Below the pieces are notes generated by a model, which did not search any database, was not told where the DNA came from, and worked only from the letters and a program-made list of their open reading frames with translations. Source: Rossellomorea marisflavi (GTDB taxonomy: Bacteria > Bacillota > Bacilli > Bacillales > Bacillaceae_B). From it: a stretch of DNA of 64,000 nucleotides. A program made the translations under genes and the position numbers. The stretch covers positions 2,158,001 to 2,222,000 of the forward strand of contig NZ_CP081870.1 of NCBI RefSeq assembly GCF_022170785.1. Direction: 5' to 3'. Below are positions 1-64,000 of this stretch, in pieces. Within the stretch, counting starts at the first letter, position 1; every line of letters begins with the position of its first letter.

Positions 1-9
1 GTTTTTTGA

Positions 10-57
10 GGAATCTGGACGTTGAAAGGTCGACCCTGACTAGGCATGATTCCTTTT
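10..57 (+). other. possible terminator hairpin at window edge
   Basis: GGAATC (10-15) can pair with GATTCC (48-53), which is followed by TTTT. The loop holds the palindrome GGTCGACC (28-35). It may end a transcript that starts outside the window. The stem is short and the loop long, so this is a weak call. Confidence 0.25.
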
Positions 58-76
58 AATCTATATAAATGAAATC

Positions 77-105
77 TTGCCTTGTGATTTATATTATGCT
101 ATTAT
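77..105 (+). promoter_or_regulatory. sigma-A promoter of the His leader and hisS-like gene
   Basis: A -35 box TTGCCT (77-82) and a -10 box TATTAT (100-105) are separated by exactly 17 bases. Transcription would start near 112, just before the leader peptide's ribosome site at 117-122. Confidence 0.7.
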
Positions 106-128
106 TGTGAAAATTCGAGGTGTTTCTT

Positions 129-173
129 ATGACTTTATTCACTCAGACACAATTCCATCATCATATCAAGTAG
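129..173 (+). CDS. histidine-rich leader peptide (attenuator)
   Basis: This is a 14-codon open frame reading MTLFTQTQFHHHIK, with three consecutive His codons (156-164) and a TAG stop at 171-173. A ribosome site GAGGTG (117-122) lies six bases before the ATG. The layout matches leader peptides of ribosome-mediated attenuators: short length, a run of the regulated amino acid, and a stop at the edge of a hairpin. The gene that follows encodes a histidyl-tRNA synthetase, which fits the sensed amino acid. His attenuators of this kind are best known from enterobacterial his operons and have been predicted for some Gram-positive his operons. The product would have no function beyond being translated. 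Confidence 0.75.
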   Translation: MTLFTQTQFHHHIK

Positions 174-266
174 CCTTGCCGGTTGTTTTTTTAAAAAACC
201 AGGAAGGCTATTACCCATTGAACCGCATCTGACTTAAGTTTCTGCTTAGATCAGCTGCGGTTTTTT
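172..266 (+). promoter_or_regulatory. His transcription attenuator (competing hairpins)
   Basis: Hairpin A pairs AGCCTT..GGTT (172-184) with AACC..AAGGCT (197-209) and overlaps the leader stop codon. A terminator pairs AACCGCA..CTGA (221-232) with TCAG.TGCGGTT (251-262), followed by a T run to 266. The 5' arm of hairpin A (177-184) can instead pair with 221-227 (GGTT/AACC, C/G, a bulge, then TG/CA), forming an antiterminator. A ribosome stalled on the His codons would cover the first part of hairpin A and favour the antiterminator. A ribosome that finishes the peptide lets hairpin A and then the terminator form. The model is inferred from pairing only. Confidence 0.65.
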
Positions 267-312
267 GTGTTCTGGATAAGAGGTACTAAAATGAAAGAAG
301 GAGGAAGACAAA

Positions 313-1587
313 ATGAGAAAGATGGATTATCAGAATGTAAAGGGAACAGCTGATTATTTGCCTGAAGCTGAAGGGATTCGAAGAAAGGTGAGGAATACAC
401 TGGAAGACGTGTTCATACAATACGGCTGCAAGCCGCTGGAAACGCCCATTCTAAATTATACGGATCTGTTGGCATCCAAATATGGAGGTGGGGCGGAAAT
501 CTTGAAGGAGATGTACGTGCTGAGCGACCGGGGGGAACGTGATCTTGCCCTGCGTTATGATTTAACGATCCCTTATGCCAAAGTAGTGGCCATGAACCCG
601 ACGTTGAAACTACCGTTTAAACGCTATGAAATCGGTAAAGTGTTCAGGGACGGTCCAATCAAAAAAGGAAGGATGAGGGAGTTCACTCAGTGTGATGTAG
701 ACGTCACGGGCATCGATTCATGTGCAGCAGAAGCAGAGCTTATCATGATGGCACTGGATGCGTTCGACCGGCTGGAAATGGAAGTGGTGATCCAATACAA
801 TAACCGAAAGCTGCTTGCAGGCATGCTGGAATCCTTCGGCATCCCACCTGAGAAAAGTGGGGAAGTGATCCTCGTCCTGGATAAATTGGAGAAGATCGGC
901 CTGGAAGCATGTAAAGAGGAACTGAAGAAAAAAGGACTTAGTGCAGGAGCATTAGATGAAACAAAGCAGTTCATATTGGCTTCCCCCACTTGTTTGGAGT
1001 ACTTTTCACCCTATATAGAGAAAAACACATTGATTTCTGAGGGGCTGGCGGAACTGAGAGAGCTGGAGAAACTCCTTGAAGGTTTGGGAATAAATGCTCA
1101 GTGCCAATTCAATCCATACCTTGCCAGAGGATTGGACATTTATACGGGTACCATCTATGAACTCTTCATGAAGGACGGCAGCCTGCGGTCGAGCATCGGA
1201 AGCGGCGGTCGCTATCACAATGCCATTGCAGGGTTGAAAGGGGAGGATGGGGGATCCTATTCCACTGTCGGAATCTCCTTTGGCTTGGATGTCATTTTGA
1301 CAGCCCTTTTGGAAAAGGAAGAAACCAGTCCCGATCCTTGGGTGGATTACTTGATCATTCCGGTCCAAGAAATGGAGCACTGCTTTCGGATGGCACGGGT
1401 TCTCAGACAAGAAGGGAACAGGGTCGAAGTGGACATGTCTGGAAGGTCCGTAAGAAAAAGCATGGACTATGCCCGTAAGGCAGGGATCCCGTTTGTAGCG
1501 GTGATAGGAGAAAGGGAAGTTTCAAACCGGAGTTGCATGGTCAAGGATATGATGACAGGAAATGAGTCAGAATGGGTACTCAGATGA
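313..1587 (+). CDS. histidyl-tRNA synthetase, second-type (HisS2-like)
   Basis: A 424-residue class II aminoacyl-tRNA synthetase of the HisRS family, expected to charge tRNA-His in the cytosol. Motif 2 (RYEIGKVFRDGP, then REFTQCDVD) and the His-binding segment LARGLDIYTGTIYE are clear. The motif 3 region reads GISFGLDVI, without the usual arginine of the GLERL form, and the GGRYD element reads GGRYH. I recall the same GLDVI form in the second HisRS of the Bacillus cereus group, so this may be a subgroup trait rather than decay. AAGGAGGA precedes the ATG. No aspS neighbour is present, unlike the housekeeping hisS-aspS pair, so a separate hisS probably exists elsewhere. Expression is likely set by the His leader upstream. 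A HisZ-type regulatory paralogue is less likely given intact motif 2 and length. Confidence 0.8.
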   Translation: MRKMDYQNVKGTADYLPEAEGIRRKVRNTLEDVFIQYGCKPLETPILNYTDLLASKYGGGAEILKEMYVLSDRGERDLALRYDLTIPYAKVVAMNPTLKLPFKRYEIGKVFRDGPIKKGRMREFTQCDVDVTGIDSCAAEAELIMMALDAFDRLEMEVVIQYNNRKLLAGMLESFGIPPEKSGEVILVLDKLEKIGLEACKEELKKKGLSAGALDETKQFILASPTCLEYFSPYIEKNTLISEGLAELRELEKLLEGLGINAQCQFNPYLARGLDIYTGTIYELFMKDGSLRSSIGSGGRYHNAIAGLKGEDGGSYSTVGISFGLDVILTALLEKEETSPDPWVDYLIIPVQEMEHCFRMARVLRQEGNRVEVDMSGRSVRKSMDYARKAGIPFVAVIGEREVSNRSCMVKDMMTGNESEWVLR

Positions 1588-1696
1588 ACTTCGGTACAAA
1601 GGGGAATGCCGCAAAAAGATGATTTTATTTAAATTTTGCCAAAACTAGTTTATCATATGATAGAGAATGTCCATTGCTTGAAAAGGAAGGTACCCT

Positions 1697-2875
1697 ATGT
1701 CAATTGAATCAGGACAGAACATTACCAGGATACATATTGAAGACAAAGAATTTATTCTCATCGGCACCGCCCATGTTTCCAGGCAAAGCGCCGAGCAGGT
1801 CAAGGAGGTTATTGAGCGGGAAAGGCCGGATACAGTGTGTATTGAGCTTGATGAACCGCGTTATCAATCCATTGTCGAAGGAGACAAATGGAAGCAGACG
1901 GATATCTTCCAAGTAATAAAGGAGAGAAAAGCAACCCTGCTCCTTATGAACCTTGCCATCGGATCATTCCAGAAACGGATGGCTAAGCAGTTCGGGATCA
2001 AACCGGGGCAAGAAATGATTCAGGGAATTGAATCTGCGAAAGAGACGGGCGCCGAGCTGGTGCTGGCCGATCGAAATATTCAGGTCACGTTTTCACGGAT
2101 CTGGAATAATCTCGGATTCACCGGTAAAGCAAAATTGCTCACCCAGATCATTTTCAGCATCTTCAGCGACGAAAGCATCACCGAAGAAGAACTGGAGCGG
2201 ATCAAATCAAAGGATATGCTTGACTCCATGCTCAATGAATTTACCCAGGTGTTCCCGCAATTAAAGACACCACTCATCGATGAACGTGATCAATACCTGG
2301 CCCAAAAGATCAGGACTGCACCCGGGGAAAAGGTGGTCGCTGTCCTGGGTGCGGCCCACGTTCCAGGCATCACAAAGGAGATTCATAAAGAGCACGACTT
2401 GGAACGGTTATCTGAGCGTCCTCCGAAATCAAAGGCGCCGAAAATCATTGGTTGGATAATCCCGCTGGCCATCATCGCGCTGATTGTCTATACCTTTATC
2501 AACAACCCTTCGGCCGGATTCGACCAATCCATCAGCTGGATTCTATGGAATGGTGGATTTTCAGCACTTGGGGTACTGATCGGGATGGGGCATCCGCTGG
2601 CCATTTTGACGGCTTTCATTGCCGCACCCATCACCTCTTTGCATCCGCTTCTCGCTGCAGGGTGGTTCGCAGGTTTCGTGCAGGCATACTTTAAGCGTCC
2701 GAGTGTAAAGGATTTTGATACATTATCGGAAGATGTCTTGAGCGTAAAAGGATTTTGGAACAACAAGGTGACCCGTGTCCTATTGATCGTGGTATTGGCG
2801 AACCTTGGAAGTACCTTGGGGACCATCATCGGAGGAGCCGATGTGGTAAGACTATTCATTAAGAATTTCACATAA
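1697..2875 (+). CDS. TraB/PrgY family membrane protein
   Basis: A 392-residue protein. The N-terminal two thirds is a TraB/GumN-type domain, seen in GTAHVSRQSAEQV near residue 22 and CIELDEPRY near residue 50, with a second conserved segment AVLGAAHVPGI near residue 217. The last 140 residues hold about four hydrophobic membrane segments starting at WIIPLAIIALIVYTF. PrgY of enterococcal plasmids, the named relative, blocks pheromone activity; the role of chromosomal copies is not settled. AAGGAAGG lies ahead of the ATG. The gene stands alone: it is 110 bases past the HisRS gene with no clear terminator between, and ends at a bidirectional terminator. A protease-like role is possible but not shown. 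Confidence 0.75.
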   Translation: MSIESGQNITRIHIEDKEFILIGTAHVSRQSAEQVKEVIERERPDTVCIELDEPRYQSIVEGDKWKQTDIFQVIKERKATLLLMNLAIGSFQKRMAKQFGIKPGQEMIQGIESAKETGAELVLADRNIQVTFSRIWNNLGFTGKAKLLTQIIFSIFSDESITEEELERIKSKDMLDSMLNEFTQVFPQLKTPLIDERDQYLAQKIRTAPGEKVVAVLGAAHVPGITKEIHKEHDLERLSERPPKSKAPKIIGWIIPLAIIALIVYTFINNPSAGFDQSISWILWNGGFSALGVLIGMGHPLAILTAFIAAPITSLHPLLAAGWFAGFVQAYFKRPSVKDFDTLSEDVLSVKGFWNNKVTRVLLIVVLANLGSTLGTIIGGADVVRLFIKNFT

Positions 2876-2925
2876 GGGGGAGCGATTGCCTGGACAATTA
2901 TCCCCTGATCTTTTAATCAAAGATA

Positions 2926-2968
2926 AAACAAGAAGGAGCAGGGATGACCTGCTCCTTCTTGTTTTTTT
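2926..2968. terminator. bidirectional terminator
   Basis: A 15-bp perfect stem pairs AACAAGAAGGAGCAG (2927-2941) with its complement (2949-2963), followed by a T run. It has an A run on the other side, so it can end both the TraB gene and the convergent CorC-type gene, whose stop codon lies inside the T run. Confidence 0.85.
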
Positions 2969-4277
2969 ATACTGTTTTTTCAACCTCAAGGTAGTGTATC
3001 TGATGACCGTCATTATCATGGATCCTGAAGGTGAACCCTTCTTCGATGACGATTTCCTTGCTTGCATTGGAATCGATGTTTTCAGAAAGGAACCACCCTC
3101 CGATTGTATCCACTTCCTCATCGCTGAGATTCGTCCCCAGGAGATTATTGACGTCCTGTATGAGAAGTTTGGCATCCAGGATGTAGTGATCGTCTTTTAC
3201 CTTCCTGATCTCAGGTACTTCATCATCATCGAATTCATCACGGATTTCACCTACGATTTCTTCGATGATGTCCTCGACGGTTACCATACCGGATGTCCCG
3301 CCATATTCATCAAGGAGGATGGCGATATGGACGCGTTCTTTCTGCATCTTCACGAGAAGATCATGGATCGGGATGGTTTCAATGACTCGAATCAAAGGAT
3401 TTACATAGGGCTCCAGGCTGTCGATTCCATCAGCGGATTGAATCGATGCGGTCAGAAGCTCCTTCACGTTCACAAAACCGAGGACATTATCCTTATCCCC
3501 GTCCACTACAGGATAGCGGGTGTAGTGTTCGGTCGTAATGACATCCATCACTTCATCCATGGTCGCATCCTTTGAAATGGAGATGATTTCCGTCCTAGGG
3601 ACCATGATTTCCTTCGCAAGTCTTTCATCAAATTCAAAGATGTTATTCACATATTTGAGTTCCGACTGGTTGATTTCGCCACTCTCATAGCTTTCAGAAA
3701 GGAGAATGCGAAGTTCTTCCTCCGAGTGGGCCAGCTCATGCTCCGATGCGGGTTTTAAACCGAACAGTCCGACGAAGAAACGTGCGGATCCATTCAGGAA
3801 CCAGATGAACGGAAACATGATGCGGTAAAACCAGATAATCGGAGATGCAAAAAGCATTGTGATGGTTTCCGCTTTTTGAATCGCCATCGTTTTTGGTGCT
3901 AGTTCCCCGACAACCACATGAAGGAATGTCACAAGGGCAAATGCAATTCCGAACGATAGGATGTGAGTTAAAGATGCGTTCAAGTGAAAGTACTCGAATA
4001 ACGGATGTAACAGGGTCTCCACCGTGGGTTCCCCGAGCCAGCCGAGGCCGAGTGCCGTCACGGTGATCCCAAGCTGACAAGCTGATAGGTACTCATCAAG
4101 ATGTGTAACGACTTTCTTAGCCGATACCGCACCTTTCTTTCCTTCAGCGATCAGTTGGTCGATCTTGGATGTACGTACTTTGACAATGGCAAATTCCGTT
4201 GCAACGAAAAAGGCCGTCAAGGCGATCAGTACGAAAATTGCTGCTAACTTAATTAATAATAATGAATCAATGTCCAA
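2967..4277 (-). CDS. CNNM/CorC family membrane protein (HlyC/CorC type)
   Basis: A 436-residue protein with an N-terminal DUF21/CNNM membrane domain of three to four helices (about residues 5-180). Two CBS domains follow (about 205-330, opening [20 protein letters not shown]) and then a C-terminal CorC_HlyC domain (about 350-430). Family members in Bacillus are implicated in Mg2+ export (MpfA/YhdP); the old name haemolysin is misleading. The start is TTG at 4277: an in-frame TAA at 4289-4287 rules out any earlier start, and ATG is not available nearby. A MerR-type regulator lies immediately upstream on the same strand. In B. subtilis yhdP also sits beside a MerR gene, which supports the metal-transport reading, but substrate is inference. 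Confidence 0.85.
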
Positions 4278-4312
4278 TGAATCGTCTTACAAGCGTAAGA
4301 CGTTCACCTCCC
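4278..4312 (-). promoter_or_regulatory. ribosome site with hairpin before TTG start
   Basis: On the minus strand GGGAGGTG (4312-4305) is the only good ribosome site, yet it lies 27 bases from the TTG at 4277. A perfect 8-bp hairpin, CGTCTTAC-GCTT-GTAAGACG (4302-4283), fills the gap. With the hairpin folded, only seven bases remain between ribosome site and start, the normal spacing. The TAA stop in the same frame lies inside the hairpin. Confidence 0.55.
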
Positions 4313-4322
4313 AGTAAAATAT

Positions 4323-4727
4323 TTAGTTTAACAACAGAAGGAGGGATTGGATAAGCGTTTGACTTTCTTTGGAAAGGTCTTTCTTTGCTTGTGAAAGTTC
4401 TTTATGGTTCAAAATCTCCGTCACTTCTGTGTTCAGGTCTTTCAGTTTCCATCTGAGTGCCCGTACGTCGATTTCTTCGGTATCTTTTTCGATCATTTTC
4501 TTCCTTATCATGTCCAAAGACATGCCGCTTGATTTCATATCATTGACTTCTCTTATCGTGTTTACACATGAAATATCATAATAGCGATAATTAGAAGGAG
4601 AGCGTTCGACTTTTAGAATCCCTATATTCGTATAATGATCGATCGTACGCTTGGTTACGTTCGCCAACTCAGCTAGTTCTCCAATTTTCAGTTTCTCTGT
4701 CCCAAACGATTTCCTCCTAACCGTCAC
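4323..4727 (-). CDS. MerR family transcriptional regulator
   Basis: A protein of about 134 residues with an N-terminal MerR winged helix (LKIGELAELANVTKRTIDHY, near residues 13-32, then SNYRYYD). A helical dimerisation segment follows, ending in a poly-leucine tail. There is no obvious Cys metal-binding loop, so the inducer cannot be read. It lies 45 bases upstream of the CorC-type gene on the same strand and probably controls it. The start is uncertain. GTG at 4727 opens the frame but has no ribosome site before it. AGGAGG occurs instead at codons 4-5 (4718-4713) with no ATG, GTG or TTG in frame at proper spacing after it. A perfect TCACGTGA palindrome covers 4724-4731. Confidence 0.75.
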   Translation of the reverse strand: MTVRRKSFGTEKLKIGELAELANVTKRTIDHYTNIGILKVERSPSNYRYYDISCVNTIREVNDMKSSGMSLDMIRKKMIEKDTEEIDVRALRWKLKDLNTEVTEILNHKELSQAKKDLSKESQTLIQSLLLLLN

Positions 4728-4869
4728 GTGATAGTCTCTATTTTAAAGTAAACGACCAAAAAAGAAAATCTTTTTTCATTATTTGAGGATACTCAGATGT
4801 CCATGGGTGAAAAGGAGGTGGGGCATGGCTCTATTTTTAGGAGTTTATTCCTTTTTTTCTCGAAATACC

Positions 4870-4910
4870 TTGTCACTTCCTTGTTTAATTATTATAATAT
4901 TAAGAAAATT
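4870..4910 (+). promoter_or_regulatory. dpp promoter with CodY-box-like site
   Basis: TTGTCA (4870-4875) and TATAAT (4893-4898) are 17 bases apart, a near-consensus sigma-A promoter. AATATTAAGAAAATT (4896-4910) matches the CodY motif AATTTTCWGAAAATT at 13 of 15 positions and overlaps the -10 box and start point, a repressing position. The B. subtilis dpp operon is a known CodY target, so the assignment agrees with the family; binding here is inferred. Confidence 0.65.
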
Positions 4911-4943
4911 TAATAATATTTTCCTATGAAAGGAGGACGCAAG

Positions 4944-5768
4944 GTGAAGATTTATATTTCGGTGGATATGGAGGGAATCTCGGGGCTTGTGGATCAAACC
5001 CACGTTGATTCCAGGATGCACAATTATGAAAGGGGAAGGAGAATCATGACGGATGAAGCGAATGCCGTCATCACTGCTGCTTTTGAAGCAGGCTGTCAAG
5101 AGATCCTCGTCAATGACAGCCATTCCCAAATGAATAATCTGATGATTGAACTGCTGCATCCCGACACATCCCTGATCACCGGTGGAGCAAAGCCGTTTTC
5201 CATGGTACAGGGGTTGGACGAGTCATTTTCGGGTGCTTTTTTTATTGGCTATCATGCCCGGGCATCGAAAAAGGGAGTGCTGTCCCACTCCATGACCTTC
5301 GGGGTGAGGAATATGTATATCAATGACATAGCCATAGGAGAAATGGGATTCAACGCTCTCGTGGCGGGATTCTATGGCGTCCCTGTTCTCATGGTATCGG
5401 GTGATGATCAGGCAGCCATTGAAGCAAATGAATTGATCCCAGAGGTCACGACGGCAATCGTGAAAGAGGCCATTACCAGATCGGTAGCCAAAAGTCTTAC
5501 GCCGAAGAAGGCCGCGGGCCTGCTTGCCAGACAAACCCGGTCGGCTCTTTCCAACCGGTCGATAGTCAAACCCCTGATCCCTCCGGAAAACCCGATCCTT
5601 CGCATCGAATTCGCCAACTACGGTCAGGCTGAATGGGCAAGTACCATGCCAGGCACAATCTTGGAACCGGATTCGACAACGGTCCGCTTTGATGCAAAAG
5701 ATATCCTTGAAGCTTATCGTGCGATGATTGTCATGACCGAACTAGCAATGAAAACTACATTCTGTTAG
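4944..5768 (+). CDS. dppA: D-aminopeptidase DppA
   Basis: A 274-residue zinc-dependent D-aminopeptidase (peptidase M55) that releases N-terminal D-amino acids such as D-Ala from short peptides. Conserved metal and active-site residues are visible: D8 and E10 in SVDMEG, His in VNDSHS, and the YHARA and SHSM His residues. The length equals that of B. subtilis DppA when the GTG at 4944 is used, preceded by AAAGGAGG with seven bases of spacing. The upstream ATG at 4926 would put the ribosome site inside the gene. It is the first gene of the dpp-ykf operon and gives the peptide importer a peptidase for murein-derived D-peptides. Expression should follow the CodY-type promoter just upstream. Confidence 0.93.
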   Translation: MKIYISVDMEGISGLVDQTHVDSRMHNYERGRRIMTDEANAVITAAFEAGCQEILVNDSHSQMNNLMIELLHPDTSLITGGAKPFSMVQGLDESFSGAFFIGYHARASKKGVLSHSMTFGVRNMYINDIAIGEMGFNALVAGFYGVPVLMVSGDDQAAIEANELIPEVTTAIVKEAITRSVAKSLTPKKAAGLLARQTRSALSNRSIVKPLIPPENPILRIEFANYGQAEWASTMPGTILEPDSTTVRFDAKDILEAYRAMIVMTELAMKTTFC

Positions 5769-5782
5769 AAAGTGTGAAGCTG

Positions 5783-6715
5783 ATGAGTACATACCTGTTG
5801 AAGCGATTGGTTTCCATGGTGATCACCTTGTGGCTGATCATCACATTGACGTTCTTCCTCATGCATGCCATACCGGGATCACCATTTAACGAAGAACGCA
5901 ATACAAGCGAAGCCGTCCAAAAAAATCTTGAAGCCCATTATCACCTCGATGAGCCCCTGATGGTCCAATACGGGCTATATTTGAAATCGCTTATGACACT
6001 GGATTTTGGTCCTTCCATTACCAAGCCGTCCCAGACGGTCAATGATTTGCTGAGCAGAGGCTTTCCGATCTCATTCGAACTCGGGATGATCACCTTGGTC
6101 ATCGCCGTCATTTCCGGGATCACACTCGGTATCGTGGCAGCCCTGAGACATAACGGATTCATTGATTATATGGCCATGACATTCGCTGTGCTGGGGATCT
6201 CGATCCCAAACTTCGTCATGGCTACCATGCTGATTCAACAATTCGCAGTGTACTGGGAGATTCTACCGGTTGCAACTTGGCAGAGCTGGAGGCATATGAT
6301 TCTGCCCACCTTGGCGCTCGCCACAGGACCAATGGCCATCATAGCCAGGCTGACGCGTTCAAGCATGCTCGAAGTCCTTACCCAGGATTATATCCGGACA
6401 GCACGGGCCAAGGGGCTCTCCCCGTGGAAAATCGTGTTCAAGCACGCCCTCCGAAATGCCCTCATGCCTGTGGTGACCATCCTTGGTACACTGGCAGCCG
6501 GAATCTTGACGGGTACATTCGTCATTGAACAGATCTTTGCCATACCGGGCATGGGAAAATATTTCGTCGAGAGCATCAATCAGCGTGATTATCCGGTCAT
6601 CATGGGGACGACCGTCTTTTACAGTGCCTTCCTGATCGTCATGCTTTTCTTGGTGGATGTGGCATATGGACTGCTCGATCCGCGGATCAAACTACATAAG
6701 AAGGAGGCTAGATGA
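5783..6715 (+). CDS. dppB: dipeptide ABC transporter permease DppB
   Basis: A 310-residue inner-membrane permease of the oligopeptide/dipeptide ABC family. It has an N-terminal helix, about six membrane segments in all, and the EAA loop near ARAKGLSPWKIVFKHALRNAL. It pairs with DppC to form the channel. The start at ATG 5783 matches the length of the B. subtilis protein; a GTG at 5774 in the same frame is the alternative, and neither has a strong ribosome site. It begins 14 bases after dppA and its stop overlaps the dppC start (ATGA), so translation is probably coupled. Confidence 0.92.
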   Translation: MSTYLLKRLVSMVITLWLIITLTFFLMHAIPGSPFNEERNTSEAVQKNLEAHYHLDEPLMVQYGLYLKSLMTLDFGPSITKPSQTVNDLLSRGFPISFELGMITLVIAVISGITLGIVAALRHNGFIDYMAMTFAVLGISIPNFVMATMLIQQFAVYWEILPVATWQSWRHMILPTLALATGPMAIIARLTRSSMLEVLTQDYIRTARAKGLSPWKIVFKHALRNALMPVVTILGTLAAGILTGTFVIEQIFAIPGMGKYFVESINQRDYPVIMGTTVFYSAFLIVMLFLVDVAYGLLDPRIKLHKKEAR

Positions 6716-7662
6716 TGGCGATCCCCAAACGAGAAGAAAAAGTGACAACCGTTCCTGACGAATGGTTTGCCCCATTGGATAAGAGTAAAAATGAGCGGGA
6801 GGCAGTCGTCAGGCCGAGCCTCTCCTACTGGCAGGATGCGTGGAAGCGACTCGTGAAGAACAAGCTTGCCATGCTCGGACTGTCTTTTCTGGTCGCCCTG
6901 ATTGTCATGGCCATTCTCGGACCGATCCTCTCTCCTCACAATGTCACGAAACAGATTCTTGCCGACCAGAACCTCCCGCCTTCAGCCGGTCATTGGTTCG
7001 GAACGGATGACATGGGAAGGGATGTTTTTACCCGGACATGGTATGGAGCTCGCATCTCCCTGTTTGTCGGGTTCATGGCGGCTCTCATAGATTTTGTCAT
7101 CGGGATACTTTACGGAGGGATATCAGGCTATAAAGGAGGCAAGACGGATAATGTGATGATGAGGATCGTCGAGATTCTTTACGGACTTCCTTACCTTCTG
7201 GTCGTGATTCTGCTTATGGTCGTCATGGGACCGGGATTGTTGACCATCATCGTCGCCCTAACCGTGACGGGATGGATCGGGATGGCGAGGATCGTAAGGG
7301 GACAGGTCCTCCAGATCAAGAATTATGAGTTCGTTCTTGCTTCAAAAACCTTTGGAACGAAAACGGGAAGAATCATCCGGAAGAATCTTCTTCCGAATAC
7401 AATGGGACCGATCATTGTCCAAATGACCCTGACCGTTCCAAGTGCCATCTTTGCCGAAGCATTCCTGAGCTTTCTAGGATTGGGGATCCAGGCTCCATAT
7501 GCGAGCTGGGGGGTCATGGCCAATGACGGGCTGTCGACGATCCTGTCGGGGCACTGGTGGAGATTGTTCTTCCCGGCGCTCTTCATCTCCCTCACCATGT
7601 TCTCTTTCAATGTCCTGGGTGACGGTCTGCAGGACGCGCTGGATCCGAAATTAAGGAGGTAA
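6712..7662 (+). CDS. dppC: dipeptide ABC transporter permease DppC
   Basis: A 316-residue second permease of the Dpp transporter. A cytoplasmic N-terminal arm of about 50 residues precedes the first helix (MLGLSFLVALIVMAILGPIL), followed by the OppC-type domain GTDDMGRDVFTRTWYGARISL. The EAA-like loop and further helices follow to the end. GGAGG lies five bases before ATGATG at 6712, and the start overlaps the dppB stop. It forms the membrane pore with DppB and is driven by the DppD ATPase encoded next. Confidence 0.92.
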   Translation: MMAIPKREEKVTTVPDEWFAPLDKSKNEREAVVRPSLSYWQDAWKRLVKNKLAMLGLSFLVALIVMAILGPILSPHNVTKQILADQNLPPSAGHWFGTDDMGRDVFTRTWYGARISLFVGFMAALIDFVIGILYGGISGYKGGKTDNVMMRIVEILYGLPYLLVVILLMVVMGPGLLTIIVALTVTGWIGMARIVRGQVLQIKNYEFVLASKTFGTKTGRIIRKNLLPNTMGPIIVQMTLTVPSAIFAEAFLSFLGLGIQAPYASWGVMANDGLSTILSGHWWRLFFPALFISLTMFSFNVLGDGLQDALDPKLRR

Positions 7663-7666
7663 CACC

Positions 7667-8680
7667 ATGGAAGAAGTTCTATCAGTGAATGACCTGCATG
7701 TATCATTTTCCACATATGGAGGCGAAGTTCAAGCCGTACGTGGTGTGAGTTTCCAGGTGAAGAAGGGGGAGACCCTCGCGATTGTCGGGGAATCAGGTTG
7801 CGGGAAAAGCGTGACATCTCAAAGCATCATGAGACTCATCCCCAGTCCACCGGGCAGGATCCGAAAAGGGTCCGTCCTGTACAAAGGAAAAGATCTTTTA
7901 AGATGCTCGGAGGCTCAGATGCGGCGTATACGGGGGAAGGATATCTCCATGATCTTTCAGGATCCGATGACCGCACTGAACCCGACCCTGACCATAGGGG
8001 AGCAGATCAAAGAAGGAATCCTGCAGCATGAGGACGTTACACGAAAGGAAGCGGGGGTGCGTGCGCGGAAGATGCTGGAGCTTGTGGGCATCCCGAACCC
8101 CGAGGAGCGCCTCAAACAATATCCCCATCAGTTCTCAGGTGGTATGAGGCAGAGGATCGTCATCGCCATGGCCCTTGTCTGTCAGCCAGATGTGCTGATT
8201 GCAGATGAACCGACCACCGCCCTTGATGTTACGATACAAGCTCAGATTCTTGAGCTATTCAAGGAAATCCAAGACAAAACGGGTGTATCCATCATCCTGA
8301 TCACCCATGATCTCGGGGTTGTCGCCCAGGTGGCAGATCGGATCGCTGTCATGTATGCAGGGAAGATCGTGGAGGAAGGGACCCGCAGGGAAATATTTTA
8401 TACCCCTAAGCATCCCTATACGAAGGGACTTCTCCATTCAGTACCAAGGCTCGATCTTGTAGGGGAGGATCTGATTCCCATACCCGGATCACCCCCGGAT
8501 TTATTTGCACCTCCTGCAGGATGCCCATTCGCTGCAAGATGCAACATGGCCATGGAGGTATGCGACAGGGTGCACCCTGAGAAGACCCGCCTTTCAAAGG
8601 ATCATCATGTGGATTGCTGGTTGCAGGATGATCGGGCAAAACAAGCCATGCTTTCAGCTGTGAATGTAACGATCCGTTAG
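7667..8680 (+). CDS. dppD: dipeptide ABC transporter ATP-binding protein DppD
   Basis: A 337-residue ATPase of the peptide ABC family. It has Walker A GESGCGKS (about residue 43), signature FSGGMRQR, Walker B VLIADEPTT and the switch His in ITHDLG. The C-terminal oligopeptide-transporter extension carries the cysteine cluster CPFAARCNMAMEVCDRVHP and a further Cys near WL, typical of OppD/DppD proteins. It energises import through DppBC. AAGGAGG precedes the ATG. A second ATPase of the OppF type (YkfD) is encoded at the far end of the same operon and may be the partner subunit. Confidence 0.93.
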   Translation: MEEVLSVNDLHVSFSTYGGEVQAVRGVSFQVKKGETLAIVGESGCGKSVTSQSIMRLIPSPPGRIRKGSVLYKGKDLLRCSEAQMRRIRGKDISMIFQDPMTALNPTLTIGEQIKEGILQHEDVTRKEAGVRARKMLELVGIPNPEERLKQYPHQFSGGMRQRIVIAMALVCQPDVLIADEPTTALDVTIQAQILELFKEIQDKTGVSIILITHDLGVVAQVADRIAVMYAGKIVEEGTRREIFYTPKHPYTKGLLHSVPRLDLVGEDLIPIPGSPPDLFAPPAGCPFAARCNMAMEVCDRVHPEKTRLSKDHHVDCWLQDDRAKQAMLSAVNVTIR

Positions 8681-8722
8681 ATTCACAGATTGATAGATTA
8701 AAAATCATAAGGGGGAAATCAG

Positions 8723-10348
8723 ATGAAGAAATGGAGCAAGCTGTTTATTTTCGGGATCATCCTTGTCATGCTGGCTGCTTGTACGGCCAACGAAGATGCT
8801 GGAAGCAATTCGGAAGGAAAGGATTCAAAGGACGGGAAAGGGGAAAAGATCCTTTATTTGAACAATGGAGCGGAGCCGACATCCTTTGATCCGCCGATCG
8901 GATTCGATTCCTATTCATGGACAGCGCTGAATAACTTAATGGAAGGGTTGACGAGACTAAGCGACAAACATGAGCCGGAAGGGGCCATGGCTGAAAAGTG
9001 GGATGTATCGGAAGATGGAAAAGTCTATACCTTCCACCTGAGAGAAAATGCCAAGTGGTCAAATGGGGACGATGTAACGGCCAATGATTTCGTATTTGCC
9101 TGGAAGCGCCTGCTCAATCCTGAAACTGGATCTCCGGCATCCTTCCTCGGGTACTTTATCGAGGGCGGTGAAGCATATAATACCGGAAAGGGCAGTGCAG
9201 ATGACGTAAAAGTGAAAGCGGTGGATGAAAAAACGTTCGAAGTGACATTGAAAAGCCCTCAGGCTTACTTCCTGAGCGTCATCGCCAATCCTGCATTCTT
9301 CCCAATCAATGAAAAAGTCGCCACCGATAATCCTCAGTGGTTTGCCGAGGCAGACAGCTTCGTGGCGAATGGTCCATTCAAATTAAAGGAATGGGAGCAT
9401 GATAGCCATTTCGTAATGGAAAAGAATGATCAATACTGGGACAAAGAGAACGTGAAGCTAAAAGAAGTCCACTGGGCCATGGTAAATGACTCCAACACAG
9501 ATTATCAATTATTCAAAACAGGCGAGCTCGATACCGCAGACGTACCGGCAGACCTGAGCGAGGAACTGTTCAAGGACGGAAAGGTCAACGTAGAAGAGCA
9601 GGCTGGTACGTACTTCTACAGGTTCAATCTTGATCAGGAGCCATTCCAAAATAAAAATATCCGGAAAGCGTTCTCCATGGCAGTGGATCAGAAGCAGATG
9701 GTCGACTATGTGACCAAGAACAAAGAAGAAGCCGCCTACGGATTTGTCGCCAGCGGGTTCAATGATGCCGACGGAAACGATTTCCGCAAAACGAGCGGTG
9801 ATCTTACCGCGACGGATGTAGAGGAAGCCAAGAGTCTTTTAGAAAAAGGAATGAAGGAAGAAGGCTATGAAAAGCTTCCTGCCGTTACCTTGACCTACAG
9901 CACGAGTGACACTCATCAGAAAATTGCCGAAGCAATGCAGCAAATGTTCAAGGACAATCTAGGAGTGGATGTGAAGCTTGCCAATATGGAGTGGAATGTG
10001 TTCCAGGATGAACAAAAAGCAGGTAAATTCCAGCTTTCCAGAAGCTCCTTCCTGGCAGATTATGCAGATCCGATCAACTTCCTTGAAAACTTCCAGACGG
10101 GGCATTCCATGAACAGGACCGCCTGGAGTAATAAAAAATACGACGAGTTGATTCAATCGGCGTTGAACGAAGCAGATGAACAGAAGCGTTTCGACATGAT
10201 GTATGAAGCAGAGAAAATCCTCATGGACGATATGCCGATCATCCCGATCCATTTCTACAACTACGTATATATGCAAAATGAAGATGTTTCAGGTATCGTC
10301 CGTCATCCTGTGGGCTATATGGAGCTTAAATGGGCGGACAAAAAATAA
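8723..10348 (+). CDS. dppE: peptide-binding lipoprotein DppE
   Basis: A 541-residue extracytoplasmic solute-binding protein (SBP family 5). The N-terminus has a lipoprotein signal with lipobox LAAC and the anchor Cys near residue 20, followed by a low-complexity Asp/Ser/Lys linker. The mature part has the family pattern: PTSFDPPIGFDSYSW, then FHLRENAKWSNGDDVTANDFVFAWKR (split here for length) and ANGPFKLKEW. It captures short peptides outside the membrane and delivers them to DppBC. A ribosome site GGGGGAA precedes the ATG. A hairpin terminator follows but the operon continues, so it may only reduce downstream expression. Confidence 0.92.
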   Translation: MKKWSKLFIFGIILVMLAACTANEDAGSNSEGKDSKDGKGEKILYLNNGAEPTSFDPPIGFDSYSWTALNNLMEGLTRLSDKHEPEGAMAEKWDVSEDGKVYTFHLRENAKWSNGDDVTANDFVFAWKRLLNPETGSPASFLGYFIEGGEAYNTGKGSADDVKVKAVDEKTFEVTLKSPQAYFLSVIANPAFFPINEKVATDNPQWFAEADSFVANGPFKLKEWEHDSHFVMEKNDQYWDKENVKLKEVHWAMVNDSNTDYQLFKTGELDTADVPADLSEELFKDGKVNVEEQAGTYFYRFNLDQEPFQNKNIRKAFSMAVDQKQMVDYVTKNKEEAAYGFVASGFNDADGNDFRKTSGDLTATDVEEAKSLLEKGMKEEGYEKLPAVTLTYSTSDTHQKIAEAMQQMFKDNLGVDVKLANMEWNVFQDEQKAGKFQLSRSSFLADYADPINFLENFQTGHSMNRTAWSNKKYDELIQSALNEADEQKRFDMMYEAEKILMDDMPIIPIHFYNYVYMQNEDVSGIVRHPVGYMELKWADKK

Positions 10349-10350
10349 AA

Positions 10351-10395
10351 GGAGCGGGAAGGACAGTGGGAATCTCATTGTCCCTCCCTCTTTTT
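10351..10395 (+). terminator. intra-operon terminator-like hairpin
   Basis: GGGA.GGACAGTG (10355-10367) pairs with CATTGTCC.TCCC (10376-10388), followed by a T-rich run to 10395. It lies between dppE and ykfA. Abundant binding protein and less of the downstream enzymes would be the expected effect of partial termination. Confidence 0.65.
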
Positions 10396-10417
10396 CTACT
10401 AAAAGGATGTGCTACCT

Positions 10418-11344
10418 ATGAAAGCTTCACCTTTACAAAAGGGAGATAAAGTGGGTGTGATTGCACCGGCCAGTCCCCCAAATGTCGAAAACTTTGAAAA
10501 GGCACTGCCTTTTCTGAAAGAGCTCGGACTAGAACCTGTGATCGGAAAGCATCTTTATGAAAAAAATGGATACCTTGCAGGCAAGGATGAAGAACGACTG
10601 GCAGATTTGCATGACATGTTCAGAGATCCTGAAATAAAAGGAATCATTTGTGCATGCGGTGGGGTGGGAACAGGAAGGATCGTTTCAGATATTGACTTCA
10701 GCCTCATCCGCAGCAATCCAAAGATTTTTTGGGGCTATAGTGATATCACTTTTTTACATACGGCCATATTCCAGCAGACTGGTCTCGTAACATTCCACGG
10801 TCCCATGCTAAGCTCTGATATCGGACTGGACTCTGTACCGGAGTGGACAAAGAAATCTTTTGATCAGCTCTTTGACACTGAGGACGTCATTTATCCAGAG
10901 TCGCTATCAACCATTGAAACATTGGTAGAAGGGAAAGCAGACGGTGCCGTTGTGGGCGGGAACTTGACACTGTTGGTCAATTCATTGGGAACACCGCATG
11001 AAATCGATACAAAAGCAAAACTCTTCTTCATCGAAGAGATTGATGAGGAACCTTATAAAGTGGATCGGATGCTCAATCAATTGAAGATGGCAGGGAAATT
11101 ATCCGAAGCGTCCGGTATCATCATCGGAGATTTCAAAAACTGCAATCCAGTTAAACGGGACCGCTCTCTCAGCTTGGATGAAGTGATCAACCACCATATC
11201 ATTCCCGCTGGAAAACCGACCCTTAAAGGATTCATGATTGGTCATTCTTCACCTAGCTTTGCCATTCCATTCGGGGCACACGGCTTTATGGATACAACGG
11301 ATCTTTCCTTTAGAATCGAATCCGGGCTTCGAAAGGGGTCATGA
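10418..11344 (+). CDS. ykfA: LD-carboxypeptidase YkfA
   Basis: A 308-residue serine peptidase of family S66 (LdcA/MccF type), which cleaves L-D peptide bonds such as the terminal D-Ala of murein tetrapeptides. The N-terminal GDKVGVIAPASPP, the nucleophile region FWGYSDITFLH, and the later Glu and His elements (EEIDEEPYKVDRML, GHSSPSFAIPFG) match the family. ATG 10418 is chosen because AAAGGA lies at reasonable distance; a GTG at 10409 in the same frame would add three residues. The stop overlaps the ykfB start. In the operon it should trim imported murein peptides before epimerisation and cleavage. Confidence 0.9.
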   Translation: MKASPLQKGDKVGVIAPASPPNVENFEKALPFLKELGLEPVIGKHLYEKNGYLAGKDEERLADLHDMFRDPEIKGIICACGGVGTGRIVSDIDFSLIRSNPKIFWGYSDITFLHTAIFQQTGLVTFHGPMLSSDIGLDSVPEWTKKSFDQLFDTEDVIYPESLSTIETLVEGKADGAVVGGNLTLLVNSLGTPHEIDTKAKLFFIEEIDEEPYKVDRMLNQLKMAGKLSEASGIIIGDFKNCNPVKRDRSLSLDEVINHHIIPAGKPTLKGFMIGHSSPSFAIPFGAHGFMDTTDLSFRIESGLRKGS

Positions 11345-12465
11345 ATATGATCATCCAAAAAATCGAAACTTTTCAAACCCATGTTCCACTGATCAAGCCA
11401 TTTAAAACAGCCCTGAGGACCGTGACCGCCGCTGAAGCGATCATTGTGAAGATCACCTGTGAAGATGGACGGATCGGGTGGGGTGAGGCCCCGCCCACAG
11501 CTGTCATAACAGGAGAGACCCTTCAAAGTATAGAAGGAGCGATCCACTATCATCTCAAGCCTGCCTTGTTAAAAGGGGATCTATTGAATCATGAAGAGAT
11601 ATTCCACCGGATCCAAGCATGCATGACCGGGAACGGAAGTGCAAAAGCAGCCGTTGATATGGCAATCTATGATCTAGTAGCTCAGCGAAGCGGACTCCCC
11701 CTTTATCAGTTTCTCGGAGGGTACAAGAATCGATTGGAAACGGATTTCACCGTCAGTGTCAATGAGCCGTCTGAAATGGCCGATGATGCACGTCAGTACA
11801 TAAGAGAAGGATTTGATGTATTAAAAGTCAAGGTAGGTAAAGATGACATAGAAAAGGATATCCGCCGGATCCAGGCGATTCGTGAGGCAATTGGTAGGCA
11901 TGTGCAGATCCGGCTCGATGCGAATCAGGGCTGGGGAGCAAAAGAGGCAGTCCGTGCCATCAAAAAAATGGAAGACTCTGATCTAGGAATCGAATTGATC
12001 GAACAGCCGGTTCCCGCTCATGACCTGAACGGACTCAAATGGGTGACGGACCAAGTCGATACACCGATCATGGCCGATGAGAGTGTCTTCAGTCCACTTC
12101 AAGCATTGGAAGTGATAAAGAACCGATGTGCGGATCTCATCAATATCAAACTGATGAAAGCAGGTGGGATTCACCAGGCTATCAAGATCAACGTCCTTGC
12201 AGAAGCTGCGGGAATGGAATGCATGGTAGGGAGCATGATCGAGTCCCGTTTAGGTATCACCGCTGCAGCCCACTTTGCAGCCAGCAGCCGGAATATCACC
12301 CGATACGACTTTGACGCTCCCCTTATGCTAGCGCACGATTTTCTTGAAGGCGGGGCGAACTATGAAGGGAAACAGATCAGGCTTTCTGAAAGTCCTGGAT
12401 TGGGCATTAAACATATTCACTTGGAGAAAGGGAGGATAACCAATGATGGAAAGGTCAGTAGTTAA
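11341..12465 (+). CDS. ykfB: L-Ala-D/L-Glu epimerase YkfB
   Basis: A 374-residue enolase-superfamily enzyme that interconverts L-Ala-D-Glu and L-Ala-L-Glu. The two catalytic lysines are seen in LKVKVG (about residue 162) and NIKLMKAGG (about 268). The metal-binding acids are in RLDANQGW, IELIEQPV and IMADESV. The length matches the B. subtilis enzyme. The ATG at 11341 overlaps the ykfA stop. It converts the D-Glu-containing murein dipeptide to one that ordinary dipeptidases can hydrolyse. Confidence 0.93.
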   Translation: MNMIIQKIETFQTHVPLIKPFKTALRTVTAAEAIIVKITCEDGRIGWGEAPPTAVITGETLQSIEGAIHYHLKPALLKGDLLNHEEIFHRIQACMTGNGSAKAAVDMAIYDLVAQRSGLPLYQFLGGYKNRLETDFTVSVNEPSEMADDARQYIREGFDVLKVKVGKDDIEKDIRRIQAIREAIGRHVQIRLDANQGWGAKEAVRAIKKMEDSDLGIELIEQPVPAHDLNGLKWVTDQVDTPIMADESVFSPLQALEVIKNRCADLINIKLMKAGGIHQAIKINVLAEAAGMECMVGSMIESRLGITAAAHFAASSRNITRYDFDAPLMLAHDFLEGGANYEGKQIRLSESPGLGIKHIHLEKGRITNDGKVSS

Positions 12466-13348
12466 TGTGGCCGTGGCCACTTTATGGACGACACCGCAAT
12501 CCCCGAGAAAACGTGATGAAGAAATCCTGACCGACCCTGTAGACTTGGAAAAGTGGATTGCCCCGCAGGACTATGAATCACTATTGGAGCTGTGCGATCG
12601 CAATCTAATCCAATCACAACTCTTGTTCGGAACCGAAGTAAACGTGGTAGGGATAGAAGGGGAATGGTCTGAGGTAGTCGTGGCGGAGCAGCCTTCATCC
12701 AAATGTGCAGACGGATATCCAGGATGGATCCCGAGCTGTCAGTTGAGCAGGGATGAAATCAAGGAACCGAAGGACCGGTATGCCATCGTCAATGTCCCGT
12801 TCACTGAATTGGAATATGAGAATGGAAGATTGAAATTAAGCTATCTGACTGCCCTTCCGGTAATCAATCAAACGGAGGAAGCCGTTCGGGTACAGACACC
12901 GAAAGGGCCTGGTACCCTCCAAGTGGAAGATATCGTTTTCTCTTCACGTACTATACCGGATGTGCAGGGAGACGGTGCTGCGATTGTGAAAGACGGAGAG
13001 CAATTTTTGGATCTCCCTTATCTTTGGGGGGGAATGAGCGCTTTTGGATATGATTGCTCAGGTTTTTCCTACAATATGTGCCGTGCTAACGGTGTGATCA
13101 TCCCAAGGGATGCAAATGATCAGGCCCTGCACGGAAAGAAGGTGCCATTGGATGCATTGGCTCCTGGAGACCTCCTGTTTTTTGCTTATGAGAAAGGCAA
13201 GGGTGCGGTCCATCATGTTGGAATCTACCATGGGGACGGCGTGATGATCCACTCTCCAAAAACAGGGAAGACGATTGAGACCCTATCGCTGAAAGGAACG
13301 TATTATGAGGAAGAACTTTGTGAAGCAAGGCGCTATTGGAAAGACTAG
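12443..13348 (+). CDS. ykfC: gamma-D-glutamyl-L-amino acid endopeptidase YkfC
   Basis: A 301-residue NlpC/P60 cysteine peptidase. Two SH3-like domains occupy about residues 1-180, and the catalytic domain follows with Cys205 in GYDCSGF, a His in VHHVGIYHG and a further polar residue in MIHSPKTGK. Family members cut the gamma-D-Glu to diaminopimelate bond of free murein peptides, releasing L-Ala-D-Glu for YkfB. No signal peptide is seen, in keeping with a cytosolic recycling role. GAAAGGGAGG precedes the ATG, which overlaps the end of ykfB by 23 bases, so coupling is likely. Confidence 0.92.
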   Translation: MMERSVVNVAVATLWTTPQSPRKRDEEILTDPVDLEKWIAPQDYESLLELCDRNLIQSQLLFGTEVNVVGIEGEWSEVVVAEQPSSKCADGYPGWIPSCQLSRDEIKEPKDRYAIVNVPFTELEYENGRLKLSYLTALPVINQTEEAVRVQTPKGPGTLQVEDIVFSSRTIPDVQGDGAAIVKDGEQFLDLPYLWGGMSAFGYDCSGFSYNMCRANGVIIPRDANDQALHGKKVPLDALAPGDLLFFAYEKGKGAVHHVGIYHGDGVMIHSPKTGKTIETLSLKGTYYEEELCEARRYWKD

Positions 13349-13360
13349 GAGGCGGTAAGG

Positions 13361-14365
13361 ATGACCAATGAAAAGCTACTTCAAGTGAAACGGCTCAAAA
13401 AACATTTCCGACTGGATAAGGGAAAGTTACTAAAAGCGGTGGACGACATATCCTTTGATATATATCGTGGCGAAACATTCGGGCTTGTAGGAGAATCCGG
13501 ATGCGGAAAATCGACGACTGGGAGAACGATCATCGGGCTCTATGAATGTACGGACGGGGAGGTGGAATATGCGGGTCGGAATCTCCACGCACTTAGCGCA
13601 AAGGAGCAGCATGCATTTCACCGTAAGATCCAGATGATATTCCAGGATCCCTATGCTTCTCTCAATCCCAGATCCACAGTGAAAGAAATCATAGCGGAGC
13701 CCATGGAGGCCCATCAGCTTTATAAGAATAAGAAGGAACAGTTGGAAAAGGTCTATCAGTTGCTGGAAGACGTCGGTCTGAACCGGGATCATGCTAACCG
13801 ATATCCACATGAATTCAGCGGCGGACAGCGGCAGCGGATCGGGATTGCACGGGCTCTTGCTCTCGATCCTGAGTTCATCATCGCAGATGAACCGATATCA
13901 GCGCTTGACGTATCCGTACAAGCCCAAATCGTCAACCTCCTTAGGAAACTCCAAAAGGAAAAAGGCATTACCTTCTTGTTCATAGCCCATGACTTATCCA
14001 TGGTGAAGCATATCAGCAATCGGATCGGTGTCATGTATTTGGGTTCGATCGTCGAGCTGACTGAGAGTAAGGAACTGTACAAAAAGCCTCTGCATCCATA
14101 TACACAGGCGCTACTATCTGCCATCCCGATTCCGGATCCCGACGTGGAAGACAGGAGGGAGCGGATCATCCTGAAGGGTGAAATCCCTAGCCCCATCACC
14201 CCCCCAAGTGGATGCGTATTCAGGACGCGCTGCCCTCACGCAATGGATGTATGTGCAGAGAAAAAACCAACCTGGAAGGAAGTGGAATCAAGTCATTTTG
14301 TAGCGTGTCACCTTTACGATGAAACCATAATCAAAGATCATGACGAAGTGGCCGTAACCAAATGA
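13361..14365 (+). CDS. ykfD: oligopeptide ABC transporter ATP-binding protein YkfD
   Basis: A 334-residue ATPase of the OppF/DppF type. Walker A GESGCGKS, signature FSGGQRQR, Walker B FIIADEPIS and IAHDLS are present. The C-terminal Cys-containing extension CVFRTRCPHAMDVC is typical of peptide importers. It is the natural second ATPase for DppBC beside DppD. AGGAGG precedes the ATG by a normal distance. Its stop overlaps the next start (ATGA), tying the following hydrolase to this operon. Confidence 0.92.
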   Translation: MTNEKLLQVKRLKKHFRLDKGKLLKAVDDISFDIYRGETFGLVGESGCGKSTTGRTIIGLYECTDGEVEYAGRNLHALSAKEQHAFHRKIQMIFQDPYASLNPRSTVKEIIAEPMEAHQLYKNKKEQLEKVYQLLEDVGLNRDHANRYPHEFSGGQRQRIGIARALALDPEFIIADEPISALDVSVQAQIVNLLRKLQKEKGITFLFIAHDLSMVKHISNRIGVMYLGSIVELTESKELYKKPLHPYTQALLSAIPIPDPDVEDRRERIILKGEIPSPITPPSGCVFRTRCPHAMDVCAEKKPTWKEVESSHFVACHLYDETIIKDHDEVAVTK

Positions 14366-15150
14366 AAACCGCAGGGCTAAAAGATTTGAGAGAGGATCTG
14401 ATGAAGATCGTACATGAGTGTCCCGGCAGTGTAAGCTTCACGATTCTCTCAAATGACGAGTCCCTTTCTTGGGAAGAGAACCGGCGGATATCTTCTGCCA
14501 GCCTGATCAAGCTACCGATCATGATGGCTGCATTTGAACAGATCCAGACAGGCAGCCTTAAGGGTGATGCCATGGTGGTCCTGCGTCATGAAGATCATGT
14601 GGAAGGCGCAGGAGTCTTATATGGGTTGCATGATGGAATCACATTGTCCATTGAAGATTTGTTGACGCTCATGATCACCGTCTCAGACAACACAGCCACC
14701 AACCAGCTGATCGAGCTGATTGGAAAGGATTCAATCAACAGATTCTGCCTGTCCTGGAAGCTAAAGCGGACGTTCTTGAACCGTAAGATGATGGACTTCC
14801 GATTGCTGGAAATGGGGCAGGACAATTGGACGTCATCCATGGACGTGGTCAGCTGTCTTAGAGGGATCAATGAAGGTCCCTTTGAGGAGGCGTCCAGGAG
14901 AAAAATGCTTATGATGCTCTCGCGCCAGCAATTCCGTGATAAACTTCCTGCATTGGTAGGGGGAGATGTAAAAGTCTTCAATAAGACCGGGGAACTACCT
15001 GGCGTTGAACATGATTGTGCGATTTTGGAGTCAACTTCTGGAAAGATTGCTTATGTGGCTGTTCTGATTGATGAGCTGCAGGTTCCAGAGGATGGAAGGA
15101 TGGCGATCTCGAGAATCGGAAAGCTTGTGTATGATTATTTAACTGCTTAA
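14362..15150 (+). CDS. class A beta-lactamase-like serine hydrolase
   Basis: A 262-residue protein with the serine beta-lactamase fold motifs: S47xxK50 in SASLIK, an SDN in TVSDNTATN near residue 110, and KTG in FNKTGELPG near residue 211. The E-x-x-L-N motif that activates water in true class A beta-lactamases is not evident; the region reads LLEMGQDNWTSS. No signal peptide is seen, so it should be cytosolic. Together these points argue against antibiotic hydrolysis and for a peptidase or esterase acting on imported peptides. It is translationally coupled to ykfD (ATGA) as the tenth gene of the operon. I recall the B. subtilis operon ending at ykfD, so this is an extension. Confidence 0.8.
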   Translation: MKTAGLKDLREDLMKIVHECPGSVSFTILSNDESLSWEENRRISSASLIKLPIMMAAFEQIQTGSLKGDAMVVLRHEDHVEGAGVLYGLHDGITLSIEDLLTLMITVSDNTATNQLIELIGKDSINRFCLSWKLKRTFLNRKMMDFRLLEMGQDNWTSSMDVVSCLRGINEGPFEEASRRKMLMMLSRQQFRDKLPALVGGDVKVFNKTGELPGVEHDCAILESTSGKIAYVAVLIDELQVPEDGRMAISRIGKLVYDYLTA

Positions 15151-15202
15151 TATCTGTAATCGTTTTGTCATAATTGTCATATAAAACATCCATCCAAATA
15201 TG

Positions 15203-15340
15203 TGGGCTCCTCTCAGAAAGGCGCAGAAAGACCTACAACCTTGGAGGAAGATAGTAGGCTACCCTGATTCTAAAGCCTATCCTAACGACCGATCAAGGTG
15301 AAGAAGAGGAGCATACGGCCCATTTGAGAGTTCCTGGGCC
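15203..15340 (+). ncRNA. structured RNA candidate, unassigned family
   Basis: Nested pairings are visible in this gap. TGGGC-TCCTCT (15203-15213) pairs with AGAGGA-GCCCA (15305-15322, with a 7-base bulge). ACCTTGG (15238-15244) pairs with TCAAGGT (15293-15299). TAGGCT (15255-15260) pairs with AGCCTA (15274-15279). GGCCCA (15317-15322) also forms a perfect hairpin with TGGGCC (15335-15340), which would break the outer helix. A C-rich stretch (15344-15352) could pair with the strong ribosome site of the next gene (15416-15426). I do not recognise a known riboswitch consensus. No open frame or clear promoter was found in it. Confidence 0.45.
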
Positions 15341-15433
15341 CAACCCTTCCCCTGTGGAAAACATCATTGTTTCATACGGGTGTAACATGCCTATTCTTTC
15401 CTTCCTGTACAATTATAGGAGGGGGGATATACG

Positions 15434-16147
15434 ATGAGAGAATGGATTGTAGATGATAATGATGTAATGAAGATGCTGGATTCATGGTTAAGGGATCCAA
15501 AGCCTTTTTGGGAAGGATTTTATGAAAACCGCGAACGGAAAATCCCTATTTTTACAAGTAGACCCGATGAGAGCCTTGTGTCGTATGTACACAGTGGTCG
15601 ATTGAAAACGGGCAAAGCACTGGATATTGGCTGTGGTGCCGGAAGGAATGCTATTTATCTCGCCAGTAACGGATGGGAGGTCGATGCAATGGACCTTTCT
15701 TCGACTTCCCTAAAGTGGGCAGGGGAGCGGGCAGAAGAAGCGGGTGCAACGATCCGCTTCTTCCAGGCAGACCTCCTCGAACATCAGATTGAAAAGGATG
15801 CATATGATCTAGTGTACGACTCGGGGTGTTTTCACCATATTGCTCCACACAGAAGACCCCGGTACAGAGAAGTGATCCTGAATGCGTTGAAGCAAGATGG
15901 ATATTATGGCCTAGCCTGTTTTTGTGAAGACGGAGAATATGGGGGTGCCACCCTATCAGATTGGGAGATCTACCAAACGGGATCGCTCCATGGCGGGATG
16001 GGATATACAGAGGAAAAGCTCATTCGGATTTTTGAGTGCTTCACCCCAGTGGAAATACGGAAAATGGTCGGGGACAGCGATCAGGATGTATTTGAATCCG
16101 ATGGACTATGGGCAGCATTATTCAAGCATGATCTGCCCCGGTCCTGA
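15434..16147 (+). CDS. SAM-dependent methyltransferase
   Basis: A 237-residue class I methyltransferase. Motif I is ALDIGCGAGRNAIYL (near residue 63), followed by VDAMDLSS for the acidic residue that holds the ribose, and a motif IV-like LVYDSGCFHHI. The N-terminal segment with PKPFWEGFYENRERKIPIF is typical of a TehB/thiopurine-methyltransferase-like group, but the substrate cannot be read. A very strong G-rich ribosome site (15416-15426) precedes the ATG. The 280-base leader carries the structured RNA candidate, and a bidirectional terminator follows. Confidence 0.82.
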   Translation: MREWIVDDNDVMKMLDSWLRDPKPFWEGFYENRERKIPIFTSRPDESLVSYVHSGRLKTGKALDIGCGAGRNAIYLASNGWEVDAMDLSSTSLKWAGERAEEAGATIRFFQADLLEHQIEKDAYDLVYDSGCFHHIAPHRRPRYREVILNALKQDGYYGLACFCEDGEYGGATLSDWEIYQTGSLHGGMGYTEEKLIRIFECFTPVEIRKMVGDSDQDVFESDGLWAALFKHDLPRS

Positions 16148-16156
16148 ACAAAAAGT

Positions 16157-16190
16157 AAAAGAGTTGGGCGTCCATCGCCCAACTCTTTTA
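16157..16190. terminator. bidirectional terminator
   Basis: AAAGAGTTGGGCG (16158-16170) pairs perfectly with CGCCCAACTCTTT (16176-16188), with A and T runs on the two sides. It serves both the methyltransferase and the convergent guaC. Confidence 0.88.
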
Positions 16191-16195
16191 GTCTA

Positions 16196-17179
16196 TCAAT
16201 AAACTTTGTCGCCATTGAAGATCGAATTTTTCACTACCACATAATCGACGGTCCGGATGGCATCGAGTTTCGTTCCGCCTGCATAGGAGATCGAGGATTG
16301 AAGATCCTGTTCCATTTCCGTCAGGGTATCTTGAAGTGAACCTTTATGCTCAACAAACATTTTCTTCCCTTCAACGTTTTTCTTTTCACCTTTTTGGAAT
16401 TCAGATGCAGAACCGAAGTATTCTTTAACGCGTTTTCCATCAATTTCGGTCGTTTCACCAGGAGATTCTTCATGCCCTGCGAATAACGATCCGATCATGA
16501 CCATGCTGGCACCGAATCGGATGCTTTTGGCGATATCACCGTGCGTCCGGATCCCACCGTCAGCGATAATCGGCTTGGTTGCAGCTTTTGCGCACCATCT
16601 CAATGCCGCAAGCTGCCAGCCTCCGGTTCCAAAACCGGTTTTGATCTTTGTGATGCAAACTTTGCCCGGACCAATCCCAACCTTGGTCGCATCGGCTCCA
16701 GCGTGTTCAAGTTCTCTTACCGCCTCTGGTGTCCCCACGTTTCCAGCAATAACAAAGCTCTCAGGCAGGAGTTTTTTAATATGTTGGATCATGCTGATCA
16801 CGGCATTTGAATGGCCATGTGCAATATCGATCGTGATGTATTCAGGTACCAACCCCTTAGAGGCCAGTTCCTCCACAAAATGATATTCTTCTTCCTTCAC
16901 GCCCACGCTGATGGACGCAATCAGTCCGCGAGCGTGCATATCCTCGATGAAGCTGATTCTTTTCCCAGGTTCGAAACGGTGCATAATATAGAAATAGTTA
17001 TGTTCTGCAAGGTACATAGCAATCTTCTCATCGATGATGGTCTGCATATTGGCAGGTACCACAGGAAGTTTAAATGTATGTCCACCCAATGTGATGGCTG
17101 TATCACATTCTGAACGGCTGTTAACAATGCATTTGGCTGGAATCAATTGAATATCTTCATAGTCGAACACGTTTTCCAT
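16196..17179 (-). CDS. guaC: GMP reductase GuaC
   Basis: A 327-residue enzyme converting GMP to IMP with NADPH, in purine salvage. It is an IMPDH/GMPR-family TIM barrel: catalytic Cys in GPGKVCITK (about residue 174), the phosphate loop [16 protein letters not shown], and SYAGG near the C-terminus. The start [13 protein letters not shown] and length match the Bacillus GMP reductase. AGGAG lies eight bases before ATG 17179; an extra ATG at 17182 and a GTG at 17188 are less likely. The promoter and a palindrome that may bind a purine regulator lie just upstream. Confidence 0.93.
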
Positions 17180-17212
17180 CATGAACACTCCTAAACACGA
17201 ATAATTATCGTC

Positions 17213-17235
17213 GGACGAAAATGAAATGTTCGTCC
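17213..17235 (-). promoter_or_regulatory. possible guaC operator
   Basis: GGACGAA-N9-TTCGTCC is a perfect inverted repeat placed at the predicted start of guaC transcription. The ACGAAC core resembles a PurR box, and guaC belongs to the PurR regulon in B. subtilis, but the arm spacing is not that of a normal PurBox pair. The regulator is therefore uncertain. Confidence 0.4.
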
Positions 17236-17241
17236 ATTGGT

Positions 17242-17270
17242 AATGTACATGATTTCTTGACTGTTGTCAA
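17242..17270 (-). promoter_or_regulatory. guaC promoter
   Basis: On the minus strand TTGACA (17270-17265) and TACATT (17247-17242) are 17 bases apart, with a TG immediately upstream of the -10 box. This is a near-consensus sigma-A promoter. Confidence 0.75.
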
Positions 17271-17310
17271 AGTTTTTTATCAATTCAAGATGACACATTG
17301 TAATCGATTA

Positions 17311-17391
17311 CTATTTTTCGCAGCAGCAGGGGCAGTCGCATTCTTTTTTTGTTTCACACAGACAGTTTGGGCACGAACATTCGTGGACCAT
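17311..17391 (-). CDS. cysteine-rich micro-protein, metallothionein-like
   Basis: A 26-residue open frame with nine cysteines at positions 5, 7, 10, 12, 18, 20, 22, 23 and 24 (C-x-C-xx-C-x-C-x5-C-x-C-x-CCC), plus His3 and several Glu/Lys. GAAGGTG lies five bases before the ATG and a TAA in frame just upstream fixes the start. Cysteine pairs in CxC and CxxC spacing are typical of thiolate metal-binding peptides such as metallothioneins, so Zn, Cu or Cd binding is the obvious inference. It reads toward guaC on the same strand and away from an ArsR-type regulator gene. TTGAAC (17453-17448 region) with TATACT downstream could be its promoter, though spacing is short. A 12-bp palindrome GTAATCGATTAC (17300-17311) touches the stop codon. 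I do not recognise a named family. Confidence 0.6.
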   Translation of the reverse strand: MVHECSCPNCLCETKKECDCPCCCEK

Positions 17392-17500
17392 CAGGACACC
17401 TTCTTTCTTTTACCAACCAGTATATCCAGATGAAAGAATGTTCAATCGATTTTCATTCTCCCATTGCAAATCGATCGCTAATGGATTAGAGTAGGAATAA

Positions 17501-17520
17501 CCGTTAAATTATTTTTACCG
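17501..17520 (+). promoter_or_regulatory. operator copy 1 (ArsR-type regulator promoter)
   Basis: CCGTTAAATTATTTTTACCG, followed by AGTA, is an imperfect palindrome 20 bases before the regulator's ribosome site. An almost identical element stands before the MFS gene (18179-18198), so this is probably the regulator's own binding site and implies autoregulation. Confidence 0.6.
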
Positions 17521-17540
17521 AGTAAAAAGAGGTGTGCAGT

Positions 17541-18155
17541 ATGGCAGGAATATATATCATCAAAGATCTTGATCAGCTTAAAGCTCTCAGCGATCCGTTT
17601 CGGGTCAGGCTGATGTTCAAACTGATTGAACGGCCGTATACGGGTCAGCAGCTGTCCGAAATCTTCGAGCTTTCACGAGCACGGATTCATTATCACCTGA
17701 AAGAGCTTGAAAAACTTGGTCTTGCAGAAATCGTGAAAACCGAAGAGAAAAATGGCATTATTCAAAAGTTCTATCAGTCTGTGGCAACAGGTTTCTATCC
17801 CCATTCAAGTCTTTTCCCACACACGAAGGAAATCAGCGATATGAAACAATATCTCATGCTTGAAATGATGGAACAGACGACATCGAAGCTATTATCTGCA
17901 CCATCTGAAGCACTTGAAGATGTTGATTCGAGTGAAGATCCTTCTGAGTGGAATATGATGGCGTCATCTTGGGAAATACAAGCTTCGGAAGATACCTTCA
18001 AGTGGTACATCAAGGAACAATTCAAACTGATGGAAGAACTTGATCGCCGCGCGGAAGCAGAAGAGGCGTCGGTCAAGAAGAGATATTTTGTATCCAACTA
18101 CGGTTTCCGGGTAGAAGAGCCTGTTTTTGAAAGAGTAAAAGACAAAGACCAGTGA
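17541..18155 (+). CDS. ArsR-like winged-helix transcriptional regulator
   Basis: A 204-residue DNA-binding protein. The N-terminal winged helix (about residues 10-75) reads KALSDPFRVRLMF for the first helices and LSRARIHYHLKELEKLGL for the recognition helix, as in the HTH_20/ArsR group. The C-terminal half (about 90-204) is acidic and helical and contains no Cys, so it is not a classical metal sensor. GAGGTG precedes ATG 17541; a GTG three codons earlier lacks spacing. The same palindrome lies before this gene and before the next one, an MFS exporter, which suggests the protein controls itself and the exporter. The signal is unknown. Confidence 0.78.
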   Translation: MAGIYIIKDLDQLKALSDPFRVRLMFKLIERPYTGQQLSEIFELSRARIHYHLKELEKLGLAEIVKTEEKNGIIQKFYQSVATGFYPHSSLFPHTKEISDMKQYLMLEMMEQTTSKLLSAPSEALEDVDSSEDPSEWNMMASSWEIQASEDTFKWYIKEQFKLMEELDRRAEAEEASVKKRYFVSNYGFRVEEPVFERVKDKDQ

Positions 18156-18178
18156 GAAGGTCTTTTCTTTTAGTACAA

Positions 18179-18198
18179 CGGTAAAATAATTTTAACCG
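18179..18198 (+). promoter_or_regulatory. operator copy 2 (MFS gene promoter)
   Basis: CGGTAAAATAATTTTAACCG followed by AGTA is a near-palindrome that closely matches the element at 17501-17520. A further half-like TAAAACGGT lies at 18213-18221. It sits between the regulator gene and the MFS gene. Confidence 0.6.
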
Positions 18199-18257
18199 AG
18201 TATATTTTTTTACTAAAACGGTCAAAAAAAACTTACAGTCAGGAGATGGTGAACGGG

Positions 18258-19526
18258 ATGAAAGAGCATTTGTTTAGAAATCGAAACTTCAGCTTCATGT
18301 TTACAGGCAGGATTTTATCGAATATGGGGGACAGCGTCTACTATGTTGCCGCCATGTGGCTTGTGTACGAACTGGGAGGAAGTTCCTTTTATACGGGATT
18401 GGCCGGTTTCCTCACCATGCTGCCGACGGTTCTGCAGTTCTTGATTGGTCCACTGGTCGATCGTTTCAGTACAAAGAAGCTGCTGACATACGTACAGGTG
18501 CTTCAGGCAGGACTGATCTTGTTGATTCCGGTTGCCCATTTCATAGGCTATTTGAATGTGGCCGTGATCTTGACGATCATGCCGATAGTATCCATGATGA
18601 ATCAGTTTACGTATCCCGCCCAAACAGCCGCCTTGCCACGGATCATCAAAAAAGAACAGCTTGTAAAAGGGAACGCTCTGTTTACGTTCGCTTACCAAGG
18701 AGCCGACATGATCTTCAATGCCCTTACGGGAATCCTTCTCCCATTGATCGGTGCCGTAACCCTCTTTATGATGGATTCTGCTGTGTTCTTAGCAGCCGCT
18801 CTAGTGTACAGCTCCCTTCGTTTGCCAGAGAAAAAAAGGACCAGGAAAAGGACGTTGAAGGAATCGACTATTCTGTATAAGGGGGAGTTGGCAGAGGGGA
18901 TGATGATTGTTTTTCGCTCATATATGGCCATCTTCTTGGTCGCGTCCGTGATTGCAAATGGGGCCATCGGCGCTACATATGCCATCCTACCTGTATACAC
19001 GGGTGAATCAGCAGGGGCATCCTGGTTTGGGTGGTATCTTGGAGCCATTTCACTTGGTCTTCTGTCTGGTGCACTATTCGCTCCCGTTCTATCCAGATTT
19101 CCGCTTGGCCGGTTAACCATTACATTGTATTTTCTAGGCGGGGCCAGCTGGATGGTGTCGGGCCTTTCGGGTATTTCCATAATCGGGGCTATATTGTTTG
19201 GCCTGGCCTGGCTACCCATCGGTGCAACGAATGTCATTACGGGGGCTGCCATCCAGTCCATCTTGCCACCGCATCTGATGGGAAGGGTATTTTCGGTTGT
19301 CGCGTCCATGAGTGCTGTGGCCATGCCCCTTGGCTCCCTTTTTGGGGGGATTATGGCCGACCGGTGGGGAAGCGGCATCATCTTCATGTCGGCAGCGGGC
19401 GCAATCGTCTTCATTTCGATATTCTGGTTAAGTGTCTCCAAGCTCCGCAGGCTTCCAAGTACACATGAGCTGTCTGCTGGGGATCTCCATTTACCTGAAA
19501 ATTCCCACTCCACAAACATTGGATGA
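18258..19526 (+). CDS. MFS transporter
   Basis: A 422-residue membrane transporter of the major facilitator superfamily with about twelve hydrophobic segments. It shows the early motif FTGRILSNMGDSVYYVAAMWL and the loop 2-3 element GPLVDRFSTKKLL, which resembles the conserved G-x3-D-R-x-G-R-R motif. Relatives are mostly drug or siderophore exporters; substrate is unknown here. ATG 18258 gives the standard N-terminus. AGGAG is 12 bases upstream, and the in-frame ATG at 18246 would abut the ribosome site. It is preceded by an operator shared with the ArsR-type gene. Confidence 0.82.
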   Translation: MKEHLFRNRNFSFMFTGRILSNMGDSVYYVAAMWLVYELGGSSFYTGLAGFLTMLPTVLQFLIGPLVDRFSTKKLLTYVQVLQAGLILLIPVAHFIGYLNVAVILTIMPIVSMMNQFTYPAQTAALPRIIKKEQLVKGNALFTFAYQGADMIFNALTGILLPLIGAVTLFMMDSAVFLAAALVYSSLRLPEKKRTRKRTLKESTILYKGELAEGMMIVFRSYMAIFLVASVIANGAIGATYAILPVYTGESAGASWFGWYLGAISLGLLSGALFAPVLSRFPLGRLTITLYFLGGASWMVSGLSGISIIGAILFGLAWLPIGATNVITGAAIQSILPPHLMGRVFSVVASMSAVAMPLGSLFGGIMADRWGSGIIFMSAAGAIVFISIFWLSVSKLRRLPSTHELSAGDLHLPENSHSTNIG

Positions 19527-19571
19527 TAATGGTAGAATAAGAAGGGATAGTCAGTCTTTGGAGGCATGAAT

Positions 19572-20306
19572 ATGATATTGAACACAACCATTCAAGAAGC
19601 AGGTTACAGCCGGGATGACCTGATTCTGCAAGACATTTCATTTGAGGTCGGGAAGGGTGAGCTTGTCGGTCTGATCGGGCCCAACGGTGCGGGGAAAAGC
19701 ACAACAATCAAAACCATCCTGGGTCTTATGAAGCATGTGAAGGGAACGGTCGAGATTTCTTCCTATGCGTATATACCGGAACGTCCGATTTTTTATGAAC
19801 GGCTGACGATGAGGGAACATATTGACTTTCTGTACACGACCTTAGGTGGAGAACAGGCAGCCTTTGAAGAAAAAGTGACTAGCCTGGTCAGCTACTTCCG
19901 GTTGACCCATGTTCTTCATCATTATCCTGATCAGTTCTCAAAAGGGATGCAACAAAAAATGATGCTTATCCTGGCGTTTCTGAAAGAACCGGATCTTTAT
20001 ATCATTGATGAGCCGTTCATGGGGCTTGATCCGACTGCCGTGAAGAAACTCCTCGCCCTTTTGGAAACTGAGCGTAAAAGGGGAGCGGGCGTCCTGATGT
20101 CGACCCATATCCTTGACACCGCCGAGCGGATCTGCGACCGCTTTGTACTGATAGCAGAAGGGGAAATGATCGTCGAGGGGGACCTGAAGGCCATCCGGAG
20201 AAAGAGTGGACTCCCAGCAGGCTCGCTATTCGATTGCTTCGATGCGCTGACAGAGGGGGAGGAGAATGATGGTCTGGCCCATTTTTCAGCACCGATTCAA
20301 GGATGA
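19572..20306 (+). CDS. EcsA-like ABC transporter ATP-binding protein
   Basis: A 244-residue ATPase. Walker A is GPNGAGKST, the signature FSKGMQQKM (SKG instead of SGG, as in EcsA), Walker B YIIDEPFMGLDP, and the switch His STHILDTAE. These features and the lengths of the pair point to the EcsA/YthP family. GGAGG lies seven bases before ATG 19572, which is better placed than ATG 19566. The permease gene starts inside its 3' end. EcsAB in B. subtilis affects secretion and intramembrane proteolysis; this pair stands away from the usual ecs locus, so it is a paralogue of unknown task. Confidence 0.85.
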   Translation: MILNTTIQEAGYSRDDLILQDISFEVGKGELVGLIGPNGAGKSTTIKTILGLMKHVKGTVEISSYAYIPERPIFYERLTMREHIDFLYTTLGGEQAAFEEKVTSLVSYFRLTHVLHHYPDQFSKGMQQKMMLILAFLKEPDLYIIDEPFMGLDPTAVKKLLALLETERKRGAGVLMSTHILDTAERICDRFVLIAEGEMIVEGDLKAIRRKSGLPAGSLFDCFDALTEGEENDGLAHFSAPIQG

Positions 20307-21405
20307 GTGGCGGCAGAAATGGAAGGTGATCCGCTCGGTCATCGACTGGACGATCGCCCTCTACCTTGTAGTTCCGTTTGCGGTCATGGCGCCTTTTTTC
20401 TATCGGGATTGGTGGACTGAAACGGAATCCTATTGGGCTTCTGGTATCCCGGTCTGGATCCTTCTGTCTATATTGGGCTTCATGACACTCGGGGGAAACA
20501 TTCGCACCTATGTCCTAGAGCCGGATCTATTGTTCCTGATAGAAAAGAAGGAGCAAGTCATTGCACTTAAAAGACTGGGCCTTATGGTCACCGTGGGACA
20601 GATCCTGGTGTCACTCGTTTTACCTGTTGCCCTGTCCCTTCCCATATTCGTGAACATATATGATGAACGTCCCTTGACTATAGCCGTGATCTTCATTCTA
20701 TTCGTCTTGCTCAAATGGTCAGTGCTGCTCATGAAGAAATACATAGCGGGAAAATGGTCAAGGGGAGTCTTGATGCTATTCATGGTAGCAGCCTTTGTAC
20801 TGGTCTCAACAGTTGCGGATTCTCCGATATATGGGATCGCGGCAGTGTTGATCCTGCTGTCGACTATCATTGGTTACTTCGTTCAAGGGGTGAAAAGTAC
20901 AGGGGATTTCCAAAGTGAAGTGGAGACCGAGCAATCGGAACGAAATCAATATGTAAACCTCGTTTATAGCCTTTCCACTCAAATAGAAAAAGAAAAAGGA
21001 GGGAAACGAGGCAGGCCATTGATCTTGTTCAGGAACTCCAGGCGTTTATTCCGGGAACGGACAGCTGAAAATGGAATCCTGGAACTATGTTTAAAGGCAT
21101 TTTTACGTAATGGAACTTTCTTTCGGACATATATACAGATGATTTCCATCACCACAGCCGGAATTCTGTTCCTTCCCCTTTTATTGAAGTGGTTGCTGTT
21201 TGGGGGCATCCTTATTTTCATGACCTTCTGGCTCCTTACCATTTTCAAGAAGCTCATGGGCAACCGGTTCTTTGAAGTGGCGCCATTTGATCAAGAGGCG
21301 GAGTACGCTGCTGCTAACAGATTTGGTAAGTGGCTCGGAACGCCCGTCCTTATCTGGACAGGGACAATCACGATACTATCGACGATTTGGTCGGTTTATT
21401 TTTAA
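20269..21405 (+). CDS. EcsB-like ABC transporter permease
   Basis: A 378-residue membrane protein with about ten hydrophobic segments in pairs, and an N-terminal IFQHRFKDEWRQKWKVI followed by a first helix, like EcsB/YthQ proteins. A cytoplasmic stretch of charged residues lies near 215-255. GGGGGAGG gives proper spacing to ATG 20269; ATG 20266 is possible. It overlaps the ATPase gene by 38 bases, so the two are translationally coupled and form one transporter. Substrate cannot be read. Confidence 0.82.
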   Translation: MVWPIFQHRFKDEWRQKWKVIRSVIDWTIALYLVVPFAVMAPFFYRDWWTETESYWASGIPVWILLSILGFMTLGGNIRTYVLEPDLLFLIEKKEQVIALKRLGLMVTVGQILVSLVLPVALSLPIFVNIYDERPLTIAVIFILFVLLKWSVLLMKKYIAGKWSRGVLMLFMVAAFVLVSTVADSPIYGIAAVLILLSTIIGYFVQGVKSTGDFQSEVETEQSERNQYVNLVYSLSTQIEKEKGGKRGRPLILFRNSRRLFRERTAENGILELCLKAFLRNGTFFRTYIQMISITTAGILFLPLLLKWLLFGGILIFMTFWLLTIFKKLMGNRFFEVAPFDQEAEYAAANRFGKWLGTPVLIWTGTITILSTIWSVYF

Positions 21406-21420
21406 CTAGGAGGAATCTAC

Positions 21421-21882
21421 ATGGTTGAATTGAAGAAAATGAGTGATCATGAGTTTGAAGCATGGCGGAATAGAAGCGTCGCTTCTTATGCCGCGGAGAA
21501 AGTAAAAGCCGGTAATTTCAAGGAAGAAACGGGGATTGAACAGTCTGAGAGCGAATTTCAAAAGCTTCTGCCACAAGGGAAGGATACACCGGATCACCAT
21601 CTGTTCACCGTCATGGACGAGGGAGAAAATGTTGGGATGTTATGGTTTCATGCCAATAACGAAATGAAGGAAAATTACATTTTTGATATTGAAATGCTCG
21701 AAAGCAAGCGGGGCATGGGGTATGGAAAACAAACGCTTCAGGCATTGGAAGATCTCAGCCGGGATATGGGGATGGAGAAAATTTCACTTCACGTGTTCGG
21801 TCATAACAAAACAGCCATCGGCCTTTATACGGGCACAGGGTTTGAGACGACCAATATCATTATGTCTAAGAAGCTATTATAG
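21421..21882 (+). CDS. GNAT family N-acetyltransferase
   Basis: A 153-residue acetyltransferase. The acetyl-CoA-binding motif A reads FDIEMLESKRGMGYGKQTLQALEDLS (shown in parts: SKRGMGYGKQ), and motif B has HVFGHNKTAIGLYTGTGFETTNIIMSKKL in the usual C-terminal place (HNKTAIGLY). AGGAGG precedes the ATG. It follows the permease by 15 bases and may be the last gene of this operon. The substrate is unknown. Confidence 0.85.
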   Translation: MVELKKMSDHEFEAWRNRSVASYAAEKVKAGNFKEETGIEQSESEFQKLLPQGKDTPDHHLFTVMDEGENVGMLWFHANNEMKENYIFDIEMLESKRGMGYGKQTLQALEDLSRDMGMEKISLHVFGHNKTAIGLYTGTGFETTNIIMSKKLL

Positions 21883-21964
21883 TCTTATTTAAGAGATTGG
21901 GACAACACAAAAAAGGTCATGACGAACAATATGAGTATGGCTTCTTTATACCGCTCATGATTTC

Positions 21965-22075
21965 CATGCAAGACTTCTTCGCTTTCCGCGGGTAGCCCGT
22001 GAGCCTCCTCAGCAAGCCAGTGGGGTCTCACATCATCTACTCCTCTTCCCGCCGGAGTCTTCATCTTGCACTCCA
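21965..22075. repeat. dispersed Bacillaceae intergenic repeat
   Basis: The segment containing GCTTTCCGCGGGTAGCCCGT, GAGCCTCCTC, GGGGTCTCAC and CCCGCCGGAGTCTTC resembles an imperfectly palindromic element I recall from many intergenic regions of Bacillus relatives. Its ends TGCAAGA (21967-21973) and TCTTGCA (22064-22070) are inverted. It occupies most of the 319-base gap between the GNAT gene and the convergent gene. No second copy was seen in this window. Confidence 0.55.
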
Positions 22076-22121
22076 ATCAACCGCTAGGAACAAGTAAATC
22101 GTAATGGTCATGAAACAAATC

Positions 22122-22162
22122 AAAAACCCGAATTATCTCAGACAAGATAGTTCGGGTTTTCC
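22122..22162. terminator. bidirectional terminator
   Basis: AAACCCGAATTATCT (22125-22139) pairs with AGATAGTTCGGGTTT (22145-22159) with one mismatch, with A and T runs on the two sides. It lies between the GNAT gene and the convergent Spo0M-like gene. Confidence 0.82.
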
Positions 22163-22201
22163 TATGACTAAAACACTCTTGTGCCAGCCTCTTTCCTATT
22201 G

Positions 22202-22588
22202 TTATTGAATCGTGACGTAATCCTCATCCACGCTATCTTGTCCTTCCTCAAACTTGAGCTTTGTCCTGAATAGGTACCTTGCTCCTGCGTGTTCAACCGG
22301 CAGATCATCTGGAATCTGGTAAACGAATGAATACATATCCTTCTCTTCAGTCTCAAGAGCATGAGTGATCGCCACGATCCTCGTATCGATTATCTCTTCT
22401 TTCTTGCCGTTCTCATAGATCATGACAAGCTGACATTCAATTTTTGTCAGGAGCTGGTCCACGATCCCCCCGTTGATATGGAATTTCCCTGATAGCTTTT
22501 CCCCTTTTCGGTAATGATCTTTGGGAAGGGTCAAATCGATCATTGCTGAGCCGACACCGTTTAAGGACATGTATTTTCGCAGTAACAT
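22202..22588 (-). CDS. half-length Spo0M-like protein (riboswitch-controlled)
   Basis: A 128-residue protein matching only the N-terminal arrestin-like lobe of Spo0M: GVGSAMIDLTLPKDHYRKGE, then LSGKFHINGGIVDQ and a beta-rich tail ending in DYVTIQ. B. subtilis Spo0M has about 258 residues, so this is half size. AAAGGAGGAG precedes ATG 22588; upstream in-frame codons run through the riboswitch and are not coding. Spo0M modulates sporulation and cell-envelope processes in B. subtilis. The gene is alone between its own riboswitch and a terminator. A second half-length paralogue is at 27575-27967. The link between Mn2+ sensing and this family is discussed as a finding. Confidence 0.78.
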   Translation of the reverse strand: MLLRKYMSLNGVGSAMIDLTLPKDHYRKGEKLSGKFHINGGIVDQLLTKIECQLVMIYENGKKEEIIDTRIVAITHALETEEKDMYSFVYQIPDDLPVEHAGARYLFRTKLKFEEGQDSVDEDYVTIQ

Positions 22589-22616
22589 AGGGCTCCTCCT
22601 TTTATTTATTGAACGT

Positions 22617-22757
22617 AAAAGACCTTTACCAAGAAGAGATGCCACATTTAGCCACATACTTCCGGTAAAGGTCTCGCTAACAACCATGTTGCCGATGAAG
22701 CCGGGGGTCTTGACCCCGTAATGACGACCTCATCGTATAAGCTACTCCCCTTTATGG
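22617..22757 (-). promoter_or_regulatory. yybP-ykoY manganese riboswitch with terminator
   Basis: The minus strand carries the core of this family: AAAGGGGAGTAGC (22753-22741), then GTCGTCATTACGG, CCGGCTTCATCGGCAACAT and GCGAGACCTTTACC (to 22664). TAAAGG and CCTTTA close the outer stem P1. GACCTTTACC (22673-22664) also pairs perfectly with GGTAAAGGTC (22630-22621), which is followed by TTTT, giving a terminator. P1 and the terminator share a strand, so ligand binding should prevent termination: an ON switch for Mn2+. Consensus recognition is direct; the switching model is inferred from pairing. Confidence 0.88.
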
Positions 22758-22772
22758 GATTCAGTTGAGATT

Positions 22773-22801
22773 ATCATAAGGAGAAATATCTATTCTGTCA
22801 A
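22773..22801 (-). promoter_or_regulatory. promoter of the riboswitch transcript
   Basis: TTGACA (22801-22796) and TATGAT (22778-22773) on the minus strand are 17 bases apart. Transcription would begin near 22766, about ten bases before the aptamer. Confidence 0.8.
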
Positions 22802-22877
22802 ATGTTACGGTTAATGGATGTAAGCCGTTCCCAAAAGGACGAGCTTTTCATATAGTAACGTAAAAGGAGTGATGACT

Positions 22878-24035
22878 ATGGCTAAGGCCAGTGACTTTTT
22901 GATTGCACTTGATGACGGGCATGGAATGGAAACTGCGGGGAAAAGGACCCCTTATATTGAATCCCTTGGTAGGCAGATCCGAGAAAATGAATTCAATGCT
23001 GCTGTGACGAATTATCTGAAGATCGAGCTGGAGAGATGTGGTTTTCGAACGGTTTTGACTGCCCCTACAGATGTGGATACCCCACTAAAAGAAAGGACGG
23101 ATCTCGCCAATTCACTGAATGCTGACGCGCTTGTATCCAATCATTTCAATGCTTTGAAAGACCGGTTCGACCCCGGTGGCAATGACCCTGAAGGACATTC
23201 CATCCATATATACCCGGGAGATGCAGTAGGAAGACAATTCGCAGAAACGGTGGCAAAATATATCCGTCAAAATCCCCGTCAGAAGTTCAGGGGGATTATC
23301 GAACAAAATCTCCATATCACCCGCGAGTTCAAAAATGCGGCCATCTTGATTGAGAATGGATTCATGGATAACCGCAGGGAATCCTTACTGATGATCAATC
23401 AGACCTTCCAACAGGAAAGGGCACGTGAAGAGGCACAGGGAATCTGTGAGTATTTCGGTGTGCCTTATGTAGGGGGAAGCGCGCCTGCTCCAGCCCCGGC
23501 TCCATCCCCAACCCAAAAGCCTGTAACTGGGAGTGAGATAGGAAAACGTGTCGAATCAATCTACCGAGGTGCGGATCAATTGAATTTTTATTCTAAACCG
23601 ACCTTCAACCAAGCGTTCGTGGCAGGAAAACTTGCATTCGGGTTTGGCTTTCCTACTATTACAGCGAAGCTGAACGTAGAAGGTGCCCAGATGTATGAAG
23701 TGAAGAATTCTAAAGGAAACACCTACTATGTGACGGCGTCACCTCAGTTTGTGAAGGTCGTCGGTGCTGGTACCAGTACACCTCAGCCCCCATCATCACC
23801 ATCGATTAAAGCCATCGGAGAAATCACCATCATCGGGGTGGCGAATGCTGCCATCATCCAAGACCGGCCGGATCGACTCGCATCCGTCAATCTCGGTACC
23901 ATCAATCGAGGACAGACCATACGGGTTGCTGGCTCGGTCAAAGGGAAGAATAGTCCTACCGGCTACTGGGAAGTCATCTACAATGGGAAACGAGCATATA
24001 TATCAGGTGAATTTGGACAGTTCCGTTCTTATTAA
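22878..24035 (+). CDS. N-acetylmuramoyl-L-alanine amidase with SH3-like tail
   Basis: A 385-residue cell-wall hydrolase. Residues about 5-195 are an Amidase_3 zinc domain: LDDGHGMETAGKRTP (His and nearby residues), ENEFNAAV (Glu), VSNHFNA (His) and LIENGFMDN (catalytic Glu). It cuts the bond between MurNAc and L-Ala. A Pro/Ala linker (APAPAPAPSP) follows, then two SH3-like wall-binding segments. No signal peptide is present, as in sporulation mother-cell amidases such as CwlC or in phage-type lysins; release would need lysis or a holin. AAGGAG lies eight bases before ATG 22878. No phage genes are near, so a mother-cell lysis role is the favoured guess. Confidence 0.88.
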   Translation: MAKASDFLIALDDGHGMETAGKRTPYIESLGRQIRENEFNAAVTNYLKIELERCGFRTVLTAPTDVDTPLKERTDLANSLNADALVSNHFNALKDRFDPGGNDPEGHSIHIYPGDAVGRQFAETVAKYIRQNPRQKFRGIIEQNLHITREFKNAAILIENGFMDNRRESLLMINQTFQQERAREEAQGICEYFGVPYVGGSAPAPAPAPSPTQKPVTGSEIGKRVESIYRGADQLNFYSKPTFNQAFVAGKLAFGFGFPTITAKLNVEGAQMYEVKNSKGNTYYVTASPQFVKVVGAGTSTPQPPSSPSIKAIGEITIIGVANAAIIQDRPDRLASVNLGTINRGQTIRVAGSVKGKNSPTGYWEVIYNGKRAYISGEFGQFRSY

Positions 24036-24042
24036 TCAAGAA

Positions 24043-24071
24043 GGTCCGGATTTTCATTCCGGGCTTTTTTA
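24043..24071 (+). terminator. terminator
   Basis: GTCCGGA (24044-24050) pairs with TCCGGGC (24058-24064, one G-T pair), followed by six T residues. It ends the amidase transcript. Confidence 0.75.
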
Positions 24072-24130
24072 TATGGATGAGAAGGGACTAAGAAGAGGGA
24101 TGTCGTATATCCATGATAGGGAGGGATTGT

Positions 24131-24556
24131 ATGTATGAACTGAAAACGAAGGAAACGGATGCGGACGTCCTGGAATACATCGAAACGTCCGTGCCTGAGA
24201 TTCGCAGGGAGGATGCTTTCAAACTGCTGGATCTGTTTACTGAAGCATCAGGTTTCGAAGGGAAGATGTGGGGGAAGAGCATCATTGGCTTTGGATCCTA
24301 CCACTATACGTATGCAAGTGGGCATGAAGGGGATGCGGCATTGGCAGGATTTTCACCGCGCAAATCCAAGATTTCTATCTATCTGGGCTGTACGGGAACT
24401 GATAAAGACAAACTCTTATCGAAACTTGGCAAACACACAAGCGGAAAGGGCTGTGTGTATATCAATCGGTTAAGTGGCGTAGACACGGATATTCTGAAAG
24501 AATTGATCCGGTTATCGATCCATGAACTTCAAACCAAATATCCTGCAAACGGGTGA
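24131..24556 (+). CDS. DUF1801 domain protein
   Basis: A 141-residue cytosolic protein of the DUF1801 (YdhG-like) family, recognisable from VPEIRREDAFKLLDL, MWGKSIIGFGSYHYTY and the later GKGCVYINRLSGVDTDIL. The fold resembles the iron-chaperone-like Fra/YdhG group, but the function of the family is not established. GGGAGG lies six bases before ATG 24131; an upstream ATG at 24113 lacks a ribosome site. It stands alone between two terminators. Confidence 0.8.
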   Translation: MYELKTKETDADVLEYIETSVPEIRREDAFKLLDLFTEASGFEGKMWGKSIIGFGSYHYTYASGHEGDAALAGFSPRKSKISIYLGCTGTDKDKLLSKLGKHTSGKGCVYINRLSGVDTDILKELIRLSIHELQTKYPANG

Positions 24557-24563
24557 AGAAGAG

Positions 24564-24591
24564 TCAGTCAAAAGACTGATTTTTCTTTTTT
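24564..24591 (+). terminator. terminator
   Basis: TCAGTC-AAAA-GACTGA (24564-24579) followed by a T-rich run to 24591. Confidence 0.7.
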
Positions 24592-24661
24592 GCTTCGCTG
24601 GTAAAATGAGTTCTTGTGTTAGAGATTTCAATCATATTCCACCCCATCGCAAACTTATGGC

Positions 24662-24724
24662 TTGCAATCGAGGCGGATATCTTATATGATTAATCTCGAA
24701 TTAAGAATATCTCAGTTCAAGATA
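24662..24724 (+). promoter_or_regulatory. azoR promoter with two MhqR-like boxes
   Basis: TTGCAA (24662-24667) and TATGAT (24685-24690) are 17 bases apart. Two partial palindromes follow directly: AATCTCGAATTAAGAATA (24692-24709) and TATCTCAGTTCAAGATA (24708-24724). Both resemble the MhqR operator (TATCTCGAATTCGAGATA), which controls azoreductases in B. subtilis in response to quinones. The position at the start point fits repression. Confidence 0.6.
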
Positions 24725-24768
24725 TACGAGGTATTAACTCCCAAGATAAGAAAGGAACGAATACACAC

Positions 24769-25404
24769 ATGTCAAAAGTATTGTACATCACTGCACATCC
24801 ACATGATGAGTCTGCTTCATTCAGCATGGCAGCAGGTAAAGCATTCATCGATTCTTACAAAGAAGCCAATCCATCAGATGAGGTTGTTCATATCGACCTT
24901 TACAAAGAAAACATCCCTCACATCGATGCAGATGTATTCAGCGGATGGGGCAAACTTCAAAGCGGAAGCGAGTTCAACGCATTGTCTGCTGAAGAGCAAG
25001 CAAAAGTAGCCCGTCTGAACGAACTATCTGACCAGTTCGTTGCAGCTGACAAATATGTTTTCGTCACACCATTCTGGAACTTCTCTTTCCCTCCAGTTAT
25101 GAAAGCGTATATTGATTCTGTCTCTGTTGCAGGCAAATCATTCAAATACACCGAGCACGGACCTGTTGGACTTCTGACAGACAAAAAAGCCTTGCATATC
25201 CAAGCACGCGGCGGTATCTACTCTGAAGGTCCTGCAGCAGCAATGGAAATGGGACATCGCTACCTTGAACTCATCATGCAGTTCTACGGTGTACCTAGCT
25301 TCGAAGGTCTCTTCATCGAAGGACACAACGCTATGCCTGAAAAAGCGCAAGAGATCAAAGAAAACGGAATTGCCCGTGCAAAAGATCTTGCGAAAACATT
25401 CTAA
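24769..25404 (+). CDS. azoR: FMN-dependent NADH-azoreductase
   Basis: A 211-residue flavodoxin-fold reductase that uses NADH and FMN to reduce azo compounds and quinones. The FMN phosphate loop region [14 protein letters not shown], the [21 protein letters not shown] segment and [14 protein letters not shown] are characteristic of AzoR. The length equals the B. subtilis AzoR1/AzoR2 proteins. The real role is probably two-electron quinone detoxification. Codon use here is noticeably richer in the preferred codons of highly expressed genes than in its neighbours. The promoter carries MhqR-type boxes and a strong terminator follows. Confidence 0.9.
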
Positions 25405-25422
25405 TAGGTGAAATTGAAAAGA

Positions 25423-25456
25423 CCGCCAGGCTGGATGACCAGCCTGGCGGTTTTTT
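25423..25456 (+). terminator. strong terminator
   Basis: CCGCCAGGCTGG (25423-25434) pairs perfectly with CCAGCCTGGCGG (25439-25450), followed by six T residues. Confidence 0.92.
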
Positions 25457-25563
25457 ATGAGTACTCCCTCTGCAGCGAAAGAAGCACCCTTATCCGTTCG
25501 TTTATCTAGGGAGGAAGGTGGGTAATGCATGATCTATGCTTGTCTTGCTTGTCCGGTCACGGA

Positions 25564-26001
25564 TTAGCCGGCGGTAGCCAATGCCGTGAAACTTTCAGGG
25601 CCGACCCTGACAGTACCCAATGCTGTGGCACTGACATAGGCGGAGTAAACCAGTGGACCACTCGCAGGGATTCCAGGATTGAAGTCAGCGCCAGCGAATG
25701 TGATCAATTGTGGACCTACAATGGATAAATCCAAAACTTGCCTTGCTGTATACACTGTAATTAAACCAGATTGTTGTGTACCACGGATGATAGTGATATC
25801 AACGTTCGTCGCAATTGGGAGCAATGGCAGCTGAACAGCCATCGTTCCTTCGAATTGAACCCTGATCTGCCCGACAGTCGCTTTTGTAACATCTAGTCCG
25901 ACGACTCCGAAAAGACTATTTTGACCTACAAGGATTGGTGTTGAAATCTGTCCATACGTGCTCGCATTTTGTGACGTACGCGCATCAAGAAAAATTCCCA
26001 T
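25564..26001 (-). CDS. small beta-rich protein, possibly spore surface
   Basis: A 145-residue protein I do not assign to a named family. It has no Cys, one Lys, and many alternating Val/Ile/Thr/Gly stretches, as expected of a beta-sandwich. It begins GIFLDARTSQNASTYGQIST and has neither signal peptide nor membrane helix. AGGAGGTG precedes ATG 26001 at proper spacing. The promoter region holds a sigma-K-like pair (AC, 17 bases, CATATACTG), which with the composition suggests a late mother-cell product such as an exosporium or coat component. That is inference; a phage-type or secreted protein cannot be ruled out. No clear terminator follows. Confidence 0.5.
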   Translation of the reverse strand: MGIFLDARTSQNASTYGQISTPILVGQNSLFGVVGLDVTKATVGQIRVQFEGTMAVQLPLLPIATNVDITIIRGTQQSGLITVYTARQVLDLSIVGPQLITFAGADFNPGIPASGPLVYSAYVSATALGTVRVGPESFTALATAG

Positions 26002-26030
26002 ATTTTCACCTCCTGTCTTGTTATCTAGTA

Positions 26031-26058
26031 CAGTATATGCATGTCCACTGAATGCGTC
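26031..26058 (-). promoter_or_regulatory. possible sigma-K promoter
   Basis: On the minus strand AC (26058-26057) is followed after 17 bases by CATATACTG (26039-26031), close to the sigma-K pattern AC-N16/17-CATANNNTA. It lies 30 bases before the ATG of the beta-rich gene. Confidence 0.35.
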
Positions 26059-26164
26059 TGTGCACATGATTCAGTTTTGAAAAATGGATGATACCCCCAA
26101 ATGAAACTTTTCCACCCGCTATATCGTATATAGAAGAAACCATACATAAATTGGGGGAGTCAAC

Positions 26165-26803
26165 ATGTGGATCAGCATCGGTTTCAGCATCATCTATCTT
26201 TTTTGTATCATTTATATGATTTCTTATCGCCTGAATATAAAAAAAGCGGTTGAACGTAAAGATGAGGCCTATTATCCTTCAGTGCAAACGAATTTAGATA
26301 ATATTATCGTCCCTGACAGGTGGGAGCCTATGATCCCACTTGATAAACGTTCTAAATCCTATCGGACCCTCCACTGGGGAACGCCTGCCCTCATCCTTCT
26401 GATGAGCATTCTATTCATCCTAGTATTCGGAATGGATTTTTTGCATGGTTCATTCATTAATTTTGGTTATATTTTCTTTACCTTCTTAGTCATGATCCGG
26501 CATCAGGGTAACATCTACCTGTTGAATGATGGCGTCATTTTAAATGGCAGGTTCTTCTCGTGGAATAAGGTGAAGGGCTATAAAGTGGAGAAAGTTGTGA
26601 AGTGGCACGAATTATATGGGTTGGACGAACGATTGAACAATAGTTACAAGGTCAGCCTGCTATTGAAACGGGGGATTTTCCAGCCGAATTACGTAGTACT
26701 CACAGAAGAGCGTGACATGAGAACCGTCGTTCAGCTGCTGGAGGATAAAGGAATTGAGGGGACGGTAGCGTATGTACTTCCTCAACCGGAGGTGCAACGA
26801 TGA
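26165..26803 (+). CDS. membrane protein of unknown function
   Basis: A 212-residue protein with an N-terminal membrane helix (residues 3-22), a cytoplasmic stretch, and two more helices (about 74-92 and 98-113). A C-terminal soluble domain of about 100 residues follows, with FFSWNKVKGYKVEKVVKWHEL and a beta-rich tail that looks like a PH-like membrane-associated domain. I do not recognise a named family. GGGGGAG precedes the ATG. Its stop overlaps the start of the next gene (ATGA), so the two are probably expressed together. Confidence 0.65.
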   Translation: MWISIGFSIIYLFCIIYMISYRLNIKKAVERKDEAYYPSVQTNLDNIIVPDRWEPMIPLDKRSKSYRTLHWGTPALILLMSILFILVFGMDFLHGSFINFGYIFFTFLVMIRHQGNIYLLNDGVILNGRFFSWNKVKGYKVEKVVKWHELYGLDERLNNSYKVSLLLKRGIFQPNYVVLTEERDMRTVVQLLEDKGIEGTVAYVLPQPEVQR

Positions 26804-27510
26804 CCATCGAGCGTGCCCTCAAGGCTGCAAAAGAATTGATCCGTGTCCGGTTCCCTTCATGTGAAGCTGCCGTATTAAGTGGAAGTGTGGTCCGAGGACA
26901 GGACACGGCGACTTCTGATCTGGATATCGTCGTCGTGACCAACCAACTCTCTTCTTCTTACAGGGAAAGCCTGATGTGGGAAGGGTGGCCGGTTGAACTA
27001 TTTGTCCACACGCCGACGGGGATCCTCGATTTTTTCAGAGATGATTGTCTCCGCGGCAGGCCATCGCTACCGCGGATGATCGCAGAAGGGCTGCCTCTAA
27101 AAAGTAATCAAACCCTCGACTCATTAAAGGCTACCGCAAACAGGCTGCTCAGTGCCGGACCGGAACGCTGGGATGAAGATACCATTGATAGGAAGCGGTA
27201 TTTTCTAACCGATGCACTAGATGATTTCAACGGGTGTACCGACCGGGGAGAGGGACTGTTCATTGCCGGTCATCTGGCGGAACTACTACATGAATTTGTT
27301 TTAAGGACCAATGGTTGTTGGGTCGGAAGTTCAAAATGGATCGTGAGGGCACTGAAGGAGTTTGACCCTGAATATGCACAACATTTTGTCCATGCATTCG
27401 ATTCCTATTACAAACATGGGAAGAAAAGAGGGGTGATCACTCTGGTGAATCAAGCTCTCAGTCCGTTCGGTGGCCGCTTGTTCGAGGGATTCTCAATCGG
27501 GAAACCTTAG
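26800..27510 (+). CDS. nucleotidyltransferase-fold protein
   Basis: A 236-residue protein whose N-terminal part has the polymerase-beta-type signature GSVVRGQDTATSDLDIVV (GS-x10-D-x-D, near residues 28-45) and a third acid in PVELFVH. The C-terminal helical half with GEGLFIAGHLAELLHEFVLR resembles kanamycin nucleotidyltransferase-like or MNT-type helical domains. It could transfer a nucleotide to a small molecule or protein; the target is unknown. It is translationally coupled to the membrane protein gene before it and ends at a bidirectional terminator. Confidence 0.72.
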   Translation: MTIERALKAAKELIRVRFPSCEAAVLSGSVVRGQDTATSDLDIVVVTNQLSSSYRESLMWEGWPVELFVHTPTGILDFFRDDCLRGRPSLPRMIAEGLPLKSNQTLDSLKATANRLLSAGPERWDEDTIDRKRYFLTDALDDFNGCTDRGEGLFIAGHLAELLHEFVLRTNGCWVGSSKWIVRALKEFDPEYAQHFVHAFDSYYKHGKKRGVITLVNQALSPFGGRLFEGFSIGKP

Positions 27511-27537
27511 ATGGGCCATTCTCCTGACTATACTAAA

Positions 27538-27576
27538 AAGGGTGTTCCGGTTGAACCGGAACACCCTTGGTTTTTT
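27538..27576. terminator. bidirectional terminator
   Basis: AAGGGTGTTCCGGTT (27538-27552) pairs perfectly with AACCGGAACACCCTT (27554-27568), then GGTTTTTT. It serves the nucleotidyltransferase gene and the convergent Spo0M-like gene. Confidence 0.9.
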
Positions 27577-27967
27577 AATCAAGTATGATTTGGAAGCTGT
27601 CATGATCTTTTCGATGCATGCCTTCCTCAAAAATGAGACGCGTAACAAATTTATACGAGATGCCCTCTTTACTCGGAGGGAATGTATCTGCCAGACGGCA
27701 GGCAAATTGGATTTTTCGTTGCTCTCCTGCTTTCATAATGGAAGAGCTCAGGATTGTATTCTGGTGAAGGATGGATGAACACTCGGTCTTTTCATTGTAT
27801 TGAAGCAGATCCGTCTCTATCCTTTTCAGCTTCTGGTCGACTTTACCGCCGATCAATTCGTATTCCCCTTTAATGAGTTCTCCTGGACAATAGGCAGAAC
27901 GATGCAATACAAGATCGATCTTCGCAGCACCGATCCCCATCTTACACATCAACTTTGCAAACATCAT
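27575..27967 (-). CDS. half-length Spo0M-like protein 2
   Basis: A 130-residue protein, again only the N-terminal arrestin-like lobe of Spo0M: MGIGAAKIDLVLHRSAYCPG and KGEYELIGGKVDQKLKRI are close to the start of B. subtilis Spo0M. It shares the end RLIFEEG..SFQI with the copy at 22202-22588. ATG 27967 or 27964 follows GAGGGTG; the longer upstream frame has no ribosome site. Its own promoter lies about 60 bases upstream and there is no riboswitch here. It may act with, or compete with, full-length Spo0M, but that is speculation. Confidence 0.75.
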   Translation of the reverse strand: MMFAKLMCKMGIGAAKIDLVLHRSAYCPGELIKGEYELIGGKVDQKLKRIETDLLQYNEKTECSSILHQNTILSSSIMKAGEQRKIQFACRLADTFPPSKEGISYKFVTRLIFEEGMHRKDHDSFQIILD

Positions 27968-28033
27968 TCTCACCCTCGCTTTCTTTATAATATTTATCTG
28001 ATCATGGGCAGAATTATCCTCTAACAAAGCTAT

Positions 28034-28062
28034 ATTGTAAAGAAAGAAATCAACGATGTCTA
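28034..28062 (-). promoter_or_regulatory. promoter of Spo0M-like gene 2
   Basis: TAGACA (28062-28057) and TACAAT (28039-28034) on the minus strand, 17 bases apart, each one base from the sigma-A consensus. Confidence 0.6.
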
Positions 28063-28241
28063 CACTAGTTTTTCGACATTTTTCGATTAAGCTCACTTAC
28101 CTCATGAAAATATAAAATATAATGGAATAGTTGTAAAATAGAGGTAGATTAATAGGGTGACTTTCTATACAATAGGAAGCGGAAGAAGTCTTATCTGCCG
28201 GACGCGCAGGTAGTGAATATAACGTACAAAGGGGTTATCGA

Positions 28242-30392
28242 ATGAAGGAAAAGAAAGCAAAGAAAAATCAGACGACGGTCCGGATGAATCTGCTGTTCGT
28301 TTCCGTGTTTTTTCTGTTCTCCATGCTCATTCTCCGACTTGGTGTTGTGCAAATTGTCAAAGGAAATCAATATGAAGCGGAAGTATCGAGAACGGAAAAC
28401 GTCAAGTCGGATAACGGCAATCCACCCCGAGGCAAAATCTATGACCGCTACCGGAATGTGATTGTTGATAACGTCCCGATGAATGCCATTACGTATACAA
28501 GCACTCAGTCGACAAAATCTAAAGAAATGCTGGAAGTAGCTGAAAACCTCTCCAAACTGATTGATATTGACGAAAAAGTGATCGAGAGCATCACCGACCG
28601 TGACAAACAAGATTACTGGCTACTCCGAAACAAGGAAAAAGCCTCTGAGCTCGTCACCAAGGATGAATTGGCTAAATTGGAAGCCGATGAAGAACTGGAC
28701 GAAGATGAACGAAACAAAAAAGCGTATGAAATGCAACTAGACAGAATTCCTGAAAATGAACTGAAGGCTTTTACAAATGAGGAATTGAAAGTACTCGCTA
28801 TCTTCCGCCAGTTCAATACCGGATATGCCCTGACACCGAAGATTGTCAAGAATAAAAACGTCAGTGATGAAGAGATGGCCAGGGTAAGTGAAAACCTCTC
28901 AAGTCTTCCAGGAGTGAATGTTACTACGGACTGGGAGAGGAAGTATGTCCAGGACAGTACATTGCGATCAATCTTAGGTAAGGTGTCCACAACGGAACAA
29001 GGAATCCCTACAGAATTGGTAGATGACTTCAAATCCAAAGGGTACGCCATGAACGACCGGGTCGGAACCAGCTATTTTGAATCAGAGTATGAGAGTCTTT
29101 TGAAAGGAAAAAAAGAGGAGATTGAACACATCACCAAAAACGGAAGCGTCATTGACTCTCAGATGATTAAAGAAGGACATAGTGGAAAGGACGTCTACCT
29201 TACCATTGATCTAAAGCTTCAAAAAGAATTGGAAACAATCGTAGAAGAAGAGTTAAGCAAGCAGGCCGCCAAAGGCTGGGAGTCCCCGTATCTTGATCGT
29301 GCCTATCTGATTATGATGAATCCTTATACGGGTGAGATCCTCTCCATGGTAGGGAAGAAATATGGTCATGATAAAGACGGAAATGTGGAACTACAAGATG
29401 ATGCACTTGGAACCTTTACTTCGGAATACGGAGTGGGGTCAGCTGTAAAAGGTGCCACTGTGTTGACAGGGTATATGACTGGCAGTCTGGCTATCGGAGA
29501 ATCCCTTTTGGATGAGGCCATCCAGATAAAAGATACTCCAGTCAAACGCTCATGGTTCAACCAAAGCAGAGGAGCCATGTACATGACGGATAAGCAAGCC
29601 CTTGAATGGTCCTCAAATGCATACATGTGGAAAACGGCTTTTAAAGTAGCCGGTGTAACATATCAAAAAGATCAACCGATGAACATCAAAAGAGAAACCT
29701 TCGATACATTCCGTAATCATTTCAAACAATTTGGACTTGGAGTCAAAACGGAAATTGATCTTCCGGGTGAAGCAGATGGGCTCCAGGGTTCCGAGTATAA
29801 GCCGGGTAACCTTATGGACTTTGCCATCGGTCAATACGATACGTATACCCCGATGCAATTGGCTCAATATGTATCCACCATCGCCAATGGAGGATACCGG
29901 ATGCAGCCTCATATCATGAAAGAAATCAGAGAGCCGAACTATGAGAGTGAAAAAGTCGGATCCTTGTTATATGAACACGAGTCGAAAGTGTTAAATAGGC
30001 TTGATGCTTCTGAAGAAGAAATTCATTCAGTGCAACAAGGGTTCTACCGAGTGGCCCATGGTGCGAATGGAACAGCTAATAACTTTGCCAACGCTCCTTA
30101 TGATGCCGCCGCAAAGTCGGGTACAGCTGAAGCATTCTACTATGCTCCTGAACGCGGAAAAAACCTGGAAACCTATAACACTACACTCGTAGGGTACGCA
30201 CCGTATTCACATCCTGAAGTGTCGTTTGCAGTAGTACTCCCTGCATCTCATCAGGATAAAGATCCGTATGTCAACAAAACCATCGCTAAACGAGCCATGG
30301 ATAAATACTTCGAGTTGAAAAAGGAATACGAGAAAAAGGGTTATTACAGTGAATCAACAGATAAAGAAGTCATAGACTCAGAAGAAGAATGA
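28242..30392 (+). CDS. pbpA: class B penicillin-binding protein PBP2A
   Basis: A 716-residue transpeptidase of cell elongation, the same length as B. subtilis PbpA. A short charged N-terminus precedes one membrane helix (about residues 16-35). The PBP dimerisation domain follows (PPRGKIYDRYRNVI), then an insertion rich in Glu/Asp/Lys, and the transpeptidase domain from about residue 330. Catalytic motifs are SxxK in GSAVKGAT, SxN in WSSNAYM and KSGT in AAKSGTAEAF. It cross-links murein in the lateral wall, normally redundant with PbpH. AAAGGGG precedes the ATG. A terminator follows directly. Confidence 0.92.
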   Translation: MKEKKAKKNQTTVRMNLLFVSVFFLFSMLILRLGVVQIVKGNQYEAEVSRTENVKSDNGNPPRGKIYDRYRNVIVDNVPMNAITYTSTQSTKSKEMLEVAENLSKLIDIDEKVIESITDRDKQDYWLLRNKEKASELVTKDELAKLEADEELDEDERNKKAYEMQLDRIPENELKAFTNEELKVLAIFRQFNTGYALTPKIVKNKNVSDEEMARVSENLSSLPGVNVTTDWERKYVQDSTLRSILGKVSTTEQGIPTELVDDFKSKGYAMNDRVGTSYFESEYESLLKGKKEEIEHITKNGSVIDSQMIKEGHSGKDVYLTIDLKLQKELETIVEEELSKQAAKGWESPYLDRAYLIMMNPYTGEILSMVGKKYGHDKDGNVELQDDALGTFTSEYGVGSAVKGATVLTGYMTGSLAIGESLLDEAIQIKDTPVKRSWFNQSRGAMYMTDKQALEWSSNAYMWKTAFKVAGVTYQKDQPMNIKRETFDTFRNHFKQFGLGVKTEIDLPGEADGLQGSEYKPGNLMDFAIGQYDTYTPMQLAQYVSTIANGGYRMQPHIMKEIREPNYESEKVGSLLYEHESKVLNRLDASEEEIHSVQQGFYRVAHGANGTANNFANAPYDAAAKSGTAEAFYYAPERGKNLETYNTTLVGYAPYSHPEVSFAVVLPASHQDKDPYVNKTIAKRAMDKYFELKKEYEKKGYYSESTDKEVIDSEEE

Positions 30393-30395
30393 TCA

Positions 30396-30432
30396 GACAG
30401 GCAGTCCCTACTAAGGGGAGTGCCTGTTTTCT
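30396..30432 (+). terminator. terminator
   Basis: ACAGGCA.TCCC (30397-30408) pairs with GGGGA.TGCCTGT (30416-30428), followed by TTTTCT. It closes pbpA. Confidence 0.75.
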
Positions 30433-30450
30433 CATAGAGGGGAGATTGAA

Positions 30451-31026
30451 ATGAAGACAGAGTCGGAAATTAGCCAAATGATTAAACATGATCCATGGAT
30501 GATGAATATCTTAAAGGTCACAGCCGAATTAGGCCTCCCCGATGGTTGGGTATGCGCAGGCTTTGTTCGAAACAAGGTGTGGAATCATCTCCATGGACGG
30601 GGACGGGAACCACTCAATGACATCGATGTGGTGTATTATGACCCTAGTGACACCGACGAAGAGACGGAGAAAAAGATCGAAGTTCAGCTTCTGAAGTCTG
30701 TTCCCCATGCTCCTTGGTCGGTGAAGAATCAGGCAAGGATGCATGAGGTGAATGGGGATGATCCTTATGCATCCACGGCCGATGCCATCTCAAAATTCCC
30801 TGAGACAGCCACGAGTGTAGCAGTCCGAATCAATGATTCACAGGCTCTCCAATTGCTTGCACCTTGGGGAATCGATGACCTTGTTACTATGGAAGTACGG
30901 CCGACCCCGCATTTTCAAGAAAAGCCAGACGGACATACGGTTTATGAGAAGAGAATACATGAAAAAGGATGGAACAAAAAATGGCCGATGGTGAAGGTCT
31001 TTTCTAGAGGGGGGAGCTATGAATGA
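30451..31026 (+). CDS. nucleotidyltransferase family protein (DUF925 type)
   Basis: A 191-residue protein of the NTP_transf_6/DUF925 family. The fold marker is CAGFVRNKVWNHLHGR followed by LNDIDVVYYDP, which supplies the D-x-D pair, and a third acid is carried in the RMHEVNGDDPY segment. Family members occur widely in Bacillus and are usually unstudied; the target is unknown. GAGGGGAG precedes the ATG. The next gene starts within its stop codon region, so the two form a small operon. Confidence 0.8.
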   Translation: MKTESEISQMIKHDPWMMNILKVTAELGLPDGWVCAGFVRNKVWNHLHGRGREPLNDIDVVYYDPSDTDEETEKKIEVQLLKSVPHAPWSVKNQARMHEVNGDDPYASTADAISKFPETATSVAVRINDSQALQLLAPWGIDDLVTMEVRPTPHFQEKPDGHTVYEKRIHEKGWNKKWPMVKVFSRGGSYE

Positions 31027-31874
31027 CTGACGGATACACTCTATCCTCAAAAATACTTGAACAGTGGAAAGCACGAATCCTGCCGGAAGTGGATTGGTTT
31101 TTCTTTACGAACGATGAATGCTTTCCTTATGGAGAGATGGACGTATTAGTGAAAAGCAATCTTTCACTGGATATCAGAACATCGTTTCTGACGTGGTCTC
31201 TTCCTGAAGGGGTATTTGTGAAAAAAATGTACCCAGGCGAATTTGAGGAGCTATCATATGAAGCCAGACAGAGAATCACCGAAATTCAATGGGAGCTCGG
31301 GAGGGGCTTAGTATTTGATCACGAAGAAACGGAAGAATGGTTTGGTGAACATGTACCGCCATTATACAAAGGAGCCGGAAAGAAACTCGTACTCTTTACT
31401 ATCGATTTTTGGCGTTCACTTGAGGATCATCAAAAGGAAGGCTTTCTAAGAGCCTATAGCCGAGTATGGGTAGATGAACAACCATTATGGAAAGGGGCTC
31501 CTTCATCATTTAAAACATTCATGCAGCGGGAATATCCGCATCTTATTCCGTATCTTGATGTTTTTCCCGACAGGAACGGCGCCAACTGCCTGGCTTCAGT
31601 CGCGTTCGCCATCGACGCTTCGTCCGATCTCTATCATTGGATGCAGGCAGAGGAACTCGATCATCTGATGGCCGGCAGGGAAGAGGTTGGGGGCATAACC
31701 GGAAAGGAGGTCCTTGTGTGGAGGGACTCTGAAGGGAAGATCATCCATGCGTGCTATGCGTTGAATAAAGAATTTGTTTTCAATAAGCACGGACAGACGA
31801 TGTTCAATCCCTGGCAGCTTCTAACGGTTGAACAGGTGATAGGCTCCTGGGGAGATCCGGTCATATACAGATAA
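31023..31874 (+). CDS. uncharacterised protein with cysteine-peptidase-like C-terminus
   Basis: A 283-residue protein I cannot assign. The N-terminal 170 residues are Trp-rich and acidic (WFFFTNDECFPYGEMDVL near the start). The C-terminal 95 residues have NCLASVAFAI with a Cys at about residue 196, then IHACYALNKEFVFNKHGQ with a His near 249 and Asn/Lys after it. This order (Cys at a helix start, then H-x-hydrophobic, then N-K-x-G) is that of papain-like NlpC/transglutaminase folds. The start overlaps the upstream nucleotidyltransferase gene (ATGA), so a joint function is likely but unknown. A terminator follows. Confidence 0.5.
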   Translation: MTDGYTLSSKILEQWKARILPEVDWFFFTNDECFPYGEMDVLVKSNLSLDIRTSFLTWSLPEGVFVKKMYPGEFEELSYEARQRITEIQWELGRGLVFDHEETEEWFGEHVPPLYKGAGKKLVLFTIDFWRSLEDHQKEGFLRAYSRVWVDEQPLWKGAPSSFKTFMQREYPHLIPYLDVFPDRNGANCLASVAFAIDASSDLYHWMQAEELDHLMAGREEVGGITGKEVLVWRDSEGKIIHACYALNKEFVFNKHGQTMFNPWQLLTVEQVIGSWGDPVIYR

Positions 31875-31875
31875 G

Positions 31876-31907
31876 AAAAGAAGGGACCCATTAGGAGGTC
31901 CCTTCTT
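31876..31907. terminator. bidirectional terminator
   Basis: GAAGGGACC (31880-31888) pairs with GGTCCCTTC (31897-31905). Short A- and T-rich flanks lie on the two sides, and it stands between convergent genes. Confidence 0.65.
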
Positions 31908-32292
31908 CGTCACTTTCTTTTTCGTTAAACCATAGAGGATCGTCATTATCGACTTCACCATTGTAGTTGATAAACAGCTCTTCGCCAGCTTTAATATCCC
32001 GATACGCATAAAAATCGAATGTATGATTATCAAAGTTGATGTCATAGATCGTATTTGGAGTATAAGAATGGTTGAAAAGCATTCCATAGCCGAGGAGGAG
32101 TGCCGTATGGTTCATGCCATACTCAAACACATAATCCGCCAAGAAGGTCTTTTCAATATAATGATGCTCTTCATTTGGGTATGGAATCACGGGAGCCTCA
32201 TGAATCAGCTCTCCTTTTGGGATATCCTGTTTAGCAAAGACACCTCTTCTAAGTTCCCCGTCACTGACGGGAGACATTTTCACTTCAATCAT
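31891..32292 (-). CDS. SET domain protein
   Basis: A 133-residue stand-alone SET domain. The family elements are in order: RRGVFAKQDIPKGELI, then GMLFNHSYTPNTIYDI (the N-H-S motif that binds S-adenosylmethionine) and IKAGEELFINYNGEVDNDD (the catalytic Tyr region). SET enzymes methylate lysines on proteins; in bacteria the targets are mostly unknown. ATG 32292 is preceded by an AGGTG-type ribosome site; an in-frame TTG at 32310 would add six residues. The gene is alone, convergent with the operon upstream of it. Confidence 0.82.
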   Translation of the reverse strand: MIEVKMSPVSDGELRRGVFAKQDIPKGELIHEAPVIPYPNEEHHYIEKTFLADYVFEYGMNHTALLLGYGMLFNHSYTPNTIYDINFDNHTFDFYAYRDIKAGEELFINYNGEVDNDDPLWFNEKESDEEGTS

Positions 32293-32452
32293 CCTGACAC
32301 CTGCTTTCAAAATTCTCTTCTAGATCTGTCAGGCCGACCGGCTCATGCATGATTAGAAAAGGTATAAACGGTTTTTCATCACTGTTCCGGATTGGGAACA
32401 ATCAGAAAACCTCTCCCCTTAGCCTGACAGACTTACCGGTAAATTGCAATCG

Positions 32453-33757
32453 TTAAAAAAGGTCTTTAAAGAAGGACTTGATGCCCCTGGCGCTTCGCAC
32501 AACCCAGCTCGCTTTTTCAACCGTCTCATCAGCCGTTACGTCCACTGAGTAAGAAGCAGGTTCACCGTCCGGGATATACTCCTCTTCAGGAGGATTTTTC
32601 ACCTTGAGGACACCGACCTTTTCCCCTTTTTCAATCGGAGCGATCAGCTTTCCTTCATCTGTTACTTTATCCGGATCCAGGACCAATTCCACCTCAGTCT
32701 TTTCTTTTTGTTCTTTTGGAAGGGTGAGTGCAATTGGTTCTTTTATGGAGACGCCGAGTTCTCTTTCTTTTCCGTTGTATACCTTTATTATGTTTCCAGG
32801 TGCTGAGGTTGCATCTTTTAGGGATAAATCCACTTCCTCGAATTCATTGAACCCGTAGTCCAAAAGCTCGGCAGATTGAATGAACCGCTCGGCACTACTG
32901 GATTGACCATTCGCATCCTTTGCATCCAAGATGACGGATATGTAGCGGTTTCCATTCCGTTCGGCTGTTGCTGTGAACGTGGTACCGGCAAATGGGGTCG
33001 TCCCGGTTTTCAACCCGTCTGCTCCTTTATAATAGAAGGATTTCCCCTTGAGTAGCCCGTTTGTACTTTTCATGGTCAGTTCTTCATCGGTTCCCGGTCG
33101 GAACTTCTTGGATGAAAGACCCGATGTTTCAAGGGTTTCAGGGTAGTCGTGAATGAGGCGATAGGCAAGGGTGGCCATATCTTCAGCAGAGACGACATTC
33201 TCATCATCCGGTTCAGTACCTTCAGGATACATGCCAAGCATATCGACGTTGCTGAGACCGGAAGAATTGACGAAGTGATAATGCTTCATCCCGAGTTCTT
33301 TCGCTTTTGCATTCATCTGCTTGACGAATTCACCTTCTGATCCAGCGACGATTTCTGAAAGGGCGATCGCAGCGCCGTTTCCAGATTTGATGACCATGGC
33401 TTCATAGAGTTCTTTGACCGTATAAGATTCGCCCTGCTTCAGAGGCACATTGCTCAATCCGGGAGCGTTGGCAAGCTGATAGACTTTGTCGCTGATCTTG
33501 TAGGATTGATCCCATTTGATCTTCCCTTCTTTTACAGCTTCTTGAACCAGATACTCCGTCATCATTTTGGTCATGCTGGCAATTCCCAGCTCTTCATGTT
33601 CATTTTCACCATACATGATCTTTCCTGTGTTTCCATCTATCACAATGGCTGCATCCGCATGGATTTCCGGCTCCCCCGCCGCAAAGGCTTCAACTTGAAA
33701 CCCGGCGACGGCAAGCATGGATACCAAAAGGGCAGATGCCGTCTTACGTCCTTTCAT
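32453..33757 (-). CDS. dacA: D-alanyl-D-alanine carboxypeptidase DacA (PBP5)
   Basis: A 434-residue low-molecular-weight penicillin-binding protein. A signal peptide (MKGRKTASALLVSMLAVAGF... to about AFA) is followed by the peptidase S11 domain with SxxK in IASMTKMM, SGN in VIKSGNGAAIAL and KTG in DGLKTGTTPFAG. A PBP5 C-terminal beta domain follows, with an amphipathic tail (SARGIKSFFKDLF) that anchors it to the outer face of the membrane. It removes the terminal D-Ala of murein pentapeptides. GGAGGT precedes the ATG. The usual yaaD/pdxS neighbour of B. subtilis dacA is not here, so it could be a paralogue such as DacF. Confidence 0.85.
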   Translation of the reverse strand: MKGRKTASALLVSMLAVAGFQVEAFAAGEPEIHADAAIVIDGNTGKIMYGENEHEELGIASMTKMMTEYLVQEAVKEGKIKWDQSYKISDKVYQLANAPGLSNVPLKQGESYTVKELYEAMVIKSGNGAAIALSEIVAGSEGEFVKQMNAKAKELGMKHYHFVNSSGLSNVDMLGMYPEGTEPDDENVVSAEDMATLAYRLIHDYPETLETSGLSSKKFRPGTDEELTMKSTNGLLKGKSFYYKGADGLKTGTTPFAGTTFTATAERNGNRYISVILDAKDANGQSSSAERFIQSAELLDYGFNEFEEVDLSLKDATSAPGNIIKVYNGKERELGVSIKEPIALTLPKEQKEKTEVELVLDPDKVTDEGKLIAPIEKGEKVGVLKVKNPPEEEYIPDGEPASYSVDVTADETVEKASWVVRSARGIKSFFKDLF

Positions 33758-33910
33758 AACTGTATACCTCCAACGTCAAGTGACTTACAACCCCGTTATT
33801 TTACCATAGTTTCATTGGAAGGGACGAGTCAGTTTGTGACAGATACAGAAGGATATGCCGGAAGAATGTCGAATGGGTAGAGAAGTCTTGCCTAAAAGGA
33901 GGAAATCACA

Positions 33911-34918
33911 ATCCCTAAATTAAAAATCAATTTCGAAACCTCATTGATTCCCTGGGTGAAGGAGATCGCCCGCAAAAATGATAGTTCAGGCCACGCCCTC
34001 TATATTATGAAAGATGGGAAGACCGTGCTTGAACATTACGGCGGATATCACTCGTTTGAACCCGCTGCCCAAGAGGTGAAGGCTACATCACGCTTCAATA
34101 TCGCATCCGCAAGGAAGAGTTACATAGCGTTGGTGATTGCATATGCCCTGTACGACAGATTGCTTGAATTAGATCGACCCTTAGAGGATTATATGGAAGA
34201 AAGTAATCCAGTGTTCAGTGGGGTCTCAATCAGGCATCTCCTCACCCACACCCATGGTATCGGGGAAGGGGGCGAGGGCCTCTATACGGAATTTACTCCA
34301 GGAGAGAACTGGAGCTATAACAATGTTGGAGTAGATACATTGGCGCATCTGGTGATGGAGATGTACGGTGGGACCATCAGCTCCTTCCTTCAGGAAAGAA
34401 TCTTCGACCAGCTTAATTGGAAGGAAACTGGCTGGGAAAATGAAGATTCTCCCCAATTGGTTAAGATTATCAGCAGCAGAGATGAAAAAGCTTTAAACGG
34501 TCTGCATGCAGATTGCGATGGTTCAAGGAAAAATTTATTTGTTTCTGCAAGGGAATTCGCTTGGTGGGGTCAGTTGCATCTTGATAAAGGGAAGGTCGGT
34601 AACCGGCAAATCATTCCTGAAGAAGTGGTTAATCTTGCAACTACCATCCAGACGCCTAGTGGACTTCCTTACGACCTGCCGCGGAACGGGGCTTTTTGGT
34701 ATGTACAGGACATCCCACGGATGAAAAGTGAAATCGGGGATGCTGTCCCCGTTGGTTCCTACCAGATTCTCGGGGTGACAGGGCCAACGATCCTGGTGAT
34801 CCCGAAATATCAAATTGTTGCTGTCAAAATGTATAACAAAAGGTATAATTACGGAGGCGCAAATTACCTTCATTATTTGAAGGAATATAGTAATCGGGTG
34901 GCAGACGCCTGTACATAA
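33911..34918 (+). CDS. serine hydrolase (beta-lactamase/esterase family), odd start codon
   Basis: A protein of about 335 residues of the class C beta-lactamase-like family. The catalytic SxxK is in NIASARKSYIA, the YxN in NWSYNNVGVD, and a GVTGPT segment takes the place of the KTG/HxG motif. No signal peptide is evident, so it is a cytosolic or non-classical esterase or peptidase rather than a resistance enzyme. The start is unusual. AAAGGAGG (33895-33902) is an excellent ribosome site, but the in-frame codon at normal distance is ATC (33911); the first standard start is TTG at 33944, 41 bases away. I place the start at ATC, provisionally. The M29 aminopeptidase gene follows after 17 bases. 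Confidence 0.65.
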   Translation: MPKLKINFETSLIPWVKEIARKNDSSGHALYIMKDGKTVLEHYGGYHSFEPAAQEVKATSRFNIASARKSYIALVIAYALYDRLLELDRPLEDYMEESNPVFSGVSIRHLLTHTHGIGEGGEGLYTEFTPGENWSYNNVGVDTLAHLVMEMYGGTISSFLQERIFDQLNWKETGWENEDSPQLVKIISSRDEKALNGLHADCDGSRKNLFVSAREFAWWGQLHLDKGKVGNRQIIPEEVVNLATTIQTPSGLPYDLPRNGAFWYVQDIPRMKSEIGDAVPVGSYQILGVTGPTILVIPKYQIVAVKMYNKRYNYGGANYLHYLKEYSNRVADACT

Positions 34919-34935
34919 AATAGGGGATGAATGGA

Positions 34936-36171
34936 ATGAATGAGCAGCGAAGGAATAATCTGAAGAATTATGCGGCCCTTGCAGTGAAAGTAGGGGTGAA
35001 TATCCAAGGGGGACAGGCACTTTGGATCAGTGCTCCCCTCGGGACGGAGGAATTTGTCCGTTTGGTGGTGAAAGAAGCCTATTTGGCCGGCTCGAAAAAT
35101 GTGCATGTCCAGTGGTTCGATGAAGAAATACTGAGGACCCACTATGAACTGGCACCGGAAGAAACTTTTTATGAGTATCCTGAGTGGCTGGCCGCTGCCC
35201 ACGAATGGCTTGTTGACCATAAAGGTGCTTTCCTGCAGGTTGACTCTGGGGACCCCGATCTTTTGAAGGGGATTGACGCGGAAAGGATCACCGCTTTTGA
35301 AAAAGCGAGCGGAGATGCTCTGGACCGATTTTACGAAGCCATCGAAAACGACCACATACCATGGTCGATCGTGGCAATCCCTTCTCAGAAATGGGCAGAG
35401 AAGGTGTTTCCTCACCTAATGGGCACAGAGGCAGTCGATGCCTTATGGGAAAATATCTTCCAATCAGTACGGATGTATGAATCCGATCCTGTTGAAGCGT
35501 GGAAAAGACATATCAGCGAGCTTACAAAAAGGGCAGAAAGACTGAACGATTTGAACTTAAGGAAATTACATTATACTGCACCAGGCACAGACCTTACCGT
35601 GGATCTCCACGAGGACCATATTTGGCTGACAGGGGCAAGCAAAACACCAGATGGAAAGGACTTCATCGCCAACATGCCTACGGAGGAAGTGTATACCGTT
35701 CCGGTCAAAAACGGGGTGAACGGGACCGTCCGTGCAACAAAACCCCTTGCCTACAACGGCAATGTAATCGATGGGTTCACTCTTACATTCAAAGATGGGA
35801 AGATCATTCATGCTTCTGCTCAAACAGGAGAAGAGATCCTTAAGAAGATGATCGAAGTCGACGAAGGGGCGGCATTCCTTGGGGAAGTAGCCCTCGTTCC
35901 CCACGATTCACCGATCTCAAACTCCGGAATTCTATTCTTTAACACGCTCTTTGATGAAAATGCATCTAATCACTTGGCAATCGGTTCTTCCTACCCTACC
36001 TGCATGAAGGATGGCAGCATTCTCTCTGATGAGGAGAAGGAAGCAAAGGGACTGAACGAAAGCGTGGTTCATGAAGATTTCATGATCGGTTCCGAGAGGA
36101 TGGATATCGTCGGTACAACCATGAATGGAGAGAGTGTCCAGATTTTCAAAGACGGGAACTGGGCATTCTGA
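34936..36171 (+). CDS. aminopeptidase, M29 family (AmpS type)
   Basis: A 411-residue metallo-aminopeptidase. Residues typical of the two-metal site are seen in MPTEEVYTVP (Glu), FLGEVALVPHDSP (Glu), ENASNHLAIGSSYP (His and Tyr), VVHEDFMIG (His) and MDIVG (Asp). The length matches AmpS of B. subtilis when ATG 34936 is used; ATG 34927 would add three residues. It removes N-terminal amino acids from peptides in the cytosol. It follows the serine hydrolase gene closely and may be co-transcribed. Confidence 0.88.
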   Translation: MNEQRRNNLKNYAALAVKVGVNIQGGQALWISAPLGTEEFVRLVVKEAYLAGSKNVHVQWFDEEILRTHYELAPEETFYEYPEWLAAAHEWLVDHKGAFLQVDSGDPDLLKGIDAERITAFEKASGDALDRFYEAIENDHIPWSIVAIPSQKWAEKVFPHLMGTEAVDALWENIFQSVRMYESDPVEAWKRHISELTKRAERLNDLNLRKLHYTAPGTDLTVDLHEDHIWLTGASKTPDGKDFIANMPTEEVYTVPVKNGVNGTVRATKPLAYNGNVIDGFTLTFKDGKIIHASAQTGEEILKKMIEVDEGAAFLGEVALVPHDSPISNSGILFFNTLFDENASNHLAIGSSYPTCMKDGSILSDEEKEAKGLNESVVHEDFMIGSERMDIVGTTMNGESVQIFKDGNWAF

Positions 36172-36341
36172 TTCTAGGAAAAAGATTAAAACATGAAAAA
36201 TTATGGTAATTTAGGTTTAGTTCAAACTACCTTGAGGTATTGAAAAACAGGGCGATTTTTCCAGTCGCTTTGTTTACTTTAATACTTAAGGAGGGTAGAG
36301 CGTTCTCACTAACTTAATAAGATGAGTAGGAGCGATGAGTC

Positions 36342-36737
36342 ATGAGCTGGTTTTTAAAGGGTATGAAGCAATACGCTGATTTCAGTGGGAGAGCAAGAAG
36401 GCAAGAGTTTTGGATGTACATGCTGTTTTATTCTATTTTTGGAATAATTCTTTATGGTGTAGCAGTAATAGGAATGGCCATGCAGTCTGAAGGAATCATA
36501 TTGCTTGGAATGGGTATTTATATTCTATATGCACTTGCACTCCTTTTACCAACATTGGCGATAACTGTGAGAAGGCTTCACGACACTGGACGAAGCGGGT
36601 TTTGGTACTTCATCGGGTTCGTTCCATTAGTCGGAGGAATCATTCTATTGGTGTTCTGCTGTCTTGATAGCGAAAACGGAAACAACCAGTGGGGGTCGAA
36701 TCCTAAGAATAGCGACAGTATGATTGAAGCAATCTAA
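36342..36737 (+). CDS. DUF805 membrane protein
   Basis: A 131-residue protein with three to four membrane helices. The DUF805 signature is complete: FSGRARRQEFWMYMLFYSIF at the start, then TVRRLHDTGRSGFWYFI and a C-terminal CLDSENGNNQWG. The function of the family is unknown. AGGAG lies nine bases before the ATG. The 170-base gap before it contains only AT-rich sequence with a weak hairpin near 36250-36272. Confidence 0.85.
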   Translation: MSWFLKGMKQYADFSGRARRQEFWMYMLFYSIFGIILYGVAVIGMAMQSEGIILLGMGIYILYALALLLPTLAITVRRLHDTGRSGFWYFIGFVPLVGGIILLVFCCLDSENGNNQWGSNPKNSDSMIEAI

Positions 36738-36873
36738 AAGGACTGGGAGACCCTTCCTACACAAGGAATGAAAGGATCGAGGAGCTTTGAATCATTCGTC
36801 TCTTCCAGCTACCAATGTGGATGCGAGAAGAAAGGCTCCACTTTCCTATTTACAAATGAAACGGTGATGCAAA

Positions 36874-37446
36874 ATGAGTTTTGAAGGACAAAGTATTTTA
36901 CCTGCAGTGAGATCGATGAAGGATTTTGACAAGATGCTCAAGACTTCATTCCAATACGGAGTCTTCCTTGATCTCCACGTAGGGATGCTGAAAAGTGTAT
37001 TTGACTATGCTAAAAAGGAAAAACGGAATATGTTCCTCCATCTGGATTTGATCCACGGCTTATCAAGTGATGAATATGCTACAGAATATATCTGTCAGGA
37101 AATCAAGCCGTACGGGATCATCTCCACCAAAGGGAGCGTGATTAAAAAAGCACGTCAGCGGGGGATTTATGCCACCCAGCGAATATTCGTCATTGATTCC
37201 AGTGCCATGAAAAGGAGCATTGAACTCATTCACAAGACGGACCCCGACTACATAGAGGTGCTTCCCGGGGTAGTACCTAAAATTATTCGTGAAATAGGCG
37301 AAAAGACGGGTAAACCGATTTTTGCAGGTGGTTTGATTGATACCGTGGAGGAAGTAGAGGCATCCCTTGAAGCCGGTGCCACGGCCATAACAACCTCCAA
37401 TCTAGATCTTTGGAAATATTATGATAGAAAAAATCTTAATAACTGA
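36874..37446 (+). CDS. glpP: glycerol operon antiterminator GlpP
   Basis: A 190-residue RNA-binding regulator, TIM-barrel-like, which with glycerol-3-phosphate prevents termination in the leaders of glpFK and glpD. Family marks are ILPAVRSMKDFDKML, FLHLDLIHGLSSDEYA, RIFVIDSSAMKRS and PIFAGGLIDTVEEV, the last being a phosphate-binding loop of the barrel. It lies directly upstream of glpF with its own transcript start; matching leader terminators stand before glpF (37512-37574) and glpD (40082-40152). The 136-base leader of glpP has a possible hairpin (GGAGC near 36780 with GCTCC near 36836) of unknown use. Confidence 0.93.
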   Translation: MSFEGQSILPAVRSMKDFDKMLKTSFQYGVFLDLHVGMLKSVFDYAKKEKRNMFLHLDLIHGLSSDEYATEYICQEIKPYGIISTKGSVIKKARQRGIYATQRIFVIDSSAMKRSIELIHKTDPDYIEVLPGVVPKIIREIGEKTGKPIFAGGLIDTVEEVEASLEAGATAITTSNLDLWKYYDRKNLNN

Positions 37447-37475
37447 TTGACAACGCTTCCATGTTATTTTAATAT
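37447..37475 (+). promoter_or_regulatory. glpFK promoter with cre site
   Basis: TTGACA (37447-37452) and TAATAT (37470-37475) are 17 bases apart. TTGACAACGCTTCCA (37447-37461) matches the CcpA cre consensus WTGNAANCGNWNNCW at all but one position and covers the -35 box, so carbon catabolite repression is expected. Confidence 0.75.
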
Positions 37476-37511
37476 AGGGATTAAGTTAATAACCAGTGAA
37501 TGAGACCTAAG

Positions 37512-37574
37512 AGACTCACAAGATTTTTTCCGTTTATAACCATTATAAAAGGGATATTTCTGTGGGTCTTTTGT
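37512..37574 (+). promoter_or_regulatory. GlpP-dependent leader terminator of glpFK
   Basis: AGACTCACA (37512-37520) pairs with TGTGGGTCT (37561-37569, one G-T pair), followed by TTTTGTCT. GAGACC-TAAGAGAC just before and within the 5' arm is nearly the same as the GAGACC-AAGAGAGAC of the glpD leader, so it is the likely GlpP recognition element. Confidence 0.7.
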
Positions 37575-37701
37575 CTGTGAACTGGTTGTTCCATAGACCA
37601 ATTGTTATACCAGAAGTTGAAAGCGGAATCAATCATAGGGGTAACGGGGTCGAACGTCTATGGAATTGACTTATACTATCTTGTTGGAAAGAAGGGGTAT
37701 T

Positions 37702-40058
<2,357 letters not shown>

Positions 40059-40081
40059 GAATTCAAGTTAATAAAACGGTT

Positions 40082-40152
40082 AGAGACCAAGAGAGACCAT
40101 TTCCACATTTATAGAGATTATTTCTATAATGCTGGTTTTGGTCTCTTTTTTT
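40082..40152 (+). promoter_or_regulatory. GlpP-dependent leader terminator of glpD
   Basis: AGAGACCAA (40082-40090) pairs perfectly with TTGGTCTCT (40138-40146), followed by a T run. The inner hairpin TATAGA-TCTATA (40111-40129) strengthens it. The 5' arm repeats the GAGACC-AGAGAC element of the glpFK leader. Confidence 0.8.
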
Positions 40153-40219
40153 ATGGTTAAAGTATAAGAGAGATTACTTCTTAACCGTTCACAACCATAC
40201 ATTCTAGGAGGAACCACTT

Positions 40220-41881
40220 ATGACTTTTTCCAGCACGCACAGACAAGAAGTGAAAAATGCATTAAAAAATGAACACTATGACTTGATCGTAATCGGTGGG
40301 GGGATCACCGGATCAGGTATTGCTCTTGATGCTTCCAAGCGCGGCATGAAGGTTGCGCTTGTTGAAATGCAGGATTTTGCTGCAGGGACTTCCAGCCGTT
40401 CTACCAAGCTTGTCCATGGTGGTTTGCGCTATTTGAAACAATTCGAAGTGAAAATGGTTGCAGAGGTCGGAAAAGAACGTGAAATCGTGTATGAAAACGG
40501 TCCACACGTCACCACGCCTGAATGGATGCTGCTCCCGATGCACAAGGGTGGTACATTCGGTAAATTCAGCACATCCATTGGTCTTAAAGTATATGACTAC
40601 CTTGCAGGAGTCAAACGCAGTGAGCGCCGGACCATGCTTTCTGTATCGGATACATTGACGAAAGAACCTTTGGTGAAGAAACAAGGACTCAAGGGTGGGG
40701 GATATTACGTAGAATACCGGACAGATGATGCACGTCTGACTATTGAAGTCATGAAGGAAGCCATCGCACACGGGGCAACTTCCATTAACTATACAAAATC
40801 CCAACGTTTCATTTACGATAATAAGAAAGTCGTCGGAATCGAAGCCGAAGATCTGCTTACCAATGAAACCTATGAGATCCGGGGAACAAAAGTCGTGAAT
40901 GCTGCGGGTCCTTGGGTCGATGATGTCCGCCATAAAGATTACAGCACGAATAATAAACAGCTGCGCTTGACTAAAGGGGTACACCTTGTCATCGACCAAA
41001 GCAAATTCCCGCTTCGTCAGGCTGTATACTTTGATACTCCGGATGGCCGGATGGTCTTCGCGATTCCGCGTGATGGAAAAGCTTATGTGGGTACAACCGA
41101 CACCATCTTTGAAAAAGATAAAGCTCATCCGTACATGACAAGCGAAGATCGTGATTACATTATGAATGCAATCCACTTCATGTTCCCTGATGTGAACATC
41201 ACCAACGATGATGTAGAATCAAGCTGGGCTGGTGTACGACCGCTGATCTTTGAAAAAGGGAAAGATCCTTCAGAAATCTCACGTAAAGATGAAATCTGGG
41301 AAGCCGAAAGCGGTCTGATCACCATTGCCGGTGGTAAATTGACCGGATACCGCAAGATGGGTGAAACGGTTGTAGATCTCGTCGCAAAACGATTGAAGGA
41401 AGAAGCGAAGCGTAAATTCCCAGAGTCCACTACCAAACATATGCCGATTTCAGGTGGACATGTGGGTGGGTCCAAGAACTTCCCAGCATTCGTCGACGAG
41501 AAAGCGAAGGAAGCGGTACGCTACGGTCTTTCTGAAGAAGAAGGACGCAAACTGGCGACCATGTACGGCTCCAATGTAGATCAGCTGTTCAAACTTGCCC
41601 ATGCATATACTGGAACCTCAGGAGACAAAGAGGTACCCGCTTCCCTTTATGCTCAACTGCTCTATTCCATCCAAGAAGAGATGACGGTTACACCGGTCGA
41701 TTTCTTCATCCGTCGTACAGGCGCGTTATTCTTTGATCGTGCATGGGTCGTTAAGTGGCATGAGCCTGTGATTGAGATGATGAATGGATTACTCAATTGG
41801 ACACCTGAGCAAAAAGAGAAATTCACCAATGATTTGAAAGTAGAATTGAAAAATGCTGTCGTACCAATCGATCAGCAGTAA
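40220..41881 (+). CDS. glpD: aerobic glycerol-3-phosphate dehydrogenase GlpD
   Basis: A 553-residue membrane-associated flavoprotein that oxidises glycerol-3-phosphate to dihydroxyacetone phosphate and passes electrons to the quinone pool. The FAD dinucleotide fold is at the N-terminus ([22 protein letters not shown], shown across the GxGxxG), followed by [19 protein letters not shown]-terminal helical DAO_C domain is present. AGGAGG precedes the ATG. The leader carries the GlpP-type terminator. Confidence 0.96.
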
Positions 41882-42033
41882 TATGCTTAGAATTATAAAA
41901 AAGGTCATTTGTGTTAAAGACTCTGACAATCCGAGCGTCTCATTACTCTAAACAAAGCTTTATTGCTTTAAAAGGATATTGAACGCATCGGAAAAAGTGT
42001 ATACCATTAAGAATGAAATTGACCCTCATAGAA

Positions 42034-42069
42034 AAGAACGGTTCCCGTGATGGGAGCCGTTCTTTTTTT
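42034..42069 (+). terminator. terminator
   Basis: AAGAACGG.TCCC (42035-42046) pairs with GGGA.CCGTTCTT, followed by T residues. It stands about 150 bases after glpD and ahead of the SDR gene. Confidence 0.85.
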
Positions 42070-42099
42070 GATATACTTGAATACAAAGGGAGGGATTGT

Positions 42100-42939
42100 A
42101 TGAATCACAAAGTGGCCATCGTGACAGGAAGCAATAGCGGATTCGGCCTTCTCACGGCGGTAGAGCTCGCCAAATGTGGATTCAGAGTGATTGCCACCAT
42201 GAGGGACACCGCCAAGAAAGAGGGTTTGCTGAAGAGAGCATCATCTTTGCAGGTTGAAGACCGTATTTTCATCAAGGAACTCGACGTAACCTCTGCATCG
42301 TCCCTGGTATCGTTCAAGGAATTCCTGACGTCTTTGGATAGAATAGACGTTCTCGTGAATAACGCAGGATTTGCACAGGGAGGTTTCCTCGAAGAAGTAT
42401 GTTTGGAAGAGTTCCGTCAACAATTCGAAACGAATGTATTTGGAGTCATCGGAGTGAGTCAGCTGATTCTGCCGTATATGAGGAGACAGGGCAGGGGAAA
42501 AATCATCAATATCGGCAGCATCAGCGGTCGGATCGGGTTCCCTGGTCTGAGTCCCTATGTGTCATCGAAGCATGCGCTGGCTGGCCTTTCAGAAAGTCTA
42601 AGACTCGAAGTGAAGCCATTCGGGATCGATGTCCATCTGATTGAAGCCGGCTCATTTCAAACAAGCATCTGGTCAACAGGAAAGAAAATTACAGAGCGAT
42701 CCTTGCAATCAGAATCCCCTTATCATGCACAAATGAAAAAGCTGAATGCCCATTTAGTTGAATCAGAGGAAACGTATGGGGACCCAAGGGATGTCTCGAA
42801 TCTGGTCGTAAGGATCGCCACTGGCCGTAATCGAAGATTCAGGTATCAGGTCGGGAAGGGGACAGGGATCACGATCACACTTAAATCGCTCCTGCCTTGG
42901 AAGATCATTGAGCGAATAATACTCCACAAGCTTAGCTGA
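42100..42939 (+). CDS. short-chain dehydrogenase/reductase
   Basis: A 279-residue classical SDR oxidoreductase. The NAD(P) loop is VTGSNSGFG, the NNAG motif NNAGFAQGG, the catalytic Ser in INIGSISGR and the YxxxK in YVSSKHAL. An Arg after the glycine motif region suggests NADPH, but this is not certain. GGGAGGG lies before ATG 42100; the longer upstream frame passes through a terminator. Substrate unknown. It stands alone. Confidence 0.88.
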   Translation: MNHKVAIVTGSNSGFGLLTAVELAKCGFRVIATMRDTAKKEGLLKRASSLQVEDRIFIKELDVTSASSLVSFKEFLTSLDRIDVLVNNAGFAQGGFLEEVCLEEFRQQFETNVFGVIGVSQLILPYMRRQGRGKIINIGSISGRIGFPGLSPYVSSKHALAGLSESLRLEVKPFGIDVHLIEAGSFQTSIWSTGKKITERSLQSESPYHAQMKKLNAHLVESEETYGDPRDVSNLVVRIATGRNRRFRYQVGKGTGITITLKSLLPWKIIERIILHKLS

Positions 42940-43112
42940 CATTCCTTCCAAGTTCTTTATAGAAATGGTGGAATTTTCATGGTAGAATGAAAAACGTGCA
43001 GAGCTTGTATGATTTTCTATAGTAGAATAAAAGTCATTGTCTTTACATACTAATTAGAGAAGAATAATAAGATGCACAAATTATACTTATTGTTTTTAAA
43101 GGAGAGAGAAGA

Positions 43113-43544
43113 ATGGTAAAACGTACTGGAGAAGTCGTAATGGGGATATTTGCAATTATCTTTTCGTTTGGATTCACTGTACTGGGCGTACTTTTCAATG
43201 CAGGGGCCAACAACGATGAATTTTCATCTTCATTCCAAGAAAGCTTTACACAAAATGATCCTACACTTACTTCGGAAGACGCTGACTTATTCCTTGGCGT
43301 CATGCAATCACTTGGAACAGGGATGATCTGGTTGGGTATCATAGCAGGTATCATTGGGATTCTTGCAGTCATCTTCATTACAAAAAATAAGAAACCTGTT
43401 CTTTCAGGCATTCTATTTATAGTAGGAGCATTGATTATCGGTATTGGTACGATTGGAGCAGGATTTGTTCCAGGTCTACTATACCTAATTGCTGGTATCA
43501 TGGCCCTTGTCCGTAAACCAAAACCAATGGACACGGCACTATAA
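43113..43544 (+). CDS. DUF4064 membrane protein
   Basis: A 143-residue protein with membrane segments at about residues 8-30, 68-88, 95-112 and 114-132, and an extracytoplasmic loop of about 30 acidic/Ser-rich residues after the first. The start RTGEVVMGIFAIIFSFGFT and the KKPVLSGILFIVGAL segment are typical of the Bacillus DUF4064 family, of unknown function. AAAGGAGAG precedes the ATG. Upstream (42956-43033) two similar stretches, ATGGTAGAATGAAAA and ATAGTAGAATAAAAG, form an imperfect direct repeat. Confidence 0.82.
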   Translation: MVKRTGEVVMGIFAIIFSFGFTVLGVLFNAGANNDEFSSSFQESFTQNDPTLTSEDADLFLGVMQSLGTGMIWLGIIAGIIGILAVIFITKNKKPVLSGILFIVGALIIGIGTIGAGFVPGLLYLIAGIMALVRKPKPMDTAL

Positions 43545-43554
43545 TTCCCACAGT

Positions 43555-43587
43555 AGAGCATCCCTTAAAGGGGTGCTCTTTTTTTTC
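43555..43587 (+). terminator. terminator
   Basis: AGAGCATCCC pairs with GGGGTGCTCT (43555-43579), followed by a run of eight T residues. Confidence 0.85.
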
Positions 43588-43671
43588 ATCAAATCCCAAA
43601 CCATTCAATCAAACCGCCAAATATGGTAGCATAGAGAAGGAAAGACCTTAACCAGCACTGGAGGAAGAAGC

Positions 43672-44766
43672 ATGAATCGATTGGAACAATTCAAAGAATG
43701 GCTGCAGCACGAACAAATTGATGCAGCATTCATCAATTCAAGTGAAAATGTATTTTACTTAAGTAAATTTCTAACTGACCCACATGAGCGCCTCGTCGGG
43801 GTCTTTGTATTCCCTGAAGCGGAACCATTCGTCATTGCACCGGGAATGGAAGTACGCCAGGTGAAAGAAGCCGGGTGGCCATATGAAGTGATCGGATACT
43901 CCGATCATGAAGACCCTTGGGACTTTGTAGGAAAAGCTATGGAAAAGAGGAACATCAAAGCCAAAAAGGTGAGCTTCGAAAAAGAAGTGGTCACCTATGC
44001 ACGAAGTGAAGCGTTCCTCAATCTCTTCGATGCACCTGAAATCATCAATGCTGAAGACCGGTTGAATGACATGCGCGTTTGCAAATCTCCTGAAGAGATC
44101 GAAATCATGAGAAGAGCAGCGAAGATGGCCGATTACGGTGTGGAAATCGGAGTTGCTGCACTTAAAGAAGGAATTTCAGAAATGGAGGTCCTTGCCACCA
44201 TCGAGTACGAACTAAAAAAACAGGGCGTCCGTGAAATGTCTTTCGCCACGATGGTCCTGTTCGGTGAAAAAGGCGGGGATCCCCATGGAAATCCAGGAGA
44301 CCGTAGGCTCAAGTCAGGTGATCTCGTCCTCTTTGATCTAGGCGTGGTACTTGATGGCTATACGTCTGATATTACAAGAACCGTTGCCTTCAAATCGATA
44401 TCGGACAAACAACGGGAAATGTATGAAACAGTACTGAAAGCGGAACTTGCTGCACTGGAAGCAAGTAAACCGGGCAACCGTGTTGGGGATCTTGATTCAA
44501 TCGCCCGTCACATCATTACAGATGCAGGATATGGGGAAAACTTCCCACACCGCATCGGCCATGGTCTTGGCATCAATGTCCATGAGTTCCCTTCCATGAG
44601 CCATACCAATGATGGAGTCCTTCGGGAGGGAATGACCTACACCATCGAACCTGGGATCTATATTCCTGAAATCGGTGGTGTGCGAATCGAAGATGATGTG
44701 CTGATCACGAAGGACGGCTGTGAAACGCTCACATCCTATCCGAAGGAACTGCAGATCATTGAATGA
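43672..44766 (+). CDS. Xaa-Pro dipeptidase, M24 family (YkvY-like)
   Basis: A 364-residue metallopeptidase. The N-terminal creatinase-type domain (about 1-125) is followed by the pita-bread domain with metal ligands in LFDLGVVLDGYTSDITR (two Asp), HRIGHGLGINVHE (His), TIEPGIYI (Glu) and RIEDDVLIT (Glu). It splits dipeptides ending in proline, or removes residues before proline. The length and N-terminus agree with B. subtilis YkvY. GGAGGAAG precedes the ATG and a terminator follows at once. Confidence 0.88.
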   Translation: MNRLEQFKEWLQHEQIDAAFINSSENVFYLSKFLTDPHERLVGVFVFPEAEPFVIAPGMEVRQVKEAGWPYEVIGYSDHEDPWDFVGKAMEKRNIKAKKVSFEKEVVTYARSEAFLNLFDAPEIINAEDRLNDMRVCKSPEEIEIMRRAAKMADYGVEIGVAALKEGISEMEVLATIEYELKKQGVREMSFATMVLFGEKGGDPHGNPGDRRLKSGDLVLFDLGVVLDGYTSDITRTVAFKSISDKQREMYETVLKAELAALEASKPGNRVGDLDSIARHIITDAGYGENFPHRIGHGLGINVHEFPSMSHTNDGVLREGMTYTIEPGIYIPEIGGVRIEDDVLITKDGCETLTSYPKELQIIE

Positions 44767-44772
44767 CCTTTT

Positions 44773-44800
44773 ACCAGCAGGTAACATCCTGCTGGTTTTT
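44773..44800 (+). terminator. terminator
   Basis: ACCAGCAGG (44773-44781) pairs with CCTGCTGGT (44788-44796), followed by TTTT. Confidence 0.85.
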
Positions 44801-44863
44801 CATATTTATCTCAGCGCTGCATGATATAATAGGAGGAAATATTCCATAAGAAAGGATAGGCCG

Positions 44864-47029
44864 ATGAAACTTGTAATTGCCGAAAAACCCGATCAAGGTG
44901 CCACATTGGCAAAACCTTTCCCCCATAAGAAACGGCAGGGATATATCGAGATCCAGCCAAACCCGATTTTTCCGAACGGAGCCTATGTGACATGGGCCGT
45001 AGGACATCTGCTTCAATTGAAGTCTCCTGAAAAGTATGAATCATCATGGAAAAAATGGTCCCTCGATACCCTCCCCATCGTACCTGACCGCTTCCAATAT
45101 GAAGTCCAACGCAGCAAATCGAAACAATACAATGTCATTAAAAGTCTCCTTCAAAAAGATGAAGTGTCTGAAATCATCCATGCGGGAGATGCAGGACGGG
45201 AAGGAGAACTGATTGTCCGTAATATCACTACCATGGCAAAAGCTAGAAAACCGATGAAAAGATTGTGGATCTCTTCCTTAACGGAGAAAGCCATTGTGCA
45301 AGGTTTTCAGAATCTGAAAGATGAAAGTGAAACGCGAAGTCTTTACCATGAAGCTTACTCAAGGGCATGCGCGGACTGGCTTGTTGGTATGAATGCTTCG
45401 AGGGCCTATAGTCTCCTTCTGCAGGGGCAGGGGATGTCGGATGTCTTTTCAGCCGGCAGGGTCCAGACCCCGACTCTTGCTTTGATCGTAAAAAGGGAAG
45501 AAGAGATTGAACGATTTAAAAGTGAACCCTTCTGGGAAGTGAAGGCCACCTTCAATATGGAAGGAAACCTTTACGAAGGGACCTGGGTCAAGGATGGGAA
45601 CACACGCATCCAGTCGAAAGAAATGGCTGAAAAAATTGCCGCGTTCTGCCAAAAGGGCAGTGCCCGTGTAAAAGAAGTGAAGACAGAGAGAAAAGAATTT
45701 GCACCACCGATGCTTTTCAATTTATCCTCACTGCAGGCTACCATCAATAAAATGTATAAGTTCTCTCCCAAAAAGACATTGGATATCCTTCAGAAACTCT
45801 ATCAAAAAGGAATCGTCTCTTATCCACGATCCGATTCCCAGCATGTCACGAAAGGTGAGGCGGAAGCATTTCCGGAAATCCTTTCAAAGCTGAGTCAATT
45901 CAAGCCTTACTCCGAATGGATCGTGGAATCACCGCCCAGCCTCATGAACAATAAACGTTTCGTGAATGATCAAAAGGTATCCGATCACTATGCCATCATT
46001 CCAACGGAACAAGTAAAAGATCCCGCCAAACTTTCCGAGGAAGAACGAAAAATCTATGATGTGGTGATCAGGAGGCTGATTGCCGCCCATCATGATAAGG
46101 CAATCATTGATTACACTTCTGTGTCCACGCTGGTAGAGGAACGAGCAGAATTCTCATCAAAAGGAAAACAAATCATTCAAGAGGGCTGGCGGAAGGTCAT
46201 CGTCCCGACTGAAAAAGACAACGACGTCATCCTGCCTCCTCTTTCAGAAAACCAAAAGGGAATGGTGACAAGAGCCTCTGTTAAAGAAGGGAAGACCCAG
46301 CCTCCCAAGCGATATACAGAAGGCCAGTTGATCACCCTGATGAAGACTGCCGGAAAACACATTGAAAATGATGAACTTGAAAAAGTCCTGAAAGCAACCG
46401 AAGGACTTGGAACGGAAGCTACACGGGCGGGTATCATCACGATGCTGAAAGATAGACAGTACATCTTCATCCAAAAGAATATTGTCTATCCGACCGACAA
46501 GGCCAGGGTGCTGATCAGAGCGGTAGGCCATCATGTACTTGCCTCCGCCGAGATGACCGCCAAATGGGAGCAAAGACTGCAGGAGATCGGAAAAGGACAA
46601 GCCTCCGCACCTGAATTCATGGAGCAAGTGAAAAAGCTAAGTGCGAGCCTTGTAAAACAGGCCACAGAAGAATCAAATCGCTGGGATTTCAACGACCTTG
46701 ATACATCTTCCATCCAAAGGGAAAGAGGGAAGGGGAAGGGAAAAAGCAGGGTGAAGACCCCGGTCGGCACCTGTCCTAAGTGCGGAGGGAAAGTCATACC
46801 CAAAGGGAAATTCTATGGATGCAGCGAGTATAGTAAAACAAAATGCAGCTTCAGCATTTCAAAAAAGATCCTTTCGAAAACGATTCCTCAAGCCCAGGTG
46901 AAGAAGCTTCTCAAAGATGGACGTACGGACCGGATTGACGGCTTCAAAAAAGGAGAAAAAGAATTCTCTGCCTATCTTGGTTGGGATCCCCAGGCTAGGA
47001 ATATACAGTTCCTATTTGACGTAGAGTGA
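44864..47029 (+). CDS. topB: DNA topoisomerase III TopB
   Basis: A 721-residue type IA topoisomerase. The Toprim domain is at the N-terminus (KLVIAEKPDQGATLA, then HAGDAGREGELIV with the acidic triad). The catalytic Tyr320 is in VSYPRSDSQHV. The C-terminus has a zinc-finger-like segment CPKCGGKVIPKGKFYGCSEY..C. It relaxes or decatenates DNA by cutting one strand. GAAAGGA precedes the ATG. Its length is within a few residues of the B. subtilis protein. Confidence 0.95.
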   Translation: MKLVIAEKPDQGATLAKPFPHKKRQGYIEIQPNPIFPNGAYVTWAVGHLLQLKSPEKYESSWKKWSLDTLPIVPDRFQYEVQRSKSKQYNVIKSLLQKDEVSEIIHAGDAGREGELIVRNITTMAKARKPMKRLWISSLTEKAIVQGFQNLKDESETRSLYHEAYSRACADWLVGMNASRAYSLLLQGQGMSDVFSAGRVQTPTLALIVKREEEIERFKSEPFWEVKATFNMEGNLYEGTWVKDGNTRIQSKEMAEKIAAFCQKGSARVKEVKTERKEFAPPMLFNLSSLQATINKMYKFSPKKTLDILQKLYQKGIVSYPRSDSQHVTKGEAEAFPEILSKLSQFKPYSEWIVESPPSLMNNKRFVNDQKVSDHYAIIPTEQVKDPAKLSEEERKIYDVVIRRLIAAHHDKAIIDYTSVSTLVEERAEFSSKGKQIIQEGWRKVIVPTEKDNDVILPPLSENQKGMVTRASVKEGKTQPPKRYTEGQLITLMKTAGKHIENDELEKVLKATEGLGTEATRAGIITMLKDRQYIFIQKNIVYPTDKARVLIRAVGHHVLASAEMTAKWEQRLQEIGKGQASAPEFMEQVKKLSASLVKQATEESNRWDFNDLDTSSIQRERGKGKGKSRVKTPVGTCPKCGGKVIPKGKFYGCSEYSKTKCSFSISKKILSKTIPQAQVKKLLKDGRTDRIDGFKKGEKEFSAYLGWDPQARNIQFLFDVE

Positions 47030-47142
47030 CCTATCTTCCATCCATTTCCTCCCTATATCATGATGGTTTGATTGAAAACAATGTTTAATTCAAACGAAAG
47101 TGGATAAAACATAAGAGAAAGATCAAACTTGGAGGTTTTAAT

Positions 47143-47802
47143 GTGAAGAAGATTTTAATGGTATTGACCAATGCAAGTAAAATTGATGATGAACATGAAA
47201 CGGGACTCTGGCTTTCAGAGTTTGCTGAACCATATGAAGAATTTACGAATCAGGGATATGGTGTAGACGTGGCCAGCCTTAAAGGCGGAAGGATCCCCCT
47301 CGATCCGAATAGCCTTGAAGACGGCGATCTCGTCGAAAAATGGAAGGGTGTCACGAAAGAGCTTGATCAAACCCTCGTCTTATCTCAGCTCAACATGGAG
47401 GAATATGTAGGGATCTTCCTTCCGGGAGGACATGGTACGATGTTCGATCTTCCAGACAGTCCTGAATTGAAGTCGGCGCTTGCTCATTTCGCTGACAACG
47501 ATAAGGTGATCGGCGCTGTATGCCATGGACCGGCTGGGTTTGTCGGTACGAAGCTTTCAAATGGTAAATGGCTCGTCGAAGGGAAGAACATGACCGGATT
47601 CACGAACGAAGAAGAGCAGCAGACAGGGCTTGACTCACTGATGCCGTTCCTTCTTGAATCCCGCCTTCGCGAACAGGGTGCGAAGTTTGAAAAATCGGCA
47701 CCGTGGAGTGACTATGTGATAACAGATGGTAAATTTATTACCGGACAAAATCCTCAGTCCAGCCAATCAACGGCAGAAGCGTTCATTAAAGCATTATCAT
47801 GA
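47143..47802 (+). CDS. type 1 glutamine amidotransferase-like protein (DJ-1/PfpI)
   Basis: A 219-residue protein of the DJ-1/PfpI superfamily, Hsp31-like subgroup. The nucleophile elbow is AVCHGPAGF (Cys near residue 127), the preceding conserved segment is FLPGGHGTMFDLPD, and a Glu near the start (HETGLWLSEFAEPYE) completes the usual site. Such proteins act as glyoxalases, deglycases or proteases; which applies here is not visible. The start is GTG 47143 with GGAGG seven bases upstream. A terminator follows. Confidence 0.87.
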   Translation: MKKILMVLTNASKIDDEHETGLWLSEFAEPYEEFTNQGYGVDVASLKGGRIPLDPNSLEDGDLVEKWKGVTKELDQTLVLSQLNMEEYVGIFLPGGHGTMFDLPDSPELKSALAHFADNDKVIGAVCHGPAGFVGTKLSNGKWLVEGKNMTGFTNEEEQQTGLDSLMPFLLESRLREQGAKFEKSAPWSDYVITDGKFITGQNPQSSQSTAEAFIKALS

Positions 47803-47805
47803 TCC

Positions 47806-47838
47806 AAAAGCCAAGGGGCGTAACCCTTGGCTTTTTTT
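47806..47838 (+). terminator. terminator
   Basis: AGCCAAGGG (47809-47817) pairs with CCCTTGGCT (47824-47832), followed by a T run. Confidence 0.88.
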
Positions 47839-47896
47839 GCCCAAACCACCACCTGGATATGTTAAAATTTTCTTACTAATCCAGGAGGGATCATTC

Positions 47897-48274
47897 ATGC
47901 ACTTCTTGCGGGTCGCTTCACAAATTTTGGGACTGATCGTTCTGTTCGAGACAGGAAAATGGCTCTCAGCCACACTCCATCTCCCTATACCCGGTGGGAT
48001 TTTAGGAATGGGGATCTTATTTCTACTCCTATCGACGGGAGTCGTTCATGATCAACTGTTGGCACAAGGGGCATCCATTCTTTTGAAATATCTTTCGTTC
48101 CTGTTCCTTCCTTTGTCAGTCAGTGCCATCGTACTGATTCCATTCATGGATCTATATGGGTGGAAAATTCTTTTGGTACTCATCACCTCAAGCTTCATAG
48201 GATTTGTGGCCACTGCAATCCCTGCTATGCATGTCGTACGGAAAGGAAGTGCTTCCCATGACGATGACCGGTGA
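47897..48274 (+). CDS. LrgA/CidA family holin-like protein
   Basis: A 125-residue membrane protein with four helices and the family start QILGLIVLFETGKWLSATLHLPIPGGILGMG. Members form small pores; CidA promotes and LrgA restrains murein hydrolase activity, and some pairs export pyruvate or related acids. The name LrgA or CidA cannot be decided from sequence alone. AGGAGGG precedes ATG 47897; the longer frame starting at 47726 overlaps the previous gene and terminator. The LrgB-like gene begins inside its end. Confidence 0.85.
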   Translation: MHFLRVASQILGLIVLFETGKWLSATLHLPIPGGILGMGILFLLLSTGVVHDQLLAQGASILLKYLSFLFLPLSVSAIVLIPFMDLYGWKILLVLITSSFIGFVATAIPAMHVVRKGSASHDDDR

Positions 48275-48944
48275 GATCGTGGCCATATCCGCCAGTGCGA
48301 TAATTTTCCTATTAGCCAATCTCTTGTATAAAAAATGGACTTATCCGCTCCTGCTACCAATCTTCACCTCCACACTGGTGATCATCGGGGGACTACTATT
48401 CATCGAGCTTCCGTACGCTCAATATGCTGAATGGACCAGGGGCATCACCTATCTTCTAGGACCGGCAACGGTTGCTCTTGCGTATCCCCTGTATCACCAG
48501 AGGAGATACTTGAAAGCCTATGCACTTCCGATTGTACTCGGTTTGGTGATTGGGAGCCTGGCACAAATGACGATTTCGTTTTATATGGGGAAATTCCTAC
48601 GCCTTCCAGAAGATTGGAACCTTGCCGTCATGATCAAAACGATCACCACTCCCGTCGCACTTGGGGTGGGGGATATCATCGGGGCAAAGATCGAGGTCAT
48701 CCCATCAGTCGTCATCATAACAGGTATGCTTGGAGCCATGGCCATTATTCCACTTCTGAGAATCCTGCGCATAGACGATGCCATCGTTACCGGTCTGACC
48801 TTCGGCGTCACCTCTCATGGAGTTGGCACGGCAAGGGCCCTTAAAGAGGGGGAAGTGGAGGGAGCCGTTAGCGGAGCCGCGATGGCGCTGACGTCCATGG
48901 TACTATCCGTCATCATTCCTCTTGTGTTTTTCCTTTTTTCCTGA
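48258..48944 (+). CDS. LrgB/CidB family membrane protein
   Basis: A 228-residue membrane protein with about seven helices. Family elements are LGPATVALAYPLYHQ, KTITTPVALGVGDIIG and GVTSHGVGTARALKEGEVEGAVSG (split: GVTSHGVGTARAL). It works with the LrgA-like partner encoded immediately before, with 17 bases of overlap. In B. subtilis the related PftAB pair transports pyruvate; that role is possible here. ATG 48258 is preceded by AAGGAAGTG. Confidence 0.85.
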   Translation: MTMTGEIVAISASAIIFLLANLLYKKWTYPLLLPIFTSTLVIIGGLLFIELPYAQYAEWTRGITYLLGPATVALAYPLYHQRRYLKAYALPIVLGLVIGSLAQMTISFYMGKFLRLPEDWNLAVMIKTITTPVALGVGDIIGAKIEVIPSVVIITGMLGAMAIIPLLRILRIDDAIVTGLTFGVTSHGVGTARALKEGEVEGAVSGAAMALTSMVLSVIIPLVFFLFS

Positions 48945-49002
48945 TCCTATCGCTTTTAAAAACGTCACCCTTTAGGTATGATAAAGGATGGAGAATATAT
49001 AA

Positions 49003-49767
<765 letters not shown>

Positions 49768-49807
49768 AAAGAGAGCGATCCTACTATTAAAGGGGATCGC
49801 TCTTTTC
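49768..49807. terminator. bidirectional terminator
   Basis: AGAGCGATCC (49772-49781) pairs with GGATCGCTCT (49793-49802), with A and T runs outside. It lies between convergent genes. Confidence 0.85.
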
Positions 49808-49811
49808 CTGT

Positions 49812-49961
49812 TTAGACAATTTTGGTTTTGCCGCACTCCTGGCATTTACGGTAGAACTTCCCGTCTTCGACTCTTGATTTGAAGACATTGTTGCCACATT
49901 CGCAGCGACCGCTGTGTTCATCGGGTTCGTCTTTATATAAAACGATATTTTCCTCAGACAT
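49812..49961 (-). CDS. small zinc-ribbon protein
   Basis: A 49-residue protein with four cysteines in GRCECGNNVF (C-x-C) and RKCQECGKT (C-x-x-C), 19 residues apart, which should fold as a single zinc ribbon. The N-terminus is acidic and mobile. AGGAGG lies eight bases before ATG 49961; in-frame ATGs at 49997 and 50030 lack ribosome sites. Such small ribbons often bind nucleic acid or protein partners; no named family is claimed. Confidence 0.65.
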   Translation of the reverse strand: MSEENIVLYKDEPDEHSGRCECGNNVFKSRVEDGKFYRKCQECGKTKIV

Positions 49962-50208
49962 AACATCTTCCTCCTCATGCTCATTCCTATTCATTCTAAT
50001 ATAAGTCCCCAATATTGTTAAGTTGAACATAATTTCAATTCATTTCCATATACACCAAAATACACCTGGAAAACGCTCTCTATTACATTACTGAAATATT
50101 CTTGACTTATTATTATAAAGTTCCTGTTATTGAAATGAGATTTTACTATGTTAGTATGGTCACTGTTAGCTAATACAAACTCGCTAGCTACATAAGGAGG
50201 AATTTTTC

Positions 50209-51036
50209 ATGAAACTAAAGAAATCGATCATTTCTGTAGCAGCTTTCACCACACTCGCGGTTGCCGGTGGTGCCAGCGCATCAGCACAAGATATCGATGT
50301 CAAAAAGGGAGATACGTTATGGGGAATAGCGAAGGAGTATGGTACATCCGTTGATCAACTCAAAAAATGGAACAACATTTCCAGTGACTATATTTACCCT
50401 GATCAAAAGCTTACGGTATCTTCTAAAGAATACTACACAGTGAAATCAGGAGACACACTCTGGGGCATCTCTTCTTATTATGGTCTTTCAGTAGAAAACC
50501 TTAAGAACTGGAATGCACTGGATAGCGATTTAATCGTTCCGGGCCAAGAGCTCGTTATAAACTTTGAAGATAAATCACCTTCAGCCCCTGTAAATACTTC
50601 TGATGAGGCAGCACCTGCCCAAGAAAAAGCAGAGGTAGCTCCAGAAGCTGAAGCACCAAAGGCAGAAGCTCCTAAAGCTGAAGAGCCTAAAGCAGAAGAA
50701 CCTGCCAAGGAAGCCTCAACTGAGCCGGCTCAAGAAGAGAGCGTGGCAAAAGAACTTTCAGTGGAAGCCACTGCATATACTGCTGACTGTGCAGGATGTT
50801 CAGGTGTGACGGCTACTGGTGTCAACCTGAAGGATAATCCTGATCAAAAAGTAATCGCCGTTGATCCAAGCGTGATCCCACTAGGATCTAAAGTATACGT
50901 TGAAGGATATGGTTATGCGACTGCAGCAGATACAGGCGGTGCTATCAAAGGAAATAAAATTGACGTATTCATCCCTTCTGAAGACCAAGCAAGAGATTTT
51001 GGACGTAAAACAGTAACGGTAAAAGTTTTAGACTAA
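50209..51036 (+). CDS. LysM and 3D-domain cell wall protein (YocH-like)
   Basis: A 275-residue secreted protein. A signal peptide ends near ASASA (about residue 26). Two LysM murein-binding repeats follow (about 28-70 and 75-118, each with KxGDTLWGI). A linker of Glu/Ala/Pro repeats (EAPKAE-type units) occupies about 125-185. The C-terminal 3D domain has VIAVDPSVIPLGSKVYVEGY, AADTGGAIKGNKIDVF with three conserved Asp. YocH of B. subtilis has the same plan and is a WalKR target that cuts or remodels murein. AAGGAGG precedes the ATG. TTGACT (50102-50107) with TGTTAT 17 bases on is a possible promoter. Confidence 0.88.
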   Translation: MKLKKSIISVAAFTTLAVAGGASASAQDIDVKKGDTLWGIAKEYGTSVDQLKKWNNISSDYIYPDQKLTVSSKEYYTVKSGDTLWGISSYYGLSVENLKNWNALDSDLIVPGQELVINFEDKSPSAPVNTSDEAAPAQEKAEVAPEAEAPKAEAPKAEEPKAEEPAKEASTEPAQEESVAKELSVEATAYTADCAGCSGVTATGVNLKDNPDQKVIAVDPSVIPLGSKVYVEGYGYATAADTGGAIKGNKIDVFIPSEDQARDFGRKTVTVKVLD

Positions 51037-51050
51037 TAGAAAGTCAATCG

Positions 51051-51086
51051 GGAACCATCCAAATCATGGATGGTTCTTTCTTTTTA
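51051..51086 (+). terminator. terminator
   Basis: GAACCATCC (51052-51060) pairs with GGATGGTTC (51068-51076), followed by a T-rich run. Confidence 0.82.
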
Positions 51087-51145
51087 TGGTACCCCGTTTT
51101 CCTCATTTATACTCTGTTTTATAACAATTACCATTATTACATCTC

Positions 51146-51162
51146 TGTCATCTAACTGTCAT
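51146..51162 (+). promoter_or_regulatory. WalR-like direct repeat
   Basis: TGTCAT-CTAAC-TGTCAT is an exact hexamer repeat with the 5-base spacing of WalR sites (TGTWAH-N5-TGTWAH), each half having one mismatch. It lies about 100 bases before the 3D-domain gene. Confidence 0.4.
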
Positions 51163-51261
51163 AGAGTTATAAACAGTTTGTTATGGAGATGAGGCATGAC
51201 TATGTTACTATTTCCTCTGGTTGGTTCATTAGGACCACGACTAAGGAGGAATCAAACATTT

Positions 51262-51840
51262 ATGATAAAAGCGATCATTTCCACATTTACCCTCGCTTCT
51301 ATTTTCTCCATCGGACTTGCAGAAGTATCGGCCAAAGGGAATTCCAAGGAATTAGCACTGGCTGATATCCAACATATAGATCAGGATAACTATTTCACAG
51401 ATCTCGCTGAACGCCATGAGGATTCCGTTGATGAAGTAAAGGACCGAAAATCTCTCATAAAAGAAGGAGTCCGGAACGAACCGCAGATCAAAAAGGAAAA
51501 AAAGTCTGCTTCAAAGCCGAAAGCCGAAACAAAAAAAGAGAATATAGAAAAGACGGTAACCGTAAAAGCGACTGCCTACACCGCGCATTGTGAAGGATGC
51601 ATCGGGATCACCAAAACAGGAGTGGACTTGTTGGCAAACCCGGATGAAAGGGTAATCGCCGTCGATCCCTCAGTCATTCCTCTGGGATCAAAGGTCTATA
51701 TAGAAGGATATGGGTATGCTAAAGCTGAAGATACCGGAGGCGCTATCAAGGGAAACCGGATTGATATCTATATGGAACATGAAAAAGATGCACTTGCCTA
51801 TGGAGTAAAGGAAGGTATAGAAGTCAAGATAATCGATTGA
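51262..51840 (+). CDS. secreted 3D-domain protein without LysM
   Basis: A 192-residue protein with a signal peptide (IKAIISTFTLASIFSIGLAEV, cleaved near SAKG), a Lys/Glu-rich linker and a C-terminal 3D domain. The domain is closely similar to that of the preceding YocH-like protein: VIAVDPSVIPLGSKVYIEGY and AEDTGGAIKGNRIDIY. There are no LysM repeats. The tandem arrangement and high similarity suggest local duplication with loss or gain of LysM. AAGGAGGA lies about 11 bases before ATG 51262; the frame extends up to 51196 without a better site. Probable murein hydrolase (lytic transglycosylase-like fold). Confidence 0.8.
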   Translation: MIKAIISTFTLASIFSIGLAEVSAKGNSKELALADIQHIDQDNYFTDLAERHEDSVDEVKDRKSLIKEGVRNEPQIKKEKKSASKPKAETKKENIEKTVTVKATAYTAHCEGCIGITKTGVDLLANPDERVIAVDPSVIPLGSKVYIEGYGYAKAEDTGGAIKGNRIDIYMEHEKDALAYGVKEGIEVKIID

Positions 51841-51844
51841 TCAA

Positions 51845-51878
51845 GGGAGGATGCCAATTCGGCATCCTCCTTTCATGT
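51845..51878 (+). terminator. terminator
   Basis: GGAGGATGCC (51847-51855 region) pairs with GGCATCCTCC (to 51870), followed by TTTC. The remaining 280 bases before the BCCT gene show only a promoter candidate and AT-rich sequence. Confidence 0.72.
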
Positions 51879-52080
51879 AGCGACAAAGGTGTTCAAGAGG
51901 CTTCATGAAGGAATGATTTCATTAAAAACACTCATACTAATAGTACAAACCTCGACACCATTCGCTTAATCGTGGTTTATCCATGTCGAAAAACGGGAAT
52001 GGGTAAGAAGTATTACTCCTTGTGTCAAAAATCACAAAGGAAATCTGTTTCACTAGTTGATAAAAAGCTTTCATTTGAAA

Positions 52081-52109
52081 TTGTCAACGTCCTCTGTTAG
52101 TGTTACATG
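52081..52109 (+). promoter_or_regulatory. promoter candidate of BCCT transporter gene
   Basis: TTGTCA (52081-52086) and TACATG (52104-52109) are 17 bases apart, 48 bases before the ATG. The -10 box is imperfect. Confidence 0.4.
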
Positions 52110-52156
52110 GGAGTTTTTCGTACATACCTACCACTTTATTCGAAAGGGAGAATTTT

Positions 52157-53737
52157 ATGAAGAGAATTTCAAGCGTGTTTTGGATCACCCTGGCAATCGT
52201 TTTAGTTGCCGTGGGATTCGGGGCCTTTGCTCCAGACACATTTAAAACGGCAACAGCCAATGTGCAATCATTTATAACAACTAGTTTTGGATGGTATTAT
52301 CTCATACTCGTCAGCGTCATCGTCATATTCTGTATTTTCCTCATCGTCAGTCCGATTGGGACCATTCGTCTTGGGAAACCGGATGACCGTCCGGAATACT
52401 CAAGAAGTACATGGTTTGCCATGTTGTTTAGCGCCGGAATGGGCATCGGACTCGTATTCTGGGGAGCAGCAGAGCCTCTTTCTCATTATATGACGCCTCC
52501 ACTTGCCGAAGGAGGCACCGATCAAGCGATCAAGGAATCGCTACGTTATACCTTCTTCCACTGGGGGATACACGCTTGGGGAATTTACGCCATCGTCGCA
52601 CTCGCCCTTGCGTATTTCAACTTCAGGAAAGATGAACCTGCTTTGATTTCTTCCACTCTCCGCCCGATACTCGGAGATAAGGTAAAGGGGCCAATTGGTA
52701 CCATCATCGACGTCCTTGCCGTCTTTGCAACGGTTGTCGGTGTAGCTACCACGCTTGGTTTTGGAGCAGCACAGATCAATGGTGGATTATCCTATTTGTT
52801 CGGCATCCCGAACAATATTACGGTTCAAACCATCATTGTCGTTGTCGTCACGGTACTCTTCATGATTTCCGCCTGGTCAGGTTTGAGCAAAGGAATCAAA
52901 TACCTATCCAATACAAATATGGTACTTGCCGTTGCATTGCTCATCCTGGTCTTCATAATGGGGCCAACATTGCTTATCCTGAACCTGTTTACTGATACGC
53001 TTGGTTCCTATATGCAAAATATCGTATCCATGAGTTTCCGTATCGCTCCGCTGAATGCAGAGCACCGCGAATGGATCAATGGATGGACCATTTTCTACTG
53101 GGCATGGTGGATCTCTTGGTCACCATTCGTCGGTATCTTCATCGCCAGGGTATCAAAAGGAAGAACGATCCGGGAATTCCTTATCGGTGTGCTATTGCTA
53201 CCATCCCTTGTCAGCTTCTTCTGGTTTGCCGTATTCGGTAGTACTGCCATCGATGTCCAACAAGCCGTCAGCAACGACATCTCCAAACTGAATACAGAAG
53301 AGGTCCTGTTCGCCGTATTTAACGGAATGCCGGGTACAACGATCCTTGCCATCATCGCTATCGCCTTGATCGGTACATTCTTTATCACGTCTGCCGACTC
53401 TGCGACATTCGTTCTTGGGATGCAAACCACTTATGGATCCAACAACCCGCCGAACTACGTGAAGCTTACATGGGGAATTGCACAATCCATCGTTGCGCTT
53501 ATCCTTCTGTACAGCGGGGGGCTCGATGCACTTCAGAATGCACTGATCATTGCCGCTCTTCCTTTCTCAGTCATCATCGCCCTGATGATGGCATCCCTGT
53601 ATAAATCCTTGAACAGGGAAAAGAAGGAACTTGGATTGTATATCAAGCCAAAGCCTAGAAAACCGAAGGAACCTAAACCTCATAAAGAAAAAAGACGTAA
53701 GCACGAACAGGCTGATGAGCCTAAAACTGAATCGTAA
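52157..53737 (+). CDS. opuD: BCCT family glycine betaine transporter (OpuD-like)
   Basis: A 526-residue sodium-coupled importer of betaine/choline/carnitine-type osmolytes. Twelve membrane segments are seen, with the family's glycine-rich stretch [17 protein letters not shown] and the Trp-rich helix [24 protein letters not shown]. The C-terminal tail is strongly basic and Pro/Lys-rich ([18 protein letters not shown]), as in osmotically regulated members where it senses ionic strength. GGGAG precedes ATG 52157; the frame from 52100 has no ribosome site. OpuD is the closest name; exact substrate is inference. Confidence 0.88.
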
Positions 53738-53742
53738 CTTTC

Positions 53743-53775
53743 AAAAGGACATTCCTTAACCGGAATGTCCTTTTT
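53743..53775 (+). terminator. terminator
   Basis: AAAGGACATTCC (53744-53755) pairs with GGAATGTCCTTT (53762-53773), then TT. It closes the BCCT gene. Confidence 0.88.
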
Positions 53776-53931
53776 CTGGTCATTTGACTCATTTTTTCTT
53801 CTTGCAATAGTCCTAACCCTTTGTAAATAGGGGTGAATGAATGCAACGAGAAAAAAATACAAATATGATATTAACCTACAAGTTGTCCTCTACATACATT
53901 GATATCGTAGTAAGATACTTGGAGGTGACTG

Positions 53932-54063
53932 ATGATGTACGGATACGGATACCCTGGTTATGGATATGGCTGCGGTGGCGGAGGCGGATACGCTGGAGGC
54001 TTTGCGTTAATCGTAGTATTGTTCATCCTATTAATTATCGTTGGAGCAGCATTTGTTTGCTAA
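53932..54063 (+). CDS. YjcZ family sporulation peptide
   Basis: A 43-residue peptide: a Gly/Tyr-rich head ([19 protein letters not shown], then YAGG) followed by one membrane helix ([19 protein letters not shown]) and a terminal Cys. This is the pattern of the YjcZ/YczN-type small spore peptides that occur in several copies in Bacillus genomes. GGAGGTG lies before ATG 53932; ATG 53935 is an equal alternative. The gene is too short for usual gene finders. Function unknown; localisation to the spore or forespore membrane is presumed from the family. Confidence 0.82.
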
Positions 54064-54078
54064 TAAGATAACATAAAA

Positions 54079-54132
54079 GGTTCCCGGAACCACCATTACA
54101 AATAGATGACGGTGGTCCCGGGTTTTCTTTTT
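54079..54132 (+). terminator. terminator
   Basis: CCCGGAACCACC (54083-54094) pairs with GGTGGTCCCGGG (54111-54122) with one mismatch, followed by TTTTC. It ends the small spore-peptide gene. Confidence 0.8.
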
Positions 54133-54207
54133 TGATTGTCAGAAGTAGTCTTCTGTATTAAGATACAGTGAGGAGAACCGACAATCATTACATAAAGGAC
54201 CAGTGAT

Positions 54208-54837
54208 ATGGCTAAACAAAAGAGAAAATCTAAAAAGAAGAGAAGAATTTCTATCCTTGTGATCCTGGCGATCCCATTACTCATTCTTGGGCTTTATACC
54301 GTTCTCTACTATGAATATCCGTACAAGCTGTCTTCAATTGTGCAAACGGATGTACCTGAGGAGTATATGCCCATTTATAAAGCGGCCGAAAAAGAGTATG
54401 GTGTTCCTTGGTATCTTCTGGCTGCCCACCATAAAGTAGAGACGAGATTTTCGACTATGAGGACAATGATATCTCCCGTAGGTGCCGAAGGTCATATGCA
54501 GTTTATGCCATGTACATGGGTAGGGTGGTCACATCCTAGCTGCTCGGGACTTGGGGAAGGGGATATCCCTGAAGAAGATAAAGTAAATCCTGATGTGATT
54601 GCTAAGTATGGCGGCTATGGGGTCGATGCAAACGGGGACGGGAAAGCAGATCCATTTGATATCGAAGATGCCATATTCAGTGCAGCGAATTTCCTCGCTC
54701 ACAATGGAGCTGCCGATGGTGAAATTGAGAAGGCAGTATTAACCTATAATCAAAGTGACGAATATGTAGAAGATGTGATGTATTATGCAGATCTATTCCT
54801 TGAAAAAGAAGAAGAAGATGATAAAACTTCGATGTAA
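54208..54837 (+). CDS. membrane-anchored lysozyme-like protein
   Basis: A 209-residue protein with a strongly basic N-terminus (KQKRKSKKKRRI), one membrane helix (about residues 15-36), and an external domain. The domain has YGVPWYLLAAHHKVETRFS (catalytic Glu near 77), GAEGHMQFMPCTWVGW and NFLAHNG..AVLTYNQSDEYVEDV, as in bacteriophage-T4-type or CwlT-like lysozyme/transglycosylase domains. It should cut the glycan strands of the wall. A ribosome site with GGACC-type complementarity is weak. A short terminator hairpin follows. Confidence 0.82.
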   Translation: MAKQKRKSKKKRRISILVILAIPLLILGLYTVLYYEYPYKLSSIVQTDVPEEYMPIYKAAEKEYGVPWYLLAAHHKVETRFSTMRTMISPVGAEGHMQFMPCTWVGWSHPSCSGLGEGDIPEEDKVNPDVIAKYGGYGVDANGDGKADPFDIEDAIFSAANFLAHNGAADGEIEKAVLTYNQSDEYVEDVMYYADLFLEKEEEDDKTSM

Positions 54838-54858
54838 AAGGCCCTCTGGGCTTTTTTT
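54836..54858 (+). terminator. terminator
   Basis: AAGGCCC-TCT-GGGCTT (54838-54853) with a run of T residues to 54858. Short but clear. Confidence 0.72.
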
Positions 54859-54914
54859 CGTTCTGAGCATTGATTGATTTGAATATGAAACATGCGTCAA
54901 GAAAGGGGACCTTA

Positions 54915-57080
54915 ATGAAGCATACAGAAATCATAAGCGAATGGCAGGATGCCCTTGATATGGAAATCCTTCAAATGAAAAAAAAGCAAAACGGGGGAAT
55001 AAGGGTTGAGAACGGTCGATGCATTAAGAAAGAAGAAGGGAGCTATGTTTATTGGTTTACCCTTCCTTATCCCCGTTCATTCCCAGAAGGCGGGTCCATT
55101 CAGCTGGAGTATCATCAGAAGAACCTCCAAGGGATCGTGATTTCATCGGAAGAAACGGAATGTATCATTGAAGTGGATGAATACCTGGGGGATATACTCA
55201 GTCTAGCCCGTATCATCTATGAGCCCTGGGAGCTGCTGGAGAAGCTGTGGCAGCGCTTGGAAGATGTCAAAGAACGCCATGGTAAATCTTCACGTGCACT
55301 CCGTACAATCGAGCCCTCCGAAGTGACGCATCACCCGCCGGGTAAGCATCTCCTGCATGAAGCCTACGTTAGAAGTAAATACAATGATGTGACATATATA
55401 TGGGGACCACCCGGTACGGGAAAGACCTACACACTCGCTCGGGTGGCCGCTTACCATTATACGGAAGGCAAAAAGATTCTCATCTTGTCACACAGCAATG
55501 CAGCCGTTGATGTATTAATAGAAGAAATGCATCATTTTTTAAAAGAAAATGATCGCTGGACCCCGGGTGAAGTCGTCCGTTACGGTCAAAATCGGAAATC
55601 ACTTTCTGCCGAAGCCCGTGACGTCAGCTTGACCCAGCTTCTCGAACTCCAAGATCCCAAGCTGTCAGAGGAGCGTGGGAAGGTAGAAAAATACCGAATG
55701 AAGCTGAAGAAAAAACTGACAAAGAAATTTTCCACTTATGACTCAGAACGCTTGAGTCGGCTTGAGATGCATTACCAAAAAATCAAGGAAAAGCTAAAAA
55801 GGAGGGAGGGGACGGTACTCGAAGAAGCAAGCGTCGTCGGGACCACCCTATCCAAGGCAGCCATCGACTCTTTAATCTATGATAATGAGTATGATCTGGT
55901 CATCGTTGACGAATCCAGCATGGCCTATATACCACAGCTCGCATTCGCTGCCACTTTGGGAAAGCGGATCATCATCTGTGGAGACTTCAAGCAGCTCCCG
56001 CCAATTTCCACATCATTTCATCCCCTTGTGAAAAAGTGGCTGAATGAGGATATATTCCACCGTTCAGGTGTAGCGAAGTTGATTGAAGCCGGTGGACACC
56101 ACCCCCAGCTACTTCTCCTGCCGGAACAGCGCAGGATGCACCCTAGCATCTCCTCATTTACCAATCGATACATTTATCATTCTCGGGTTTATGACCATCC
56201 TTCCGTAGCGGACGCCAGGGCTCCGATTGTCATGAAGCGTCCGTTCATGGGAGATGGGGGTATCTTGCTAGACGTTCCAGAAATATGTCAATGGGGATTG
56301 ACTCATAAAGGATCTCGGTGGAATCCGCTATCAGGGATCATCTCGATTTCCCTTGCCCTTGAAGCCATTAAAGATGGGGTGACTTCCCTCGGGATTGTTA
56401 CACCTTACAGGGCGCAGGCACAGTGGATCAAGATCCTTATTGAAGAAGGGATTTTGAGGGATTGGGAGGGTCCGGCTCTTCAACTATATGCCTCAACCGT
56501 TCACGGATTTCAAGGATCAGAGAACGATATGATGATTTTTGATGTAGTGGACGGACCGAATCACGAACGTCCTGGACGACTGCTGACAGGGAAATCGAGT
56601 GATCGTCTGGTGAATGTAGCCGTAACGAGAGCAAGGGGGAAATTCATCCTGATGGGAGATCACGGCTTCATGAAGAGAAAAGTGGGCAAGTCCATGCCCC
56701 TGCGACAGCTGATCGACCATTTGGAAACCACAGGGAGGAACACAGCGTTTCAAGAAATAGAACCGGTTTCTGCCAAGCGCATCAAATGGTTTGCCCGTGA
56801 AGATGAAATGAAGCTAGTAAAGGACATCGCTTCTTCAAAGAGCTCGATCCACGTCTTTATCAGGGACCAACAAAAAATCCCGACAAGCATCATGACCCTC
56901 CTCCAGGCAGCCAGCCGTACAATTAAAGTCACGTTCGATGACCATATTGGAGGGACCTCCCTGATCATTGATCAAAAGATATTATGGATCAACCCGTTTG
57001 AACAAGTGGCGTTTCCATATCATTTGCGACTCTTTTCAAAGGCCATATGTACCCGATATCTGGAATTGAACAGCGAGTGA
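54915..57080 (+). CDS. superfamily 1 helicase with PLD-like C-terminus
   Basis: A 721-residue protein of the DNA2/NAM7/Upf1-like helicase group. An N-terminal beta domain (about 1-130) precedes Walker A GPPGTGKT (164-171). Then come HSNAAVDVL (motif Ia), a charged coiled segment (about 255-300), Walker B DLVIVDESSM, GDFKQLPPIS (motif III), STVHGFQGSENDMMIFD (motif V) and VNVAVTRARGKFILMGD (motif VI). The last 100 residues contain IASSKSSIHVFIRDQQ and SLIIDQKILWINPF, which look like half a phospholipase D domain lacking the His and Lys of HxK. RNA or DNA unwinding is expected. AAGGGG precedes ATG 54915. It stands alone. Confidence 0.82.
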   Translation: MKHTEIISEWQDALDMEILQMKKKQNGGIRVENGRCIKKEEGSYVYWFTLPYPRSFPEGGSIQLEYHQKNLQGIVISSEETECIIEVDEYLGDILSLARIIYEPWELLEKLWQRLEDVKERHGKSSRALRTIEPSEVTHHPPGKHLLHEAYVRSKYNDVTYIWGPPGTGKTYTLARVAAYHYTEGKKILILSHSNAAVDVLIEEMHHFLKENDRWTPGEVVRYGQNRKSLSAEARDVSLTQLLELQDPKLSEERGKVEKYRMKLKKKLTKKFSTYDSERLSRLEMHYQKIKEKLKRREGTVLEEASVVGTTLSKAAIDSLIYDNEYDLVIVDESSMAYIPQLAFAATLGKRIIICGDFKQLPPISTSFHPLVKKWLNEDIFHRSGVAKLIEAGGHHPQLLLLPEQRRMHPSISSFTNRYIYHSRVYDHPSVADARAPIVMKRPFMGDGGILLDVPEICQWGLTHKGSRWNPLSGIISISLALEAIKDGVTSLGIVTPYRAQAQWIKILIEEGILRDWEGPALQLYASTVHGFQGSENDMMIFDVVDGPNHERPGRLLTGKSSDRLVNVAVTRARGKFILMGDHGFMKRKVGKSMPLRQLIDHLETTGRNTAFQEIEPVSAKRIKWFAREDEMKLVKDIASSKSSIHVFIRDQQKIPTSIMTLLQAASRTIKVTFDDHIGGTSLIIDQKILWINPFEQVAFPYHLRLFSKAICTRYLELNSE

Positions 57081-57115
57081 AAAACGATCAGGACATGGAG
57101 TCCTGATCGTTTTTG
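57080..57115. terminator. bidirectional terminator
   Basis: AAAACGATCAGGAC (57081-57094) pairs perfectly with GTCCTGATCGTTTT (57100-57113). It ends the helicase gene and the convergent Hsp20-like gene. Confidence 0.92.
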
Positions 57116-57486
57116 CAATCAATGATATAGCGATCCTGAGTGAAGGATCCGGACTGTTTCTTGAAGATCATAATTTCGATGGAAAGGTGTCCAACAGTGT
57201 ATGAAATAGGATGGTGATCCAAAGAAAATGGAAAGGTCACCGACCGCTTGCATTTCCTATCCTTCAGGTTGAGGATAATATGGAGACGGTGACCCTCTTT
57301 CATAATGATCACGGCCTCCGGTTGTATGTGTTCAGTATCGACTTCAAGGATAAAGGATGCCGTTGATTCGAAGAACTCCAAACGGAATTCCTTTTCATCA
57401 AGCTGCGCATTGACAGGATCGAGGAACCAGCTCTTCATGTCCTCTTCCCAGCTTTCAAGGCGAAAATCCTCTTTTTCCTTCCCCAT
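57088..57486 (-). CDS. Hsp20/alpha-crystallin-like protein
   Basis: A 132-residue protein with an N-terminal Trp-containing segment (WEEDMKSWFLDP) and a central beta domain starting FRLEFFESTASFILEVDTEHI, which fits the small heat-shock protein fold as seen in Bacillus spore-associated members (CotM/CotP/GerT type). The hallmark A-x-x-x-N-G-V-L is not clear, so the match is distant. ATG 57486 follows a G-rich stretch; a GTG at 57519 would add 11 residues. It lies next to sspP on the same strand, in keeping with a spore role, but this is inference. Confidence 0.5.
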   Translation of the reverse strand: MGKEKEDFRLESWEEDMKSWFLDPVNAQLDEKEFRLEFFESTASFILEVDTEHIQPEAVIIMKEGHRLHIILNLKDRKCKRSVTFPFSLDHHPISYTVGHLSIEIMIFKKQSGSFTQDRYIIDCKNDQDSMS

Positions 57487-57559
57487 GTGACTACGACCCC
57501 CACTGATCTCTTTCAGCACAGTATATTCGGGGCTTAAAGAAAAGGTGAGGAATCAGATA

Positions 57560-57584
57560 CAAGCCGGGCTTTGATGCCCGGCCT
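57560..57584 (-). terminator. sspP terminator
   Basis: GCCGGGC-ATCAAA-GCCCGGC on the minus strand (57582-57563), followed by TTG. It lies directly after the sspP stop codon. Confidence 0.75.
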
Positions 57585-57589
57585 GCTTG

Positions 57590-57727
57590 TTACATATCGT
57601 GATGCTGATTATGCTTTTGACGTGAATGGTTCCGATTTTTCACTTTGTGGGAACCACTTAATGGCTTGGGTTGTCCGGATTGTTCGGGAGCATTTTTCCT
57701 GATGTCTTTCGGTGTGTGTTTTTCCAT
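57590..57727 (-). CDS. sspP: small acid-soluble spore protein P
   Basis: A 45-residue spore core protein. The segments [23 protein letters not shown] and [14 protein letters not shown], ending HHDM, agree closely with B. subtilis SspP (CotL). AAGGAGG lies nine bases before ATG 57727; an earlier ATG at 57733 is only three bases from it. Expression in the forespore by sigma-G is expected from the family. In B. subtilis sspO and sspP stand together just before the aconitase gene; here the sspO position holds a different 26-codon frame. Confidence 0.92.
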
Positions 57728-57842
57728 TTTCATATGCCTCCTTGATCCGAATGTTTATCTGTGAATGAAAAGGGTAGTGTATTGGTGTGAATTCCCTTTC
57801 ATCAATTGGTATTTCGTATAAGTGTACCGTTTTGCTTCTCGG

Positions 57843-57923
57843 TCAGCGGCTCAGTGGAGAGTTCTTCATGAATTCGGTGGCAATTGTGCCGCTAAAAATC
57901 TGTTCGGTTATTCTCATTCCCAT
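57843..57923 (-). CDS. 26-residue peptide at the sspO position
   Basis: A short frame starting MGMRITEQIFSGTIATEFMK and ending NSPLSR, with GGAGGTG five bases before the ATG at 57923. It lies on the same strand as sspP, about 115 bases upstream, where sspO would be expected. The sequence has no resemblance to SspO, which is Lys/Asn/Gln-rich. Between it and sspP a hairpin (TGAAAGGG with CCCTTTTCA) may separate transcripts. Role unknown; it could be a leader peptide or a remnant. Confidence 0.4.
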   Translation of the reverse strand: MGMRITEQIFSGTIATEFMKNSPLSR

Positions 57924-58093
57924 GAGAACACCTCCCATGTAATTAGAATGCCTCAATTGGGAAGCTTCTATTGAAGGGAAGAGCCACCATATTCATTTTT
58001 TCAGCATAATATTTTGAAGATGCCGACATGTTACGACACGGTGCAAATCCTTGATTTGACAATATTCTCACCGATAATGAAGAGTGTTGCATG

Positions 58094-58166
58094 TTTTTGA
58101 TAAGCAAAACTTATCAAAAACAATAACTTTATTGTTATTTACTTATGTAATCGCTTGTAATATGAT
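58094..58166 (+). promoter_or_regulatory. acnA promoter with CcpC box and cre-like site
   Basis: TTTACT (58138-58143) and TATGAT (58161-58166) are 17 bases apart. TTTTTGATAAG-CAAAA-CTTATCAAAAA (58094-58120) is a perfect 11-bp dyad containing ATAA-N7-TTAT, the CcpC pattern; a second ATAA/TTAT element lies at 58123-58138. ATGTAATCGCTTGTA (58145-58159) matches the cre consensus except at one position and lies between the promoter boxes. The remaining part of the gap (57961-58090) shows nothing I can name. Confidence 0.65.
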
Positions 58167-58245
58167 AATTAGTGTGAGAAAAGTTTGACCATTTTTACAG
58201 CTTTTCTGCGTCAAAGTACGCAAGCAGTCAGAGGGGGAACTAACT

Positions 58246-60957
58246 ATGGCAAAGAATGATGTATTCAATGCACGCACTTCATTTGAGCTTGATGGTAAAC
58301 GTTATCATTACTACCGTCTTAAAGCACTTGAAGAAGCAGGCGTGACAAAAATCAACCGCTTACCTTACAGCGTGAAAGTACTACTCGAATCCGTCCTGCG
58401 TCAATACGACGGACGTGTCATCAATCAAGAGCACATTGAAAACTTAGCGAACTGGGGATCTTCCGAAGTAAAGGATGCGGAAGTTCCATTCAAACCATCA
58501 CGCGTCATCCTTCAAGATTTCACGGGTGTACCGGCTGTTGTCGATCTTGCATCCCTGCGTAAAGCCATGGCTGACATCGGTGGCGATCCACAGAAGATCA
58601 ACCCGGAAATCCCGGTCGATCTCGTAATCGACCACTCTGTCCAAGTGGATCAGTATGGCACGGCTACAGCACTTAAAGCCAATATGGATCTTGAGTTTGA
58701 ACGTAATACAGAGCGTTACCAGTTCCTTAGCTGGGCTCAAAAAGCATTTGAAAACTATCGTGCCGTTCCACCGGCAACCGGGATCGTCCATCAGGTTAAC
58801 CTTGAGTACCTTGCTAGTGTAGTCCATGCCGTCGAAACAACGGAAGGCGACTTTGAAACGTATCCGGATACACTCGTAGGAACAGACTCCCATACGACCA
58901 TGATCAACGGAATCGGCGTTCTTGGCTGGGGTGTAGGAGGAATCGAGGCAGAAGCAGGTATGCTTGGTCAACCTTCATACTTCCCGATCCCAGAAGTCAT
59001 CGGTGTCAAATTCACAGGTGAACTTCCAAACGGTGCAACGGCAACAGACCTTGCCCTCAAAGTTACTCAGGTGCTCCGTCAAAAAGGTGTCGTAGGCAAA
59101 TTTGTTGAGTTCTTCGGACCAGGAGTTGCAACACTGCCTCTTGCAGACCGTGCAACCATTGCCAATATGGCTCCGGAATACGGTGCGACATGCGGATTCT
59201 TCCCTGTTGATTCCGAATCACTTGACTATATGCGTCTGACTGGTCGTGACGAAGCTCATATCTCCATGGTGGAAGAATACTTGAAGCAAAATGATATGTT
59301 CTTCACGCCTGAAAAAGAAGAGCCTACTTACACTGATGTAGTGGAACTTGATTTATCTACTGTAAGTGCGAACCTTTCAGGACCGAAACGTCCACAGGAT
59401 TTGATTCCGCTTGCTGATATGAAAGAAGCGTTCCATCAATCTGTAACGGCTAAAGAAGGTGTTCAAGGATTCGGTTTGGACCAAGCTGAATTCAAGAAGA
59501 CTGCAAAATATTCCACAGCTGAAGGCAAGGATGTCGAAATGCCGACAGGTGCCATCGGAATCGCTGCCATCACTTCTTGTACGAATACATCCAATCCATA
59601 CGTTATGCTTGGAGCGGGACTAGTGGCCAAGAAAGCCGTTGAACTCGGTATGAACGTTCCAGATTACGTCAAGACTTCCCTGGCACCAGGTTCAAAAGTC
59701 GTAACGGGATACTTGAGAGACTCCGGATTGCTTTCTTATCTTGAGGAAATTGGATTCAACCTGGTCGGATATGGTTGTACGACTTGTATCGGTAACTCCG
59801 GCCCACTTCGCCCTGAAATCGAGAAGGCCGTATCTGATGCAGACTTACTGTTGACTTCCGTCCTATCCGGAAACCGTAACTTTGAAGGACGGATCCATCC
59901 TCTTGTAAAAGCAAACTATCTTGCTTCGCCTCCACTTGTTGTGGCTTATGCACTAGCAGGTACAGTGGATATCGACCTTGAAAAAGATTCACTCGGAAAA
60001 GATAAAGACGGAAACGATGTCTTCTTCAACGATATCTGGCCTTCACAGGATGAAGTCAAAGATGTCGTGAAATCGACCGTAACACCTGAGCTTTTCCGCA
60101 GGGAATATGAGCACGTCTTCACAGAGAATGAGCGTTGGAATGAAATTCAGACAAGCAATGAGCCTCTATACAGCTTCGATGATAATTCGACGTATATTCA
60201 GAATCCGTCATTCTTTACGGGCCTTGCTCCAACGCCTGAAGCCATCCAAGGACTTGATGGTCTTCGCGTTGTAGGGAAGTTCGGAGATTCTGTTACAACT
60301 GACCATATCTCGCCTGCAGGCGCAATCGGCAAAGATACACCTGCCGGAAAATATCTTCGTGCCAATGGTGTAGAGCCTCGTGATTTCAACTCTTACGGTT
60401 CACGTCGTGGGAACCATGAGGTCATGATGCGCGGAACATTTGCGAATATCCGTATCCGTAACCAGATCGCTCCTGGTACAGAAGGTGGATTCACAACCTA
60501 CTGGCCTGAGGAAGAGATCATGCCGATCTATGATGCGTGCATGAAGTATCAAGAAGATGGCACAGGTCTTGCGATCCTTGCCGGTAAAGATTATGGCATG
60601 GGATCTTCACGTGACTGGGCAGCTAAAGGTACGAACCTTCTTGGCATCAAAACGGTCATCGCTGAAAGTTATGAGCGTATCCACCGTTCCAACCTTGTCA
60701 TGATGGGTGTCCTTCCGCTTCAATTCAAACAAGGCGAAAGTGCTGAAACCCTTGGATTGACAGGTAAGGAAGCCATCTCGGTAAATATCACCGATGGAGT
60801 CAAGCCTCGTGATATCCTTACAGTGACAGCAATCAAAGAAGATGGTACGAAAGTAGAATTCGACGTACTTGCTCGATTTGATTCTGATGTGGAAGTGGAT
60901 TACTACCGTCACGGTGGAATCCTGCAAATGGTCCTTCGCGGCAAGCTTCAATCATAA
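58246..60957 (+). CDS. acnA: aconitate hydratase AcnA
   Basis: A 903-residue [4Fe-4S] enzyme of the tricarboxylic acid cycle converting citrate to isocitrate; the Bacillus protein (CitB) also binds iron-responsive RNA elements when it lacks the cluster. Cluster ligands are Cys in [11 protein letters not shown] and two in [13 protein letters not shown]. Active-site segments [19 protein letters not shown] and [10 protein letters not shown] are intact. AGAGGGGG precedes the ATG. Control by CcpC (citrate) and CcpA is suggested by the sites upstream. A strong terminator follows. Confidence 0.97.
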
Positions 60958-60965
60958 TTCAAATG

Positions 60966-60994
60966 AAAGCCCCCGTCCTGTACGGGGGCTTTTT
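60966..60994 (+). terminator. terminator
   Basis: AAAGCCCCCGT (60966-60976) pairs with ACGGGGGCTTT (60982-60992), followed by more T residues. It closes acnA. Confidence 0.92.
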
Positions 60995-61067
60995 GTATGC
61001 TTTTCCCCTCATATATATGGACATGCCTGCATAACGTTAGAAGAGGATGTCCATGGAGGGGATTAAA

Positions 61068-61640
61068 ATGAAATCATTTTTCGGTTTATTACTCATCGCC
61101 CTATTGGTTTACAGCCTATATGTTGAAAATCAATCCCGACCATCCGCCCTATTGGCAGAACAACAGGGATTCGATCAATTGATCGATATTGAAGAAGGTG
61201 ATCCGGGGGAGGTTCCGGTAGAGCATTATCCAGGACCGAACGTAGGGGACAGGGCGCTTGACTTTACACTAAAAACCACAGCAGGCAAGACGGTCACCTT
61301 ATCTGAATTACGCGGAAAAAAGGTGATCTTGAATTTTTGGGCCACGTGGTGCCCTCCTTGCAAGGATGAAATACCGATTTTTCAACAGTTTCATGATAAG
61401 CAGAAAGAAGACGTGACAATGCTGGCGGTCAACATCGATCCACAATACAATGTAAAACAGTACGAGGACAATATGGGAATCACATTTCCCGTCTTACTCG
61501 ATGAAGATGATAAAATCAACTCTGCCTACGATATTCTTACCGTTCCCACAACATTCATTATTGATGAAAAAGGCGTGATCATTCACAAGAAGGTCGGAGC
61601 CTTCACCTCTCTGGAGGAGTTGGAGAAAGCAACGGACTGA
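61068..61640 (+). CDS. yneN: membrane-anchored thioredoxin-like protein YneN
   Basis: A 190-residue TlpA/ResA-type thiol-disulfide oxidoreductase. An N-terminal membrane anchor (about residues 3-18) precedes an external linker and the thioredoxin domain with WATWCPPCKDE (active CxxC) and the cis-Pro in LTVPTTFIID. It probably reduces disulfides outside the cell. GGAGGGG precedes ATG 61068; ATG 61047 in the same frame lacks a proper site. Its place after acnA matches B. subtilis yneN. Confidence 0.88.
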   Translation: MKSFFGLLLIALLVYSLYVENQSRPSALLAEQQGFDQLIDIEEGDPGEVPVEHYPGPNVGDRALDFTLKTTAGKTVTLSELRGKKVILNFWATWCPPCKDEIPIFQQFHDKQKEDVTMLAVNIDPQYNVKQYEDNMGITFPVLLDEDDKINSAYDILTVPTTFIIDEKGVIIHKKVGAFTSLEELEKATD

Positions 61641-61658
61641 ACATGCCTTATGAAGTTT

Positions 61659-61687
61659 AAACAGTCTGATAATTGGCTATACTGTTT
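61659..61687. promoter_or_regulatory. inverted repeat over fbpB-like promoter
   Basis: AAACAGT-N15-ACTGTTT flanks CTGATAATTGG and the -10-like TATACT (61678-61683). TGATAAT is also one arm of a Fur box, but the other arm is poor. The repeat could bind a regulator of the following small gene. Confidence 0.4.
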
Positions 61688-61719
61688 ATACAACTTCATT
61701 GATGATAAGGCGGTGTACC

Positions 61720-61866
61720 ATGAGAAGACCAAGGAAAAGAAGCTTTACTGATTTAGTTAACGAAAATAAAAAGCAGCTGATGCTTGATCAGGATGCCATG
61801 AATGCCATTGAGGAACGAATCGATGCACGTTATGAGATCAAGCGTTCATTAGACAGAGCCGAGTAA
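61720..61866 (+). CDS. FbpB-like small basic protein
   Basis: A 48-residue protein beginning MRRPRKRSFTDLVNENKKQL, with an N-terminal basic cluster, the FTDLVNENK..L element and a helical, charged tail. This is the pattern of FbpB, the small Fur-regulated basic protein of Bacillus that helps the iron-sparing RNA FsrA act on target messages. AAGGCGGTG lies before the ATG. It stands beside acnA, itself an iron-sparing target in B. subtilis, which is suggestive. Similar FbpB-like paralogues without Fur control also exist. Confidence 0.65.
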   Translation: MRRPRKRSFTDLVNENKKQLMLDQDAMNAIEERIDARYEIKRSLDRAE

Positions 61867-61887
61867 CCATCGGCTTTTTATTTTTGT
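61857..61887 (+). terminator. terminator
   Basis: AGCCGA (61857-61862) pairs with TCGGCT (61870-61875), followed by TTTTATTTTT. The 5' arm overlaps the last codons of the FbpB-like gene. Confidence 0.8.
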
Positions 61888-61961
61888 CTTTTTCCTGCCA
61901 AAATTTTTGACTGTTTCGATCAAAAGGAATGGACAGACTAATGGGTAAGGAGGGGATTTTC

Positions 61962-62105
61962 ATGAGTAATCCAAAGCGCAACAGCAAACAGTTTGTTCCT
62001 AACCATATCGGTACCCAGCAGAGGGCTGCCGGAGGTAATAAAGGAAAACAGATGCAGGATACATCAGGTAAACATGCACAAGTGATTCAAACAAAGGGTG
62101 AGTAA
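61962..62105 (+). CDS. sspN: small acid-soluble spore protein N
   Basis: A 47-residue spore core protein. [20 protein letters not shown] and the Gly/Lys/Gln-rich remainder ([17 protein letters not shown]) agree with SspN. AAGGAGGGG precedes the ATG. It is followed by tlp after 22 bases, the same sspN-tlp pair as in B. subtilis, expected to be transcribed in the forespore. Confidence 0.92.
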
Positions 62106-62127
62106 AGCTAAAAAGGGGGAACTTGGT

Positions 62128-62337
62128 ATGAATCATCGTCCAGACGATCGACGTGACAACGCACAGAAGCTTCAGAGTATGGTCCAGAATACGCTGGAGA
62201 ACATCGATAAGGCTGAAGAATCCATGGCCTTTACAGACAGTGAGGAACAGCTCGAGTCCATTCGTCAGAAGAATGAAAGACGGAAGGAAAGTATCGAGTC
62301 ATTCCGTCAAGAAATCAAAGATGAATCGCAGTCATAA
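62128..62337 (+). CDS. tlp: small acid-soluble spore protein Tlp
   Basis: A 69-residue thioredoxin-like (by name only) spore protein: NHRPDDRRDNAQKLQSMVQN, then TLENIDKAEESMAFT, and a coiled charged tail. This matches the Tlp family. AAGGGGG lies before ATG 62128; an in-frame ATG-like start at 62098 overlaps sspN. It is co-transcribed with sspN and ends at a terminator. Confidence 0.92.
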   Translation: MNHRPDDRRDNAQKLQSMVQNTLENIDKAEESMAFTDSEEQLESIRQKNERRKESIESFRQEIKDESQS

Positions 62338-62376
62338 TAGAAAGCCACCCGTAGTTAACGGGTGGCTTTCTTTCTA
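62338..62376 (+). terminator. terminator
   Basis: GAAAGCCACCCG (62340-62351) pairs with CGGGTGGCTTTC (62359-62370), followed by T residues. Confidence 0.9.
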
Positions 62377-62446
62377 AGCACCACAATTCATTCCTTTCCC
62401 ATGTTATGTTAAAATGGGATGGACTTTAAAAAGAGGTGCTATTACT

Positions 62447-62869
62447 ATGCAGATATCAGAAAAAACCATTGAAGTACGCTATGCAGAAACGGACCAAATG
62501 GGTGTCGTGTATCACGCCAATTATCTCGTGTGGATGGAACTCGGCAGAACGAAACTCATTGAAGACCTGGGCTTTCAATATGTAGAGATGGAACAACAGG
62601 GAATCCTGTCTCCTGTCATCGACTTGAACGTCGCTTACAAGACACCAGTCAGATACGGGGAAAAAGCATTGATCAAAACATGGATTGAAGAATATGATGG
62701 CATTCGTGTTACATACGGATACGAAATCTATAATGGCGATAATAAGCTCGCCCTGAGCGGTGAGTCAAGACATGCTTGCGTCAAAAAAGAATCCTTCCGT
62801 CCGGTGTCTATTCGGAAGACGTTCCCGGAATGGCATGAAGCATACGAGAAGGCGAAGAAAAAGGGCTGA
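62447..62869 (+). CDS. yneP: acyl-CoA thioesterase YneP
   Basis: A 140-residue hot-dog-fold thioesterase of the YbgC/4-hydroxybenzoyl-CoA type. The signature VRYAETDQMGVVYHANYLVW contains the catalytic Asp. It hydrolyses short acyl-CoA esters; the physiological substrate is unknown. GAGGTG precedes ATG 62447; the frame from 62414 is not needed. Gene order tlp-yneP-yneQ-yneR is as in B. subtilis. Confidence 0.92.
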   Translation: MQISEKTIEVRYAETDQMGVVYHANYLVWMELGRTKLIEDLGFQYVEMEQQGILSPVIDLNVAYKTPVRYGEKALIKTWIEEYDGIRVTYGYEIYNGDNKLALSGESRHACVKKESFRPVSIRKTFPEWHEAYEKAKKKG

Positions 62870-62874
62870 TCGAT

Positions 62875-63180
62875 ATGGCCTTTGGCATCAACCGTTCAGA
62901 ACTGAACCAATGGAAAGCTCGGGTGGAACAAGGAGAAATCGCCTTTTTAACACACTATTGGCTGGATCCCCGATTCCCAAATGCAAAAACCGTCACGAAG
63001 GCGGGTTGCTCCAATTTGAACGCACTCATAGAGTGGGGGATAGGGTATGGTCTGAAGCCTGAATGGATCGATCATCGTCATAGCGGCTATCCCCATTTTG
63101 ACCTCCTTGGTGACAAACAACTGCAGGTTCTCCTGGCCGAAGGGCTAGAGGACCATATTGAACGGTTCCATATGAAATAA
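62875..63180 (+). CDS. yneQ: conserved protein YneQ
   Basis: A 101-residue protein starting AFGINRSELNQWKARVEQG, with THYWLDPRFPNAKTVTKAGC and a Trp/His-rich core (PEWIDHRHSGYPHFDLLG). This conserved Bacillus family has no known function. It follows yneP by five bases and is probably co-translated. No signal peptide or membrane helix is seen. Confidence 0.88.
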   Translation: MAFGINRSELNQWKARVEQGEIAFLTHYWLDPRFPNAKTVTKAGCSNLNALIEWGIGYGLKPEWIDHRHSGYPHFDLLGDKQLQVLLAEGLEDHIERFHMK

Positions 63181-63181
63181 G

Positions 63182-63216
63182 AAAAAGGCTGACCTTGAAG
63201 GCCAGCCTTTTTCTTA
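63182..63216. terminator. bidirectional terminator
   Basis: AAAAAGGCTG.CCTT (63183-63197) pairs with AAGG.CAGCCTTTTT (63199-63212). It stands between convergent yneQ and yneR. Confidence 0.88.
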
Positions 63217-63507
63217 TGCTTTTTTATATTCGTAAGCAGGTTCTTGTCTTTTTGAGTCAAACTCCACGAACAGGTCATGCCCGTCAAAGAACCATAGATC
63301 TCGTTCTTCAATGAAGAATGTCCGATCAGCCTTTTCCAACGTTTCCACTGCTTCAATCGGTTCTTCCTTGCTGACTCCGAGTGAGAAGCTATCATGCAAA
63401 GGACTGGATCCTCCGTATCGCACATAAAAGCGGACATACTCGCCTTCCTCTACGAGCATTTCGTCTTTAAACCAGGCAAGTGCTTCATCTGATAGATGTA
63501 TCTTCAT
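63214..63507 (-). CDS. yneR: HesB/YneR-like protein
   Basis: A 97-residue protein of the HesB-like (YneR/YqgS-type) subfamily of the A-type iron-sulfur carrier fold. KIHLSDEALAWFKDEM and VRFYVRYGG are characteristic, but the cysteines that bind clusters in IscA are absent, as is usual for this subfamily. A role in iron-sulfur assembly is therefore not certain. GGAG precedes the ATG at 63507. Its place opposite yneQ matches B. subtilis. Confidence 0.88.
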   Translation of the reverse strand: MKIHLSDEALAWFKDEMLVEEGEYVRFYVRYGGSSPLHDSFSLGVSKEEPIEAVETLEKADRTFFIEERDLWFFDGHDLFVEFDSKRQEPAYEYKKA

Positions 63508-63609
63508 CGACCGAGACTCCCTTCCTTATATGTATTCAACCTTCAGGTTCCCCCTTATTATAGCTTGAACAAAGGGAAACCACTAGTCATGCGCTCGTGT
63601 GCGTCCTTC

Positions 63610-64000
63610 TTATTGGGCAATTCCATCAAACATATGCGTGTTGATTTCTTTTGCAGAGTTCGAGATCAAGCCTTTTTTATGCGCCTCTGAAAGGGGGTGT
63701 AGACGGTAGTTTGAATACCCCTGTTCGGACACATACGTCGGTTCGAAGTCCACTGATGGATAAGAGAGGGACACACGACCATTTTGAATCGTTTTATTCA
63801 CCGTTATAACAGCCATGCCGCCTATATCCTTGTAATCATCCTTTTGACCTGAAAGGAAATTCCCCAATGAGTATACGATGACCGCTTCACGTCCATCTTC
63901 TGTCTTCACTTTCTCGATGGGCTGCAGTACATGAGGATGGTGACCCAAGATAATATCGACACCGTTATCTGTCATGAGTTTCCCCAGCCGCTTCTGTTCT
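63610..64000 (-). CDS. CapA family protein, C-terminal part (cut by window end)
   Basis: At least 130 residues of the C-terminus of a CapA/PGA_cap metallophosphatase-like protein; the frame stays open to the window edge, so the N-terminus lies outside. RLGKLMTDNGVDIILGHHPH with VLQPIE and VYSLGNFLSGQ are typical, the GHHPH histidines being metal ligands. CapA relatives take part in poly-gamma-glutamate synthesis or export; many Bacillus copies are of unknown role. No terminator was found directly after the stop. Confidence 0.85.
   Translation of the reverse strand, partial: EQKRLGKLMTDNGVDIILGHHPHVLQPIEKVKTEDGREAVIVYSLGNFLSGQKDDYKDIGGMAVITVNKTIQNGRVSLSYPSVDFEPTYVSEQGYSNYRLHPLSEAHKKGLISNSAKEINTHMFDGIAQ

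Follow-up and report, generated by a model that had tools for sequence, protein, structure and literature searches.

Manganese riboswitches of the yybP-ykoY class (RF00080) are described, in the accessible part of the structural literature, as four-way junctions that include a helix P2 and in which an adenosine of loop L3 contacts the Mn2+ ion (UCA41 in the L. lactis structure, ACA48 in that from X. oryzae) (PMC6754395). In L. lactis, according to the available text on this switch, antitermination is set during transcription with metal, and a strand of helix P1.1 is shared with the terminator (PMC11087558). On the protein side, excerpts from work on TerC proteins attribute Mn2+ efflux and the metalation of exported enzymes to MeeF and MeeY and report that both co-purify with SecDF, FtsH and FloA (PMC10550928). 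FtsH and FloA were also pulled down with B. subtilis Spo0M, along with Spo0A, FtsZ and many division, cell-wall and sporulation proteins, in the available portion of the Spo0M study (PMC5325327); these shared partners thus come from full-length Spo0M and from pull-downs. In yeast, arrestin-like adaptors act on the manganese transporter Smf1, as far as the available text goes (PMC2810449).

The window analysed here, the whole 64-kb stretch of Rossellomorea marisflavi DNA, harbours a member of this riboswitch class on the minus strand, the strand of all features of the unit described below. A relaxed RF00080 search of 361 bases gave a match at 22650-22753 (38.9 bits, E 2.7e-9), and a covariance model (R1), built from 30 sequences (alignment A3, the window being one row), placed the aptamer at 22664-22756 with 100.5 bits, as the sole match up to E 10 in the 64 kb. 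The L1 motif GGGGAGUAG resides at 22742-22750, and the L3 motif GUCGUC-A offers a putative Mn2+-sensing adenosine at 22722, equated here with A41/A48 from the UCA context given in the accessible part of PMC6754395. Both motifs, including the adenosine, are present in 30/30 rows of A3, the invariance of L1 being partly by selection, as the rows were picked by this very motif. Across the 30 sequences, 11 of 26 aptamer pairs changed on both sides and 98.8% of cells were paired; none of 500 shuffles scored as high, and pairing did not exceed 55% when the structure was slid. Helix P1.1 forms standard pairs in every one of the 30 rows and is almost invariant, so covariation tells little about this helix. 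On sequence grounds the aptamer probably senses Mn2+, the ligand that we infer here. A sigma-A-type promoter-like site (TTGACA-17-TATGAT, 11/12 consensus matches) precedes the aptamer at 22773-22801; as the pattern scan found 3 such sites in the stretch versus 1.9 expected, its presence is no proof, and by eye similar TTGACA/TATGAT pairs precede the aptamers of several relatives.

The 3' strand of P1.1 (CCUUUA, 22666-22671) is common to the aptamer and to an intrinsic terminator (22617-22674, T run at 22617-22620), whose stem of 11 bp is formed by the arm AGACCUUUACC (22664-22674) pairing with GGUAAAGGUCU (22620-22630). CCUUUA can therefore pair either with the 5' strand of P1.1 (UAAAGG, 22749-22754) or with the terminator arm, an overlap of aptamer and expression platform that predicts an Mn2+ ON switch. 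Without Mn2+, the CCUUUACC strand would enter the terminator and transcription would stop, while an Mn2+ ion lodged between L1 and L3 would keep the strand in P1.1 and let transcription read through. The isolated terminator stretch folds at -30.3 kcal/mol, and the whole leader reaches -64.3 kcal/mol with the terminator versus -45.9 kcal/mol with P1.1 forced, in a calculation that ignores co-transcriptional folding and metal. As the terminator is favoured by 18.4 kcal/mol, the antiterminated state must form during transcription with metal bound. The gene behind the switch is followed by a terminator-like stem-loop with a T run (22121-22160), recognized by direct reading of the sequence, which ends the unit; a terminator pattern scan with a loop limit of 8 listed neither this stem-loop nor the long-looped terminator of the switch. 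Thus, the earlier note was right to read a yybP-ykoY switch here, with its P1 strand shared with a terminator and with a single gene, encoding a half-length Spo0M relative, ahead of the next terminator.

Many relatives carry two terminator-like hairpins, one behind the other, whose arms resemble each other. This C-G-C-G strand pattern was seen in 57 of the 70 leaders examined among the best 80 of 98 named loci, the other 13 having other patterns; L065, whose protein is 99% identical to that of the window, has one hairpin. In two-terminator leaders, P1.1 formation may free the 3' arm of the first hairpin, which in turn would disarm the second. Three terminator-like hairpins with like arms lie serially 3' of the aptamer in L126.

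The aptamer of the window lacks P2 and, as such, is a three-way junction, which we file as a variant of RF00080. It has in common with the class the L1 motif, the L3 sensing adenosine, helices P3/P3.1/P4 and the terminator-shared P1.1, and differs from it by the missing P2, the low score, a target that is not an exporter and, in many named loci, the two-hairpin leader. Of the 76 core-pattern aptamers that the best 80 of 98 named loci carry on their plus strand, 75 have a spacer of 13 nt separating the L1 motif from the L3 motif (the exception, L113, has 23 nt), whereas all 30 high-scoring aptamers of the genus have a spacer of 23-27 nt and a P2 hairpin. TerC lies 3' of 28 of these 30 P2-bearing aptamers, L018 and L031 being without it. 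The short-spacer form is also that of the best 30 order-sample loci of the P2-less model, all with 13 nt, a model that favours such aptamers; its matches occur in at least 114 of 120 order genomes, while half-Spo0M occurs in 35. We rejected the idea that P2 loss is specific to half-Spo0M, as aptamers without P2 were likewise seen in front of TerC by itself and of other genes. In L157, L159, L161 and L180 they precede kinase-like (FSELAQSV...) and DedA-like membrane ORFs, both names being putative. Two P2-less aptamers in series were matched by the model 5' of half-Spo0M in L136, L142 and L199. A second motif in L089, L104 and L112 was rejected as evidence of tandem aptamers, the model matching one place in each, and apparent short-spacer aptamers in L009 and L011 proved to be false pattern matches inside P2.

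This variant scores below the Rfam gathering cut-off of 45 bits. A gathering-level RF00080 scan of the entire 64-kb window listed nothing because the 38.9 bits of the aptamer do not reach this threshold, and 0/33 gene-linked RF00080 matches in the genus attain it, so that surveys at that cut-off would miss aptamers of the window type. Even the relaxed search found RF00080 upstream in only 4 of 12 motif-bearing named loci at E<=0.01 (L082, L117, L126, L142) and, of 10 loci that have no motif near the gene, in 4 (L113, L129, L130, L133), with a match on the opposite strand in L144. Owing to this weakness of RF00080 on the P2-less variant, most locus counts given here rest on model R1 and the core motif.

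The controlled gene occupies 22202-22588 (coding 22205-22588) and encodes 128 residues plus the stop, starting from the ATG at 22588 behind a ribosome-binding site AGGAGG at 22595-22600, a better reading than an alternative ORF of 161 residues. The product matches PF07070 with 70.1 bits (cut-off 23), over profile positions 1-135 of 213 only, and is thus one lobe of 128 residues compared to the two-lobed, 252-residue chain 5cl2 of Spo0M, which resembles it in the arrestin-type beta sandwich and differs by its second lobe, as well as in the riboswitch control and metal-gene neighbours of the half-length form. The structure predicted from 49 sequences (pLDDT 85.8, pTM 0.77) has seven strands and an N-terminal helix, and its best PDB match is indeed B. 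subtilis Spo0M 5cl2 (TM 0.80 by query, 26% identity), followed by ARRDC3, TXNIP, beta-arrestin and VPS26 along with some unrelated beta sandwiches; the model is thus a beta sandwich matching arrestin N-lobes, and the subfamily profile matches residues 4-128 of the 5cl2 chain. The N-terminal helix is conserved and has basic residues (MxLRKYMSL), and our guess is that it might contact the membrane. Values of dN/dS against the two nearest relatives (0.003/0.106, ~0.03; 0.057/0.572, ~0.10) indicate that half-Spo0M of the window clade is under purifying selection. The genome also encodes a full-length Spo0M, which shares 29% identity with the window protein in the corresponding part, and a second half-length paralogue (27575-28096, minus strand, ~5 kb off; PF07070 68 bits), neither with an Mn2+ aptamer; a match resembling this paralogue was present in 28 of 36 genus genomes (E<=1e-20). 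A 161-bp intergenic repeat at 21935-22095 has 42 matches in the genome including itself, 71-100% identical.

To look for RF00080 matches upstream of Spo0M-family genes had been proposed in the earlier note, and this search was fruitful at two taxonomic levels. Among the 36 genomes of the genus, each of the 33 genes of the half-Spo0M class was preceded, at a distance of 62-439 bases, by a same-strand RF00080 match, and the three genomes without the gene (G001, G020, G022) were also without a linked aptamer, each having only one P2-bearing aptamer. This complete linkage and the joint absence argue that the arrangement of switch and gene is no accident; at random, a given gene would be expected within 1 kb of one of 6 such aptamers with a probability of ~7e-4. 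In the order sample (120 genomes, drawn evenly), 35 genomes carried the gene, in 43 copies at E<=1e-25, 30 of them with an aptamer upstream, including L218 and L222, which have broken reading frames and were omitted from the tree, and 13 without the switch; at E<=5.2e-37 the proportion was 26/28. Four genus genomes, which contribute 8 of the 43 genes, belong to the order sample as well, and the 36 genus genomes share species with the named loci, so the samples are not independent. In the best 80 of 98 named loci, a same-strand match of model R1 was located upstream, up to ~1.5 kb away, in 75, including 29 that served as rows in building the model and so necessarily match it; the core motif was counted in 70; in three loci the aptamer lies 0.9-1.5 kb upstream with TerC between. 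No upstream aptamer on the same strand was found by the model in L110, L122, L137, L143 and L144, the contig of L122 offering 300 bases only. One of the 75 matches is a visibly decayed aptamer that has lost the L1 motif and lies 5' of half-Spo0M in Cytobacillus firmus AMY 5.1.1 (L111:2048-2143).

One group (support 93/86, not starred) took in 26 of 28 linked genes in a tree of 41 order copies with a very long outgroup, the linked L202 and L217 standing outside it and four unlinked genes lying between. The linkage label required 2 changes on this tree, compared to a mean of 11.3 after shuffling, and 0/500 shuffles were as low. By this phylogeny, the riboswitch-linked half-Spo0M genes are mostly one subfamily, set apart from full-length Spo0M. 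The branch leading to the window protein is long (1.27).

The neighbours of half-Spo0M were counted with three profiles built for this analysis (FBPB, TERC, DUF1232), Pfam being run on few representatives. TerC follows within ~1 kb downstream on the same strand in 13/30 linked but 0/13 unlinked order loci and in 20 of the best 80 of 98 named loci, with three more (L113, L130, L133) having it upstream. Within the genus it lies behind half-Spo0M in 4/30 loci, the window not being one of them. The window genome has one other Mn2+ aptamer, a P2-bearing one preceding a YkoY-type TerC, and a second TerC without an aptamer. TerC of the YkoY/MeeY type (PF03741, TIGR03716) therefore belongs to the same regulon and, in some species, is located just downstream; it is, however, an integral membrane exporter or metalation factor, not a homologue of half-Spo0M. 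In many relatives a small, basic, FbpB-like ORF of ~40-45 residues intervenes between the switch and half-Spo0M; it was seen in 18/30 linked versus 0/13 unlinked order loci, in 27/30 genus loci (absent only from the window and the two relatives closest to it) and in 51 of the best 80 of 98 named loci, the commonest of the three neighbours. This ORF matched PF13040, the Fur-regulated basic protein family, in 4/4 representatives (41-51 bits, cut-off 25); unlike FbpB proper, it sits behind an Mn2+ switch and scores poorly with NCBIfam FbpB (cut-off 60), for which one of two representatives gave 27.6 bits and the other no match. The only PF13040 gene found in the window genome (61723-61836, plus strand) is not behind an Mn2+ aptamer. 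A DUF1232 protein follows in 29 of the best 80 of 98 named loci, with Pfam run on three representatives.

What the computations show is the aptamer and its overlap with the terminator, the gene with its conserved linkage, the subfamily and the fold. Taking these together, we favour, with a probability of about 60%, the interpretation that high Mn2+ acts through a P2-less riboswitch to switch on an arrestin-fold protein of one lobe, within an Mn2+-excess module that would comprise half-Spo0M, TerC of the YkoY/MeeY type, the small and basic FbpB-like protein, and DUF1232 proteins. Points that weigh against this interpretation are the 13 of 43 order copies that lack the switch, the low number of genus loci (4/30) with TerC behind half-Spo0M, the many other proteins pulled down with Spo0M, and the strong folding preference for the terminator.

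The earlier note had ventured that the arrangement could connect metal status to a sporulation-related protein, on the general ground that Bacillus sporulation requires Mn2+. Mn2+ status might then reach sporulation through the Spo0M-like protein, as the membership of the window protein in PF07070 would suggest, along with the expression of the TerC genes meeY and yjbE in sporulation, reported in the available part of PMC10550928, and the pull-down of Spo0A by Spo0M. Yet Spo0M itself is not confined to sporulation in the accessible text of PMC5325327; full-length Spo0M is a separate gene of the same genome, without Mn2+ aptamer; and the neighbours retrieved by the three profiles, no sporulation profile being among them, are TerC, FbpB-like and DUF1232 proteins. 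With TerC in 13/30 linked versus 0/13 unlinked loci, a manganese role is supported and a sporulation link is not, and since the switch also precedes TerC, FbpB-like and DUF1232 genes and the linked genes stand apart from full-length Spo0M, we regard the proposed connection as unlikely. The same note had reasoned that an exporter gene lost from between switch and gene would make the arrangement an accidental leftover, the switch having formerly served an exporter or the FbpB-like gene, with half-Spo0M as a passenger. An intervening gene that the window clade is missing was indeed found, and the long branch of the window protein would fit as well. However, this gene is FbpB-like, not an exporter, and what the window clade kept is half-Spo0M, not FbpB, the former with a low dN/dS and with a linkage that is complete in the genus down to the joint absence from three genomes. 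As the intervening gene is no exporter and half-Spo0M is retained and selected, the locus is not a leftover in our view, and of all explanations weighed here we deem this one the least probable.

The frequency of the FbpB-like gene also invites the thought that half-Spo0M acts with this partner, or on RNA, in a metal-sparing post-transcriptional module with which TerC is merely co-regulated, FbpB being a protein of an sRNA pathway. Against this speaks the absence of the FbpB-like ORF from the window clade and from 12/30 linked order loci, as well as the arrestin fold, which is a protein-binding fold, and we consider such a module quite improbable, if a little less so than the leftover. An unlikely scenario, on a par with the sporulation link, is that a divalent metal other than Mn2+ is the ligand of the P2-less variant and the one that the module would serve. 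It draws on the lack of P2 in 75 of the 76 core-pattern aptamers noted above and on the opinion of Breaker's group, in the available part of their paper, that changed specificity is likely for some common yybP variants (PMC7266159). It is countered by the sensing adenosine and L1 motif, invariant in rows that were picked by L1, by the TerC genes that follow in part of the operons and behind the P2-bearing aptamer of the genome, and by the position of P2 away from the metal site in four-way-junction structures, as we read the accessible part of PMC6754395.

Returning to the Mn2+-excess module, the data suggest, at the level of sequence comparison, a role of half-Spo0M in manganese homeostasis rather than in spore formation. 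The protein may be an adaptor at the inner face of the membrane for the membrane protein of the module, its partner most likely being TerC or the FtsH/flotillin/Sec complex that co-purifies with TerC. In light of the co-purification of both TerC and Spo0M with FtsH and FloA and of the adaptors acting on Smf1 in yeast, we infer an Mn2+-induced membrane adaptor; the yeast proteins, arrestin-fold proteins on a metal transporter in the available account (PMC2810449), are an analogy only, being eukaryotic and ubiquitin-dependent. More specifically, and tentatively, for we would sooner bet against this version than on it, an Mn2+-induced single-lobe bacterial arrestin could dock on a metal-handling membrane complex (TerC-FtsH/flotillin/Sec, or an Mn2+ importer) to tune its activity or turnover, under a three-way-junction aptamer with, in many species, two serial terminators. 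If true, such a docking arrestin lobe would be a bacterial parallel to the Smf1 adaptors. Within the literature that could be searched, we found no report linking Spo0M with yybP-ykoY or TerC and, judged by titles and the openings of abstracts, none linking it in this way with manganese or connecting FbpB with an Mn2+ riboswitch, though the gene tables of the founding riboswitch papers might list one; a broader search with arrestin and DUF1232 proteins likewise brought up no such link.

The conserved regulation described here adds an uncharacterised protein subfamily to bacterial manganese biology and suggests for relatives within PF07070 a role other than sporulation that can be tested. That an FbpB-like gene is part of so many of these operons may point to a connection of Mn2+ excess with iron-sparing regulation. 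Finally, with a P2-less variant of a major riboswitch class lying below the Rfam cut-off, the regulon of this switch in bacilli is likely under-annotated.
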